Assembly: GCA_000827205.1 (NCBI GenBank)
Contig: KN832554.1
Span: 2,776,690-2,840,689, forward strand
Direction: 5' to 3'
DNA: 64,000 bases
DNA from: Plicaturopsis crispa FD-325 SS-3
Lineage: Eukaryota; Basidiomycota; Agaricomycetes; Amylocorticiales; Amylocorticiaceae
The notes below the pieces were generated by a model. It did no database searches, was not told the origin of the DNA, and was given only the letters and a program-made list of their open reading frames with translations. This document shows, one piece after another, positions 1 through 64,000 of this stretch (the stretch's first letter is position 1; every line of letters starts with the position of its first letter). The position numbers were made by a program, and so were the translations under genes.

Positions 1-466
1 CTTCGGGATCGTCGCGTGTATTTGCGCCCGAGGTAAGATGATCGCTCGTCTTTAGGAGTATATATCGTCTGACAATAAACACACTTAGACGGTGCCCCCG
101 ATATCATGGCATGGGATGCAGATAGGATACCTCAGATGTATTATGAGTTGTAGGATACTTTCCTATGTGTATTTAGTGTAGTACAATGCCATGTGTTTTT
201 GTCCATTTATCTCCAAGTCCTTGAACACCCGACTGTTGTACCTATCTTGGAGTAACTGTTTGTATAGTAATGCCCATAGGCATTAAACTGCATCAAATGG
301 TTATTAGCTTTGCTCTAACTGGATGATAATAACCCGAAATTCATAGCAAAGTTTACTAACGCTCTTAATGTGATGCTAAATTAGAGGGGGGGGTAGCTAA
401 AACCTCTAATTTTATTTACTGCAAATTATCACTAATTAGCCTTAATTTTCGATAATTAGGATATAT
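1..466. other. AT-rich non-coding stretch
   Basis: No coding region can be supported here. The part at about 330-470 is clearly richer in A and T than the flanking genes, with TAATT-like runs and a G run at 387-393. It lies directly after the stop of the esterase gene, which seems to end early, so it may be inserted or decayed sequence. No terminal repeats or transposase fragments were seen. Confidence 0.5.
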
Positions 467-1572
467 TCACGGAATTAAGGATCCCCCTTTTTCCTGATGG
501 GAGTGTGTAGACCCCTCATAGATGCGAATTTCAGTCTCAACGCCCGCCTCCCGGAGCTGTTCGCCATAAGCAACGCCCTCCGGTTTTAGAATGTCGAGCT
601 CCGCAACACCGATCCACGTCCTGGGCGACTGCGCTATTAAGGCGCGTGGAGCAAAAGTCGGAGACGCGTCCCATTTCCCCCAGTCACGCTCATCCGGAAG
701 GTACATGCGTCTGTACCAAGTCATGCGATCGGGTGTAAGCCAGGGGGCATTGCGGTTTGGGCTCCAGACAGTTGCTGCTGTGGCAGTGTTGTCGATGACA
801 GGTATGCATAGGAGTTGGAAGATCAGGGGAATGGGAGGGGAAAGAGTGGCTGCTTTGAGGGATAGGATTGCCGCGAGGTTTCCACCGCTATAGAACGGTG
901 TGGCACGAATGAATACCGTGTGCGTCTGATATTGATATTGTAAAATACATACGCAGAACTACCTGCAACCGCAATTCGCGAGGTGTCAGCCTCAAGCTCA
1001 GCTTCGCCTTTAGTGAAGATCCAACGGAGGGCTTCAACCGCGTCTTCAACCGCAGCAGGGTACGGATGCTCTGGCGCGAGGCGATAATCGACGGTCGCAA
1101 CGACACAGGAGGCACCTATAATTCCAAATTCCACAGTGAGCGATCAGCGAAGTGCTCCTCTATCCAGCGAAAACGCGTACGATTGCACAACACGGTGCAC
1201 AGACTATTCTCACTACCGAGTCCTCCTAGTGTCCACCCGCCTTAACGAGTCAATGGTCAGCCACAAGACTGTTCAGTGGTATCGAGAAGACATACCCCCG
1301 TGGAACCAGATGCAGACAGGCCAGCCAGGAGCTGGCCGCATGGACTCAGGCGTGAAGACGCGTAGTCGACAGTGGTCCAACTGTATATCCCGGATGCTGC
1401 CTACCTTCAAGGGCTCGGATCCGCCAGGCATAGGCGCAGCTTCGCGCGCTGACGGGTCCCATGGGAGAGTCTGTGAGGGCTGAATATATTGGAGATGTTG
1501 TTCATGGAACGCAACGTATTCCGGATCCAGTCGCGGGCGGACGTCAGGGTGAATGGGCTGGTAAATCGGCAT
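467..1572 (-). CDS. alpha/beta hydrolase-3 family esterase (HSL type)
   Basis: Hydrolyses carboxylic esters of small or lipid-like substrates, probably in the cytosol since no signal peptide is seen. Four exons join in frame through three short introns (about 1292-1239, 1180-1115 and 951-892 on the minus strand). The joined protein shows the oxyanion motif HGGGW, then [13 protein letters not shown], the nucleophile motif GSSAGG (catalytic Ser, assembled across intron 3), an LDILKPEG segment with the acidic residue, and GSTH with the likely catalytic His. All marks of the hormone-sensitive-lipase family are present. The start is the first ATG of the first long open stretch. The protein ends about 20 residues after the acidic/His region, without the usual C-terminal helix, and runs into an AT-rich stretch. 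The family is sure, the C terminus is not; it may be a shortened or decaying gene. Confidence 0.85.
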
Positions 1573-1722
1573 GGCGGGGGATACAATCTTGAATGCGATG
1601 ATTCGTGTATGCCGTGTAATCTGCTTTAGAATTATCAGTCCACGGCTGATAGACAGCTAACAACAAGTTTACCAGGTTTACGCGCTATCGAGGCAAAGTT
1701 CTGAGGATTACGACCGGCAGGC

Positions 1723-1729
1723 TATAAGG
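1723..1729 (+). promoter_or_regulatory. TATA box of isochorismatase-fold gene
   Basis: TATAAGG lies 98 nt before the ATG at 1821, a normal distance for a fungal core promoter. Confidence 0.5.
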
Positions 1730-1820
1730 CCCCTATGAAGACAGGCAGGCAGGATCTCCTGGTATCAGTTGCCGTTTAGGAATTGTTTGGGCAGGCAGAG
1801 AGTGCTTGCTATTTGGAACA

Positions 1821-2588
1821 ATGACAGAACGTGAACGGACAGCTTGCTGCGAAACTGTCATGTCTGGAATCGCCCACTCTGCCTCGTCGAGCTATGAGAC
1901 ATCTGGTTTCTCCAATTTGATGGGATGGGGCACACGGCCTGCTCTGCTCATCATCGACGTCTGCAAGGCATACTGGACCCCAGGTTCGCCTCTTGACATC
2001 AGCACAAACCCCTCGGGAGCAGCAGCCCCAGAGTCGATGCGACGCCTGCTCAGCGCAGCGCGCGCTGGCAATGTTCCGGTTTTGTGGAGCGACGTCGAGT
2101 ACACACATCCGGACATGGAGGATGCTGGCTTGTTTTTCCGGAAAGCAAAGGTCCTCACAGTGTGGCAGAAGGGCGACCCGCGCGGGCTAGCGCATCGCAT
2201 GGAGGGGCTAGAGCCTGAGGCGAAAGATGTCATCGTTGTGAAGAAATATGCTAGCGCGTTCTTCGGGACATCGCTTGCCTCGTCGCTCCAGGTGATGAAT
2301 GTGGACACGCTAGTCATTTGCGGGGTGAGCACCAGTGGGTGTGTTCGAGCTACTACACTAGACGCGATGCAGCACGGTTTTCGTCCTATGGTAAGGCCAT
2401 CGTCTTCTTTGTATACAGTTCCTTGCTAAACGGACGATGTTGCACGATAGGTCGTCGGATCAGCGTGTGGGGACCGGACTCCGGAGATCCAAAACTCGAA
2501 TTTGTTCGATTTGCATGCTAAATACGCCGACGTCGTAGCAGAGGAGGAGGCCCTGGAGAGATTGAAAGCTGGGTGGTCCAATCAATAG
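1821..2588 (+). CDS. isochorismatase-fold cysteine hydrolase
   Basis: Likely an amidohydrolase of the isochorismatase superfamily (N-carbamoylsarcosine amidase, RutB and maleamate hydrolase relatives), acting on C-N bonds of small molecules in the cytosol. The catalytic triad can be seen: Asp in ALLIIDVCKAYW, Lys in VIVVKKY, and Cys in CGVSTSGCVRATTLDA. One intron (2391-2450, GTAAGG to ATAG) joins GFRPMV to VVGSACGDRTPEIQNSNL, the typical end of the family. The CDS stops at TAG 2586-2588. Two ATGs are possible, 1821 and 1860; 1821 fits the TATA box at 1723. Neighbours are an esterase and two transporters, which hints at catabolism of an imported nitrogen compound. The exact substrate cannot be read from the sequence. 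Confidence 0.87.
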
Positions 2589-2859
2589 CAGCTTGGCAGA
2601 TGGGACGCCCAGCCGACTTGACACCGAGCTTGACTTGTATACAAAATGATGGTTCGCGAATCCAATTACAGATCTAGACGCCTGAGTACGAAGACGAACA
2701 GTCAGATAAAGTCGTAGCTTCAATGCTATAACACACCTTTAAATGCTGCAAGACAAAAAACCTTCCGAACACATCACACAGAAGCGTTAGGCGGATTGGT
2801 TTACTTACTTTTGAAGCAGTTCCGACACCGTCGTTCACGATTTACAAAGGACCAGGAAG

Positions 2860-4823
2860 TTATGGGAGGCTGGCATTATGGCGCTTTAAGCGGTATTTAG
2901 GCCCGAGTTTTATCTCTAAAAGCATCAATGGGAGCATGCCAGCACATATGCCCGCGAGGAGAACATACGCCCAGCCCACTCCGAGTGCACGCATAATTTT
3001 GTCAATGAGGGATACGAGGATAGCCGCTAGCGAGCAGCGTACAAAATTTGTCTACTCGATGTGTTAGCAAATAGCACAGTTATTCGAGAGAAGAGCCTCA
3101 CACATGCGATCACAGAAGAACTCTGCGATGGCAGCAAGTCCACCATAAGCGTCATAGTTGTGTTGAGGATGGCCATCGAGGTATAACCCACTACAGAGTG
3201 ACAATTGTGAGCGGCGTTATCGAGGTGAACGTGAAAGCTGTGCAACGCACGCGCGAACTGTAATATCAAAGGTCCAGCAATTGAAACACGCTTGTCCAAG
3301 CACCAGCCCCAACCAATAGCACAAGCGACAAAGAGACCCAGCTGTATAGGAATAGTCCGCAGCCTTGCGACCTCGATCGGGAAACTGACATCTTTTGTCA
3401 CGTCAACAGCCGCTAGCCGTTTCTCGGGGTCACGCGCGTCGTTCTCGCGGATGGTGCGCTGCTTGATGACCTGATAGTCCCGGTCGAGAAACTTGCCCGT
3501 CAGCGTGCTACCGAGGATCATGCCGCCACCGGTCGCGAGGTAGCACAGCCCAAGTGCGGTATCGGACAGGAAGGGGTACGCGGATGCGTAGGAGGTCGAG
3601 ATGGTCGCAGTGATAGTGTAGTTGACTGCATAGACAATGCCCGTGAAGAGCAGGGAGATGGACACGTCCGGATACGCAAAGAGGCGGAATGGATTAATGA
3701 AGGGGCGACGAGGAGGCTTCTCATCGGTGACCGCCGGTGAAATCTGGCGGCCGCGTCCAACGATTGGAAAAAGTGGACGATATATTCGAGATGGCCGTAT
3801 GCTGCCGTTTCCGACAAGGGCACGAAGGGTCTCTGGTAGGATGCTGGTGCGCATTAGCGTGTGGCAGTTACACAGCTATACAAAGCTCACAGTGCTATAA
3901 AGAGGAAACACACTGCTGAGAAAATCGCGAGGAACCAGAAGATGGAGCTGTATTGCGAGCATTCAGTTCCTGCATCTTAGTAAGGAAATCCTCTCACCTA
4001 CCGCCATCCTAAATACTGCGAGAGTGCTCCGCCTATAGCTGGTCCTATATTGGGGGCAAGCTGTTGCTAGGGTTAAAGATAAATCATGAAGACCTCAAGA
4101 AGATACTTACCATTGGTCCTAGATTAAACATGCCAAAGTACCCACCACGGTCTGCCGGGACTGAGATATCTCCAATGACGCCAGCACCTACAAATTCCGT
4201 GTGAGAAGAGATGTATTGTATATACAGCAAAGGAACATACCTAACGCGATGGTGCTGGCACATCCGGCAGCTTGAACACAGCGGAGGAGCAGCAACAGCC
4301 AAAATGCGGATGTTGGCGTGAGCGCCATGCCGACGCAGGACAGAAATAAAATAGCAATGCAGACTAAAAACACGGGTCGGCGCCCAAACTGATCAGAGAG
4401 CGGTCCCCAGAGCATGGGGGCTGCGAAAATCATCAGCTCGTGTGCAATTCAACAAGACTTCAGATGTTACGCACATATACCCTGCATAACGAGATAAACG
4501 GTGACCGTGAGATTGAGCATCTCCGTCGATTCATGAAAAACGGATGATAGTGTCGGTATCGCAGGGAAGTATATGTTAGCTGGCAATGGGCTATGAGTCC
4601 GAACCCTTTTCAGTATAGAAAAACGGTGCGAGCAGGGATAACAGGAGACACACCTAAACAGCCCTGCGGTCGCGACAATAGCAACGATGACCCATATTTC
4701 CCTCCGAGTGTAGATACTGTGCGGCTGCTCAACGTCAACCTGAATACTTTCAAGTTCCTTTGATACGGTCGCGGCAGGGATGTCCTCGCGCGATTGTCGA
4801 GTGCCCTCAGAGTCGTGTGCCAT
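2860..4823 (-). CDS. MFS drug:H+ antiporter (DHA1 family)
   Basis: A proton-coupled membrane exporter of the 12-helix DHA1 group (QDR/TPO/FLR relatives). A hydrophilic N terminus with acidic and Ser/Thr residues precedes TM1 (IWVIVAIVATAGLF). Splicing gives SPLPANIYFPAIPTLSS, the usual DHA1 loop 1, and motif A appears as GPLSDQFGRRPVF. The segment AGVIGDISVPADRGGYFG follows, then a cytoplasmic loop rich in Arg and Pro, then the second six-helix half. The last exon ends with an Arg-Leu-Lys-Arg tail after the final helix, stop at 2860-2862. Seven or so introns of 45-70 nt interrupt it. Transcription is divergent from the NCS1 permease. The exported substrate is unknown; polyamine, drug or metabolite export are all possible. 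Confidence 0.85.
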
Positions 4824-5508
4824 GTCACCGGTAGGCTATTATCAGTCAAGGAGGAGAACTTGACCTGCTCCTCGGAAATTTGTGAGCGTCGTCGACAGAG
4901 CAGAATAGCGAGAACAGTTTCACTGAACCGTATGAACGTCGGCTCATATGTCCGAACCCAAGGGATTTTGTTTCCGCCGTAATCATGGATGGCATTTGCG
5001 GAGCCTAGAGACTTGTAGTACTGGAACTAGACTATAGTAACAGCTAGTAATGTCCCTGCAGTAACAGACGGAAATGGGATGTCGTGAGTGGGTGTAAGTA
5101 TCAGGGTTGTATGCTGGCTGGCAGTGGAAGGACCGGCCGGCACGAGCCTGCCGGTGGCTAGGCAACTTCCGCCACTTTTGCGGCCTTCAACTTGTCGTTC
5201 AAGTGCAAAACATTCCTTGCGCACCGCTCGTACATGACCGGTATCCGTTATCTACATGCCCACGGCGCCCTACCCCGCACATGCCACAGATCATAACCAC
5301 CGGCAGGCGCGCTATCACTCTGTTATCTCCTCACAGGGCTCTCCGCACCTTGTATACTTCCACTCTTCAGCAACGCACTCAACGCTAAGCTACTACCCAA
5401 CCACATCCGCTAGATAGTGCTTGAAAGCGGCAGGCAAAACCTCGTCTTGCCAGCCAGGTTTACAATTGCACTTTCGCGGGGGTAGCGCAGGACATTGTCA
5501 AGCCTTAT
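4824..5508. promoter_or_regulatory. divergent intergenic region, DHA1 / NCS1
   Basis: 685 bp between two transporter genes read in opposite directions. It must hold both promoters. No convincing TATA box or repeat was seen, and small open stretches here lack protein-like content. Confidence 0.4.
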
Positions 5509-7770
5509 ATGGACTCGGCGCCACAGGACTCAAGTGTTCATTTCGAAAATCAGGACTCCTTCGCGTCTTGTTTGTCGTCCTCGTACCCCGCTTGCTCTCC
5601 TCAACAAGTTGCTGCTGCCCGAATGTACGCCGAGAAGACAGAGCTTGGCGACAGCGACATGGAGAAGTCCCCTGCATGCACGGTCGATGTGTTGGAGCCA
5701 GAGGCGGCTTCTGAGCCAATACCAATTGTCGGTCCGCGTTCGTTATGGGCAAGGTTGGCGTCGTGGGGTGTAGAAACCCGGGGTAAGCTCCTGCTCATCT
5801 CTTGATTGTGTCTTCACGAACCTAACTAATATCTTCCATGGGATTCGCCAGGTATCACCCCTATTCCCGTCGCTGAGCGGACGGGCACTGCCTATGTTAA
5901 CGTATTCTCCATATGGTTCTCGATGAGCCTCAACCTACTACCGTATGTCATGCATGCACATAAGTCATGTCGCATTGAACTAACAACCCGCGTAGAATTA
6001 TTACAGGGTAAAGCACATTTCTGACGCACGCGTGACACGGGAACTAATACCCAAATCTTAGGATGGTTGGAACTCTCGACTATGGACTAAGCCTACGGGA
6101 CTCCTCGCTCGTGATCCTTTTCTTCGCCGCACTCTGTACGATAATACCCGCCTATCTGTTCGTCGACTCGTTTTGGTATTAGCGATCGTGCTAAACTACG
6201 TTAGGTCAACCCTCGGTCCTAAAACCGGACTTCGACAGATGATTCAAGCTCGGTACACGTTCGGGTGCGTCCAACTAGCTGATAGTCAAAATCACGTTGC
6301 GCCAGGCTAATTAGGTTGTGTCTGATGTGCTAGTCTGTACGGAATTAGTGTCGTCATACTGCTCAACTTGGCCACTATCACCGGTATGTATCACGTCGCT
6401 CGCTATGTCAATCCTATACTGACGAATTCTCTACACAGGCTTTTGCGTTATTGGCTCTGTTATCGGTCAGCAATGGTGAAAATTGCCATAGGTGTATGTT
6501 GCTCACGTCATCTATGTTTAGGTGGTCAGTCACTAGCTGCTGTTGCGGACGGTAATCTTAGCTGGGAGTAAGACTTTCCACATCTTTGTGTCAGTATACT
6601 GGAGTTGACCCCTTTGTTTTCTTTTGATAGTGTTGGCATCGTCATTGTCGCCATACTTGCGCTCCTTGTATCATTTTGCGGATACAAAGTCCTACATCAG
6701 TATGTTATCTTATTTCTAATTGCGCTAATGGTATCCAAATTAACTGGCTGTCAGGTACGAACGCTACGCATGGTTCCCTGTGCTGATTGCCATTCTCATC
6801 GCTACTGGCTGTGGTGGCAAATATCTCCACCTTCAAGTAGAGACAGAACCTCCAACTGCGGCCACCATCCTAACCTTCGGAGGACTCGTTGCCGGATTCC
6901 TCATCCCATATTCCGGCATGGCGTCCGATTTCGCGACCTACATCAATCCTAACGCACCTCCGTGAGCCATGATCATACTGCATCCCGCACCACGGGGCTA
7001 ACATTTGTATACAGCACGCGCATATTTGCGTACACGTATCTTGGACTATTCCTGCCTACTGTCCCACTTATGATCCTAGGTGCAGCAATTGGTGGTGCTG
7101 TGCCGAACGTTCCGTCGTGGACAGCGGGGTATGATACGGGCTCGGCGGGCGGCATCCTTGCGGCAATGCTGACACCAGCGGGCGGATTCGGCAAATTTGT
7201 CACCGTCATTCTCGCATTCTCAACGCTCGGGAACGTCTCTGCGTCGTTATACTCGATCTCGCTCAATTTCCAGATCCTCGTCCCAGTCTTCATGCGTGTC
7301 CCACGTGCGGTGTTTGCTGTCATCACAACTGCCATGTAAGTGTGCTCGTGGTCTCCACTCCATTAGTCTTGCTGATGTATTGCTTGCTGCGTAGCCTTAT
7401 CCCCGTCTCCATCAAAGCGGCAACGAGTTTCTTCGACTCGCTGCAGAATTTCATTGGCGTCATTGCGTACTGGTCCGCCGCCTTCGTGGCCATCGTCATC
7501 ACTGAGCATGTCGTATTCCGGAAGGGCGACGCCGCATCGTACGACCACGCGATCTACAGGGATGCGCGTGCACTGCCCTCGGGTGTAGCGGGGCTCGCAG
7601 CGGGTGCACTATCGTTTGCCGTTGTCATTCCATCCATGGCGCAGATCTGGTACACTGGCCCAATAGCGAAGAGGACTGGAGACATTGGATTTGAGGTGGC
7701 GTTCTTCGCCAGCGGTATTCTATACGTCCCGCTTCGGATGCTCGAGATTCACTTTCGGGGCAGGCTATGA
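5509..7770 (+). CDS. NCS1 family purine/cytosine-type permease
   Basis: Plasma-membrane H+ symporter of the NCS1 family (FCY2/TPN1 fungal branch), which imports nucleobases, nucleosides, pyridoxine or related ring compounds. After a hydrophilic N terminus the family signature is assembled by splicing: GITPIPVAERTGTAYVN, then VFSIWFSMSLNLLP and TGMVGTLDYGLSLRDS, near-diagnostic for NCS1. Later segments SVIGGQSLAAVADGNLSW, GYKVLHQYERYAWFPV and GMASDFATYINP also fit. About 12 membrane helices are spread over roughly nine exons. The start is uncertain: ATG 5509 gives a longer tail, ATG 5623 (MYAEKTELG) a shorter one. The stop is TGA 7768-7770. Together with the nearby isochorismatase-fold hydrolase it suggests use of an imported heterocycle, which is inference only. 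Confidence 0.9.
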
Positions 7771-8100
7771 TACCTTGGTCGTGCACTAGAGGCGGGTTCG
7801 TGTGTGCAAAAAGTTGACCATGTGCTCATATGCCAATTGTAATTTAATCCTAAGTAATCAGTTATTGGGTTCGCGTTTGAGTTTTGCGGCGCGCTTGGGC
7901 TCTTGAAGTAGTGGCAGTGGCAGATGCTGAAAGTAGACGACGCGAGCCACGTGGCCACCAGCGGGCGCTTGTCTCAATTATTCCATCCATTGCTTCAAGT
8001 TTTAGAAGTCTCCTCGTTCTGTTGTAGTTCATCTCTTGCCACCGTCTACTTGCCTATCCATCGTCTGAGGACGCGCTCTATACACTTCGTGAGGAGCGCT
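7771..8100. other. intergenic
   Basis: 330 bp between the permease stop and the next start. A continuous open frame leads into the next gene from 7924, but the protein-like sequence starts at ATG 8101. It holds the promoter of the large acidic protein; no clear TATA box was seen. Confidence 0.4.
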
Positions 8101-11100
8101 ATGGTCCTCCCACATTTGACGCCGTCACTTCCTTTAGCGCCACAGTCTACCCCCTTGACATCGTCTTCAAGCAGACTACCTCGCGCGCCAATTTACAACC
8201 CGTACGACAAATTCACGCAACCCCAGTTTGATGACTGGATAGGTGGACTCACCGGTGCCCTCAAACGCGCACTCGGACACGAGGAAGCCACCCACGAGAC
8301 TGTCACGCAGCCTGGTGCTACCACGGATGATGGCGTAGACTACGGTGCTGCAAGTGAAGAAGAACAGGAGGAGTATGTAGAGGACTCCTTCGCGGATCTG
8401 AAGGCAAGACGAGCCAAGGGAAAGAGCAGAGACCCTCGCGAAGGCCCCGGACTTGGTGGCGATCGCCTGCAGCCTATAGAAATCCAGTCGGACTCGGACG
8501 ATGACACCTCTGAGGACTCCGACGACGGCGACAACACGTCGAGGGGATCCAGAGAGTATGGTTCCAGTCGCGAAGACGACATGTTCTACTACGACGAAGG
8601 AAACTCGGAGGGGAGCGGCGAGGGCTCGGACGCGGAAGCAGCACGCGAGGGCAGCAATAGCCTTGCGGAAGTTATCGACGTGTTATCCGATGATGACCAA
8701 GTTCTCGACGGTGAGGAAGAGGACGAATACGGAGAGGAATATGAGGATGACATGGGCGAGGATGGGGATGGGGATGCCGATGAAATCAGGGGAAGTAGTC
8801 GCAGCCCCAACGGCCGATACATCGTCGGTATGGCAAAATTGGGACACCCTGTCTCTAACGGACGCCTTGTCGAACGTGCCGATGACGAGGAAGGCATCGA
8901 CGAGCTTTCCCAGCTGTCCGATGATATCTGGAACGAAGGTGGCCAACCAGGTTAGCATCTCCAACACCTTTTTTTTGATATTACCCATATGCTTATTGCC
9001 CCTCATTTCACTCAACTCAAGACGGCGTTGAGTCCACGGCGCCTGAACTCCCGGATGTGTGGGCCCCAGCCGAAACGTACGCGCAAGATTTCTATGCCAA
9101 CGGTGACGTCCCCGCGGACGCTACTGATCCGCATACAATTGCCCTCACCCCCGAAGAGCAATCAGCCGGAACTTCATTAACTCCTGGGATTGCTACACCC
9201 GCGGATGACAGCGAGCAACAACTTACCCCCGACCTCGCGGACGTATGGTCTGGCCCTCATACATACGCTGAAGACTTTTATAACGACGGCAACATCTCCT
9301 TAGGTGCATCCGACCCACATGCATTAGGACGTGCTGTAGAAGCTACGCTTGTCGAGGCTTCATCGTGGCCTCCCGACCTCCTACCATCCACCTCCAGAGA
9401 AGCTCCGCCTTTCGAGCTCCCGGATGTATGGAACGGGCCGCAGACCTACGCGGAGGATTACTATGCTGATGGCGATGTCTCCAAAGGCGCCGAGGATCCG
9501 CACGATATCGTCCCTTCCCGAAGCCCGCCTGCTCCGCAGCCCGCTACGATTGACGTGGACGAGGAAGATGGGGCCGAGGAGGCGTACAATACACGGCAGC
9601 TTGATAACGAATTGACAACGCGTGTTGCTGAGGAAGAGGCGAAGAGGAATGAGTCTTCGCCAGATTTTGCGATATTCGACCCACCGGCCCTTTCCCCTTC
9701 GAAAGACAACACCTCTCATGGTGTGCACCCTGCCGACTACGCAGACTCTGGTCTGGAGGAAGATTTATACGCCGATTTACCACAGGATAGTACATACAAC
9801 TCCACCCAGAATAACGAAACCGGTAGGAATCTTCTTTCTTAATTGAAGCACGCACTAACACCCAAATTCCTAGATGAGTCCGAAGCGCGGGAGGAGCCCT
9901 CTTTGCAGCGGTCGCGCCCTCCCTCCCCGGAGCCCCAGCCAGTTTCCACCGAGGGTGGTCTCAACGCTCAAGAGCGTCGGGACAAACCTGTAACTGCGCC
10001 CAATGGGCACATCAATTGGAACCGGCCGCCTGCGTTCCCTGTTGGCATTCCTGCTACTGCCGCAGGGCGTCTCGCGTCTCCTCCGGCTGGTGACGGTATT
10101 GCAGAGGAAGTCACAGCCGACGAAGTCACCGCCGAAGAAGTCATCGCCGAAGAAGTCACCGTCGACGAAGTCACCGCCGACGTAGCCTCTCAATACCATC
10201 TCAGCCGACAAACTACACCCCAAGGGAATTCTTTAGCCATTCCTATGCCCATATTCGCCAATCCCAATGTACATGACCCGACGAGCTTGGCTGCAACACC
10301 AGAGTCACCTCGTAGTCGTGCCGCCACACCCCCAGCTCAGCAACCTACAGACGACTCCGCCCCTGCCCCTGTATCGCCCCGAGCATTTGATGAAGGAACT
10401 GCATCTGTGTCGCCTGCTCTTTTGAAGGCCCTTGCAACCCAGGATCAGGCGGTCATATCAAGTTCAAGCGGCCTGTTCACGCCCCAGACTACCGCAAATT
10501 CCGCGTCTCCGAGCAATGCGAGCGACGCAGGCATCAACGAAACCTCTGATGACCGTCAAAATGATGTGCCATCTCGTGAGTTGTCGGCAGGTGTGCCTTC
10601 GCCCACGGACGCAGCCTCCATTCCCCTTGTAGATCAGCAAGGTGAGGATGTGCCAGAGCAGCGACAGGAAGACGACAATGCCGAGAGTGAACCGCTCGAT
10701 GAAGACGTGGTGCCCACAGGATCAGGCGGCGACATTTCTGTGGTATCGGACACCCGACCTTCCGATGCGACACCGACTCCTGTAGAGCCTCGTCTTGAGG
10801 AGAATGACCGTGAGCCTACTCCAGAAAAGCATTCACCCTCTGATCAAGAAACGGAGGTCCTTCCTGAGCCCAACTACGACGACGCCAACGATTTCCCGGC
10901 CGATGGGCAAACACCCGCTTTCGATGGGGAGGGTGCTGCCAGCAGTCAGCCGACTGTCCTTGAGGCGTCAGAACCCGGTGAGGTTTCAGCTCTGAATGAC
11001 GAGCCCCGGTCTCCCTTCAATGCCGATGATACTTTACTACTCAATGGTGATCGCGATTCCCTAGTAGACCCACCCGCGGATGCGGATGCCGAAGGAGAGC

Positions 11101-13036
11101 CCGACGCTGATGGTGTCGATGATGCGGCCGGCGACGCATCGCCCGAAAATGAGGCGGTAGCCGCCGCTGACGAGGTTACGGGGAACGCTTCTACTGTGGC
11201 TCCTGGTGCTGAAGGAGAGCCCGACGCTGATAGCGTCGACGATGTGGCCGGCGATGCATCGCCCGAGAATAAGGCGGTAGCCGCCGCCGACGAGGTTACT
11301 GTGACTCCTGGTGCCATAGAACCAAGTGTTACTTATGAATCGTGCGTTACGTTTTTTTTCGTTTTCCGGCCTTTGCCAATTCTATGTACAGCTCGCAGCG
11401 CGGTCAGGTTGACGATAGCCTTGCACCCGATAACGGCGACGTATTCGCATCTGCAGATCAGACACGACAACCATCCTCCGAGCCACAATCGCGCGCTGCA
11501 TCACCGGAGGCTGAACTGGATACAGCAACCTCCAGCTTGACCGTCACCAAAACGAGCAAGCGCAACCAGCTGAAGCGCAAACGCAATGCACCAGTAACTG
11601 CTCCCACCCTTTCGACCCGGTCCATGGTTAAAAAGGGCAAGGAAAAAGCAGTCGACAATGATCCCGAGCGCGGAAGTCAACGGTCGATTGATGAAGATAA
11701 CAAAAGCGAGACTGGAACATCGAGCTCCGGAGCAAGTGTTGCTTCGCGAATGTTGACCATTCAAAGCCGAACATCATCCCGCGCGTCCTCCGAAGTATCT
11801 AATGCTACCAGCGATAACTCGTCGCGGCTGTTACCTTCCTCACCCTCCAAAAACAGACCCAATCCACCACCTCTCATGCACACGCACTCAAATATCCACC
11901 ATCACCACCATCACCATCATCGGGCTCCTCCGCCTCCGGTAGTGCAAATTCGTCGGCGAACAGTGTCTTCATCGTCTACCCGTTCTTCGCTGTCTAAAGA
12001 GCTCACGCCAGAAGCGAGTGCCTCGCAGGCGGGACCATCACAGCCTGCATCACAGCCTGCCGCTACCTCGTTCAGCTCTCCTGTGACTCGCTCCAACTGT
12101 CGATTCCACAAGATCAGCTTGCCACGAGAGGAAAATGGACCGCGCATCTATTTTGTGGTCCCTGGCTGCTCCTTGAGTAACAGGGAGTTGATGAAGAGCG
12201 AGGAAATCGAAGACCACGGCTATGCCACGTTGGACGAACACCAGCAAACAATCGATGACATCGAATCGCTTGACTTCAGCTCATATCTAGTGGGCATTCT
12301 GCGGCAGCTTGTTGGCGTCGACTTGCTCCGGGAACACGAAGTGTTCTACTTGCCTCAGCCAGGCGACAATTATCGTCGTAAACGGCGTCGCAAGACTGCT
12401 GCCGAAACGTTGTCCCAGGCGCGATTAGCGTCTCGCGAAACGGCAGGTCGCGCCGACTCTCGCAGTACTACAGGCTCTCCTCGTCACGGACTGCTCTCTT
12501 CCCCGTCGTCGTCGATCTCCAGGGCTCCATTTTCAGCTGCTTCCGCTGCGTCTGCATCTACTGCTGGGTCTATGCGTGGAGGGAGGACACAAGAATCTAT
12601 ATCTGCCTTTGCCCCATCGGACGACGAAGTGTCAGGCGCTGAAAGCGAGCAAGGTCCCAGACCCAAACGACGCAAAAAGGCGCCTATCAAAAACGAAGCA
12701 GACGATCATGGCTCCGTGAAGGAGGGGTCGTCTACTAAGGAGCCGGAAGCAAGCACCTCGACAAGGACATTGCGTACTAGGCGAAGCAAAAGATTAAGTA
12801 TGGATGCGGCTGCATACAAACCTGACCACGACCCGACGGAGGACTCGACGGAAGAGGACCTCCAAGGCAATAAGCGTCGCAAAAAGGCGGGGAAACGTGG
12901 GGTCAAAAGGACGAGAACAAGTGAGGTGGGCGCTGGCCCAGTCAAAGTGGACGACGGAGGCGAGCGTAAAATCAAAAGACCAAAGATTCGAGCCATGGGA
13001 CGCATTGACAACGACGTCAACGACGAAAAGTCCTAA
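8101..13036 (+). CDS. large acidic, disordered repeat protein, probably nuclear
   Basis: I do not recognise the family. Four exons (8101-8950, 9022-9822, 9874-11341, 11392-13036) sum to 4764 nt, giving exactly 1587 residues. The N terminus has a folded-looking motif (IYNPYDKFTQPQFDDWIGG), then long Asp/Glu/Ser runs. Three spaced copies of a motif DVW-x-GP-x-TYAEDFY-x-DG-x-(V/I)S-x-GA-x-DPH follow (residues about 295-445). Next come a five-fold EEVT/DEVT repeat, a 120-bp tandem duplication and a run of eight His near 11900. A conserved-looking block with GPRIYFVVPGCSLSNREL and a Leu-rich stretch precedes KRRRKT. The tail has many basic clusters (KRRKK, KRTRTS, KIKRPK) resembling nuclear localisation signals. 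Composition suggests a chromatin or nuclear-pore scaffold, but no function can be assigned. Confidence 0.85.
9054..9509 (+). repeat. three-copy protein repeat (DVWxGPxTYAEDFYxDG)
   Basis: Copies start near 9054, 9240 and 9423 and span about 29 codons each, separated by variable acidic linkers. Third positions differ strongly while the amino acids W, TYA, DFY/DYY, DG and DPH stay, so the repeat seems kept by selection rather than freshly copied. Confidence 0.85.
10108..10188 (+). repeat. short tandem repeat coding (A/D/E)EVT units
   Basis: Five back-to-back 15-nt units close to GCCGAAGAAGTCACC encode EVTADEVTAEEVIAEEVTVD-type sequence. This is a coding minisatellite likely to vary in copy number between strains. 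Confidence 0.85.
11091..11318 (+). repeat. 120-bp tandem duplication in coding sequence
   Basis: The unit beginning GAAGGAGAGCCCGACGCTGA at 11091 starts again at 11211, exactly 120 bp later, and reads EGEPDADxVDDxAGDASPEN. The second copy carries scattered substitutions and a short in-frame loss near its end, so the copy is recent but not brand new. Confidence 0.9.
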
Positions 13037-13962
13037 ATACGACGGACTAGCTTGCCTGTTTTTACTATTCACGTCTTCTGCTATGTTGCTTTTATCATTA
13101 CTCCTCCAGCTATCGAACCCCTACATAATCGTATCTATCCTTCTTCGTCCCGCTTCATCTCTACGCGAACACGGAGTGTCTATCTCTTAACATATACGAT
13201 ACTCTCGCCTTCAGCATCGTAACCACTACCATAGGCAAAGTCATTCGCGGATGGGTGCTCCCGGGCCCTATCCTCTTCGCCGTAGATACCGCTCGTATCT
13301 GAACTCGGAGTTTGTTGTGCTTGAGCAGACTAAAATATCGATGCGACCCGATTCGCATCGCTGAGGGAACTGGAGGACAATGAGAAGTAGGGGAGATATT
13401 TTATCAGGATGCACCAATGTTCGCTGGCCAAGGCCTTGAAGCACCGCTCCGCAGGCAGCAAGGAATGTTCCGCAAATATCGTTCGGGTCGATTCTTCGCA
13501 TGGGTCACGTATGCCGTCAAAGTTGCTGGTCTTTTCCCAGCATTGTCAATGATTTCCGAACAGGAGTCCCGGTGGTCCTCCGAATCAAGATGATGAGCCA
13601 AACGCGTCGGTCGGCTGCTTGCCTTTGCTTGCGCGTGCAAAGGTCTAACAGCCCCTGGATGCAATTATCAGGACAATATAACGAAATAGAACATGTTTAC
13701 AATGTAGACGTACGATAAATACGAATGCGCAGCCGTCCGGCGTCATCTAAAGACAAGGAAGCTACACATGTAGTCCATTAATATCGACACAAAATTATGC
13801 GCACAAGGAGACAGCTCACCGCTCATCTAGATTGTCTCCTGGAGCAATCAAATATTGTTCACAAACAAGGTACGAAGGGGAGGCGGGAAACAAATCGCAT
13901 TTTACCGTCACAGCCGTACATGCACTGCACTGAACGTCCAGGGAGGAGGTAGGTAACATGGA
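13037..13962. other. intergenic, convergent gene ends
   Basis: 926 bp between two genes that point at each other. Only short, unconvincing open stretches are present. It should contain both polyadenylation regions. Confidence 0.4.
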
Positions 13963-15601
13963 TTATGACTCGCCGGCCTCAGCCTTTTTTCTTCTGGGCT
14001 TCGGTTTGTCTTCATCCGATTCTTCGTCCTCATCGGAATCTTTCGCGCGTTTCCCTTGTTTTTTCTTGAGCACAGGTTTCGTAGTCTTTGGCGCGGTTTT
14101 CGTAACTTTGGCTGCGGGTCTCTTTGGCGGTTTTTCGTCCTTATCAGAGGCTTCACCGTCGTCAGATGATGCGAATGGGTCATCCTGCCCCGGTTTCTTC
14201 TTCGGTTTCAGCTTGGATTTCGCTGGCGCCGGCGCCGGTACATCTGGCTTCGTGACAGGAGCGGCAGACTTTGCGGCGGCGAGACCAGAGAAGAAGGCGT
14301 CCTTGAGTTGCTAGAAATAGGCAACATGAGAAATGGAAGCTAGAAATGCGCCCACACACCCACCTTTATTTCGGAATCCTTGAGCAGAGCTGTATTCTTC
14401 CAAACCTGGATGATAGACTGAGAAGAAATTCGCAGGCAACGCTGTATGACATACGGTCGACTGGATGCCGCTTGGATGCTTGCTGTCTATGCCCAGGGCG
14501 GTGTACATATTCGACTTGACGCCAGAAAGGTTCATTCCGTGGTCCTTGAGCAAGATCCGCATAACCTATATTGAAACCAATAAGTAATAAGGATCAGGGA
14601 GAACTTAAAGAGAATGCTGACCGCTGTCACAGATTCTTTGTCATATACATTCGGCATGTAAAGACACAAGACATGCTGATAATTGGGGGTCTCGTTTTTC
14701 GGGCATGTCGCCACTTTGGCACGGTAAGCACATGTCGATGAAAGTGCCCCGGTAGCCAGGGAGGCTGTAACTAGCGTCAGCATAGTTTCAGAAAATATTG
14801 CTCGTTTCCATACTCGCTAGACTGGACCAGACCATGTCCACTTTATCAGAGGGAGCGAATATCAACCTGTCAAACAGTCAGTGGGATGGCAACACCAGCG
14901 GAATGGACCGTACCATTTTCCGGACACAAAGCCATGTCTAATAGAAATCTCTTTCAGTTTCTCTGACGCTTCAGCTTGGGCCTATCCATGGAAGTTCAGA
15001 ACGTATGTCCGAAGAAAATAGATTATGATAAGTACCTGCTCCCGGAGTTCTTTCTTGCTCTTTGCACCTGTCTTCTTGTTGGATCGTGTTGGAATAGATG
15101 CATCGTTCTGGAAACGAGGGGATTATAACGCTTAAAACCCACGATTGCACACATATACGCACTTTGATTGCTTCGACTTTCTCCGTCACATCGTTTACTA
15201 CGTCGAAGCGTCAAGGCATTAGTACTCTTAGTGTCTGAAACAGAGACGAATGTCATACAGATTTCGGTCGCTTCTGCGGTAGCAGCTTCCATTATCTCTT
15301 GTGTCTCCTGCTCAGGAACTGACGGGCCATGGACCCATATCCACTATTGAGCGGACAAAACTTCAACCGGATGCCACCGTACGGCCACTCGTGGTAATCG
15401 ACGTACTGGTTTCATTCCATCATCTTGTACCATAGACGGCTTGAACTATGATACCACTTCATTAATAACACGTTATTTACGAGGCACGAAGAGTAGAGTA
15501 CTAGCCTTTGCCAGGAAGTCCGTTAAAGTCAATTCTGACTCTTTCGACCATGCATATGGGTAAGGCTCTTGAAGAGCCTTGTCTTCAGATAGCTTGCTCA
15601 T
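13963..15601 (-). CDS. DUF1917 (UPF0696 / BLES03-like) protein with charged tail
   Basis: Member of the DUF1917 family, related to human C11orf68 (BLES03), which has an eIF4E-like fold; its role is not established. Splicing gives GMKPWIWVHGPSVPEQ, HGFVSGKWLIFAPSDKVDMV, NYQHVLCLYMPNVYDKESVT and YTALGIDSKHPSGIQS, in the order and spacing of the family. The C-terminal 100 residues are extra: Lys/Pro/Ala-rich with acidic serine patches (SDEDEESDEDKPKPRRKK), resembling a nuclear or nucleic-acid binding tail. There are about nine exons. Intron 1 has a GC donor (AAG then GCTAGT), since no GT donor keeps the frame. The start is ATG 15601 (MSKLSEDKALQEPYPYAW). It is divergent from FCF1 with 243 bp between starts. 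Confidence 0.82.
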
Positions 15602-15844
15602 ATTTCTTGATATGTTAAAAGATAGTTCCGAGCCCTTGCGTGCAAAACGAAAGCGATAAATAGACCGACAGCAGAATGGAGACGAGAGACGCGACTCAGG
15701 AGGACTCAGTACTCAGTACTCAGGGGACGCGTTCCAAATGAAACCGACGTGACGCAAAAGTTCTCACGCTCGAAATTTCCGTCCTGCCTCCTGCCTTGAA
15801 GCTGCTGAAATCAATTCGTATACAGCTATATCTACAGGATCATA
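15602..15844. promoter_or_regulatory. bidirectional promoter, DUF1917 / FCF1
   Basis: Only 243 bp separate two divergent start codons. A short direct repeat, ACTCAGTACTCAGTACTCAG, lies at about 15704-15723. No TATA box is evident, as expected for housekeeping genes. Confidence 0.6.
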
Positions 15845-16731
15845 ATGGTGCGCATATAGGGCGGTGGACTCCCGCATTGTGTCTGATGCACCTATAGGGC
15901 AAGGCCAAAAAGACTCGCAAATTTGCGACAGTCAAACGACTCATTAACCCCAACGATGCACGATTGTACGTCCTCCGAAACGACGCATGTATACTGCTGA
16001 CTGACAATCGCTGCGTAGAAAAGAAAACCAGTTGAAGCAGAAGAGAAAAGAGGAGGAGGACAAGGCAAAGGCCGTCCGTAGAATGTCCGTCGCCATGTTT
16101 CAATGTCCCCGTACTGCATTTACTGACAGCCTTGCCATCTAATTTGTGCTAATCTATGTAGCCCTCAGGTCGCATCGTCCCTCTTTCTAGCACATAACGC
16201 GTCGCTAGTCCCGCCTTATCGAGTCCTCATCGACACCAATTTTATCAATTTCAGCCTGCAAAACAAATTAGAGCTTGTCAGCGGTATGATGGATTGCCTT
16301 TACGCCAAATGTGCGCATGCATCTCACCGGTTCAACCCCCCCCCCCTCTCACAATGCTGACTTTACTCACAGGTATACCGTGCGTCACAGACTGTGTCAT
16401 GGCTGAGCTCGAGAAACTGGGGCACCGATATCGGGTCGCTCTCCGGTACGCCACAAATCCATTCCACAAGTAATGCCCATCCACTGACCAAATTTCACAT
16501 TTCAGGATTGCACGAGATCCGCGCTTTGAACGTCTCGCATGCTCGCACACGGGCACATACGCCGATGACTGCCTTGTCCAGCGCGTGACCGCGCACAAGT
16601 GCTATATCGTTGCGACGTGCGATCGCGAGCTGCGGCGGCGCGTTAGGAAGATACCTGGTGTGCCCCTTATGTACATCGTGAGTAGGCGCTATGCCATTGA
16701 GCGACTGCCGGACCAGGGAGCACCGAGTTAG
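15845..16731 (+). CDS. FCF1: rRNA-processing PIN nuclease-like protein FCF1/UTP24
   Basis: Nucleolar small-subunit processome component; UTP24/FCF1 is the PIN-domain nuclease for early 18S pre-rRNA cleavages. Splicing yields [80 protein letters not shown], then [26 protein letters not shown] and [19 protein letters not shown]. The PIN acidic residues (Asp in LIDTNF, Glu in MAELEKL, Asp in YADDC and ATCDREL) are all in place. The first coding exon is only the ATG (15845-15847), followed by a 50-nt intron and then GGC AAG GCC. Five further exons follow. Length of about 200 residues matches the family. Confidence 0.95.
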
Positions 16732-19700
16732 TGCGTCGTGTATTGCGATACGTGTTGTTCTGTTTCGTGGATCTAGTATACATATTGTAGCATATTTTGT
16801 GGGGTATCCGCCGGCTTCACCGCTGGAGAATTATCGTTATCAGAATTGCCTCCTCAAAACTGCTTGCCGGTTACAGGAAAGACGATACGACATCGTTCTA
16901 CGGCGAAGAGGCGTTACCGTTTCAGCCATTGACAAGATCCGAGCGCGTTCTTGAACTTGGGGGTTGTTCCAACGTTGGACTTATCAGACAACGGCCCGTA
17001 TCCGTCATATCTTCTGCATGTTTCTCAGCGCCATTTGCATGACATATAAGGGGGAAAGAAGTCGCCAACGGACGGATCTCGAGGTCAGGCAACCGAGGAG
17101 CAATGTTGCCAGCACTTTACATGTTTACATGGGCAACGTCATGTCAGCAGACATCGAGGAACGTCACTGAGTAAGTAGGAACGACAGACGGAACTTTTGA
17201 GTGCTCGCTTGTCGATGGTGAGCGATAACGACTAGTCGCGTAGGCACCTCATCGGGAGGGGGTGGCGAGGTCTCCTTCATGGCCGATAGCCATTATTTCC
17301 AATAGAAAAACGAGCGAGAGGCTGCCTCGATGATCATTCATGAGTAAATTCACAGAAACTACGAGAGGTTATGCAGACCTTGGCAGAGTCTAAGCAGACG
17401 CCATGTCACGGGAGTGGTCCAATCTGAGGAAACCGCCACCCGGGCTTGTATTTTTCTTTAGGCAGCAGTACATCGAACGAGAAAGCCATGCTCACCAGGT
17501 CAGTGCTGGGAAAGCGTATATAGTCCCGTTAGATAGGTGTCCGCTTTCCAAGGTCAGATGCCGATCGTGGGGGGAAGCCATGATATTGCTTCAGACACGC
17601 GCAAAATGGTATTCTGCGTGTCAGGAAAGAAGGGTACGAAGTCACTTGCAATTGAATCATAACTACATGGTGTCAGATGTCTGCACCCGTATCGTCATCG
17701 CCGTCCCAGATCGCTAGGCTCCGACCGACGGGTAGCAGCGCGCGATGGGTTAGAAGCGCCATATTCTTGCGGCGTGAATTACTGAAGAGCTGCTCTTGCC
17801 TGTGCCCGAGCTTCGGAGTGCCTCATGATGGATTTCAAGGCGCCTAAGTGGATCGACGAAAAAAAAACGCCGCAGGAACGCAGCTAGGATGGAACACGGT
17901 CGATGCCCGGGACACGTCCTGTGTGAATCAGACATTCGTGTCGGAAAAGTGAGAATGTATCATGCAGACTACAGCGGACGCGACTCACAATAGATCACGT
18001 CCCCTCTTCTTTGGATGCACCACCATGGCGTCCGTCCCGGGACGGACAACTGCAGTAAATGCAACTACATCTTCACTTTCAGCGGGGCTTGGCCGGAGCG
18101 CTGGATCGAAGGAAATTTACTTGCTCAGTGGGACTTTTTCTGTAGAGAAATCAGGTCACGGCTGACTGCCAGGCAGATTAACACTTACCCGGTTGAAATG
18201 TCGAGTCATGGAGTGACCTGAAATCGTCACTGCACTGAGTGCTGTAGCCTGTGAGACAGTGTGAGTGCCACGTTTTACTGACTTTACATGTGTGGCGCTT
18301 AAAAAAGGCGGGCGGGAGCTGTAAAACCTAGAACGGACCCTTCGATTAGCAGTTCAGTCGATCCATACCTCACGGGCACTGACGCACATCATCCATGACT
18401 CGAAGAACACAGGAGTGCAACACAAATACTTCTTTCCTGCATTCAAAGTGTCATGCTAAAACAAGTGCGACGAAGTCAATGTTATTGAATCGGAGTGGTT
18501 TCAGTTAGCGAGTTTCTGCCTCAAAGTTTCAGGTAGCCAAGCCCACTCACCCTCCGAGGTGTTGAATGACATGTAAGGGCAAAGCCTAACACGGTGTACA
18601 GCATCGCGATGATCGCTCACACAGGTCACTCCGCTCCTCTCGCGTCACCCATCTTTACATTTCAGAATCCGTAGGCGAGCCGGGACGTGTCAAGGCTCCT
18701 CCGTTGTGTACGTTGTCGCTCAAATGGCGGCAACTAATGCACAGAGATGCTATAGACGAGGATATCCGACTCTACCGCTCTCGAGCATGCTTAATTAACT
18801 TGGGAGACGTGAGCGCGATTGTTGTACTTGCCATGTGCTTGGGAACTGATCCGTCAATCATTCCAAGCTGGCCGGCCTCTAGTGTGCCTTATCATCTTCG
18901 GCATTAGCAGTACTTCCTCGTGGGCGAGGCACTATCTATGTAGCCGATGCTCCCCGCCGATGCTTGAAAGACGAGCGAGATTATGAAACATGAGCTGACC
19001 TTAAGTGAAACGGAACACTTCGCACCGATACATAGCCACGACTTTAATGCAATACGCGCTCATCGAGGACATCCTGTGAAGACTGCGGCTGTAAATCCAC
19101 ACGGGGGACATGTGTGTTCAAAAGTATCGAGGAAGCACGCACCCACATAGTTTCAAGGACATGCTAAGACTCAAGCGTTGAATCAAGGTTTCGCCGAACG
19201 ACGTCGATGGCTAGGAACGTGCGCTGAGAGCCTGAGACTGCGATTTTTGCGGGATACTGCTGGCGAACTGCACACTGGAGCGAATTATATTTGTCGCAAA
19301 AAGATAGTTAACCTTGAGCAGAACGAACTCATCTTTCTAGTGGCTGTAGCGAGAGATTTATTTAGATTGACCAATATACAGGGTTACGTAAGCTGTCGCA
19401 GTAGAACCACTGGCACCGAATTGTCTGCTCTTTCTCCTCGTCGACGACACCGACTCGTAATTCTATCCTGCTGCTCACGCGCATGCGACACGAGACTGAA
19501 GAGCTGACATACAAACAACATGTTGAGAAGTCTTATTCCCTGCGTCTCGTTTAGGTGGACCGGACGGATCACAGCCGCCTTACCAGCGCGTCCTTTCCGG
19601 GCGGATCTGGATTCTGGATGCTATACACCAGGACGACCCCGAAGATCAGGAGAAAAAAGGAGGATAAACTGATACCAAACGTCCGTCGTTCTATTCGCCT

Positions 19701-19857
19701 GCGATCATTTTTGTCTGGCGACCGATCTTTGAGTTCCGACCAGCACAAGGTATAAGTAGGACGGAACTTGATACCAACAAGTTCACCATCTTCACCCTCG
19801 CCGACGCACACCTCCAGTCCTATTCCGCCCCTCCATTCGCACTTCGTCTTTCTTACT
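16732..19857. other. gene-poor region of about 3.1 kb
   Basis: The longest stretch without a gene in the window. Open frames are short, and none gives a known motif or joins through splice sites into a protein-like reading. A GT/AC-rich mosaic of short stretches is seen, but no terminal inverted repeats, target duplications or transposon domains. The last few hundred bases form the promoter of the phenylalanine ammonia-lyase gene. A non-coding RNA or a decayed element cannot be excluded. Confidence 0.4.
19751..19758 (+). promoter_or_regulatory. TATA box of PAL gene
   Basis: TATAAGTA lies 107 nt before the PAL start codon. The region between is rich in C and T, typical of a strong inducible fungal promoter. 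Confidence 0.65.
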
Positions 19858-22429
19858 ATGACCGTCATCTCAGCTGGCCCAGAGCCCTTCGTTCAGAAGT
19901 CGCCAGTGAAACCTGTTCATGTCAACGGCGTGAACGGCGTGCCCAACGGTGTCGCAGTCAACGGTTCAGCACCGCGAACAACGAGTGCGACCCCATCGAC
20001 CCTTTTATCAACGTTCATTAGAGATCATAAGGAACTCGACAGCTACAAGTGAGTCTTGCGGTACGCGGCGGGCAAAAACGCAATACTGATACTTACGCAG
20101 GAACGGCAAAGCTATTGTCGTCGATGGCCATACACTATCTATCCCGGCTGTCACTGCGGCTGCACGATACAACGCCACTGTTGAGCTGGACAGCTCTTCT
20201 TCTGTGCAAACACGTGTCTCTAAGAGTAGAAACGTCATCGCCACTAAAGTACTTAACGGCACAAGTGTTTATGGCGTGAGTACTGGCTTTGGAGGGAGTG
20301 GTAAGCGTCATTTTGAATGCGATAATCACAGTCTGTAACTTACCAACCGTATGATATAGCGGATACTCGTACCGATAATACACTAGCGCTTGGAAACGCC
20401 TTGCTACAGCACCAACACAGTGGAATCCTACCTTCTTCGACCTCAAAGCCTCTCGATGCTCTTCCACTTCTGGACCCCATTGCGTCCACGAGTATGCCTG
20501 AATCCTGGGTACGCGGCGCGATCCTCGTGCGCATGAACTCGCTTATTCGTGGTCATTCTGGTGTGCGTTGGGAGCTTATTGAGAAGATGGCCGACCTTCT
20601 CCGTGCGAATATCACGCCTATGGTGCCTCTCCGCGGTAGCATATCTGCCTCAGGAGGTAATTCATATCCGCGCTTTTGTTTTTAGACTTCGAGCGCTCAC
20701 AATAGTTTTGTCTCTAGATCTTTCGCCTTTGTCGTACATTGCGGGTACCCTTGTGGGAAATCCTTCCATTCGAGTTTTCGACGGCCCCGCAGCATTTGGT
20801 GCTCGCCAAGTTGTATCTTCGCGCACTGCGCTGTCTGCTCATGGGATAGAGCCTATTCCTCTCCAGTCCAAGGAGCACCTCGGTATCCTGAACGGCACTG
20901 CCTTTTCTGCCTCTGTGGCCGCCCTCGCGTTGAACGACGCGGTGCACTTGGCCCTTGTGGCTCAAGTGTGTACTGCTATGGGCACAGAAGCACTTGCAGG
21001 GACGCGGGGCTCCTACGATCCCTTCATCCACGACACTGCACGTCCCCATCCTGGCCAGGTATGCTCCAAACGTCTCATATTCACAGACAATATCTGATTC
21101 GTGTGAATAGATTGAAGCAGCGGGTAACATCTGGCAGCTCCTCAACGGCAGCAAGTTCGCCGAGACCCACGAGGAGGAAGTCTCCATCGAAGAAGACCAA
21201 GGTACTCTGCGGCAGGATCGGTACCCGTTGCGCACGGCGCCCCAGTTTTTAGGCCCTCAGATTGAAGACCTGCTTAGTGCTCTCGCTACTATCACCCTCG
21301 AGTGCAACTCCACTACGGACAACCCGCTCATCGACGGCGAGACGGGTAATGTTCACCACGGTGGAAACTTTCAGGCGATGGCTGTGACTAACGCAATGGA
21401 GAAAACTCGTCTCTCGTTGCACCATATTGGAAAGCTGCTTTTCGCGCAGTGCACGGAGCTCGTGAACCCAACCATGAACCGCGGACTGCCACCTTCGCTC
21501 GCTGCCACCGACCCCTCCTTGAACTATCACGCGAAGGGCGTCGACATCGCCACCGCTGCGTATGTTGGTGAGCTCGGGTACCTTGCCAACCCCGTCTCCA
21601 CGCACATCCAGTCTGCAGAAATGCACAATCAGGCTGTCAAGTAAGTCCTCTGTGCACTCTCTAAGTCGCCTCGCTCATCTTCATTCTCTGTAGCTCTCTG
21701 GCCCTGATTTCTGCTCGTGCGACCATCAACTCTTTGGAGGTCCTCTCGCTCTTGACTGCATCGTATCTCTACGTCCTGTGCCAATCGCTCGATCTTCGTG
21801 CCCTTCAGGCCGAATTGAACGCCGGCCTCGCTGCCATCGCCACCGAGGAGCTCGCGCGAAGCTTCGGCTCTGGACTCTCTGAATCCGATCATGAATACCT
21901 CACCCGCGCGGTGCTGAAGGGCATGCAGGAGACCCTCGAGAACACGAGCACTATGGATGCTACGGACCGCATGAACAAGGTTGCCGCATCCAGCACAACG
22001 ACCATTCTAGACTTCTTCACCGGTCCCGGGTTCACCGACGCATCATCTGCTGGCGCCGCACTGACGGCCATCCCGACCTTCCGCGCCCAGGTTGCGGGGC
22101 GGGCGACGGCTCTACTCGAAGGTCTTCGGCGGGACTACTTGTCGGGCGCGAAGGGCGCTGCGCCCGCGAGCGGTTACCTGAACAAGACGCGTCCTGTGTA
22201 CGAATTCGTGCGGGTCACATTGGGCGTGCGTATGCACGGGTCTGAGAACTTGTCTGGCTTCGCCAACGGTCTCGGCGAGGACGATGTTACGATCGGCCAG
22301 AACATCTCTCTCATCCACGAGGTAAGCTACTCATTTGCGCGCTTTGTTTTCTGTGTATTAATTGCATTTGATTTTCAGGCAATGCGGGATGGGAAAATGC
22401 AATCTGTGGTCGTTGGACTATTCCAGTAG
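19858..22429 (+). CDS. PAL: phenylalanine ammonia-lyase
   Basis: Deaminates L-phenylalanine (and in many fungi tyrosine) to trans-cinnamate and ammonia, a cytosolic homotetramer. The MIO cofactor triad Ala-Ser-Gly lies in [19 protein letters not shown]. Other family marks are [69 protein letters not shown] and [20 protein letters not shown]. Seven exons, introns 20049-20100, 20301-20359, 20657-20717, 21059-21110, 21641-21693 and 22322-22378, all GT-AG and in frame. Total of about 730 residues fits basidiomycete PAL. The N-terminal 40 residues are a low-complexity VNG-rich tail. Intron 3 falls one base after the ASG triad. Confidence 0.97.
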
Positions 22430-22768
22430 ACTTCATGTGCCACTAGCAGAACGGCTTGGACTATTGTGTGTACGGATTTTTTGGCGAGACTGCTCGATAG
22501 ATTACCCTTACTCCCCACATTTCGACTCATATAAACTTACCATATGTATGTATCTAGCAGCTACTCATAATTTACCATATACGCTTCATCCAAAGTGCTG
22601 CTAGCTCGTTCCAATGCGCCGCCAAGGGAGATGGCGGGGAAGCAGGCTCTCAAGTTTACAGCCTCAGGCCTCAAGCTCAGCTCACTTTGTACGTTCCGAA
22701 TATCATTTGAACCCGCCTCATGATCAGCCCGCGGGTTGCATACGTAGAGAGATAGTAGAAAACTAATT
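22430..22768. other. intergenic, convergent gene ends
   Basis: 339 bp between the PAL stop and the stop of the F-box-like gene on the other strand. Nothing beyond 3' untranslated sequence can be recognised. Confidence 0.4.
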
Positions 22769-23752
22769 CTACATAAATAGCAAATCGTCGTATCCCTGTA
22801 GCCATGTCCCAGCCCAATCGAATACAACTTCCCCTGTGGGATGCGGAGTAGCGTGCCACGACATCGGCGGACAAGGTAAGGGTATTACCACGCCGCATGT
22901 CAATGGCGCTTCGCTCTGCACCCAGTCCTTCAATATATACGGCGGCTGGGACGGAGAAAGTCTATAGACAAGCATATCGGTGGGGGCACATAGACCATGG
23001 CACGGTGTTGTGCGGCGGTAGATGGGAATTGCCAGGTGAGTAAGGGCAGCCATATCGGAAAGGGGCATGAGGCGGATCCAAGAGGGTATAAGCGGCTGCT
23101 GCTCGCCGAGACCTGAAGATTCAGCGGTCCAGAGAACGAGGTGCGATATCTTCTTTAGAAAACCCCCGAGGGAGGACAGATCCGAGGTCGACCAAGCTGA
23201 GGACCAAGCCGGGCGTATCGTCCATTCGCGCGGCCAACCCGCTTGGCCGAGCGTGAGTCTCGTGCAACGCCAGTTGGGGTTAGCTGATTGCTCCAGGAGA
23301 TGACAGGACCACCCTGTGAATCCCAGAGACGGAATGTAGCTCATGAATCGCAATAGTATGGTGTAGTTAATTGGCGGCGCCATCGCGAGCACGGAGTCAG
23401 AGGCTCGTCGGCAGTTGCCAATCCACATGCGTTGCACGATCTTCTCGTACTCAAGTTCGAGGCGCGAGTTATGCATCCCGTGGTACTGCTGCATAATGAG
23501 GGCAACTTGGAACGCTAGGACGTGACAAGTGTCGGGGAGAAGCACGCTGCGGAGAAGGTGTGGCATCGTTACTGCTCGAAATTGAAATGAGACGCGGCAT
23601 AGCGCCGAGGCCGTCTTGTACGGGAGCCGATTGAAGGAGCCGGGACCGGAGGTGGCATGGGGCGCAGAAGCGATGCGAATTATTTCCAGACCGAGCTCAA
23701 CAGGGAGGTCTTCGAAGCGAAATCCACGCTGACGCGGATCGCACGATGCCAT
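22769..23752 (-). CDS. F-box-like protein, paralog of the one at 44914
   Basis: A single-exon gene of 327 residues. The N terminus FRFEDLPVELGLEIIRIAS is a short F-box-like helix pair of the kind that binds Skp1. No known repeat domain follows; the rest is a conserved basidiomycete module with PHLLRSVLLPDTCHVLAF, SYIPSLGFTGWSCHLLEQ, NWRCTRLTLGQAG, ISHLVLWTAES and LIPSWIRLMPL. The same blocks appear in the same order in the gene at 44914-45891, so the two are duplicates. Substrate is unknown; a role in SCF ubiquitin ligase is inferred from the F-box alone. The start ATG opens MASCDPRQRGF. Confidence 0.8.
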   Translation of the reverse strand: MASCDPRQRGFRFEDLPVELGLEIIRIASAPHATSGPGSFNRLPYKTASALCRVSFQFRAVTMPHLLRSVLLPDTCHVLAFQVALIMQQYHGMHNSRLELEYEKIVQRMWIGNCRRASDSVLAMAPPINYTILLRFMSYIPSLGFTGWSCHLLEQSANPNWRCTRLTLGQAGWPREWTIRPAWSSAWSTSDLSSLGGFLKKISHLVLWTAESSGLGEQQPLIPSWIRLMPLSDMAALTHLAIPIYRRTTPCHGLCAPTDMLVYRLSPSQPPYILKDWVQSEAPLTCGVVIPLPCPPMSWHATPHPTGEVVFDWAGTWLQGYDDLLFM

Positions 23753-24778
23753 CGTGTGGAGTCTGCGAGCTGGGCAATGTCAATGCGGGGATTATTCAGG
23801 TGGAAACTCGCCTTTTTGCGTATTTTATCATTACGGGGCTGCTAGCAATCGTAGGATATACAAAAGGTGGCGGGCGACGGCCATTTTCACAAGTGGTGCC
23901 GCTTGTGTTGTACTTGGGACGGTGACTTTCGTGCGGTACAGGCATGGCGCGACCTAGCACCACCGTGTTTGTTTCCTGCAATACACGCCGCGGCCGGTCA
24001 ACAAAAGGTCATGAAGTTTGAGTAAACTTGTTGCACTTGGTTGATCGCCGCGGCCACGCACCGAAACAAGAGCGAAAAAAGCTCGAGTGGCCTCTGCCAG
24101 CAGTACCGTTGTCAGTCAGGATCATATCTGCGTCCGATGGTATAAGTAGAGGTACCAAATGCGAAGCGCTGATAACATACACTCCACGAGCGGAACCGTC
24201 TCGAGCCATCAGTGCATGAGCGAGCCCGGCGGCAAGCAGGAAATGGACGGCAGCGTGGCGGAAACGTGGTAAGTAAGTTCCGCGGCACTTCCGTCGGTGT
24301 CGCCGTCTGTACAGTCACAATCGGCGTTGCTGCTAGCTCATTATCCAAAGTATCAGCACCAATGGTTCCCTCTGGTAGGACCTGGGTCCTGGGTTCCACG
24401 TGCATGTGTGTGTATCGGAGAGCACTTACTAGTCAGTGGTCACCGGCTGAGTCCCAAGACGGTTTAACGGCGGTCCGACATAGCCAGTTTGAAGTGAATC
24501 TGCCGCTACGATCCCACAGTGCGTCCTCCGACGTCCGTTTCAATTAAATGTCGTGCTCAAGCAATTTTTGATTCTCAGATAGAGTCCCAATCGATCCTGT
24601 AAAACCAAGTCGCTTGGACGGAGCGTGGAATGTAAGACAGGCACATCTGCGCCAATGCCCGAGTATAGCCGACATAAAAGAGATGACTCGTCTCCTTCCC
24701 CTGTCATAAGTGGACAATTGACAGTCCGAATACATTCACTATTTGGACTATAACAGACCAGTATAGCGTCATACTACC
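23753..24778. other. intergenic with orphan TATA box
   Basis: 1.0 kb between divergent genes. It contains TATAAGTA at 24141-24148, the same octamer as in the PAL promoter. An ATG at about 24216 is followed by a good donor (GTAAGTAAG) and acceptor 46 nt later, but the joined frame stops after about 25 codons. It may be an untranslated transcript or a lost gene. The promoter of the flavin oxidase lies at the right end. Confidence 0.35.
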
Positions 24779-26409
24779 ATGGCTGTCGAAAAGTCCGACC
24801 GCATCCTAATCGTTGGGGCGGGTTGCTTTGGAATATCTACTGCGTATCATCTACTGCAGCGCGGATACACCTCAATTACAGTTGTGGACCGCTCAGACGT
24901 ACTCCCCGCTCCAGATGCTGCAAGTACTGATCTTAACAAAAGTGCGTCGTTCCCAATGCAATTTGCATGCTAAAGCATTTCTCACCGGCCTTCGATTGCA
25001 GTTGTGCGGAGCTCGTACAACGACATCTTCTACGCGAAACTTGCCCAAGACGCCATCAAAGCGTTTAAAGCGGAGAAAGACGTGTGGGGAGAGGATACCT
25101 ACCACGAGTGAGTTCATTCATTTCCTGGTCATATCTATGACCGATATCGATAATTACCCCGCTCCAGGACAGGCGTACTCGTGTTCGGTCTGGGCACCCC
25201 TTACGCTGACGCAGCACTAGCCAGTGACACTGCACTGGGAGCTAGGCTCGAACCGCTCATTGCCGACCGCTACGCCAACACCCCACTCAATGGTCGGGCT
25301 GTCGCGGCTGGTGCGAAAGGCTATCTGAACCTTGACGGCGGCTGGGCGGCCGCCGCGCACGGTGTATCGAGTGCAATACGGAAGGTCATTGCGATGGGAG
25401 GCACTGTGGTTCCCGGAAAGGTCGTCCGTCAGCTCATCCGCACTCCGGAGGGACGGACGGCGGGAGTGGAATGTGCAGACGGAACGCGGTTTGACGCCGA
25501 TCTGGTTATACTTGCATCTGGCGCGTGGACCGCATCGGCGTTCCCTGAACTTCGCCTAGGTGATATGCTCGTAGCGACTGGGTGCGTATACGCATATCTT
25601 CCAAGGCTTTTCATCGTATCGATTTGCTGATGCCGTGTCCAATTCCTAGCCAATCCATCGCAACTATCCAGCTCTCCGCTGCAGAAGCTGCCCGATACCG
25701 CGAGTCCCCTGTACTTCTCGATTTCGCAACGGGATTTTATATGTTCCCTGTACGCCATCCAGCGCCTCTCCTTTCTCATCCATCCGATTTACTCCTTATG
25801 CAGCCAAACGAAGATAATATCATCAAAATCGCAATTCATTCCTTTGGGTATACGAACACAGCCAGTGAGCAAGCTGTATCGACACCGCGCACGCTTCTGT
25901 CCCATGCGCAGGACGGTCTACGAATACCGTTGGAAATGCTCAAAACGCTGCGTGCGGCGCTGCGAGAAGTATATCCGGAACTCGCAGACCGCGCGATGGG
26001 CACTCGACTTTGCTGGTGAGAATTACGATGATACTATTGCGCAACGGCTGTATCGTTCCTAAATTTCTCCCTGTGTGCGCAGGTACACGGATACGCCGAA
26101 CGGGAACTGGGTCATTGGGCCTGTATCTGCTGCAGACCCAGGATTAATCCTCGCAACAGGCGGGAGTGGGCATGCATTCAAGGTACGTTCCGATTCAGTG
26201 ACCTGTGAAAGCTACTCATGAGATTGGATGTACAGTTTCTACCTGTGATTGGGAGCCTCGTTGCGGACGCCGTAGAAGGTAACGTGAACGAGAGGTTCTC
26301 GATAGGCGAGCGTGAACGCATCCCAGAGGGGTCTCGGTATGGTGATGGCACACCCAAAGAGCTGCAAGCTGATGCACTGTGCTCGGACGAGGACCTTAAG
26401 GGGGCGTAG
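24779..26409 (+). CDS. FAD-dependent DAO-family oxidase (fructosyl-amino acid / sarcosine oxidase-like)
   Basis: Oxidises a secondary amine (fructosyl amino acid, sarcosine, pipecolate or saccharopine type) with FAD and oxygen. The N terminus has the Rossmann dinucleotide motif ILIVGAGCFGISTAYHLLQR followed by VVDRSD. Splicing gives KIVRSSYNDIFYAKLAQDA, GYLNLDGGWAAAAHGVSSAI (substrate-loop region), ADLVILASGAWTASAFPEL, GMLVATG, then CWYTDTPNGNWVIGP and ILATGGSGHAFKFLPVIGSL, the typical C-terminal FAD-closing motif of fungal members. About seven exons with 50-70 nt introns. It ends SDEDLKGA without a peroxisomal SKL signal. The exact substrate cannot be chosen between the listed options. Confidence 0.85.
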
Positions 26410-26638
26410 TGACAATACTATCCGCCTTTTGCCTGCAAAGCTCGGAACATCTCAAGATCAATGCCATCCAGCGAAATCGGCTGCGTACAAAAAGCAAAAA
26501 AGGATATATGTAAAGTAGATGTATAAAATACACGTTGCGTTAGTAACTACTTTTTGGTTGCAAGCAAATCGTCTATGTAGATTGGTTAGGTAGTAGAAAT
26601 CTCCGGTGAAAAATTTTGAGCGACAACATTGTCCTGGC

Positions 26639-29600
26639 TCACGCCCGGACGCCCACGAACTCCCTCCACGATCGCACCTCAGAGGGGATGCGGCCTTCGG
26701 TATAGTTCCTCAGACCGCCCTCTGGTATCTTTTTAGCAAGACTTTCCACAAACAGCTGTGCCGTCCGTGCATTGTTGAGCAGCGGCAACCCGAAGTCTAC
26801 GGCATTCCTAGATAGGCGATTCAGTCAGCAAGCTACCACTTCAGCACACCGAGGAGATCACGTACCTTCGGGCGACGTAGTCCTCATCCGTGAAGCCCGT
26901 TCCCCGGGATTTCGCGAGGTTGAACACGCATTGAATGTCGTGTTCGTCAAAGACCTCGCGCAGCATACGCTTATCCTTGGTCGGGAAGAATATACGCTTC
27001 GCCCCTACGTACGGGAGTCCGTTCAAGAAATCTTCGACCACAGGGGAGGAGCAGTAAAGTTTGAATCCCAGGTCCATTAAGCCTTTGGCGATGGTAGCCA
27101 TTTCTGGCTGGGAAATGTCACCGCCAATGAGAACGCCGGACCCTGCACGAGGCGGCTTGAAGCCTGTTGTAGAGAGTAATGCGGCCCAGTAGGCTTCGTA
27201 GATGTCCTTCCCAAAGCTGGCCACTTCACCAGTACTTGCCATTTCTACATACATCATTAGCAAATGAAGCTGCATTCCCAAGCATGAATTGTAGAAAAAC
27301 ACTCACCGACGCCAAGGAAAGGGTCAGCACCGCCTAGTCGTGTCCATGAGAACTGTGCGACCTTTATGGAAGTGTAGTCGCGCTCCTGGGCCATGATATC
27401 CACGGGTGCCGGTACGTTCTCGCCAACGATAGCAGCTGTTGCCGTGTCGATGAAGTTGTGCGCAAGGACTTTCGACACAAAGGGGAACGAGCGCGAGGCA
27501 CGCAAGTTACATTCGATGACCTTGAGCTGCGCTGGCTCACCGTCTTCAGCCGGTTTGCGTATAATCTGCATGTTGAACGGCCCAGATATTTCGAAAGCTA
27601 CGGCCACCTTCTCTGCGATCTCCTTCAGGCGCGCCATGTCGCTTTTATCCAGCGAAAACGGCGGGAGCACGAGGGTTGCGTCACCGGAATGCACACCGGC
27701 GTTCTCGACGTGCTCGGATACAGCGTGTACGAGAAGTTGCCCGTTGTGAGCCACAGCGTCGACATCGATCTCTTGCGCATTGTCAATGAATTTGGTGATA
27801 ACGACGGGGTGGAGTGGCGATACAGATGCGGCAGCTGAGAGATTGTACTCAAGCGCCGCCTCCTCGTACACAACGTTCATCGCGGCTCCCGAAAGAACAT
27901 ACGAAGGTCGGATCAAGACCGGATAACTATTCTCGTGCACTTGGCGTCAGTAAGGGGCAGAGAAACAGTTATCGAGAAATTACTTGCCTGACTTTGTTGG
28001 CAAATGCCTTCGCAGCGTCCAGAGTGGTGACCTCGGTCCATTCCGGTTGGTCGACGCCGATGCTATCAAGAACCGAGGAAAATTTATGGCGATCTTCCGC
28101 TGTGTCGATTTTCTCGGGATCGGTGCCGAGAACATTGACACCCGTGTTCTTGAGTCGAAGTGCGATGTTCTGGGGCAATTGGCCTGTAAAGTATTGAGAT
28201 GAGGTGACGGGCATAACGCGGTGCATGGTGACATACCTCCGACGCTGACAATGACACCCTGGGCTTGCTCGAGCTCGTAGATATCCATGACACGTTCGTA
28301 GCCAAGCTCTTCGAAGTACAGCCTATCCGCCTCGTCGAAATCGGTGGACACAGTTTCCGGGTTGTAGTTGATCATAATCGTACGTCTGCCCATATCCTTG
28401 AGCTTCCGCGCGCAGGTGACCGCACACCAATCGAACTCCACGCTGCTGCCGATACGGTACACGCCGCTGCCGAGGACCATCGTGCCGTGCTCGTCGAATT
28501 CGACGTCGTGTTCCGATGCGTTGTAGGTGGTGTAAAGGTAGTTCGTGTGGGCGGGGTACTCGGCGGCGAGAGTGTCAATGCGCTTTACGAACGGAGTGAT
28601 GCCGAGGGACTTTCGGTGGGCACGCACTACGTCTTCGGTCGAGGAGACGAGGTCGGCGATCTGGATGTCTGCGAATCCCATGCGCTTGGCGCGCTGCATG
28701 AGGTCGAAGTCAACATTCTCGATGGTTCCGGCGGCTTTGAGGGCGTGGTGCGTCTGGACGATGTTGTCGATTTTGTACAGGAACCACTGGGCAGTACTGT
28801 CAATGCTAAATTCACTGTTTCGTCGAACGATGACTTACCTTGTCGATCTTGGTCAGGTCATGCACCTGATCCACAGTGTAGTTCTTGTTGTACATCGCAT
28901 ATGCAATGGCGAACAGGCGCATGTCGGTAGGGTTTTGCAATGCGCCATCGAGGTCCTCGGGGCTAATGTACGCCTCGAAACCCTTCCACCGAGGGTCGAC
29001 CTGACGGATTGCTTTCTGCAAACTCTCTTCGAACGTGCGCCCAATAGCCATAACCTCACCAACGCTCTTCATCGCCGAACCTACCTTGCGGTCTACCTGG
29101 GTCGAGAATTTGGCAAGATCCCATTTCGGAATTTTCGTGACGATGTAGTCCAATGACGGCTCGAAACACGCGGTTGTTGTTTTTGTCACAGCGTTTGGGA
29201 GTTCGGGAAGGGTGTGGCCGAGAGCGATTTTGGCTGCCGTGTATGCAAGCGGGTATCCTGTTGCCTTGGACGCGAGCGCACTAGAACGACTCAACCTACA
29301 AACGCACGTGAGCTAAATGTACAGTATAACGGGAAAACCACCACTGATTTTTCTTACCGTGCATTGACCTCGATGACGCAGTACTCCCGCGACGTTGGGT
29401 TCAGCGCGTACTGGATGTTGCACTCGCCGACAACGCCGAGGTGGCGAATAACCTTTATAGCGGCGCTACGCAGCATGTGGTATTCATCATCGGGAAGTGT
29501 CTGTGATGGCGCGACGACGATCGAGTCTCCAGTGTGTGTGCCGAGCGGGTCGAAGTTCTCCATGTTGCAGCAGATGATGGTGTTCTGTAGCGCGCGTTCA

Positions 29601-30595
29601 AGCATACCACATATACTGGAGGCACGAAGAACTCACGTCGGCGCCGTCACGAACGACCTCGTATTCGAGTTCCTTCCATCCCTTCATGCTGCGTTCAATG
29701 AGCACCTGAGGACTGAGCGCGAGGCCCTTTGCCGAGAGATCGCGCAATTCTTCGGGGTCGTTCGCAAATCCAGAACCGAGACCGCCCAGAGTGAAGGCAG
29801 AGCGTAGAATAACCGGGTAGCCGATAACAGCCGCAGCATCGAGGGCAGCATTTACTGAAGATACCGCCGTGGACTGCGCCGCGGGAATGTCAATTTCTGT
29901 GGCATAGTGTCAGTGAGAACTTGTATTGGCTATTCTTTCGTAATAATACCTTTTAGAGCTTGAACGAAAAGATCCCTGTCCTCCGATATTTCCAATGTCC
30001 GAATGGGAGTGCCCAAAACCTGTACGCCGAGGCGCTCCAGTACACCCATTCTGTCCAGTTCGATGCCGACATTGAGCGCGCTCTGTCCACCGAAAGTAAG
30101 CAGAATCCCATCCGGACGCTCCTTCTCGAGAACGTATGCGACGTAGTCCGTGGTGATGGGCAGAAAATAAACCTCGGAGGCGAGCTGGTGCGAGGTTTGC
30201 CAGGTTGCAATATTCGGGTTAATGAGGACGGCGTCGACACCCTCCTCGCGCAGCGCTTTCATGGCCTGCGAGCCGGAGTAGTCGAATTCGCCTGCCTGCC
30301 CAATGCTAAGCCCGCCACTGCCGACTACGACGACCTTTTGAACATCGGGCCGTGGCAGCTTTGGGAGGACTTTCGCAGAGATCTTGCGTGCGAGCTCGGA
30401 GGGGGAGCTGAGGACATGCTCGTCACCTTCCTTCGCCGTGTATGAGCCTACTGCGGGTGTTGCGACTGCTCGTGCTACTGATGTCGGTGCTGCGAATGCA
30501 CGTCGGGTGGTAGAATGGAGAGAACGGGCACCGGCGTAGGACCTGGGCGCGGTGAGAGTGCGCAGGAGAGAGGGCTGTAAACGAACGAAGCCCAT
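26639..30595 (-). CDS. CPA2: carbamoyl-phosphate synthase large subunit, arginine-specific, mitochondrial
   Basis: Makes carbamoyl phosphate from bicarbonate, glutamine-derived ammonia and 2 ATP for arginine synthesis; works with a separate small amidotransferase subunit. It is not fused to aspartate transcarbamylase, so it is the arginine-pathway form. The first 45 residues are basic and Ser/Ala-rich without acids ([20 protein letters not shown]), a good mitochondrial presequence. Two ATP-grasp halves are visible: [60 protein letters not shown] in the first; [36 protein letters not shown] and [20 protein letters not shown] in the second. A C-terminal MGS-like regulatory domain follows ([17 protein letters not shown]), ending EFVGVRA. 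About eight exons, roughly 1150 residues. Confidence 0.95.
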
Positions 30596-32004
30596 TCTTT
30601 TTGCGCCCTAAAGAGGGCCTGGGGAAAGACCTTCAGACGCGTCCACGAAACAAGTTGAAGGGCAAGATTTTTGCGCAGACAATTTTGAGTCCGAAGAAAT
30701 TTCAAAATTGAGTCAACGCGATCGTCGGTCCTTTTAGTACCTGCAAACAGGCTGCAATGTCAAGATGCTACAGTGCTCGATTGTTGGCGCATAAGCAGAG
30801 GGATAGCCGTTGGAACACTAAACGATATCATGATAGTGCATTGGTAGTCGGCATATGTATACGACATGTTATATCAGTGCATAGAGTAGCGATGTAGGCG
30901 TTAGTCCAGGGAAAAGCCTCGTCGAGAAACGTATGTATGCTGCGCTAGCACATACCCGGGAACCAAGTTCACGAAGACGCCTTCTTGATTGAAGGAAACA
31001 TTTTCGCAGGGCTTCGATGCATATCGCGTCGGGTTCCCTGCGGACGCGGCTCTCCACGCGCCGTCGCCAATCTGTGTCAACCACCGAGTGGATTAGCGGG
31101 CATAGTGCACAAGGATGGTCATTTCGTTCTGCGTGCATTGATGTCCAACATCAAGGAGAAGGTGGTGCTTAGGCTTCCATTTGGGGAGGCCGCATTTTCC
31201 GTGGCGTTCACCCACTTCAGCAGGGATTGCAGCCCGGAAAAGGACTTCGCGGGAGTAGAGCAGCGCCTGCAGCCCGTTCTACGGCGACGTCAAGTTCAGC
31301 ACGCCGCCTCCACGATGTATGCAGTGAATTTCGTCGTAATTTCCGTGAGGGCAATGTGGTGGAATGAACGACGAGCCCTGCAAGGGGAGGAGGTCAAGGT
31401 ATCCATTTGATACTTAGAGCATCAGCAGACAGTGTGGAGCTGTGATATCTTGAATGGTTGCCCGCCACTGGCCAAGGCAGGGGAAGAAACGTGACGAGAT
31501 CCGAGAGACGTCAAAATTTCTTCTGCGAAAGGCGAATCAACTGGGAATAATGCGCTAGTTTTTGTGACTCGTGCAGTTCAGCCGCAGTTATGAAAGAACT
31601 CGAACGCACCTCTTTATCACTGCGATCAGGACAGGACATACACTTCCAGGGAGCCGGGGAGGGTAGAAGACGTGCCCATGCGGTGAGAAACAGTGATGCA
31701 AATAATGAAAGCCGTTCAAGACGAAGACGACCTAGTAAAGACTTGAAACCAAGATGACTCGAATGGTCGCCAGGTGGTGACGCTTGACTCTTCCGAAGCT
31801 GCTGAGCCTGAGCAGTACCCAGACGCATACGTCCGTTGGCGGGGAATATCAACTTAGCAAGTTGAGGAAATAGTAGTAGTACGAGTGACAAAGTTTTTGG
31901 CGAGGAGAGAGTCGCTTATTTGCACGTGTTTACCAACGCCTTCCGATGTAGAGAAGTTGGCGCGTCGTTCTTGAACACAGTTGCGATTTTGTCTTGTCTT
32001 GTTC
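30596..32004. other. intergenic, divergent promoters
   Basis: 1.4 kb between the divergent CPA2 and REX2 genes. A 141-codon open frame on the plus strand (30985-31410) and a 126-codon one on the minus strand (31511-31891) have no recognisable motif, no homolog I know and no supporting splice pattern, so I do not call them genes. The ends serve as promoters. Confidence 0.4.
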
Positions 32005-33097
32005 ATGCTGCGACTTTCCAGGACACTTACCCTAACACCGTTGCGCCAGCATCTATCAAATACTACTCGGTACAAGCAGTCGCGTCTGTCTTTCCGAACC
32101 ATCAACAAGATGGCCGCTCCTCGTCCACTCAACTTTTACGCTGGACCGTTGGTCTGGGTTGACTGCGAAATGACTGGTCTGAACCCCCGGAAGGACAAAA
32201 TTCTCGAAATCGCGGTTTTGATCACGAACGGGAACCTTGAACTCGTAGATGAGGGCATAGAGTTTGTCATTCGGACCGATAAATCAGCCCTCGACGGGTA
32301 AGCAAGCACGCGACCGCCTGTGCGTCTGGCTGTGGTGCTAACGCGGGCAAAGTTTAGCATGGATCAGTGGTGCACGAACCAGCACGGAAGAGTGCGTCCT
32401 ACATTGTTCTGACCGCCGCGTGTGCGGCGCTGAATGTCGGGTTACTGCTGTATAGTCTGGCCTGACGCAGGCGTGCTTGGATTCGCCGTACACAACCTCG
32501 TACGTTTCGCAGGCGGTGCTGGCATACATAAAGAAGTGGATACCAGACCAGCGCGTTGGCGTCCTAGCCGGAAACTCCGTGCATGCGGACAGGTCGTTCT
32601 TGCAAGAAGAGATGCCAGAGGTTATCGACTGGCTTCATTACCGGTGTTTTTTCGCGCAGCCATTTTGTGCCTAGATGTGATCACTAATTTCTAGCGCCTA
32701 ATTTCTAGCATAGTCGGTACGCTGCTTCCATGTACATCCAGAAAGTTGAGAATGCTGACATTCCTTACTATAGACGTGTCTTCAATCAAGGCGAGTGATG
32801 GTGATACCTGCGTGAGATCCAACAATGGAATTGACATGGCTTTAGGAATTGTGCCGCCGGTGGTACCCGATGCGCCTTCCCCCCAGAGAGAATGGAGTAG
32901 AGAGCAGCCACCGGCGAGTTGTTTTGTCATTCCATCATTTCGTCGATGATAACAGATCGAACTTGCAGCGCTCTGGACGATATACAAGGGTCTATAAGAG
33001 GTATGCCCCGCGGTCTATGTTGATATCTTGAGCTAAACTACTTGTACCGGTAGAACTGCAGTGGTACCGTGACAATATCTTCATCCCGCCGCATTGA
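32005..33097 (+). CDS. REX2: oligoribonuclease (REX2 / Orn, DEDDh exonuclease)
   Basis: Degrades 2-5 nt RNAs from the 3' end. Eight exons (32005-32297, 32358-32391, 32456-32643, 32709-32716, 32774-32790, 32846-32913, 32969-33000, 33054-33097) sum to 684 nt = 227 residues. DEDDh motifs: LVWVDCEMTGLNP (D, E), AGNSVHADRSFLQEEMP (D), then ASHR-type block ESSHRALDDIQGSI (H, D), ending WYRDNIF. Residues 1-35 (MLRLSRTLTLTPLRQH...) are basic and acid-free, a likely mitochondrial signal; the second ATG at 32110 starts a cytosol-sized form. Exons 4 and 5 are only 8 and 17 nt and together give HYRIVDVSSIKELCRRW, matching the family. Two introns appear to use GC donors (GCGAGT at 32791 and 32914). Confidence 0.94.
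32709..32716 (+). other. 8-nt microexon of REX2
   Basis: CATAGTCG is flanked by TTCTAG and GTACGC. It completes the Arg codon of HYR, codes Ile-Val and starts the Asp codon, giving RIVDVSSIK, the family sequence at this place. Without it the frame is broken. Confidence 0.82.
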
Positions 33098-33525
33098 TTC
33101 AGCTTGACATACGCGATCTTGTATACTTATTTTCTCGCTCTTGGACTCTTCTCGACCTACATACTTTGTTACGTTGCCCAGAATTACCCCCTTTCATGAG
33201 AAAGATGAAACCGTAATGGCACGGTGATCCCAGTAAGCACAGGGCCAGTCACCCAAATCGAACGCGACGCGAGAACGGTTTATGTAGAGGTCTGCCCTCA
33301 CTACAGGTTTACAGGTCAGAATTGTCGATAAGGCTATCGACACATTACAAGTTCGTATCGGACTGGAAAAAAACTGAATAGTAGGGAAAGCATGCGCATG
33401 GAAAGTACACGTGCGCCGTAAGATACCACACGAAAATGACCGTTGAAGGATATATGGAATGGAAATATGAAGCCTCAGCACGGTGGAAAAGATGATGTCC
33501 GAAAATGAAGCGCAGCACAGTCGTG
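33098..33525. other. intergenic, convergent gene ends
   Basis: 428 bp between the REX2 stop and the stop of the SWIB gene on the other strand. Open frames run through from the SWIB side but lack conserved sequence. Nothing else seen. Confidence 0.4.
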
Positions 33526-34575
33526 CTACTCTTCCGGTTCGTGCAAATGCCTGAGGGCAGCAACCAACATTAAACTCTTGTTTAGCGAAAGGAGGACGAA
33601 ACACATACTCTCCCAAGACCTTGTTCATTCTGAACATGTCGATCTTGTCCGTGTTAAAGACGGCCTTCAGCTTGGGGTCACATATGATCTCTCGCTTGTT
33701 GTCCGGATTCTGGAGGTTGTTCCCCTTGATGTATTGCCAGAGCTGCTTCACCACTATGTGCACAATGGTTGAAAACACGGATAAAACATGGCATTCGTTC
33801 TATTCGCTCACCTTGTGGCCGAGATAGCTTGTCAACCGCGATGACACTCGCTAGCGGTTCGCTGCGGTGCAAATGTGAGCATCGGGTCATCGAAATGAGG
33901 TGCAATCAAGAGAAATCGGTACCTTAGGAGATATTCCTTGCTAAACCCTCCCCGGGCTGTACCACCACCCTCGGAGGGGGCCTTCTTCTTCTTGGTCTTG
34001 GGTTTCTTCTCGCCCTCCTCACCGCTGTCATCCTCGCCCGAATCGACCGTGGCCGCGCTCTTCTTCTTCCTGCTGTTCTTCTTCGGCGTACCGTTCGCGG
34101 TACGTCCTCTGGTGCCTGTACTCCGCCGTGCGCGACCGTTGATCTCACTTGAGAGTTGGCGAGCAAGTTCGGCATCTGTCAATTCGCCCCTTTTGACCTT
34201 TTTCGCCTTCTTCGCGGGCGGGGAGACGGCCTCCCCATCCTCCTCACCCTCATCGTCGCGCGGTTCACCGCCATGGTAATATTCCGGACCCTCTGACCCG
34301 CGTTTCCGCTTGCCCGACCCGGCATCCTCCCCGCCGTCCTCCTCTCCGTCGTCGTCCTCCCCGCCGCCGTTTTCCGCGCTCACTTTCTCGAACACGCTCG
34401 CAATCACGGCGTCGACGGCGTCCTTGTTCGCCTTCAGGATTTCCGCGGTGACCGACGGCTCGACCTCCAGGAGGTGTTTCCGCACGCGCTTCGCACTAAT
34501 GGTGGTGAGATCGGTCCCTGGGGCGGACAAAATCCGTCGAATGGCCGGCTCGAGGCTGTTCGCGTCGAAGGCCAT
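33526..34575 (-). CDS. DEK_C plus SWIB/MDM2 domain protein
   Basis: Probable chromatin or transcription factor (related to yeast UAF30/TRI1, a subunit of the Pol I upstream activating factor or a paralog). Residues 1-65 form a DEK_C domain (LEPAIRRILS ... TISAKRVRKHLLEVEPSVTA). The middle 130 residues are disordered, acidic then Lys-rich (KKAKKVKRGE, KKPKTKKKKAP), with likely nuclear localisation signals. The SWIB domain starts at GFSKEYLLRSEPLASVIA and, after splicing, continues VVKQLWQYIKGNNLQNPDNK, REIICDPKLKAVF and MFRMNKVLGEHLHEPEE, the usual end. Four exons; the last contains only HLHEPEE and the stop at 33526-33528. The gene is divergent from nothing near; its start lies 289 bp from the HRD3 stop on the same strand. 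Confidence 0.92.
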
Positions 34576-34863
34576 GATGCTAACGTGAATACCCTGAAGA
34601 AAACGAGGAAAGCGGAAGGCACGATGGACGGGACCTGGTACCTATGCAGGAATGTCGTGACGGAGAGTGCAAAGGATATTGATTTCGGGCCGAGCGCGTC
34701 AGTGGCTGAACTCCGACTGGTATTTCAGGGGTGCCCGCAGCCCGCCGCCCGCCGTTGCGTGCGTCGGGAAAGCGCTCGGACTCGATGGGAGATACATCTA
34801 TGCCAATCCGTATATATTGTACACATGCGCATACTAGTTCCACGAAGGGAGGGGGGCAACGAT

Positions 34864-37800
34864 TTATCTCTGAATTACCCAATCGTCTCGGACGGGATCA
34901 CCAGGAGGAGGGAATAGACCGAGGTCCTCTGGCGGCGGTGGGGGCGGATTTTGCCCAGCCGCCTCGCGCTGCTCTCGCTCTCTCCGCCGCAGCCGCTCCA
35001 TCACACGTGTCCGCAGATAGATCAACCCGGAGACCACCAGGACAAGACCCACTAGGAGCATGGTCTCGCCGAACTCCTCAACGACATCCTCCTCGCGGTT
35101 GCCGCCCCTCATAGCGCCCTCGAAATAATCTTCGGGGCCGAAATCGCTGTCTCGGTCGTTTTCTGCGTGTCGCCGTTCCCTGGCCCACTGTGGAAGTTGT
35201 CAGCGGAGAATTAAAAAAAGACAGTGTGTGAGGTTACCGACCTGTATAGGGTCCTCCTCTGAGTCTCGTGCAACGTCCCTCCAACCTTTTCCCTTGGTGC
35301 GCCTGTGGAACTCGTCTTTTGCTTTTCCCATGTACCAGTCACCATCTCCACCATCACCGCTGGTGGATTCGATGTCGTCGGCTTTCGGTTCACCGTGACC
35401 GCTATCCTGACTTCCGTCGAGCTCGCGGTTACCACCGTGTGTTGTTTGAAAGAATGCTAATGGAGAGATACGAAGTCAGCAACAGTTTTTGAATACGAAA
35501 CTGGAATGCATACAGTCGTCGTCATCCTCATCCTGCCATAGGCTAAGACCCCCTTTGCCACCCATAAGGGTATGCCAGAAGCTGCGAGCATGCAATTTGA
35601 CAAGTGAGAGCATTACCGGTAAGTATGCCTCGCTATTTGTTTCTAGGGCAAGATCATAATGCCTCTTAGCTAGGTGGAAGTCCTATAGGACTGTCAATTG
35701 AATGCTTCCCAGCGATATAAAAAAGGAACGTACTTGAGGCACCCCCACACCATTTTCGTACATCCACCCAAGGTTCCACATTGCCAGTGCGCTCAGTTGC
35801 GTGTCTGCGGCAGACTGGTAATATCGGACGGCTTTCTCCCACCTCGTGTTGGCCTCCTCTGCCGCAACACCGAGACCGTGGTAGAAGTAGTCTCCAACCT
35901 TAACAAGGGCATCGATGTTGCGCTGTGCGGCAGACCGAGTCCATTGCGTCAGCGCGAGCCTCGCCGTGTCGTTCGACGGCGTGATAGGGGAGAACCGCGT
36001 GAGGCGCAGAATGCTTTTGTCTGGATACGCAACTCAGTAAGTCGGAGCAGAGACTTAGCAACAAAAAACGTACCTTGGTCTAAGACATATGCAAGGTTGT
36101 TTTGTGCGATTTCGGAGCCGCGCTCTGCTACGATCCACCACTTCAACATGGCGGACTCTTTGCCACGGTTGGTTCCAGAGTCCCAAGCCACTTCGGCCTC
36201 CCGCAGGAGGTCCTCATCCCACACACCACGCTCGGCGACAATCTTGTGGAAAGAAACGGCCATAGCACATGAACCAGAAGCCATGTTCGGGGTCATCATT
36301 GCATTGGTGGCTTGGGAGGCATGTATTTCAGCGAGATAGTAGTATGCTTCAAATGGCGAGCCGTGGCGGATAGCAGTCTCAAAGTGGGCTGTGGCGGCTT
36401 TGATCTCGTTGCGGTCTATGACGCATGACGGGAACACGATGAGCATGGAAGGATACATGTAGCTCATGTGTCAAGTGCGAGGACTCACTGAAATGGTATT
36501 TTCCTAGGTTGACCTGTGCCTCAGCCAAGTCCTGCCCCGCAGCGGCCGTGAAATGCGCGATCGCCTTCTTCATGTCCTTCCTGCCCTGGACAAGCCCGTC
36601 TCTCCAGATGATGCCGAGCCCATTGTGACTCTCCCTGTCGCCATATTCCGCACCACGCTCAAACCACATCTTCGCCATAGCCGGGTCAGCTTTCACGCCC
36701 TCGCCGCGCAGAAACATACGTCCCAAATACGCCGCACTAGCCGCCGCAAAGCCGGCTACGCCGTGACTCTCTTCTTTATGCGCAGTGGAGGTGTATGTGA
36801 GTGGGTTCGGTGGATCACGGGGCCATACCTGTCGAGCGATCTTTTCGAAGTAGTGATGCGCTAGTTGGAAGTCCCGCGGAACATTGCCGACGCCCTCACT
36901 GCCCGAAGCGATACCGCCCGGGGTGGCGTAGATGCTGCCCTGGTAGAATATCTTCCCGAGCCGGTACGCAAAGTCGGTTTCGCCGCGGTCAGCGTTGAAC
37001 TATAGAAATCGGAGTCAGTCTCAGCGACAATCGAATGGACGCGAGGACAGCTACTAGATAATATTCGAGTACGTCTTCCCACGTCTCGCCCACCGCGCGA
37101 GCAAAGCCCGCTTTGATTGCAGGCCGCTGCACGTTGAAGCCCGTGGACGCAACACTTGCACCGGGACCATACGCACCGCCTGCTAGATCAGACAGACGCG
37201 TCGGGGTTTGCGGAAGAGTGCGCCCGCCCGGTGGACCGGATATGAACTTTGCCATAGCTGTGCACCTCGTCAGTACGACCTATCACCATACCCGACAGAT
37301 GGCCGGCGCCTACCTTGTTCCGAAGCGTGCTCGTACCACTCCAGGGCGCGGCCGCAGTCTTCCAACGTGCCAATGCCCGTCCAGTACCGGTAAGCAAGCG
37401 CCATTTGGGCACCCCTGTCCCCGCCTTGCGCGGCAAATGTGTAGTAAAGCTGGGCTTTGGCTTGGTCTACAGGGACTACGTCATGGTATCCCGTGGAGTA
37501 AAAAAACGCGATGGTTGATTGCGAAGACGCGTTGCCAGTGAGCGCTGCGTGGCGGCTAAATGAATCGAAGGCACGCATGGGGTCCGAGACGAAATGTGTG
37601 GTAGGTGGAAACTGTAGTCGCGCTAGTTAGCGTAAAAGAAGGCTTCGTAAGGATGCATGCATACCAAAGATACTCTACCGAGCGTGTACAGAGCGTCGGA
37701 ATGGCCCAGTTCCGCCGAGTGCTGCAGCAAGTCGATTACTTTGATAGCCTTCCCACGCAATTCTTCGTCCCTTTTCTTCGAGCTGCTCCCCATTCCCTCC

Positions 37801-38411
37801 AGCCGCAGTCCAGAAGCGATGCGACGGACCCACGATTGCTGGTGCAGCTTAATGGCTATGCGGATCGCGCTTCCAAGCGGCCCTTGACCTTGCGCATTGG
37901 GAATTAAAGACGAGAGCAGCGAGTTTGAATGCGTGTTGCCGTAGTTGTATGACGGGTCGTTTGTGTAGACAGGTGGAGCCGCAGTGAGGGTCGTAAGGGT
38001 AGCCATTGCGTGTTTGTATGCGCGCGCCGCTGCAGTCAAAGTGAGTAGCCGGGCGGCATTGTGTTCCGACCAACGCACCTTCTGACGCCTCATCAACCTC
38101 AGAATCCTCCGGTGTTTTCGTCTATAGGAGAGTGAGCACATATTTCTGGTCAGCTATAGCCGACGTACCGTGCTCCCGAGGACACCGTCGCGCGCCGGCA
38201 CACCTGCATTCAAGGTCGGTGTTACCTGAGATAGTCTTCAACTCAGAGACAAAAGCTCAGACACAATATCACTCACATCCACTATCGATGTCTCCGTAGC
38301 TGGATCGTCCAGGGAGCTCTTCTGCGCGGTCGATGATACGGCAGCGAGGGCGATGAGGCCGAAAGCGATCCACGTCGCTTTCCTGCCCGACATTTTCTTC
38401 CTCGTGGGCAT
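34864..38411 (-). CDS. HRD3: ERAD subunit HRD3 / SEL1L (Sel1 repeats)
   Basis: ER membrane glycoprotein partner of the HRD1 ubiquitin ligase, recognising misfolded proteins for degradation. The start MPTRKKMSGRK precedes a signal peptide (ATWIAFGLIALAAVSS). The luminal part is a string of Sel1-like repeats with the pattern A-x-x-G-x-x-x-A-x-x-x-LG: HSAELGHSDALYTLGRVSL, FAAQGGDRGAQMALAYRYW, FERGAEYGDRESHNGLGIIW, FTAAAGQDLAEAQVNLGKYH, and more. Near the C terminus a single membrane helix (MLLVGLVLVVSGLIYL) follows an acidic stretch and precedes a short Arg-rich, Pro-rich cytosolic tail ending WVIQR. About a dozen exons, roughly 850-900 residues, as expected. A second ATG upstream (MHLRYLCLQL) would be less likely. 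Confidence 0.9.
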
Positions 38412-38675
38412 GGCAGCTGGTAGCTGGAGACACAGATACCGTAGGTGCACCCCCAGTATAAGACAAGCCCTTTATACAGCCGAAACTAGCAGAAATGCGT
38501 GCGCTAGAGCAAAGTGCAACGATGAGCAACCTGAAAGGCGGTATTGGACACGTCACCGGTTAGGGGCTATTTATCCGTTTTTGGGCGGCTAAACCTCGCC
38601 TCCTCGTCGTGGAAAACACCTTTTATTTTCTTGCCATGACTTGTTCGCTGTTGTTTCTTTCTTTCACCTCAGCGT
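38412..38675. promoter_or_regulatory. divergent promoter region, HRD3 / ankyrin-like gene
   Basis: 264 bp between the HRD3 start and the proposed start of the ankyrin-like gene. It contains GGCTATTTATCC, a possible weak TATA element near 38568. Confidence 0.35.
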
Positions 38676-39992
38676 ATGGCGGTCAGTGAACTAGTAGATT
38701 GATTTGGACAATAGCTGATGTGTTTCTCGTAGAGCCATGAATCTCCCTTGGACTTAGTACACCGAGCTTACAGTCGCCTCACGCACGACGAACTCGTATT
38801 CTTTCTCAAAGTTCGTCGCATACAACTTCCTCCGTCATTGGCACTAGCTAATTCTGCCCTTCAACGGTAGTGTCGGTCTCTTCCTACGTCCGGAACGGAT
38901 GAAGATCTTGCATCTCGTTTGGCCCATCATGACTTCCACACATATCATTTTCCTGCTACCCCGAACGGTACTTTGCACGAACCATCGTCCAAGCAGGAGC
39001 GCCCGCGCCATGATTTACCAGTTGAACTTCTTGCCGATATTCTGGATCAAGTAGGAGACTGGGAGCTGTCTAAAGCCGTCGGCGTGCCCACCGGGCTACC
39101 TCAGCCACTCGAGTGGAATCGCGCGTCATGCACAGATCACGCCATGATACCTGGCTACCTTCCCCTCATCCGCTCTGCTGACCCCGTCGCGCATCCGCCG
39201 ACCAAGATCGGTGCGAACCTCGCCGTTCGCTTCGGTTACGTCAATGTGCTTGAGTTCTTCCTCACCCAGCACCATGACATCTTCCTCTCTATATTCCAAG
39301 ATGATCTTATTCCCGTCAAAGCCTCGCGCCATGGCCGCACGGCCGTTCTCTCGTGGTGGAAGCATGCCTTCGAACACCATCCCGAACTACTTTCTCCACC
39401 AAAACCAGGCTCTATCGCCGACGCCATCGACGGCGCGTCCCGTAATGGCCAGGTTGCATCTCTCGACTGGTGGCTCGCCTCCGGTCTCCCGTTCGAATAC
39501 ACAGAGGCTGCCCTCGAGTACGCCAGCGCCAAGAACCAGCTCGCTGTGCTCGACTGGTGGAAGCGTCAGAGCAAAACTGCAGGGCTACAGCTCAAGATCG
39601 GGCGCGTGCTAGACATGGCAAGCACCGCAGGTCACGTCAAGGTGCTCGAATGGTGGGCTGCATCACAGCTCGAGTTCAAGTACGACCGTCATGCGCTCCA
39701 ACACGCGAGCTGCCACGGCAAGGTTGAGGTGCTGGAGTGGTGGCTCGGGAGTGGACTGCAGTTGATCTTCGACCAGGACGCCCTCACGGGTGCGACGCGG
39801 CATAACCGGCCGGAAGTGCTGGAGTGGTGGGATCGGAGCGGGCTGCCTATCCAGTATCGGATGTGCGACATCGAAGAGGCGTTGGAGGACTCGATCGGGG
39901 GTGGTGAAGCTGCTAGGGCGTGGTGGAAGCGGAAGGGTGTTGACTTCAATGCCAACGATAAGGAGTGGATGAAGCTGCAGAATTTGAACTGA
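38676..39992 (+). pseudogene. ankyrin-like repeat protein gene with in-frame stop
   Basis: The long frame lacks its own ATG near the front (it opens with a Leu codon), so the start must be upstream. A 6-nt exon ATGGCG (38676-38681), a GTCAGT...GTAG intron and an exon from 38733 give MASHESPLDLVHRAYSRLTH, then DELVFFLKVRRIQLPP. This frame is the same as the downstream one but meets TAG at 38868-38870. The downstream part has an F-box-like patch (HDLPVELLADILDQVG) and at least six ankyrin-like units of about 33 residues marked by VLEWW/VLDWW/SLDWW. A 38-nt GT-AG intron over the stop is possible by motif but would shift the frame. So this is a nonsense allele, an unusual splice, or a sequence error. 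Function of the family is unknown. Confidence 0.6.
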
Positions 39993-40244
39993 GCGGGGGT
40001 TGTTGCCCCAATCCATTTATTCTCGTACATACCTTACTACACGATACAAGCACAACATACATATCTGGTCTGTATCTGCATTCTCCTCTTTTCTGTTTCG
40101 CATCCTTGCATTTGCATTTGTAGAGTTGTAGTGTGTACAATACATCATCATCTTGTTCTCTCCGCTTCAGGTTGGGAAACCATGCGTAGTTGAATAACGA
40201 AGCAAGCACCTGGAATTGTTCAAACACATGCCGTGCGGAGTAGC

Positions 40245-41383
40245 TACTGGACAAGCTCAAGTGACGCGCCAGAGTTTAGCACAATTACCTTCGTCCCTGC
40301 CACACCTTTCTGACGAAGCAGTTCATCGCAAGCCTCCGCTGTCCAGGGCGTTCTCTTGAGGACATGCGCAATGAAGCCTTCTGCTTGCTTGGTCTCGTCA
40401 TGCGTTTGAATCCAGTATCGAGGCCGTAAGAGAGCGCACAGTGCGGGGCCGGAACGTGCGCCGAGATTGAGAGGGCCAGCTTTTCAGAAAGTGTTAAAGT
40501 GCCGGGGGAGACACGCTAATACAATGCACACAGTACACGCACCAAGATACCAGGGATTGTCGATCTCGTCGAGGCCGTGAATAAGCGCGAGGCATGTAAC
40601 CGAGGGATGGGCGTCCACCCACGGTTGCAGCGACGAGGGAGACGTCCCGTGAGGCGCGTATACGATGCAATACGAGGAACCTTGCTCGTGAGGCGATCCT
40701 GAAGGGACGCTAACGGTGATGACGGTAGCCGCGTGAAGGCGAATTCCCGCCATATCCCAGCGGTCTGTGGGGATATAGATGATACTGATGTTCTCAGGAC
40801 ATGAGGATGGATCCGTTGTATTGATGTGCATGTCGCGCAATGTCTTTCCGTTGCGGGACACGAGAGTATTCGTTCCGGCCGCCTTTTCCGTACGGACTAC
40901 GGGTATTTCATGGACGGCATCGAAGATGTTCCACCGCGCAATCTTGCGCGCAGCACTTGGACTGGCGAAAACGGGTATATGCGAGTTAGCAAGCCGCAGC
41001 GTGGCTTCATTGCAGTGATCTGTAAAGTCATGGCAGACAAGGATCGCGTCGATTTTCTGCCTATTGACGCCCAGCTGTGCTTCAAGCTCCGGAATAGAGC
41101 ACGCGAACGAGGGAACGACGTGTTTCTGGCGTGAGAAAATGCGTGAGTAGTCGGTTTGCCAGCCGGAGAGCCATGGGTCGATGAGGATATTGAATACGCG
41201 TATGCCATTGCCAGTTGCTGCTAAGGTAGGCGCTGAAAGGAGCCAAGTCGTATCCCCGTTGACACTTGTGTGTAAATCTAGTCAGTTACAGTCAAAGGAA
41301 ATGCGGTTTTTAGAGTGCAAAAGATTGCAAAAGGTACGGACTGGTGGAGAGTTATTGGCAAGGCCATCATTGAGGACAGCGTA
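40245..41383 (-). CDS. metallo-beta-lactamase-like fold protein, 5' end unresolved
   Basis: A fungal MBL-superfamily protein of the UlaG-like group, function unknown. Splicing at about 41339-41280 joins a short upstream exon to LHTSVNGDTTWLLSAPTL. Then come FNILIDPWLSGWQTD, ILVCHDFTDHCNEATLRLAN (the metal-binding-like H-D-x-x-D-H variant), IPVFASPSAARKIARW and IHGLDEIDNPWYLG. A second splice gives AGPLNLGARSGPALCALLRP and WIQTHDETKQAEGFIAHVL, ending GASLELVQ at stop 40245-40247. The 5' end is unclear: the frame is open from 41383 and can be followed to ATG 41455, but one TAG (41384-41386) lies between. About 330 residues. Read opposite to the F-box gene at 41972. Confidence 0.75.
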
Positions 41384-41911
41384 CTAGGTTGGGCTCGAGT
41401 CCAGCGGCTTGTACGAGTCGGATTGTTGTTGAATACTATGGGTTTCTTGTAGCATGAGAGCAGAAGTTGGGGGTGCAATCTGTGATAAGTATAAGTACTG
41501 TCCACTGGCCATGGTGTCGTTCGTCGATGGGCGGGTCCTGGCGGGTCAGAGGGGATCCGGACTAAGTGGGACGCCACAATAGGGATTTTGTCTTGTTTGT
41601 GTAGTGGCGGCTCGCGGGGATGCTCACGCTTGCCATAACTTAAACCTCAGCTGCCATCGCCAGCTGCTCTACGCGAGTGGCCAAGGCAGGAGGCAGTGGA
41701 ACCGATTTTCCTCTCGGTTTGTGTATCATTGCGTGCAATGTTTAGTTGCAACTGCGCAAAGAATTAGCCTCTCCAAGATGGCAAACTATTTGTGCATGGC
41801 AGTGACCATCTGGTGAGTGCTTTGATTATGAGTGACTCGGGGCCTTGCCTTTGACATCTGGCATGTCCCTTTGTAGCCCCACGCCTTTGCCCCGTTGCCA
41901 CTCAAAATCAG

Positions 41912-41919
41912 TATAAGTA
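41912..41919 (+). promoter_or_regulatory. TATA box of F-box gene
   Basis: TATAAGTA lies 60 nt before the ATG at 41972; the same octamer is used before PAL. Confidence 0.55.
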
Positions 41920-41971
41920 CGTGTCATCGATTGACCGTTGAGCATTCCTCTTTTTCCAACACACTGCTACA

Positions 41972-44169
41972 ATGCCCAGTCGCGAATGGTTGCGCAAGAT
42001 ACGCGACGCAAAACTCGCGAAAGAGGCGGCTGCAAAGCGCGAGAAGGAGGCCGTTAGACGCGCGAAGCGTCGCAAACTAGGCCTCCCCGAAGATCCTCCC
42101 AAGAGACCGAAGACAGTCAGAGGTAAACGTGGTCTGCTGCAGAAGATCAGCGAGATAAATCTCGATGTGCTAGGCGAGGCAAGTGAGCTTGCCACACTTT
42201 TCCAGTTCATTGTGATTGACGCCGAGTGTCTGCCTAGATTTTCCTACATCTCCATCCATTCGACCTTCTCCGCCTCTCATGGACAACAAAGGCACTGCGT
42301 AACTTCCTCATGCACCGGAAATCGGCCCTCCATATTTGGCGTGGCGCGTTTCAAGCTGTCGAAGGGCTTCCACCGTGTCCCCCCGAATTATCCATGCCGC
42401 AATACGCGCGGCTTTGTTTCTACCCGCATTGTTCTGTACGTATCTCAAGGTGATGCTGAGCATTGTGAGGGTGTACTGACCCTCACTTCTTGATCAGTTC
42501 TGCTTTTCTCCGAGTGTAAGGACTGTTCGCTGGGCGTGTCGTGTGCGCTGTTGCGCCAAATGTGCCAAGACTCAGTACGCAGGAGCGATACAACAGACAT
42601 TCTACGTTGCTGATTCAAAATCCCCGGCAGACTCTTGGGTACATATGTTCTGAAATATAGCACCCCCAAATGGAAATGGGACGGATCGAACGACAGTTGT
42701 CCGCTGCCGTGGGACTTGCTGTCTAGACAAAGTAAGTGTCCACTTTATCGACGATATTTGACCTTGCCGTAACGTATTCTGTCCGCTAGCCTATCTCCCG
42801 AGAGTCTTTGATCCTGTTGTCCTTAAAACAGACCTCGATAAATTCGAAGCTACACTGAAAACGCTCCAAACTCGGTCCCAAGTACACGAATTCATCCACG
42901 AACAAACGGTCCGATGTCACGAAATCAAAGCTGTGAGTGATGCAGCGTTTTCGTCCACGCACACGCACTTTCACTAATCATGAATAACTAGCACGCTGCC
43001 CTCTGCGAGGAGTGGCACAATGGTCTCGCCAAGGCTCGTAACAGAGAATTGAGCGATCAACACAAGTCACGTCAGGACGTGTGAGTCGTAGATGTCTCCT
43101 CTATCTCTTTGTACTACGCCTAACATCTTGAACAGGTTGTTTCGAAAGCTCACGGAACTTGGATGGGGCGAGGAAATAGAAAAATTGACCTGGTATGATA
43201 TCATCAGATGTCCTCTTTTACGCTCGCCGAGGGAATTGACGGATCGAGGTATGTGTGCACTTGGTGTCTGTGATGATTTTTTATTGACATTACCTTTCAG
43301 TGTGGCTGAACATAAAAGATGAGGCTATCGATTTCATGCAGAGCATGAAAACGAGAAGACTGCAGGACGAGCAGCGCACGCTCAGGAGCAGCCGCCAAGC
43401 AATCGTTCAGCAACTTTACGAGGCATGGGTTTCGGCACATATAAATCCCACCGAAGCCGTACCTACGGTCGCCGACGTCTGCGAGTTCGAGCCTTTCAGC
43501 AATATCATCTCTCTACCTGCTCCCTGCGACGTCACTCATGAGACCTTCGCGTCCGCCGTCGCGTCTCTTCCCGCATTCGTGCATACTTGGCGCAGGGACA
43601 CCGTGTCTTTCCTTATTTCCATGGTTCCAGGCGCGTCGACTGTGGCAGACCTCCATCTCGCTACCACATTTTTCCACTGCCTTGTGTGCGAATCTCCGAT
43701 TCAGTACCCCGCGATTCTCACTCATTCGTGCATGGCACGCGTCGGCGCCATAGGCGATGAGCCAGATGGATACGAGACCGTTCGCTGGGAGCAGTGTTAT
43801 CGCAGCCTTGACTGCGAGCCCTGGAACCTCGGCGGCAAGAAGGTCGTCTTCGACTACACAGCGTTCCAGCTTTCCCGGCAGCTGATCTCACTGTGCGGGC
43901 AAGACCACTCCTCCGTCACTGGGGACGATATGGATGTGCACCCGGCAAGGTTCATTTGCAAGGCCTACGCATGTCAACATCATCGTTATTACGGTGGGCG
44001 TGGCGAGGTGCCTGTGCTGTCGTGGAAAGACACGGTATGACCATCTTACATTCCAACCTTACTGAGTAGGCGGGCTAATACGGTGGTCGGATAGGTGTCA
44101 CACGTAGTGAAGCACGGCGGTATGGGTCACTGTGAGCACATTGTGCCTACGGATAACTATTCCGCATGA
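41972..44169 (+). CDS. F-box protein with cysteine-rich segment
   Basis: Substrate adaptor candidate for an SCF ubiquitin ligase; target unknown. The first 60 residues are a basic helix (KLAKEAAAKREKEAVRRAKR) ending in a nuclear-signal-like stretch. The F-box is built across intron 1: INLDVLGE joined to IFLHLHPFDLLRLSWTTKAL and then NFLMHRKSALHIWRGAFQAV. A Cys/His-rich part (LCFYPHCSFCFSPSVRTVRW, then CRVRCCAKCAKTQ) resembles a zinc-binding pair set common in Agaricomycete F-box proteins. Next follow a coiled stretch and a C-terminal domain of about 250 residues of unknown type. Intron 1 (42179-42237) has a textbook GC donor, GAG then GCAAGT. About nine exons, stop at 44167-44169. Confidence 0.85.
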
Positions 44170-44913
44170 GCAGGGAGACATCGTTTACGGCGACTCTGAC
44201 CTGTGCATTGGAGGTGAGTACGAAAATTGTGGGCGTTTTCTTCCAGCTGACGTGGTTATATTGCTGCAGGTACTGACGACGTATATACCGTTGCATCCCC
44301 TCAATCGTTAAGTCTCCATGCCTGACTCTTCACTGGGCATCGTGCGCCAACAACGTACATAGACGCATCGACCGCTTTCAATCTGTAGCCTCTATAATAT
44401 TTGTTTGCACTCGCGTGCATTTCCCGTGTGCGACGGACACTAACAGTTAGCCCGAGAACAACCGACGCTGCATATGATCGACAAAGAGTCGGTGTTCTTG
44501 CTTCCTTCCACCACACAACGGACCTTGTTATCAACATCGTTGTCCCGTTTTCTACTCAGTCTTTGTTCTCCAGAGTGTTTTTCTTCGGCGCCTTCCATAC
44601 TCATACCCTTTCGAACAAGACAATAGCATTGTCGGCCGTGAATGGTAATCGTTCCCAAGGTCCGGACAATGTCACGGTGCGTGCGCGCGCCCACAAACCA
44701 AAGTCAATCATGTTACCCGACCATCGATATGGTCCCGTAATTACAACGGTTCGTTTAAGGGTCGACTACAAAGTACTCGCCCGACGTTAATGTCCGCACC
44801 CCGCAGTATATAAAGGTGCGGTTTTGATTCCGTTGACAGCACGTATCCCGCAGATTCTGGCAATCGCAACACAGCAACACACGCTCCCTATCGATTTTGC
44901 TTATCTTTTCTCA
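44170..44913. other. intergenic with promoter
   Basis: 744 bp between two genes on the same strand. The right end holds a TATA box and the 5' leader of the next gene. Open frames in the rest have no recognisable motif. Confidence 0.4.
44807..44815 (+). promoter_or_regulatory. TATA box of F-box-like gene
   Basis: TATATAAAG lies about 100 nt before the ATG at 44914. Confidence 0.6.
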
Positions 44914-45891
44914 ATGTCGTCCTACACGCACCGCTCTCACCGTTCCAAACCATTCCCCTTCACTGCCCTCCCTAACGAGCTCGCGCTCGAGATCATCCGA
45001 CACGCGATGATTCCCGATGTCGTCGATGCCACCACTTCTAACCGCGATGTCTATCAGAGAGCCCGTTCGCTCTGCCTCGTCTCGTCAGCCATGCGCGCAG
45101 CGACAATGCCCCATCTCCTCTACACTGTAGTTCTCCCCGACACGCGCCATGTGCTGGCTTTCCGGGAAGCGCTTCGTCTCCAAAGCCATCACCTAAAATA
45201 CCGATCACGTCTCGCACTCGACTACAGAGCTCTCGTGAAGCGCATGTGGTTCGACGCCTGTGCTCCCGGTTCGCCCGCATTTGTCGGTGCCCCGGAGTAC
45301 GATTTCAGCCGGCTGTACGACTTAGTGGCGTACGTCCCCTCGCTGGGCTTCACTGCGCAATCCGAAAGCCTTCTGCACGAGGGTGTTCAGGCCAACTGGC
45401 GCTGCACACGGCTCACCCTGGCGGGGATATGTGGGCCTAGGTGGAAACCACTGCTGTGGAGCACACACGGCACCGCGTTCCTGAGCAAGCTCACCCACCT
45501 GGTGCTGTGGCAGGGGGAACCTGTCGGTCGAGACGCGCCAACGCTTATCCCAGCGTGGATTCGGAGCGTCCCCTTCGCATCCATGCCGAACCTTGCCCGT
45601 CTCGCGATACCCATACACCGCGCGCACGCACCCGTCTCGGGCATACACGAGCCTACGGACATGCTCGTGTATACACGCTCACGCAGCAGGCAGGAGCCGA
45701 CCGTTTTCGTCGACTATGCGATGTGTCACGAGCCGCTCGCGTACGGAGATGTAGTCCCCCTTCCCCCCATGTCAGTTAGGCATACGGTAGAATATCATAC
45801 CAGGGTGCATTGGGAGGAAAATTTCTTGCGTGAGCAGAACGAAACGGTTTGGGCGCAGGCGGACAGCATACGGTCTCGGAGACATCGATAG
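44914..45891 (+). CDS. F-box-like protein, paralog of the one at 22769
   Basis: Single exon, 325 residues, start MSSYTHRSHRSK. The F-box-like helix pair is FPFTALPNELALEIIRHAM. It shares with the minus-strand gene at 22769-23752 the ordered blocks TMPHLLYTVVLPDTRHVLAF, VKRMWFDAC, YVPSLGFTAQSESLL, NWRCTRLTLAG, LTHLVLWQGEP, LIPAWIRSVPF and EPTDMLVYTRS. Both are intronless in a region where almost every gene has many introns. This suggests an expanded family that spreads as intronless copies. Function is unknown beyond possible SCF adaptor. Confidence 0.82.
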   Translation: MSSYTHRSHRSKPFPFTALPNELALEIIRHAMIPDVVDATTSNRDVYQRARSLCLVSSAMRAATMPHLLYTVVLPDTRHVLAFREALRLQSHHLKYRSRLALDYRALVKRMWFDACAPGSPAFVGAPEYDFSRLYDLVAYVPSLGFTAQSESLLHEGVQANWRCTRLTLAGICGPRWKPLLWSTHGTAFLSKLTHLVLWQGEPVGRDAPTLIPAWIRSVPFASMPNLARLAIPIHRAHAPVSGIHEPTDMLVYTRSRSRQEPTVFVDYAMCHEPLAYGDVVPLPPMSVRHTVEYHTRVHWEENFLREQNETVWAQADSIRSRRHR

Positions 45892-46089
45892 ATAATAGAC
45901 TGACTCTTAACAGGACATGCTTCTAGTTGTATTTTATATGTAGCTTCCGTATAATGCATAATTCTCTGTCAATTGTACACTGCATTCGCGCAGTGAACGT
46001 GAAGTGAAATGGAGGGGGAATAGCCTGGAGTTACATGCTATACGTGACAGACCTACGAAGCATCCCTTCACTCTTAGAGCGTGCGGCGT

Positions 46090-47492
46090 TCAATACACGG
46101 CCCTCAGCCCTAACGCTTCCCTTCTGGACTTTGAATTGGGATCAAAGTATGGCCGTTCTCCGATAGAGATGACACGATCACCCCTTCGTGAGCCGATGGT
46201 GTCGAATGTAGCGGAATGATAGCTCGACCTGCGTATGCAAAATTATCAGTTCGCCATGAACAAAAGAGACTGAAATACCCACCGGTTATCCCATATGGCA
46301 ATATCGTTTGTCCTCCACTATACAGCGACGTACACATTCAGTGACTCGTTGTCGCACTAGGCCAGAATGGACTCACGCTAAACCTAACGGCGATGTCATG
46401 ATTTTGCGCCTGCATTTTGAACAGGTACGCCAACAGCAGATCCGACTCGTCGCGCGTGACCTCGTTAATGCGCTTGGTGAATAGGTGGCTGATGTACACG
46501 CTCTTCCAGCCGGTGACAGGGTTCGTGCGCACGAGGGGATGCGTCGCGGTGAGATCGCCACCCACGTTCTCCGGGTGCCCCCGAGGGAGGTCCGCGCGCA
46601 CACTGAAGCCCTGCAGAGCGGCGACCTTATGCAAGAACTGCGCATCGTGCTTTGCTGTGAGGCGCTCGAGGAAAGCGCGGAAAGGCGGAGAGAGGCGGTC
46701 ATAGCTGTGCGTGTTCTTTTGAGCGCGTGCGGAGAAGCAAATGAGAGATACGTACAGCTCGTAGCCGCTGAACCAGAGGGTATCACCGCCTTCGTCTGGC
46801 ACTTTGACAAGCTTCAAAACCCCATAATCCGTACCGTAGCGCTCGTATGTAACACTATCATCTCCTATCAGCATCGACAAAACTGGATGCTGGGGGAGGC
46901 ACACTTACTCAGAATGGATGTTATTCGAGTGTATCTTCGTGACGTCGTCGCCGATATACTCCTCGACAGGCTTCGCAACGATCTCGTTCGCCACGATAAG
47001 GACCTGGTCACCGAGCTCGCTCGTCGGGGGTGTGATCGGGTGGATGTGCAGGCCAGATTCCGCAGGCTTGCCGGAGAGGGCGCCTAGCTTTTGGCCAAGA
47101 ATCTGAAGTAGGCATATGTGCGTTTAGCGTGCGACTGTGTACTGGTACTTAGTACTGCAATGCTTACCTTCTGGTCATCAATATTGAGATCCTGGTTCCG
47201 GAAAAAGACCACATTCCGTTCGGCAACTGCAGGTTAACGTCATAAGCAATCGTGCACGTCCGCTGCCTTTGCGATGCCTCAAGTTAACAGTGTCGCGCTT
47301 ACCGAGAATTGCAAGGTCGCGGACCTTCGCGTCGTCCTTGAGCAATTCGCTCAGCTGTGCATCCCTAAACTCCGTGCCTATATTCGTCGTGACGTTGAAT
47401 CGACCATACTGGTCCAACGCTGTGCCCCGCGTGAGCGGCTTGGGGGCGAATGGCGGTGTCGACGGCTCGTACACGGTGGTTGGGACAGGCAT
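46090..47492 (-). CDS. TauD/TfdA-family 2-oxoglutarate dioxygenase (copy 1)
   Basis: Fe(II)/2-oxoglutarate dioxygenase of the taurine/alkylsulfonate type (yeast JLP1 relatives), which would free sulfite from a sulfonate or hydroxylate a related acid. Start MPVPTTVYEPSTPP at 47492. Visible parts: LDQYGRFNVTTNIGTEF, AERNVVFFRNQDLNID, then KIHSNNIHSDVTYERYG, where the iron motif HSD is completed across an intron. Next are GGDTLWFSGYELYDRLSP, GHPENVGGDLTATHPLVRTN, TGWKSVYISHLFTKRI, and WDNRSSYHSATFD with the distal iron-binding His, also built across an intron. The C terminus has a 2-oxoglutarate-binding type Arg region ending REALGLRAVY. Introns sit at the same places as in copy 2 at 52218-53583. 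Confidence 0.92.
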
Positions 47493-48179
47493 AGTAGTCA
47501 CTCACTGGTCCGGGTGGGGAGTACGAGGGATTGTGACATTTCTCATGTCTGATTTCTGGATCCACCGTGCTCAGCGCGACGTAGATTCATCTTGAAAGCA
47601 CGCAGTTCTGAAAGAAATTGCGCGACCGATTAGATGAAAGGCACGAAGTCGCACAACTGTATCGAAGTTGATTGCGATACGTTCGGCTTTTCAACGGAAA
47701 TCTTTCTAGGGTACAGTAAACATTTAAGCAAGTATTCAGGCCCAGGGGGAGTATTGCTCGGACTTGCCTGGCTGTAGAGGAACCAGAGAGGAACAACTTG
47801 CAAAGTGGAACGTTACAAATTTATAATTTTACGTAGCCTGCGGGGGAGAGTCTGGGCGAGTGGCGGAGACTCCGCCACTGGATAAACGCTCGATAAACGT
47901 GTCTGACTCTAAAGTGAACACCCGACATGCTTGCGCCATACCGTGCCAAACCCACTTAGCACAAATCTAAGCCAGTGCTCTAGTTTACAGCTACTGGCAT
48001 TTTTAAGGTGGGGATAGGCAAGAGAGAGCCTCCTGTCGCGGAGTTGAGAACCCTTTCCGATGCTACTTACAACAATTTGGGCCTTGTAAAGAAGGTAAGT
48101 ACTTAATGCAGACTTAATGTGACCGTTCAATGTAAGTAGGTGCTTCCCTGACGTTGCCTTTTCTAACAGAAACGCACAA
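47493..48179. promoter_or_regulatory. divergent intergenic region, dioxygenase / MBL hydrolase
   Basis: 687 bp between divergent starts. Includes a short perfect-looking run AGTGGCGGAGACTCCGCCACT (palindromic, 47859-47879), which may be a regulatory inverted repeat or hairpin. No TATA box stands out. Confidence 0.45.
47859..47879. repeat. perfect inverted repeat, 9-10 bp arms
   Basis: AGTGGCGGAG and CTCCGCCACT are reverse complements separated by one base. It lies in the shared promoter region and could be a binding site for a dimeric regulator of the cluster, or a hairpin. Confidence 0.6.
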
Positions 48180-49627
48180 ATGACCAGCTCTCCCAGCGTC
48201 GAAGTAGATGCGCTTACGATTCGGTCAGTTCGAGCGACGCTACTAAACTTTTGATAGCACTTGCAACTGAACTTACACTGTGACCCAGTGTAGTCGTCGA
48301 TAATAACATCGAACGGTAAGCCCTAGTGCTCCGATAAAATATCGTGCTCTTTGCACTAACCTCAACGTATGTGCAGCTTTGCAGTGCTCCCGAGCGGTTT
48401 TGTGGATGAGACCCCACAACAACTACAGAATGACCCACCCATAGATACGGAATTGACCGGTCTTCCGTATATTGACCTCGAGAACTAGTGGGTAGCTTTC
48501 ATTCTAGACACGCGTACTGACACCGTGAAACCTGACGCATCTTCGTAGCTGCTGTGGTGGGTTCTCACAGTTCTCCTGAGTCGCTGCCGCATTAGACTTA
48601 TTTTTGTTCGCGCTTGTCGTAAGGTGCGCATGGTCTGGGACTGCTCATCACGACCCTCGTCGATGGCGAGTCGCACACAATCATGTTCGACGCCGGCCCC
48701 GAATCAAAATCAATATATCGAAACGTCAAGGCCCTCAAACTCCCCATGAATGACGTTGAGCGAATCGTACTCTCTGTACGTCCTTGCCCGTCATGAGATA
48801 AAATAATATTGACATCTGCACCAATGAAGCACTGGCACGCTGATCACAGTGGCGGCATACCGACAGCTCTGAGGCTCATTACAAACTCGTCGGCATCCGC
48901 CAGCCCGATCCCCGTCGACCTCCACCCTGCACGGCCTCTCGCCCGCGGCAGTGCTCCCGCTCCGCACTCCAAGACGGTTGCGCGCCAGCCACCAAGCCCG
49001 ACATATGCTGAGATTGAGGCAGCAGGTGGTATTCCGCAGCTACACAGGGAGCCCCATGCTGTTGCAGGTGGGGCCGTGTGGGTCTCCGGGGAAATACCTC
49101 GATTAACAGAATTTGAAACCGGATTTCTTGGGGGGAGTGAGTGGGTGGAGAGAGATGGGGTAGGACAGTGGGAGAGGGAACCAGGCCAGGTAATCAGGTC
49201 GCTTAGCATGAATCTGGGTGGGCTAATGTATGCGATGCAGTTAGTCATGGACGAGCGATACCTTGTCATCAATGTGAAAGGCAAGGGCCTCGTCATTATC
49301 AGTGCATGCTCCCGTTCGTCCTACTAGCTTTGTTCTTTACCGCCTAGTACGCTCACGCCCTTTTCAGATGCTGGGATTGTAAATGTTATCACAGATGCAC
49401 GCACCTATTTTCCCAAAACGCCTGTGCATATGGTCCTCGGTGGGCTCCACCTTGGAGGGAAAGACATGGCATACCGCATCGCGCCCACAGTAGCATTCCT
49501 TGCGGACTTGCACCCGGCATTTGTGCTACCACTGCATTGCACAGGGCTTGCAGCGCGGGTCGCGATGGTGAATGCTCTGGGGGACGCATGCGTGGCGGGA
49601 GGCGTAGGCATGAAAATCGATGTATAA
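48180..49627 (+). CDS. MBL-fold metallohydrolase, DHPS-like group
   Basis: Zinc-dependent hydrolase of the metallo-beta-lactamase fold, closest by motif to the group annotated as ribofuranosylaminobenzene-phosphate synthase-like (cd07713 type). Eight exons (48180-48223, 48289-48315, 48377-48487, 48549-48556, 48624-48775, 48830-49189, 49241-49313, 49368-49627) sum to 1035 nt = 344 residues. Motifs: ENYCCGAHGLGLLIT, HTIMFDAGPESKS, VLSHWHADHSGGIPTALRL (HxHxDH), GLVIISACSHAGIVNVITDA and PLHCTG. The MBL metal ligands are thus complete. A Pro/Ala/Ser-rich insert after the first metal motif is typical. The 8-nt exon 4 gives YCCG. The natural substrate is unknown; position between two sulfonate-type dioxygenases hints at a shared pathway. 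Confidence 0.93.
48549..48556 (+). other. 8-nt microexon of MBL hydrolase
   Basis: CTGCTGTG is flanked by TTCGTAG and GTGGGT. It completes Tyr, codes Cys-Cys and starts Gly, giving ENYCCGAHGLGLL, which matches the family. The exon sum is a multiple of three only when it is included. Confidence 0.82.
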
Positions 49628-49719
49628 CATCGTATTCCCTCAATAAATGTTGCGGTTATCGACTATGTTCATAAAATATAGATGTGTTTAAAAAATAGAT
49701 TGTTTGTATAGAGTACTTT

Positions 49720-51708
49720 TTACACTTTTTCCTCCAACGATGACGCCGCGTCTCTGGAAAGTGCTACCTCCTCCCGCCGAGCAGCCAAGATGTCCTGAGT
49801 CTCTCGGCGCATCTGGCTTGCCCGACCCTTGCGCGTGAATAATCTGTGTGCGGCATCGCGTAAGTAATCATCCACCATGGACGGTACAACCCAAGCAAAA
49901 ACGCACATGTCCATATCTTCGAGTGGAATCCCGCGTGTTTCTGGGACGAACCACCACACGAACACGCCGCCGATCACGGTGCACACGCCGAAGAAGACGA
50001 ATGTACCATACGTGATGTTTTTCACCATGTATGGCGTGGCATAGACGATCGCGAATTGCACGAGCCACTGTGTCATCGTCGTGATCACGGTGCACACCGG
50101 GCGGATACCCGCGGGGAATATTTCCGCACTTTTAGAGGGTAGAATGTCAGCATTTGATTCAAGAGGGGTGGCTAAAATAACCGCACCAGTATATCCATGG
50201 GATCCCTGTCCATGAGATGGCGAGGAAGACGGCGAAGATGTATATGAAGACGAGCGCGACGTACGCCCCCGCGTCAACGCTGCTAAGTCCACCAAAGGAT
50301 CCTGACACCGCGGAGAAGATGGCCAGGTAGAAGAGTGAGAACGCGGCACCGGCGGAGCCAAGCATGAGGGCGGGCCGCCGGCCGAAGCGGTCGAGTGCAA
50401 ATATGAGCGATGCAATGCAGAAAGACGCCTTGACAATGCCATATATACCCGTCGCGAGCAGACTCTGCAGTGTCCCCGTGAAGCCGAGGCCCTTGATGAT
50501 AAGGGGAGAGAAGTACTGAAGGACGGAGAGATAAGCACGAGCTTGTGCATGCACGAGGACAACTGAACGGAATGAGCACGTACGTTTATAGAATTAATGC
50601 CCGTAAGGCCCAAGAAGGTCATGAGGGCGATGCCGATTCCAAGACGGCGCAGGTTGGATGGCTCGCCGATGACACGAAATTTGGCCTTGAGCGACCTGTC
50701 GCCACCTGTGATCGCGAGCTCGTTGCGCAGTTGCTCCTCGACAGCGGCGATTTCCGTCTTGATATACAAATGTCCCTCGGGAAGATGGCGGAGGTACGCA
50801 AGCACGACGGCAGCTTTGTCCGCTTGCCCGTTCTTGACGAGGAACCGTGGACTCTCCGGTTGGAACGCCATGAAAAATAGCTATCGATATTGGTGAGTGT
50901 CGACTTATCTAGTGTTGCGAAAATGGAGTCGTAACATACGAGAAGCACTGCGGGAACGATCTGGATTGCAAATGGAATCCGCCATTGGGATTCACTCGTG
51001 TTGGCAATGTGTTTGCTGACGCCGAAATTGATCTGTGTAGACCTTCCATTAGCGAACTGACGCAACAAATTGGCACGAGTATATTACCCAAAATCCGATG
51101 ATCTGCGCAAGTTGTAGCATACACTCGAATATGCCAACGAGACGTCCTCTGAGTGCGGGCGGTGCGCACTCCGAGATATAAACCGGAACAATCAATGATA
51201 CCACACCGACGCCGAGGCCAGTGAAAGCACGGCCGACGTAGATCAAAGAGACAAGTCCGGGGGAGACGGTGGTGAGGATCGAACCGATGAGAAAGATGGT
51301 CCCGGCGAGAAGGAGGCCCGAACGACTACCCACGCGTTCGTGTATGGGGTACACAAATAACGCGCCAAAAAATGCGCCAGCAAGAAACGTAGACACTGTA
51401 AAGAGATTAGAGCGCTTACGATACATATAGACGCTTTTCTCACCAATATTGGAGCTGAGAGCTGTCGCGGCGCTGGCGTTAAGCCCAAAACGCGCTTTAA
51501 AGCTGGGTAGGGAGATCGCGCCGCCAATGAATCCCACGTCGTAGCCTGTCGTGAAGATTAGCCTATCACCCAGCCTGGATAACGCGGTTCACTGACCGAA
51601 CATGGCGGAACCAAATGACGCTGAGAGGGCTAGGAAGTAGATACGCCAGCCATAAGCTTCAGGCGGCTCCGGAAACGCGGCAACGTTGGTGGGGGTGAGG
51701 AATCCCAT
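49720..51708 (-). CDS. MFS sugar porter family transporter
   Basis: Twelve-helix H+ symporter or facilitator of the sugar porter family, plasma membrane; substrates in this family include hexoses, quinate, inositol and organic acids. Start MGFLTPTNVAAFPEPPEAYG at 51708, then TM1 and GYDVGFIGGAISLPSFK after splicing. Family marks include PIHERVGSRSGLL, VPVYISECAPPALRGRLVGI (the PESP-like region), PESPRFLVKNGQADKA, DRFGRRPALMLGSAG and VPETRGIPLEDMD near the C terminus. About seven exons. The protein ends ASSLEEKV. N-terminal PEPPEAYGWR with an early aromatic pair resembles quinate/sugar carriers. Located between the MBL hydrolase (convergent) and dioxygenase copy 2 (same strand), it may bring in their substrate (inference). 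Confidence 0.92.
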
Positions 51709-52217
51709 GCCTTGGGAGAACCGTTCGATCTGTCGCAGTCAACGCAAAGGACCGGCTGAGATACAGCCCGTTAAGTAACATTAAAATCGATATGTCTCTG
51801 AATCTGCAGGGCTCACCAGCGTCATGTCGCCATTTGTCGCCTTCTTTCATTTCGGAGGTTCCTGGTGAGATGGCTAATCTGAACGAGAGCGAAAGCCAGG
51901 CGACATTGCAAAAGCTTCCGGAAGGAATTGCGTGCTGGTTCATTGATGTGAGCAGTGAGCACGCAACTCGACCGAGTTCGAAGTTCTGAAGGTTTTTGAT
52001 AAGGATACTCAACGATCGAAGGTGTACATCAGATCGTATCGGATATTGCTGGACTCACTTTGAGTTGTTGGCGAACGGTCACGCATACACGGGACATTGG
52101 GACAAGAGTGAATGTGTCACTTTGAGCGACATAGGATGTCAACCTAGCGCTGACGCCGAGAGAACAAGGTGATATACACATTCACTGGCAGCGGTGACTG
52201 TACTTGCTACAATGAGA
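51709..52217. other. intergenic
   Basis: 509 bp upstream of the sugar porter and downstream of dioxygenase copy 2, both on the minus strand. Holds the porter promoter. Open frames here are not protein-like. Confidence 0.4.
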
Positions 52218-53583
52218 TCAATACACGCTTCTGAGACCGAGAGCTTCTCGTCGCGATTTCGAGGCCGGATCGAAGTACGGTCGCTCGCCAATGGAGAGTA
52301 CTCGGTTTCCTTTTCTCGAGCCCACAGCGTCGAAAGTCGCAGAGTGGTAGGATGATCTTAACGCGACATTTCAGAAAGTATACAAAAGGAAAGGACGGAC
52401 TGTCGACGAACCTGTTGTCCCATATAGCAATATCGTCCGTCTCCCACTGAAGATAGATGTTAGGCAACAGCTCAAGATATTAAGATGCAAACTAAAGACG
52501 TACTCTAAATCGCACCGCGAGATCGTGGTTTTCTGCCTGTACTTTGAACAGGTACTCCAGTATTATATCGGACTCGTCGCGTGTGACGCCGTTGATGCGT
52601 TTCGTGAAGTTGTGACTGATGAAGACGCTCTTCCAGCCAGTGATGGGATTCGTGCGGATGAGTGGGTGAGTCGCTTCGAGCTCGCCGCCGACGTTTTCCG
52701 GGTGCCCACGCGGGATGTGCTCCCGCACTTTGAAGCCTTGCGCGTTGGCCACGGTATGAAAAAATTTGGCGTCATGCTGTGCGGTAAGACCTTCGAGGAA
52801 GGTCCGGAACTCAGGCGAGAGGCGGTCGTAACTAGTTTGGCAGGAGTCATTCAGTGTTCGTTCGCGAGGGACAATTGTAGCAGGAGCATACACTTCGTAG
52901 CCGCTGAACCAGAGAGTGTCTCCCCCCTCTTCTGGGACCTTCACGAGTTTGAGAATGGCATAGTCAGAACCGTATTGTTCGTACGTCACGCTGTGAAGTC
53001 GTGCGTGGTTAGCAAAACGCAGAACAAACGATGCGGCGCGATGCATACTCTGAATGAATATTTTGTGAATGAAATTTGGATGGGTCACCAGATGTGTGCT
53101 CGGCAATTGGCTTAGCAATCACGTCGCTGGCGACAAGCAAAACCTGGTCTCCAAGCTCGCTATCTTCCGTTGTGTACGGGTGGACGTGCAGACCAGATTC
53201 CGCAGGTTTGCCATTCAGAGCACCCAGCTGTTGGCACAGAGTCTGTGAAGTGCCTATTTGTTATTGAACAAAGGAAAACAATGAGTCGCAGAAATGTACC
53301 TTTTGCCGCTCAATGTCGAGATCCTGGTTGCGAAAAAATACAACGTTGCGTTGAGACACTGTTTGAATAGTTAACCTCATGCCCCGTAGAAGAAGTAGAC
53401 CACGTAACGCACCCAAAACTGCGAGGTCGCGAATCTTGTCTTCATCCTTCGCGATCTCAGAAAGCTGTACGCCCCTGCTAAACTCTGTACCGATGTTGGT
53501 AGTGACGTTGAATCGCCCGTACTCGTCTAACGACGTGCCGAGCACGCGTGGCTTAGGATATTGTTGGGAGAGGAGTGCTGGCA
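52218..53583 (-). CDS. TauD/TfdA-family 2-oxoglutarate dioxygenase (copy 2)
   Basis: Paralog of the gene at 46090-47492, same strand, same exon pattern. Start MPALLSQQYPKPRVLGTSL at 53583. Shared blocks: LDEYGRFNVTTNIGTEFSRG, SQRNVVFFRNQDLDIERQK, QLGALNGKPAESGLHVHPYT, VTYEQYGSDYAILKLVKVPE, EGGDTLWFSGYEVYDRLSPE, GHPENVGGELEATHPLIRTN, TGWKSVFISHNFTKRINGVT, RFRWETDDIAIWDNRSSYHS. The iron ligands (HSD and distal His in YHSATFD) are present after splicing. It ends REALGLRSVY at stop 52218-52220. Third-position divergence from copy 1 is high, so the duplication is old. The likely role is sulfonate or related acid oxidation; two kept copies suggest different substrates. Confidence 0.92.
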
Positions 53584-54761
53584 TGGCGGGGAGGACGAGA
53601 ATTGATATGTCGATTGACAGCTACACTCGTGAACTTCGCTATAACCATTGATATTAAAGAAGGGCGTACGGAGTCATGAGAGTAGGCACGCCCTTGCGAC
53701 ATGCCACGGATATCTTGCGCCATAGATTACACAGTGCATAGATTGGTGCCGTACCAAATGATGGCGCGATATGTACCTAGTTCGTTGGTAGAATCTGTAC
53801 TCAACGCTCGTGCCTGATTGTTCCGTCCTATTCCGGAATGTTGTCGCCCTGATTGGTTTACCCCGAAGAAACCTGTTTAACCGTTGTAACTGAGAGAGAT
53901 CACGGATGATTTCAAGGCGAGAAAGACTGCCAGTACAAGTGAGGTCGAGCGAAGCATATGCAGTAATGTCCTGTCCGGAACGTAAGTACGAATTGAATAG
54001 CGTTTGCCGTTTTTTGATGAGTCTTCAGCCTTTACCATTCTGTTATCACTGGCAGATTTTTAAGGACATACCGTCATCTTGATCGCCATTGCTAGCCCGG
54101 GAGCTCGTGCTGTCACGGTAGCACTTCATATCGGAGCTGGCCAGAGCGGTAGTTGACTGAGTACAATGTCGGTCTTCCCCGTGCGGCCCGGGTGCCACGC
54201 TAAGGTGTACTAGACTGGGACGCAGCATGGACACAGACATCGATGTGGGCAATCGAGCAAAGGCTGCATCCATAGCGCACTTGCAAGTTCCAAGGAGGTT
54301 GGCGTCGGGGTAGCGCCTAGTTTGAACGTTAACGCTGCTCACGCGCTCACGGAGGCTGCAGCCAAGCAGGAACTTGCGACGAACATTTACGGACACAACC
54401 CCTGACTATGACTGACTACTGGCGCTCAGTACTCAGTGTTCAGCGTTTTTCATCTTCATTGTTTTGTCTATGTATAGAGGCGTGGTTGAATTGAAGGGAT
54501 CACTGAACTTCTAAGAGGTAGATTTATTTCGAAGGTTTTTGGCGGTGAGAGTTAAGCGCGGTGCCACGGCAAAAGCGCTTGCGCTTTGTGGCCACGACCC
54601 TGGTCGGTAAAGGGAAAACAGCCCAAGTAGAGCTGGGACAAAACAAAATCAGAAGGGCGTTTTACAGACCTACGCCGAGCCCGCGACTCAGGGCGAAAGG
54701 ATTGTCATGGGGCCGGGACCACCGTTCGTGGTCAAAGTGACTAGACGGAATTGTATTCCTG
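53584..54761. other. intergenic, about 1.2 kb
   Basis: Only short unconvincing frames, including a 116-codon one on the minus strand at 54046-54396 with no motif. A CTCAGTACTCAGTGTTCAG stretch near 54425 resembles the repeat in the promoter at 15704. Promoter of dioxygenase copy 2 lies at the left. Confidence 0.4.
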
Positions 54762-55963
54762 TCACCGATCAGAGTATGTCACTGTCAGCACAATACCTAG
54801 CTGAAGGTTCAAATTTGCGAATAATGCACCTATGTGGGTCATGAAGGCATTCAAGCTCTCTTCCCTCGTCTGCATCTCCTGAATATCCAGCTTGTAGTCC
54901 TTGATAAGCTGATCGATTGGGGCTGCTGAATATTGGAACCCAAGGCATGAGTAAACATGTCGACGGGGAAACGCCGAATTTCAGGACGGCGAGGTGCAAT
55001 TACCTTCATATGCGAAAAGCGAAACCAGGTTGGCCGGATACACATCACTTTTCCTGCCATCCTCCATGAGGACGACACCGAGCGGCTCGTAAAGGTCTCC
55101 GGAGCGTAGATTCGCATTTGATCTCCGGGCTTCACTAGAGACACAAAGAGAATGATGTCAAAACAGGAACAGCAAATTACCGCAGCGGCATGTTGATACA
55201 ACGACGTACGAATTTTCTAGTGCTCGTTTCACCTCTTCAATCCGTCGTCGTGTCTCACGCGCCTGATCAGCGAGGGGTATGGGGAGTATGGCGCTGATAC
55301 GGGCGTTGACTTGCTGTGCGACTTGTTGTTCGATGGCTGAGCGAATTTGTAATTGGATTTGTGCCCTGTATATCCCGAGTGTGGTCAAATCAGTCATTTG
55401 TACAGTCGTGCAGTCAGGTTTGGCTTCACGATTAAGCAGATATCAATAGGCCAGAAAGAACAGCACGATGACACGGTATGCAAAATTACACGTACTTCAT
55501 CTGGACAGCTACATCATCCTTCAGGTTGTCCCTTATCGTGCACTTCACCCCCTCAATGGCTGCGTTCTGTTTCTTCTCCTCTGCGTGAATCTGCTTTCGA
55601 AGCGTCCGAATCTGCAGCTTTGGGTCTTGCTGTGAGAGCAACCGCAAGGGTTGAGTTTACGGATAGACCATCGACGCATACTAGTTGCATAAATGCACAG
55701 TGACGCACCATGGCAGGTGCTGCAGCTGTCACCAGCGTAGAATATTCATTCAAAGAATCTAGCGTGCCGCTCCTGAAGTGCAGAGACAAGTTAGCCTGAA
55801 AGATACGCTTATGAAAACACACGTACACAACATTCAGCGATTTGTTCATCCGGGCAATGATGTCTCGAATAGACAAGGCATCTGGGGCTAAAGATGTCGC
55901 TCCTGTCCCACCCGTCTCAGCTACATCAGTTCCGTTAAGTACGCTGTCCACAGAGGAAGCCAT
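54762..55963 (-). CDS. conserved-looking coiled-coil protein of unknown function
   Basis: I do not recognise a family. Seven or so short exons join in frame from ATG 55963 (MASSVDSVLNGTDVAETGG). Visible: IRDIIARMNKSLNVVSGTLD, LNEYSTLVTAAAPAM, then helical heptad-like sequence PKLQIRTLRKQIHAEEKKQN and AQIQLQIRSAIEQQVAQQVN, RARETRRRIEEVKRALENS-like helices, and a compact block (LRSGDLYEPLGVVLMEDGRK, SDVYPANLVSLFAYEAAPID). It ends with another helix (IKDYKLDIQEMQTREESLNA). About 260-280 residues. The layout, helices around a small globular part, suggests a complex subunit. The last exon edge is uncertain; the stop 54762-54764 assumes read-through past a possible donor at THIG. Confidence 0.7.
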
Positions 55964-56313
55964 TTGCAAGCAATGGGGGATGGTATGAGGTATGAGCAGA
56001 GGAGGGCTTGACATTGAGCGCCCAGCAATCGATTTGCCAAAGGGTCCATGCGTGGCCTACGTGAGGCTGGCATGCGCAGTGTATTGCGCAGGAAGGAAGT
56101 GAGCTTGAATACCTCGCCGACACCGCGTGGCCTGTCAGAACTTCGGTCCTTGACATTCCATTGAGACAATCCATGACAGCACTGTTCGATGAATTTGGCA
56201 CGCTGATCGTCAAGAAATCAGAGTTGCCGCAGGTCAATGAAGTGGAATACGCAACATAAATATACGATCATCCGGGAACACCTAATGTCAGAGGCTCTTT
56301 TCGTTCGCCCGCT
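55964..56313. promoter_or_regulatory. intergenic promoter region
   Basis: 350 bp between the stop of dehydrogenase copy 1 and the start of the coiled-coil gene, both on the minus strand. No motif stands out. Confidence 0.35.
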
Positions 56314-57528
56314 CTACTTTAGTTCAGGGACAATGTCCTTGCCCGCCCCAACCAGCAAGTAATCACGCAAGTTGGTCAGCGCACGTACTTCCATCGTACG
56401 CTCCGTATCTAGTGTGTCGGTACCCATGTGCGGAAGGAGGACAACCTGCGGGAACTCGATTAGACGCGGATTCACTTTTGGCTCCTCGGGGAAGACATCC
56501 AATCCGACGTTCGATAGCTGCCACGACATCAGAGCTGGATAACGACCATGGTGCAAGGAAAACTTACGTGGCCGTCCTCGAGCGCTCTAATCATCGCGTC
56601 CTCGTCAATCACCTTTCCGCGAGCGGTGTTGATGATGATCGAGCCCTTCTTCAACGTCCGGATCTCCTTTTCGCCCACTATCCCAATAGTGTCCTTATTC
56701 AGCGGTACATGCACGCTCAACACGTCGGCCTCCTTCAAGAATTCTTCTAAGCGATCCGGGCCATAGTATTCGCACCACTCTGGTGCGAGTGCGTTCGGAT
56801 TCCGGTTGAGGTAGATAATACGCATGGGGAACGCGTGGGCGTAGTGCGCAAGGCGTAATCCGATCCCGCCAAGTCCTAATATCGCGAGCGTGCGCTGCGT
56901 GGCGTCGTGTGCAACGGTCGCAATTTTGGCAGGCTTCCATTGGAGAGCACGCAGTGACCGCTCGGCCGCGGAGAAGTGTCGTAGGGTCGCGATGAGGAGA
57001 TACAGTGCCGTGGTAGCTGTTGCCTCATCGACAGTGCCAGGGGTATTGGAGACCATTATGCCTACGGTGCGAAGAGCCTCAGATTGTGAAGCCAATGGCT
57101 GACGGGAGGATAGCCAGACCTTTTTCTTTGCACGCGAGGACATCGATTTGATCGTAGCCTGCACCGTTGTGCGCAATCCATTTAACACTCGATGCAAGAG
57201 CTCCGATGAGCTCCTTGTCGAAGACGCCAATGCGGTTTCTGGACACATTGCGCCGGTATATGCCCACAATCCCCGCATATTTTCCCCCAGGCTGCAGCTC
57301 AGCCACGAACTCCTCGCGAGAGTTTGAGTCTAAACGCTGTTCCACGTCCGCTTGAGATACGCTGGTAACAAGGCAATGCAGAGCTGCTCACAATGACTTC
57401 CGCGATACCACCTAGTAGCTCTTTGACTTCATCGTGCGCGTAATCAATGTCACCTAGACGTGAGTTAGTCTATGTACACTGCTGAGAGAACTCGTTGACG
57501 CACCACATAAGAGAATGCGAGGTGCCAT
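56314..57528 (-). CDS. D-2-hydroxyacid dehydrogenase (glyoxylate reductase-like, copy 1)
   Basis: NAD(P)H-dependent reductase of 2-oxo acids such as glyoxylate or hydroxypyruvate, cytosolic or mitochondrial. Start MAPRILLC at 57528; splicing gives GDIDYAHDEVKELLGG, IRLDSNSREEFVAELQPGGK, WIAHNGAGYDQIDVLACKEK, GIMVSNTPGTVDEATATTAL. Nucleotide motif LAILGLGGIGLRLAHYAHAF, catalytic Arg in INTARGKVIDEDAM, Glu in DVFPEEPKVNP and His in LLPHMGTDT. It ends VPELK. Five exons. The paralog at 60926-62151 has the same exons and about nine of ten residues the same in the central block, but lies on the opposite strand. Confidence 0.93.
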
Positions 57529-57636
57529 GTCAGGCTCGCCTTCAAGTTTCCGTAAAATGCGCTGAATCCTGGCCAGCTCCCACAAATGAGATGCTATGAG
57601 AGAGGTCTTGGGCGCTAGAGATGTTAGCGATGTGAT

Positions 57637-59539
57637 TCATTTACTTAGCTGGTGTCGGAGATGGAGCGGATCAGATAGCCACGCGAGCGGCTGCCATCCC
57701 GAACCGGTAATGAAGTGTGCGTGCGACGACAGGAAATCCATTTTGAAGAGCGCGTACTGGTCTGTAGATACAATGCATACACTCTACATATTAGCCCTCA
57801 ATCAACTACACAGCAGCATATCAGTATGATTACGCGCCGCAAGAAATAAAGTCATACCTGCGCAGCAACTCTTGAAACGCCCTTTATTTTCTTGCATTCC
57901 TCCTGCAGATTGTGTCCTTTTGTCGTGTTCAGTAGCCCAGCGTTGTAGTAGCGCTTCAAGTATCTGGGTGTACGGATGAGTATGAGGTGAGGCGGGGCAT
58001 TCTGTATCGTACCGCAAACAAGTCTCTTCTTTGAAGTCGGCGTAGATCTTGCGATTGCTTTTTCGCTGTAGCCGGTGTAACATCATGAGCGGATACACAG
58101 CGATCGTGCTGAGCTGTACAGACTGACCTCCAGTTTCCTCGCCGCTTCCTCGTATGCGTGATTCTGGTGCACTAGGAAATGATCCCCCAGGACGTAGAAC
58201 GACATGCCCGAGATGTACATCTCAAACAAGCATGCTGCTTTGTTTCCGCCGTAGCCCACAAATCGTTCATCGCACCTGCATGATTATGCCGCGTGTCATT
58301 GACGTCTAGACTTATAAAAACATCGAGGCAGAGACTCACCATGGCGGACCATCCTTTTTAAAAATAACATACGGTTCATATGCAGATTGATACTGTGTGA
58401 CCTTGTATACTTCGCCCGGCTGTGTGGTATAATATCGCGGGTAGTCCGTACTGTTATGACCCAGCGCCCAGGACGAGTGAAACATGCCCACACGTCCCTC
58501 CTCAACGAGGGCGATCAGCGACTGAAGCATTGGGGATGAGCACAGACACAATGAAACCCGCGGATCGGCCGACCTTTTTGTCCGTGGGGAACGTCCTCTG
58601 GTCGCTTCCCTCCTTCTTCTTCACATACTCGAAAGCAGGTATCACGAGCGCGCCCTCGCCGTCGGCCATGACGTGGCGCGCCTCCGCGCTTGCGCGCACC
58701 GCGGCTCGGAAGTCCGTGCAGACCGCGAAGTCCACGTCGAGCATCATGACCCAGCGCGTGCGGGCGAAGAGTCGTGCGGCGTTGCGCCAGGTGTTGAACT
58801 GGCGGTCGAACGCGTCGATGACGAGATGCACGTCGACGTAGGTGGTCATATGTGGGGTTGAGATGTACAGAGAGTGCAGCGCAGTGAGTAGCTCAGCGAG
58901 CTCGGCCGTCGTGTTGTGCACATGAATTGTCACCGATATTGGCCCTTGATCGGTAAGGTTTAGTCTAAGAGTGAGGCAGAGGCAGAGAGCTTGATTACCT
59001 CGATAGCGTTTGACTAGCTGCTTGAGAACAGAGAAACGGTTGCTTGTGACCAGCGTCGTAAGAGTGACGTCGTCCTCGTCTATCATACCAGTAGCGCGGT
59101 AAAAGAAAGGTACGATCTTGCTTGGTTTCATGGATTGTGCGAAAGCCTTGGAGAGAAATGTCTCTTCCGCCATCGATACCGTGTTGTTGCCAGAAGAGGG
59201 CGTCCAGGATATGCCTGCTTTCGACATTTGCGGCATCCAAACATCTTGCATCGTAGCCGCAGGAGAAGGCACAAAAGAAGCTCCAGGTAGACGCGGAAAT
59301 TCAAGCCAGGACAATCGCGTTGCCGTTGTTGGCCGTGGTGATTCCTGACTGGGTGAGAAGAAGGCATAACAGAGACGGAGAGGAGATACGACCACGTAGT
59401 TCGTCGTGTATAGTAGAGCAGCAGTGAGGTATAGCCCGAGACATATCTGAAGTAACCGAACGATTCGTGCCAGGGCCGCCATTCCAACGCAATCCAGAGG
59501 AACAGGCTTTCGAAAGAAGCACGCGTCAGACGCGTCCAA
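57637..59539 (-). CDS. type II membrane glycosyltransferase, GT49 (LARGE/B4GAT1-like)
   Basis: Golgi-type glycosyltransferase of Pfam Glyco_transf_49. A short cytosolic part (or start at ATG 59482, MAALARIVR) precedes one signal anchor (LLQICLGLYLTAALLY). The catalytic domain shows DDVTLTTLVTSNRFSVLKQL, then GPISVTIHVHNTTAEL after splicing, NTWRNAARLFARTRWVMMLD, DVDFAVCTDFRAA (the DxD metal site), FHSSWALGHNSTDYPRYY, CDERFVGYGGNKAACLFEMY and GMSFYVLGDHFLVHQNHAYE. All are strong GT49 signatures. About six exons. The C terminus after a last splice is DQYALFKMDFLSSHAHFITG and stops at 57637-57639. Acceptor sugar unknown; in animals the family makes glucuronyl/xylosyl chains. It lies inside the inverted dehydrogenase pair. 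Confidence 0.88.
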
Positions 59540-59888
59540 GATGCTCCCAGTAGCGCCAGGGATATATGTGAATCTTGTCCCAAAGGTATGACGCGTGTTT
59601 CAGATCGAGACGTAGGCAAGACGCGACGGCACGATACACGGGCGGCCAATCCTGAGCGGTCAAAAGAGCAGTAGGCCAAGTCTCGGCAGTGAAGTTAGCC
59701 TTGATGCACAGTGCGCATGTGTCTTGTACAAGTGGTATTCTCTTGGCTTTCTCTTGTGTTCGATTGTCCCGGGTTAAGACACTTGTATCCGGTTCCAGAG
59801 GGTAGTTGCGAACAAGTCCGTCGATGGTTACGGCCCTACGCAATATCTCGGGAAGTTCTAGGGACTTTAGCTGATGACAGGCGTTCAT
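59526..59888 (-). CDS. small hypothetical open frame (120 codons), doubtful
   Basis: An uninterrupted frame starting MNACHQLKSLELPEILRRAV with normal codon balance and no motif known to me. It overlaps the first 14 nt of the glycosyltransferase frame if that starts at 59539, but not if it starts at 59482. It could be a separate small gene, an upstream ORF, or the remnant of a first exon. Confidence 0.25.
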   Translation of the reverse strand: MNACHQLKSLELPEILRRAVTIDGLVRNYPLEPDTSVLTRDNRTQEKAKRIPLVQDTCALCIKANFTAETWPTALLTAQDWPPVYRAVASCLRLDLKHASYLWDKIHIYPWRYWEHLGRV

Positions 59889-60925
59889 ATTCCATCATAA
59901 GAGACCACCGTGTTGTCAGTGACAGCAGAAGCATAGAGACAACTAGTAATGCTTGCCCAACAGATTACACCCCTGCCCTTGTTGCTGTTTAGTATATATG
60001 TCCACGCCGCACGGGTCTACAGCGCTCGCACGTCGTGGTAAGGTCTTCGCAGTTTATGGGCGTGTTTAGAGAGGAAGCCAGGCGGGTGCGGAGGTAGGTA
60101 GTTCGGAGAGATGAGCGTTGGTTGTGTGCAAGTTCGATCGCGGTCAAAATCACATAGATCACGGGCGCTAACGAACTCGCTTCCAAGTTCCAACCACCAT
60201 CGCTGGCGCTGAACGTTGACCACTGTACAAAGCTATGCAACCGCTATGCAGTTTCCTGAAGCGCACATAGAGCTTCAGCGTTCTCGCTGTGAAGGTGCCG
60301 CTAGTGCGCACTAGCATACTGCCCGCCGGTCGCCCACGTCCCACTCATGATCTAGTTGTAGTTGGACCACAAGCGTCTTCAGGCATCACTCGCAGCGTAA
60401 GTTCTGCTCTATACATTGGTATCTGCTTCGCTCGTGCTCATGAATGTCAGTACCGTGCGTAGTATATAGCGAACGCGGTTGTGGTGTACGTGTTGTTCAG
60501 CTGCCTCAATTTTGCGGTCAGAGGAGAGACTCGATATCGCACTCGGAGCACTCGGGCCGCGGGCCGTAGCCCCGCGTTCGAGCCCGAGGTCGCCAAAAAC
60601 TTGAAAGTGTTCGTTCCTCTTCTCCGTTTCGATTTTCCCTCCATAAAATAACCAAGCGGGCCCTATCAGATATTCACCGTTAGCCGGTGCTACACATTAC
60701 CCCAGTCCCAGAGTCTTGAAAGCGATCCCGCAGTGCGGACCGATTTTACCGTACGCAGATGTCGGCGGCTTCGACTTCAAGAATCAGAGTTATCAGCTGT
60801 CCAAGTCGGATCCATATAAGACCTCTTGCTTCTGTCGCCGTCTTGAAGCCAATCGCTTTCTCGTCGCCGTAAGACCTACAGAAAGTTTTATCCGCAAATC
60901 CGATTTCTGCAATCTGAGTACTGAA
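59889..60925. promoter_or_regulatory. intergenic with divergent promoters
   Basis: 1.0 kb between the glycosyltransferase side and dehydrogenase copy 2. Includes a GC-rich patch at about 60545-60595 (GGGCCGCGGGCCGTAGCCCC). A long in-frame extension upstream of the dehydrogenase ATG begins at 60716 but is not conserved in copy 1, so 60926 is preferred as start. Confidence 0.4.
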
Positions 60926-62151
60926 ATGGCTCCCCGCATTCTCATCTGTGGTGCGTTTTGATCGGGCGAAGGCGATTGCAGAGTCCTTGACGAACATACA
61001 TGCACTTACAGGCGATATCGTGTGGGCCCACGACGAGGTCAAAGAACTGCTGGGAGATCTTGCAGAAGTTGTGGTACGCCCCTTGGTCTATCTTGAGAAA
61101 GTGTACCACTCACTTCCTACTCATCAGCGCTTGGACTCGACGTCTCGTGCCGATTTTCTCGCAAATCTCAAACTAGGCGGTAAATATGCTGGCATCGTTG
61201 GCGTCTACAGACACAACACATCCGCGGATCGTATCGGGCTATTCGACAAGGAAATCATCGCAGCACTTGCACCGAGCGTAAAGTGGATTGCGCACAATGG
61301 TGCAGGATACGACCAGATCGACGTCCTTGAGTGCAAGGCTAAAGGTGAGCCCCAGCTCGCTTTTTTTATTTGCACCTGTGCGGCCAATTGAGCCAATTTG
61401 TAGGCATCAAGGTTTCGAACACTCCCGGTGCCGTTGACGACGCGACCGCGACAACCGCGCTCTACCTCCTCATCTCCACACTGAGGCATTTCTCTGCCGG
61501 TGAGCGATCCCTGCGCGCGCTCCAGTGGAAGCCCGCCAAAATCGCGACCGTTGCACACGACGCCGCACACCGCACGCTCGCGATCTTCGGACTCGGCGGC
61601 ATTGGCCTGCGTCTCGCACACTACGCGCACGCGTTCCCTATGCGTGTAATCTATCACAACCGCAATCCGAACGTTCTGGCACCGGAATGGTGTGAGTACT
61701 ACGGCCCGGGGCGCCTGGAGGAATTCTTGAAGGAGGCCGACGTTTTGAGTGTGCATGTCCCGCTGAAGGAGAATACGGTGGGAATTGTTGGCGAGAAGGA
61801 GATTCGCGCGTTGAAGAAGGGCTCGATTATCATTAACACCGCTCGCGGAAAAGTGATTGACGAGGACGCGATGATTCGGGCACTCGAGGACGGCCACGTG
61901 AGTATTCCTTATGCCCTGTACAGTTTACAACCCTGATACCCTCGCAGCTATCGAACGTCGGACTGGATGTTTTCCCCGAGGAGCCAAAAGTGAACCCGCG
62001 TCTGCTCGAGTTCCCGCAACTTGTGCTCCTCCCTCACATGGGCACGGAGAACCAGGATGCGCAACGCCTCATGGAAGTACGCGCGCTCACGAACTTGCGG
62101 GACTTCCTCAAAGATGGTGCAGGAAAGGACTTGGTACCCGAGCTCAAGTGA
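60926..62151 (+). CDS. D-2-hydroxyacid dehydrogenase (glyoxylate reductase-like, copy 2)
   Basis: Same enzyme type as copy 1 at 56314-57528. Start MAPRILIC at 60926; exon 1 ends in TGTG before GTGCGT, as in copy 1. Splicing gives GDIVWAHDEVKELLGDLAEV, VRLDSTSRADFLANLKLGGK, WIAHNGAGYDQIDVLECKAK, GIKVSNTPGAVDDATATTAL. The intron at about 61072-61126 is inferred from comparison with copy 1 and the family, because the unspliced frame is also open. Motifs LAIFGLGGIGLRLAHYAHAF, INTARGKVIDEDAM, DVFPEEPKVNPRLLEFP and LLPHMGTENQ are intact; the end is DGAGKDLVPELK. Function as for copy 1; whether the two differ in substrate cannot be told. Confidence 0.93.
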
Positions 62152-62523
62152 TTTCATTGTCAGGATGGACGGCATAAGAAATATTTACAACAAATGTACT
62201 GACTATAGACGACATGCATGTACAAATTTTCCGACGTATTGTAGTCGATAGCACATCACGACACTGTACTCAGCGTTTACGAAGGGAACGGACGTTTGAA
62301 CCCTTAGGCCTTAGGCCTCATTTATGCCTGCTACTTAGCACGTAAGTCGACCCTTTGCCCGTTCTGAGCTGGAATCTCGAAGATGTTGATGCACTTGCTA
62401 TCATCAAAGCTATCGTACATTGCGCACCCATCCCAAATGCATACACGTGCTGCCCTGTATTTCGAAGTTGAACTTGAAGGCCTCTTTTCGAAAGTTAACA
62501 TTGATAAGTGCTCACCTCAAATC
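62152..62523. other. intergenic, convergent gene ends
   Basis: 372 bp between two stops. Contains a small direct repeat CCTTAGGCCTTAGGCCTCA at about 62302-62320. Nothing else seen. Confidence 0.4.
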
Positions 62524-64000
62524 CTAATACAAGTATCGGAAACCCTTCTTCCTCTCTACGGCCTCTTCAAAGGTTATCCCCTCAATGCGTGCGGCCTCTT
62601 CAATACGAGCCCGCTGGGGCCCCTTCATGACGCCCCATTCGGCCGCGTCCAGTCGGCGATTCTCATGCACGAGCATCATGCGCACGACTAGCATCGAAAG
62701 CGTACAGTCAGCGATGAGTCTGCGTGAAGCGCTATTATGTCTCACCAAACGCAAGAAGCGTGCTGAAAGCGAGCGACCCCAGCCCGATGTACATTGACGG
62801 ATGATAGTCGGGCCCCCATTCGGCCTTCCATGCATACGACCCAATCCTAGTGGACGTTAGATCGCTAGAGGCTGTGGAAGTGAAACAGCGCACATACAAA
62901 TTGCCTATGTTACCAAATCCATTGACAATTCCAATAGCGGCTGCGCGTTTCGCGGGCGGTCGGGGTACTGCGTTAGACACCCACACTAACGTGAGTGCGA
63001 AACCTACACAATTCGACGGGAGATAAGTATGTTCTTCGCGAGAACCGCATATACAACGGTGAAAACTAAGTGGTGGACGCACCGGAATATCCGCTCGCCA
63101 TCAAGAACATCGAGACATACCGTCCCCCGACGGACATGGTCGTCACGCCTATGATATACCCCACGAGCACACCCCACCACCAGATGGTGATGTGGAAAAA
63201 GCGCTCGCCGGTGCGGTCTGAATTGCAGGTGAGTAGATGAGTGAATGAGTAGATGCCGTGTTGAATTTGGTTCGGAGGCGAATATACTGACCTGCGTGCC
63301 ACGCGTTCAGACAGCACACGAGGCAGCCCAGAATCCAAGGGGGACTTTGCGCGTTTGATTCCATGAGCTGACAATGTTTATCCTGAGAACATGCTACTCA
63401 CGCAGCGAGAAGCAAGCTTATTGTCGTGGAGAACCCCAGTGTCGCCGTCAGTCTATCCGATGAACCGGTCAGCAAAGTTGATTGCCACAAACTGACTACG
63501 AATAACGCACGTGGGGAAGAAATTGACAAAGCTCAGCCCCAGAAGCTGAGAGCAATTCATCACGGACAATATAAGCACTTTCGGGTCTTTCAGTGCCAGA
63601 CGAAGGCCTGCGAATGCACTGTTGAAACCATCAGTCAGTGGTCCTGCATCGCGGTCATATATTTGCGTCCAACGAATGACACTCACGATTCCCCGGCAAC
63701 GTCTTCGTCGGCCTCACCCGCATCTTCTGCGAGGCGGGCCTGCGCCAGGAGTCGCTCGGCAGGTGTGATCCAGCGTGTGTTGGTAGGCTAGATATACACC
63801 CATCCGGCATTAGATCCTGAGGAAACGGCGAGGAAGGGGGAGAACGGACGTAGTCGGGAAGGAGCCACCTAAAGGGGAGGGTGTTAGATTATCAACTGTC
63901 GTGGAAACCACGGAAGTAGACGCTTCGTACATAGCTTGAAACCCTATGAATATCGTGATCACTCCCTGGGATAATTTAGGACGCCTAACATCTACAACAA
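62524..64000 (-). CDS. MFS transporter, Dal5/allantoate permease family (5' part beyond window)
   Basis: Anion:cation symporter (ACS) family carrier, importing organic anions such as allantoate, nicotinate, pantothenate or biotin-like acids. The first half of the gene lies past the right edge. In-window parts: ITIFIGFQAM joined to WLLPDY and then PTNTRWITPAERLLAQARLA (the typical ACS loop after TM6), DGFNSAFAGLRLALKDPKVL, GLSFVNFFPT, FALTLVWVSNAVPRPPAKRA, AAIGIVNGFGNIGNL and YAWKAEWGPDYHPSMYIGLG, all strong for Dal5-type carriers. The C-terminal cytosolic tail has HENRRLDAAEW and ends KKGFRYLY at stop 62524-62526. At least seven exons in view. Confidence 0.9.

Follow-up and report, generated by a model that had tools for sequence, protein, structure and literature searches.

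We find that REX2, the oligoribonuclease gene of Plicaturopsis crispa, is best explained as a single-copy gene of eight exons in which the conserved RIVDVSSIK motif contains two microexons in direct succession, one of 8 nt and one of 17 nt, a reading to which we give a probability of about 0.92. The gene was analysed within a stretch of 64,000 nucleotides, referred to here as the window. The model with two consecutive microexons is the best one both by protein conservation and by splice-site scores derived from introns of this genome, and we established its coordinates, frame, family fit and splice-site ranks.

From its translation, the gene is predicted to be the oligoribonuclease of the fungus (REX2/REXO2/Orn), a DEDDh 3′-5′ exoribonuclease. 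The protein scores 221.6 bits against NCBIfam PRK05359 (equivalog cut-off 106), covering positions 8-181 of the 189 in the profile, and 108.7 bits against Pfam RNase_T (cut-off 24). There are 24 distinct PDB sequences that match it at E ≤ 0.001, the best being 9f7m at 3.5e-54, and the REXO2 entries, which we take to be the human protein, match at about 170-174 bits. As the preliminary description of this DNA had claimed, the family motifs are in frame, with DCEM at residue 53, HADRSF at 152 and HRALDD at 202; these positions give the protein D53, E55, D154, H202 and D207, presumably the DEDDh catalytic set. The family and its motifs are common to REXO2, bacterial Orn and the fungal REX2; however, the relatives that we fetched read as single open frames, whereas the fungal gene is modelled with eight exons. 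Searching the genome (33.2 Mb in 49 contigs) for further copies yielded neither a second REX2 nor an intronless retrocopy, as all 5 matches fall in the REX2 locus itself.

We rebuilt and translated the gene model and found the previously proposed coordinates and sizes to be correct to the base, with 8 exons on the plus strand totalling 684 nt, or 227 amino acids and a stop. Exon 1 (32005..32297, 293 nt) begins with the ATG at 32005 and is followed by intron 1 (32298..32357, 60 nt, GT-AG), whose acceptor lies at the bottom of the training-set scores. Exon 2 (32358..32391, 34 nt) is supported by spliced alignments, and intron 2 (32392..32455, 64 nt, GT-AG) separates it from exon 3 (32456..32643, 188 nt), which is likewise supported by alignment and closes with the HY codons plus two of the three bases for R. 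Intron 3 (32644..32708, GT-AG) has the weak donor GTGTTT. Microexon 4 (32709..32716, 8 nt) then supplies the last base of R, the codons for I and V, and the first base of D; after intron 4 (32717..32773, GT-AG), microexon 5 (32774..32790, 17 nt) carries the remainder of D followed by V, S, S, I and K. Intron 5 (32791..32845) is GC-AG (AAG/GCGAGT), as is intron 6 (32914..32968, 55 nt, CCG/GCGAGT). Between them lies exon 6 (32846..32913, 68 nt), running from ELCRRWYP to SHR, and downstream is exon 7 (32969..33000, 32 nt), encoding ALDDIQGSIR; spliced alignments support both. Intron 7 (33001..33053, 53 nt, GT-AG) precedes exon 8 (33054..33097, 44 nt), which encodes ELQWYRDNIFIPPH and the stop, and into which alignments extend as far as 33082-33091. 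The RIVDVSSIK stretch would therefore be split by three short introns, and their lengths of 65, 57 and 55 nt agree with the preliminary description. If the model holds, the 8-nt and 17-nt exons are both microexons by the definition of an internal exon of ≤27 nt, a threshold reported in PMC8378409. Translation of the variants showed that dropping the 8-nt exon, the 17-nt exon or both shifts the frame.

REX2 has two in-frame starts, the ATG at 32005 and another at 32110. The first 36 residues, at the end of which the second ATG stands, contain six arginines and two lysines but neither D nor E. This Arg-rich, acid-free leader is probably a mitochondrial presequence, and together with the second ATG it suggests that mitochondrial and cytosolic forms of the enzyme may be produced.

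One line of evidence for the two microexons is conservation of the protein. Relatives were collected as the best 80 of 225 from prokaryotic genomes, together with 1 viral-contig relative among 8 pattern matches, and a profile was built from 75 of these 81. With this profile we scored an enumeration of GT/GC-AG splicings between the HY and ELCRRW codons, allowing ≤3 introns of ≥40 nt each. The microexon product, RIVDVSSIK, was the top of 297 open in-frame products at 28.2 bits, and none of 3000 shuffles of the region reached its score. The pattern HYR..D[VI][ST] is uninserted in 81/81 fetched relatives (80 bacterial genomes and 1 viral contig, none of them fungal), 11 of which read LHYRMVDVSSIKELCRRW. 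With REXO2 as the query and GC donors permitted, a spliced aligner consistently returned the microexons; shuffled sequence matched the real alignment score in 2/500 cases with this query and in 1/500 with 9f7m. Against the NCBIfam profile, the 221.6 bits of the microexon model compare with 213.3 for a model with a 40-nt exon, 208.3 when intron 5 is restricted to a GT donor and 206.8 when intron 4 is kept. The product begun at the second ATG with eight residues left out scores 189.5 bits.

It had been proposed that the gene must use the 8-nt and 17-nt exons. They do belong to the best model, but "must" is too strong, since two models without these microexons also keep the frame, so that the frame alone does not compel them. 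One of the two joins 32643 to a different acceptor (before 32751), and both insert residues at the site that is uninserted in 81/81 relatives.

The first of these frame-keeping models has no microexons. A single 107-nt intron (32644-32750) leads to a 40-nt exon (32751-32790), giving HYR-MLTFLT-IDVSSIK, an in-frame product with a 5-residue insertion. We consider it very unlikely that the gene is spliced in this way, although several results point toward it: the product is open and second in the enumeration (24.1 vs 28.2 bits), it reaches 213.3 bits against NCBIfam, and the spliced aligner picked it with the 81-sequence profile in 8/8 settings. It was also picked with the 9f7m query at a flat acceptor cost, but not when acceptors were weighted. 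When only the inside of the 107-nt intron was shuffled, 38/5000 trials yielded a product that outscored the microexon model or fell short of it by at most 3 bits. Against these results stands the insertion itself, which is seen in 0/81 relatives, as well as the splice signals described below. The aligner also bears on the expectation that standard gene finders would miss both microexons and truncate or skip the region. At flat cost it did miss them, but rather than truncating or skipping the region it selected the in-frame 40-nt exon, so the likelier annotation error would be a 5-residue insertion, and the 40-nt-exon model is a likely automatic annotation of REX2.

Splice signals were learnt from reference introns of the same genome, obtained by aligning E. 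coli proteins to nine loci: four HSP70, glutamate synthase, SAM synthetase, two transketolase-like genes and the large subunit of CPSase, the last of which lies in the window. HSP70-like matches on contigs C3, C4, C6 and C20 and at C1:1727604, and a transketolase match on C6, were left out. The reference aligner took GT and GC donors at equal cost, and its acceptor costs differ only mildly. It gave 69 introns, including 2 duplicates where glutamate synthase loci overlap. A well-aligned set of 50 distinct introns was retained on the grounds that both flanks score well and the length is 40-130 nt; the 17 distinct introns dropped include two ending in GAG, two ending in AAG and the GC intron of CPSase. 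The 50 well-aligned introns are 48-88 nt long, a range that includes all of the REX2 introns (53-65 nt), and their acceptors are 30 CAG and 20 TAG with no GAG. The 48 with GT donors were used to train a position-weight model.

By this model the acceptor at 32773, before the 17-nt exon, is the top-scoring acceptor of REX2, with a rank of 0.96 among real acceptors and a score matched by 0/1087 exonic AG decoys. The acceptor at 32708 and the donor at 32717 rank 0.46 and 0.31. The donor at 32644 is weak (rank 0.06, with 7% of 1036 exonic GT scoring equally high), and it is common to the microexon model and both of its main rivals. Elsewhere in the gene, the acceptors at 32357 (rank 0.00) and 32845 (rank 0.06) are poor. 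Branch-like YTRAY sites are found 21, 15 and 11 nt before the ends of introns 3, 4 and 5, those of introns 3 and 4 being CTAAT and CTGAC, and none was found in intron 6. Among 61 reference introns of 40-70 nt, 35 have a YTRAY 6-45 nt before the end and 26 do not.

These signals argue against the 107-nt intron, which is longer than any of the 50 well-aligned introns. The GAG acceptor of the 40-nt exon has a score of -2.9, lower than that of any of the 48 real acceptors, and 60% of decoys score as high; as every training intron ends in CAG or TAG, the position-weight model cannot favour GAG. GAG ends none of the 50 well-aligned introns and is rare but present in less certain sets (2/69, both with a poorly aligned flank, 2/107, and 8 or 4 of 94). 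The last 45 nt of the 107-nt intron contain no YTRAY, which is weak evidence because 26 of the 61 reference introns and REX2 intron 6 also lack one. Taken with the insertion, we regard the 40-nt-exon model as disfavoured. The counts out of 107 and 94 come from motif-based searches, in which GT was enriched. For 94 GT donors with a coding score of ≥3, the best-coding acceptors were CAG (44), TAG (29), AAG (13) and GAG (8), and the first AG gave CAG (51), TAG (32), AAG (7) and GAG (4); a stricter motif gave 107 acceptors, of which 56 were CAG, 40 TAG, 9 AAG and 2 GAG. An ab initio approach based on coding scores gave 0 candidates in its first pass, and in a second pass GT was not enriched over other dinucleotides.

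In the other frame-keeping model, intron 4 is coding. An 82-nt exon (32709-32790) would then separate V from D by 19 inserted residues, with introns 3 and 5 the only real introns here. Intron 4 can be kept in frame because its 57 nt are divisible by 3 and free of stops, and translation gives 246 amino acids with the normal C-terminus; introns that are stop-free and divisible by 3 make up 9.2% of fungal GT-AG introns as reported in PMC7072748. Nevertheless, the product scores lower against NCBIfam (206.8 vs 221.6 bits), removal of intron 4 restores the family spacing exactly, and the intron has an ordinary donor, the branch-like CTGAC and the best acceptor of the gene. This makes it extremely unlikely that intron 4 is coding sequence.

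At the end of intron 3, CTAATTTCTAGC occurs twice in tandem (32684-32709), giving AGs that end at 32694 and 32708, are spaced by 14 nt and have similar acceptor scores in the position-weight model. Splicing to the AG at 32694 would yield a product of just 173 amino acids by translation. Measured from the second AG, branch-like sites are found 21 and 7 nt upstream, and the first AG is 7 nt past the more distant of them. Branch-to-AG spacing considerations favour the second AG over the first, because the first lies so close behind the more distant branch-like site. The tandem acceptors and intron 4 raise the idea that the microexon cluster also acts as a dosage or isoform switch, in which retention of intron 4 would add a 19-residue loop to the core motif and use of the first tandem AG would lead to a near-immediate stop. 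Such a switch would modulate the enzyme responsible for removing the shortest RNAs, though we consider it quite improbable. A regulated-switch microexon leaves the frame open both when it is included and when it is skipped, and the REX2 microexons do not.

Two of the seven REX2 introns, numbers 5 and 6, have GC at their start, a feature absent from the preliminary description. Their donors are otherwise near consensus, with ranks of 0.98 and 0.92 when the C is read as T, and both introns qualify as GC-AG. Two of seven is unusual, since the fungal average for GC-AG is 1.0% according to PMC7072748, and we counted it against the microexon model. Alternatively, both could be GT-AG introns whose donors lie further downstream, at 32812 for intron 5 (34 nt) and at 32926 for intron 6 (43 nt), so that the protein would gain residues. 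Both GT starts are in frame and the donor at 32812 is ordinary (rank 0.27), but the donor at 32926 ranks 0.02, and introns of 34 and 43 nt would fall below the 48-nt minimum of the well-aligned set. In the spliced aligner, GT-only models score 37-50 half-bits lower. The GT alternatives would also put extra residues inside SIKELCRRW or HRALDD, the one at 32812 adding the seven residues that reduce the NCBIfam score to 208.3 bits. We find the GT-only alternative very doubtful.

Outside REX2, we found no clear genome-wide excess of GC donors. The stricter motif count gave 20 candidates, where eight control dinucleotides averaged 13.75. Two well-aligned reference introns were called GC by the aligner, but as each has a nearby in-frame GT solution they were not counted as GC. 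The CPSase large-subunit gene that adjoins REX2 on the minus strand (aligned from 30367 to 27057, 8 exons) contains a probable GC-AG intron at 27927-27987 on that strand (CAG/GCAAGT, 61 nt), of which the upstream flank is weakly aligned.

The weak donor at 32644, the two GC donors and the poor acceptors of introns 1 and 5 could alternatively mean that the locus is a decaying copy, with odd splice sites arising from lost constraint. This explanation is barely credible for a gene that is the sole copy found in the genome, whose coding frame is intact and whose motifs are present with D53, E55, D154, H202 and D207.

Microexons are also found in other genes of this genome. The nine reference loci contain 58 internal exons, of which seven are ≤19 nt, and we tested their support by shuffling the surroundings 200 times each. 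Four are well supported: a 15-nt exon of HSP70 (locus L113, contig C19), matched by 1/200 shuffles, and a 19-nt exon of HSP70 (L115, C7), a 16-nt transketolase-like exon (L128, C8) and a 15-nt transketolase-like exon (L132, C1), each matched by 0/200. For the stretches searched, the top PDB alignments (heat shock cognate 71 kDa protein, SSB1 and transketolase) are ungapped across these four. Two further exons, of 12 nt (7/200 shuffles) and 6 nt (24/200), are tentative. The remaining candidate, of 8 nt and in a transketolase, was at chance level (94/200) and was rejected.

Very small exons have been described in other basidiomycetes. According to PMC1184071, almost a third of the P450ome of Phanerochaete chrysosporium, a white-rot basidiomycete, carries exons of 2-10 codons, and these small exons are accompanied by frequent introns of 45-55 bp, much as in REX2. 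An 8-nt exon of its CYP5141A1 is reported in PMC12940212 to lie within a highly conserved motif, the same placement as in REX2. P450 genes are another family, however, and the consecutive pair of microexons is a feature of REX2. For Laccaria bicolor, the authors of PMC2897884 describe exons coding for <10 amino acids as common among basidiomycetes and difficult to annotate; theirs is a transcript-based survey, whereas the REX2 model comes from genomic sequence. The single-nucleotide exon of Fusarium CYP621A (PMC12940212) resembles the REX2 microexons in restoring the frame, in lying within a conserved motif and in having been found via protein motifs, but it is a 1-nt exon of a P450 confirmed by RNA reads, while the REX2 model is known from DNA alone. 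Xlr2 of Trichoderma virens (PMC11121469) provides another fungal microexon, in which regulated inclusion alters the protein; in contrast to this switch, skipping a REX2 microexon shifts the frame, and regulation is not indicated. Going by titles and abstract openings, none of the papers found on introns of fungal oligoribonucleases deals with such microexons, and in the literature on microexons of Agaricomycetes the match found concerns NOD-like receptors. With similar tiny exons in other housekeeping genes of this genome and known ones in basidiomycetes, the REX2 microexons are probably real but ordinary.

The REX2 introns are short and each has its own donor and acceptor, so they could be recognised across the intron (intron definition), in which case the tiny exon itself would need no recognition. 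Those around the microexons would probably be removed one by one, since the factors of the 3′ and 5′ splice sites would not fit simultaneously on an exon of 8 nt. Splicing of the microexons is most likely constitutive: because skipping either or both shifts the frame, inclusion would be obligatory and leave no regulated choice. The case opens no new mechanism. It offers a concrete and checkable example of a highly conserved motif of a single-copy gene divided over two microexons, and of a quiet annotation error, in which an in-frame decoy acceptor produces a plausible, probably false 5-residue insertion with no obvious break. The well-supported 15-19-nt exons, present in 4 of the 9 other conserved loci, suggest that microexon-aware annotation matters across the genome.

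The window contains several other frames, which were named by eye. From the ORF list, we noted phenylalanine/histidine ammonia-lyase-like frames in several exons at 20537-22429 (+) and two very similar D-2-hydroxyacid dehydrogenase-like frames on opposite strands, at 56529-57329 (-) and 61349-61936 (+), with a long glycosyltransferase-like frame at 58502-59599 (-) between them. Two similar TauD-like dioxygenase frames, at 46338-46904 (-) and 52492-53118 (-), lie about 6 kb apart.
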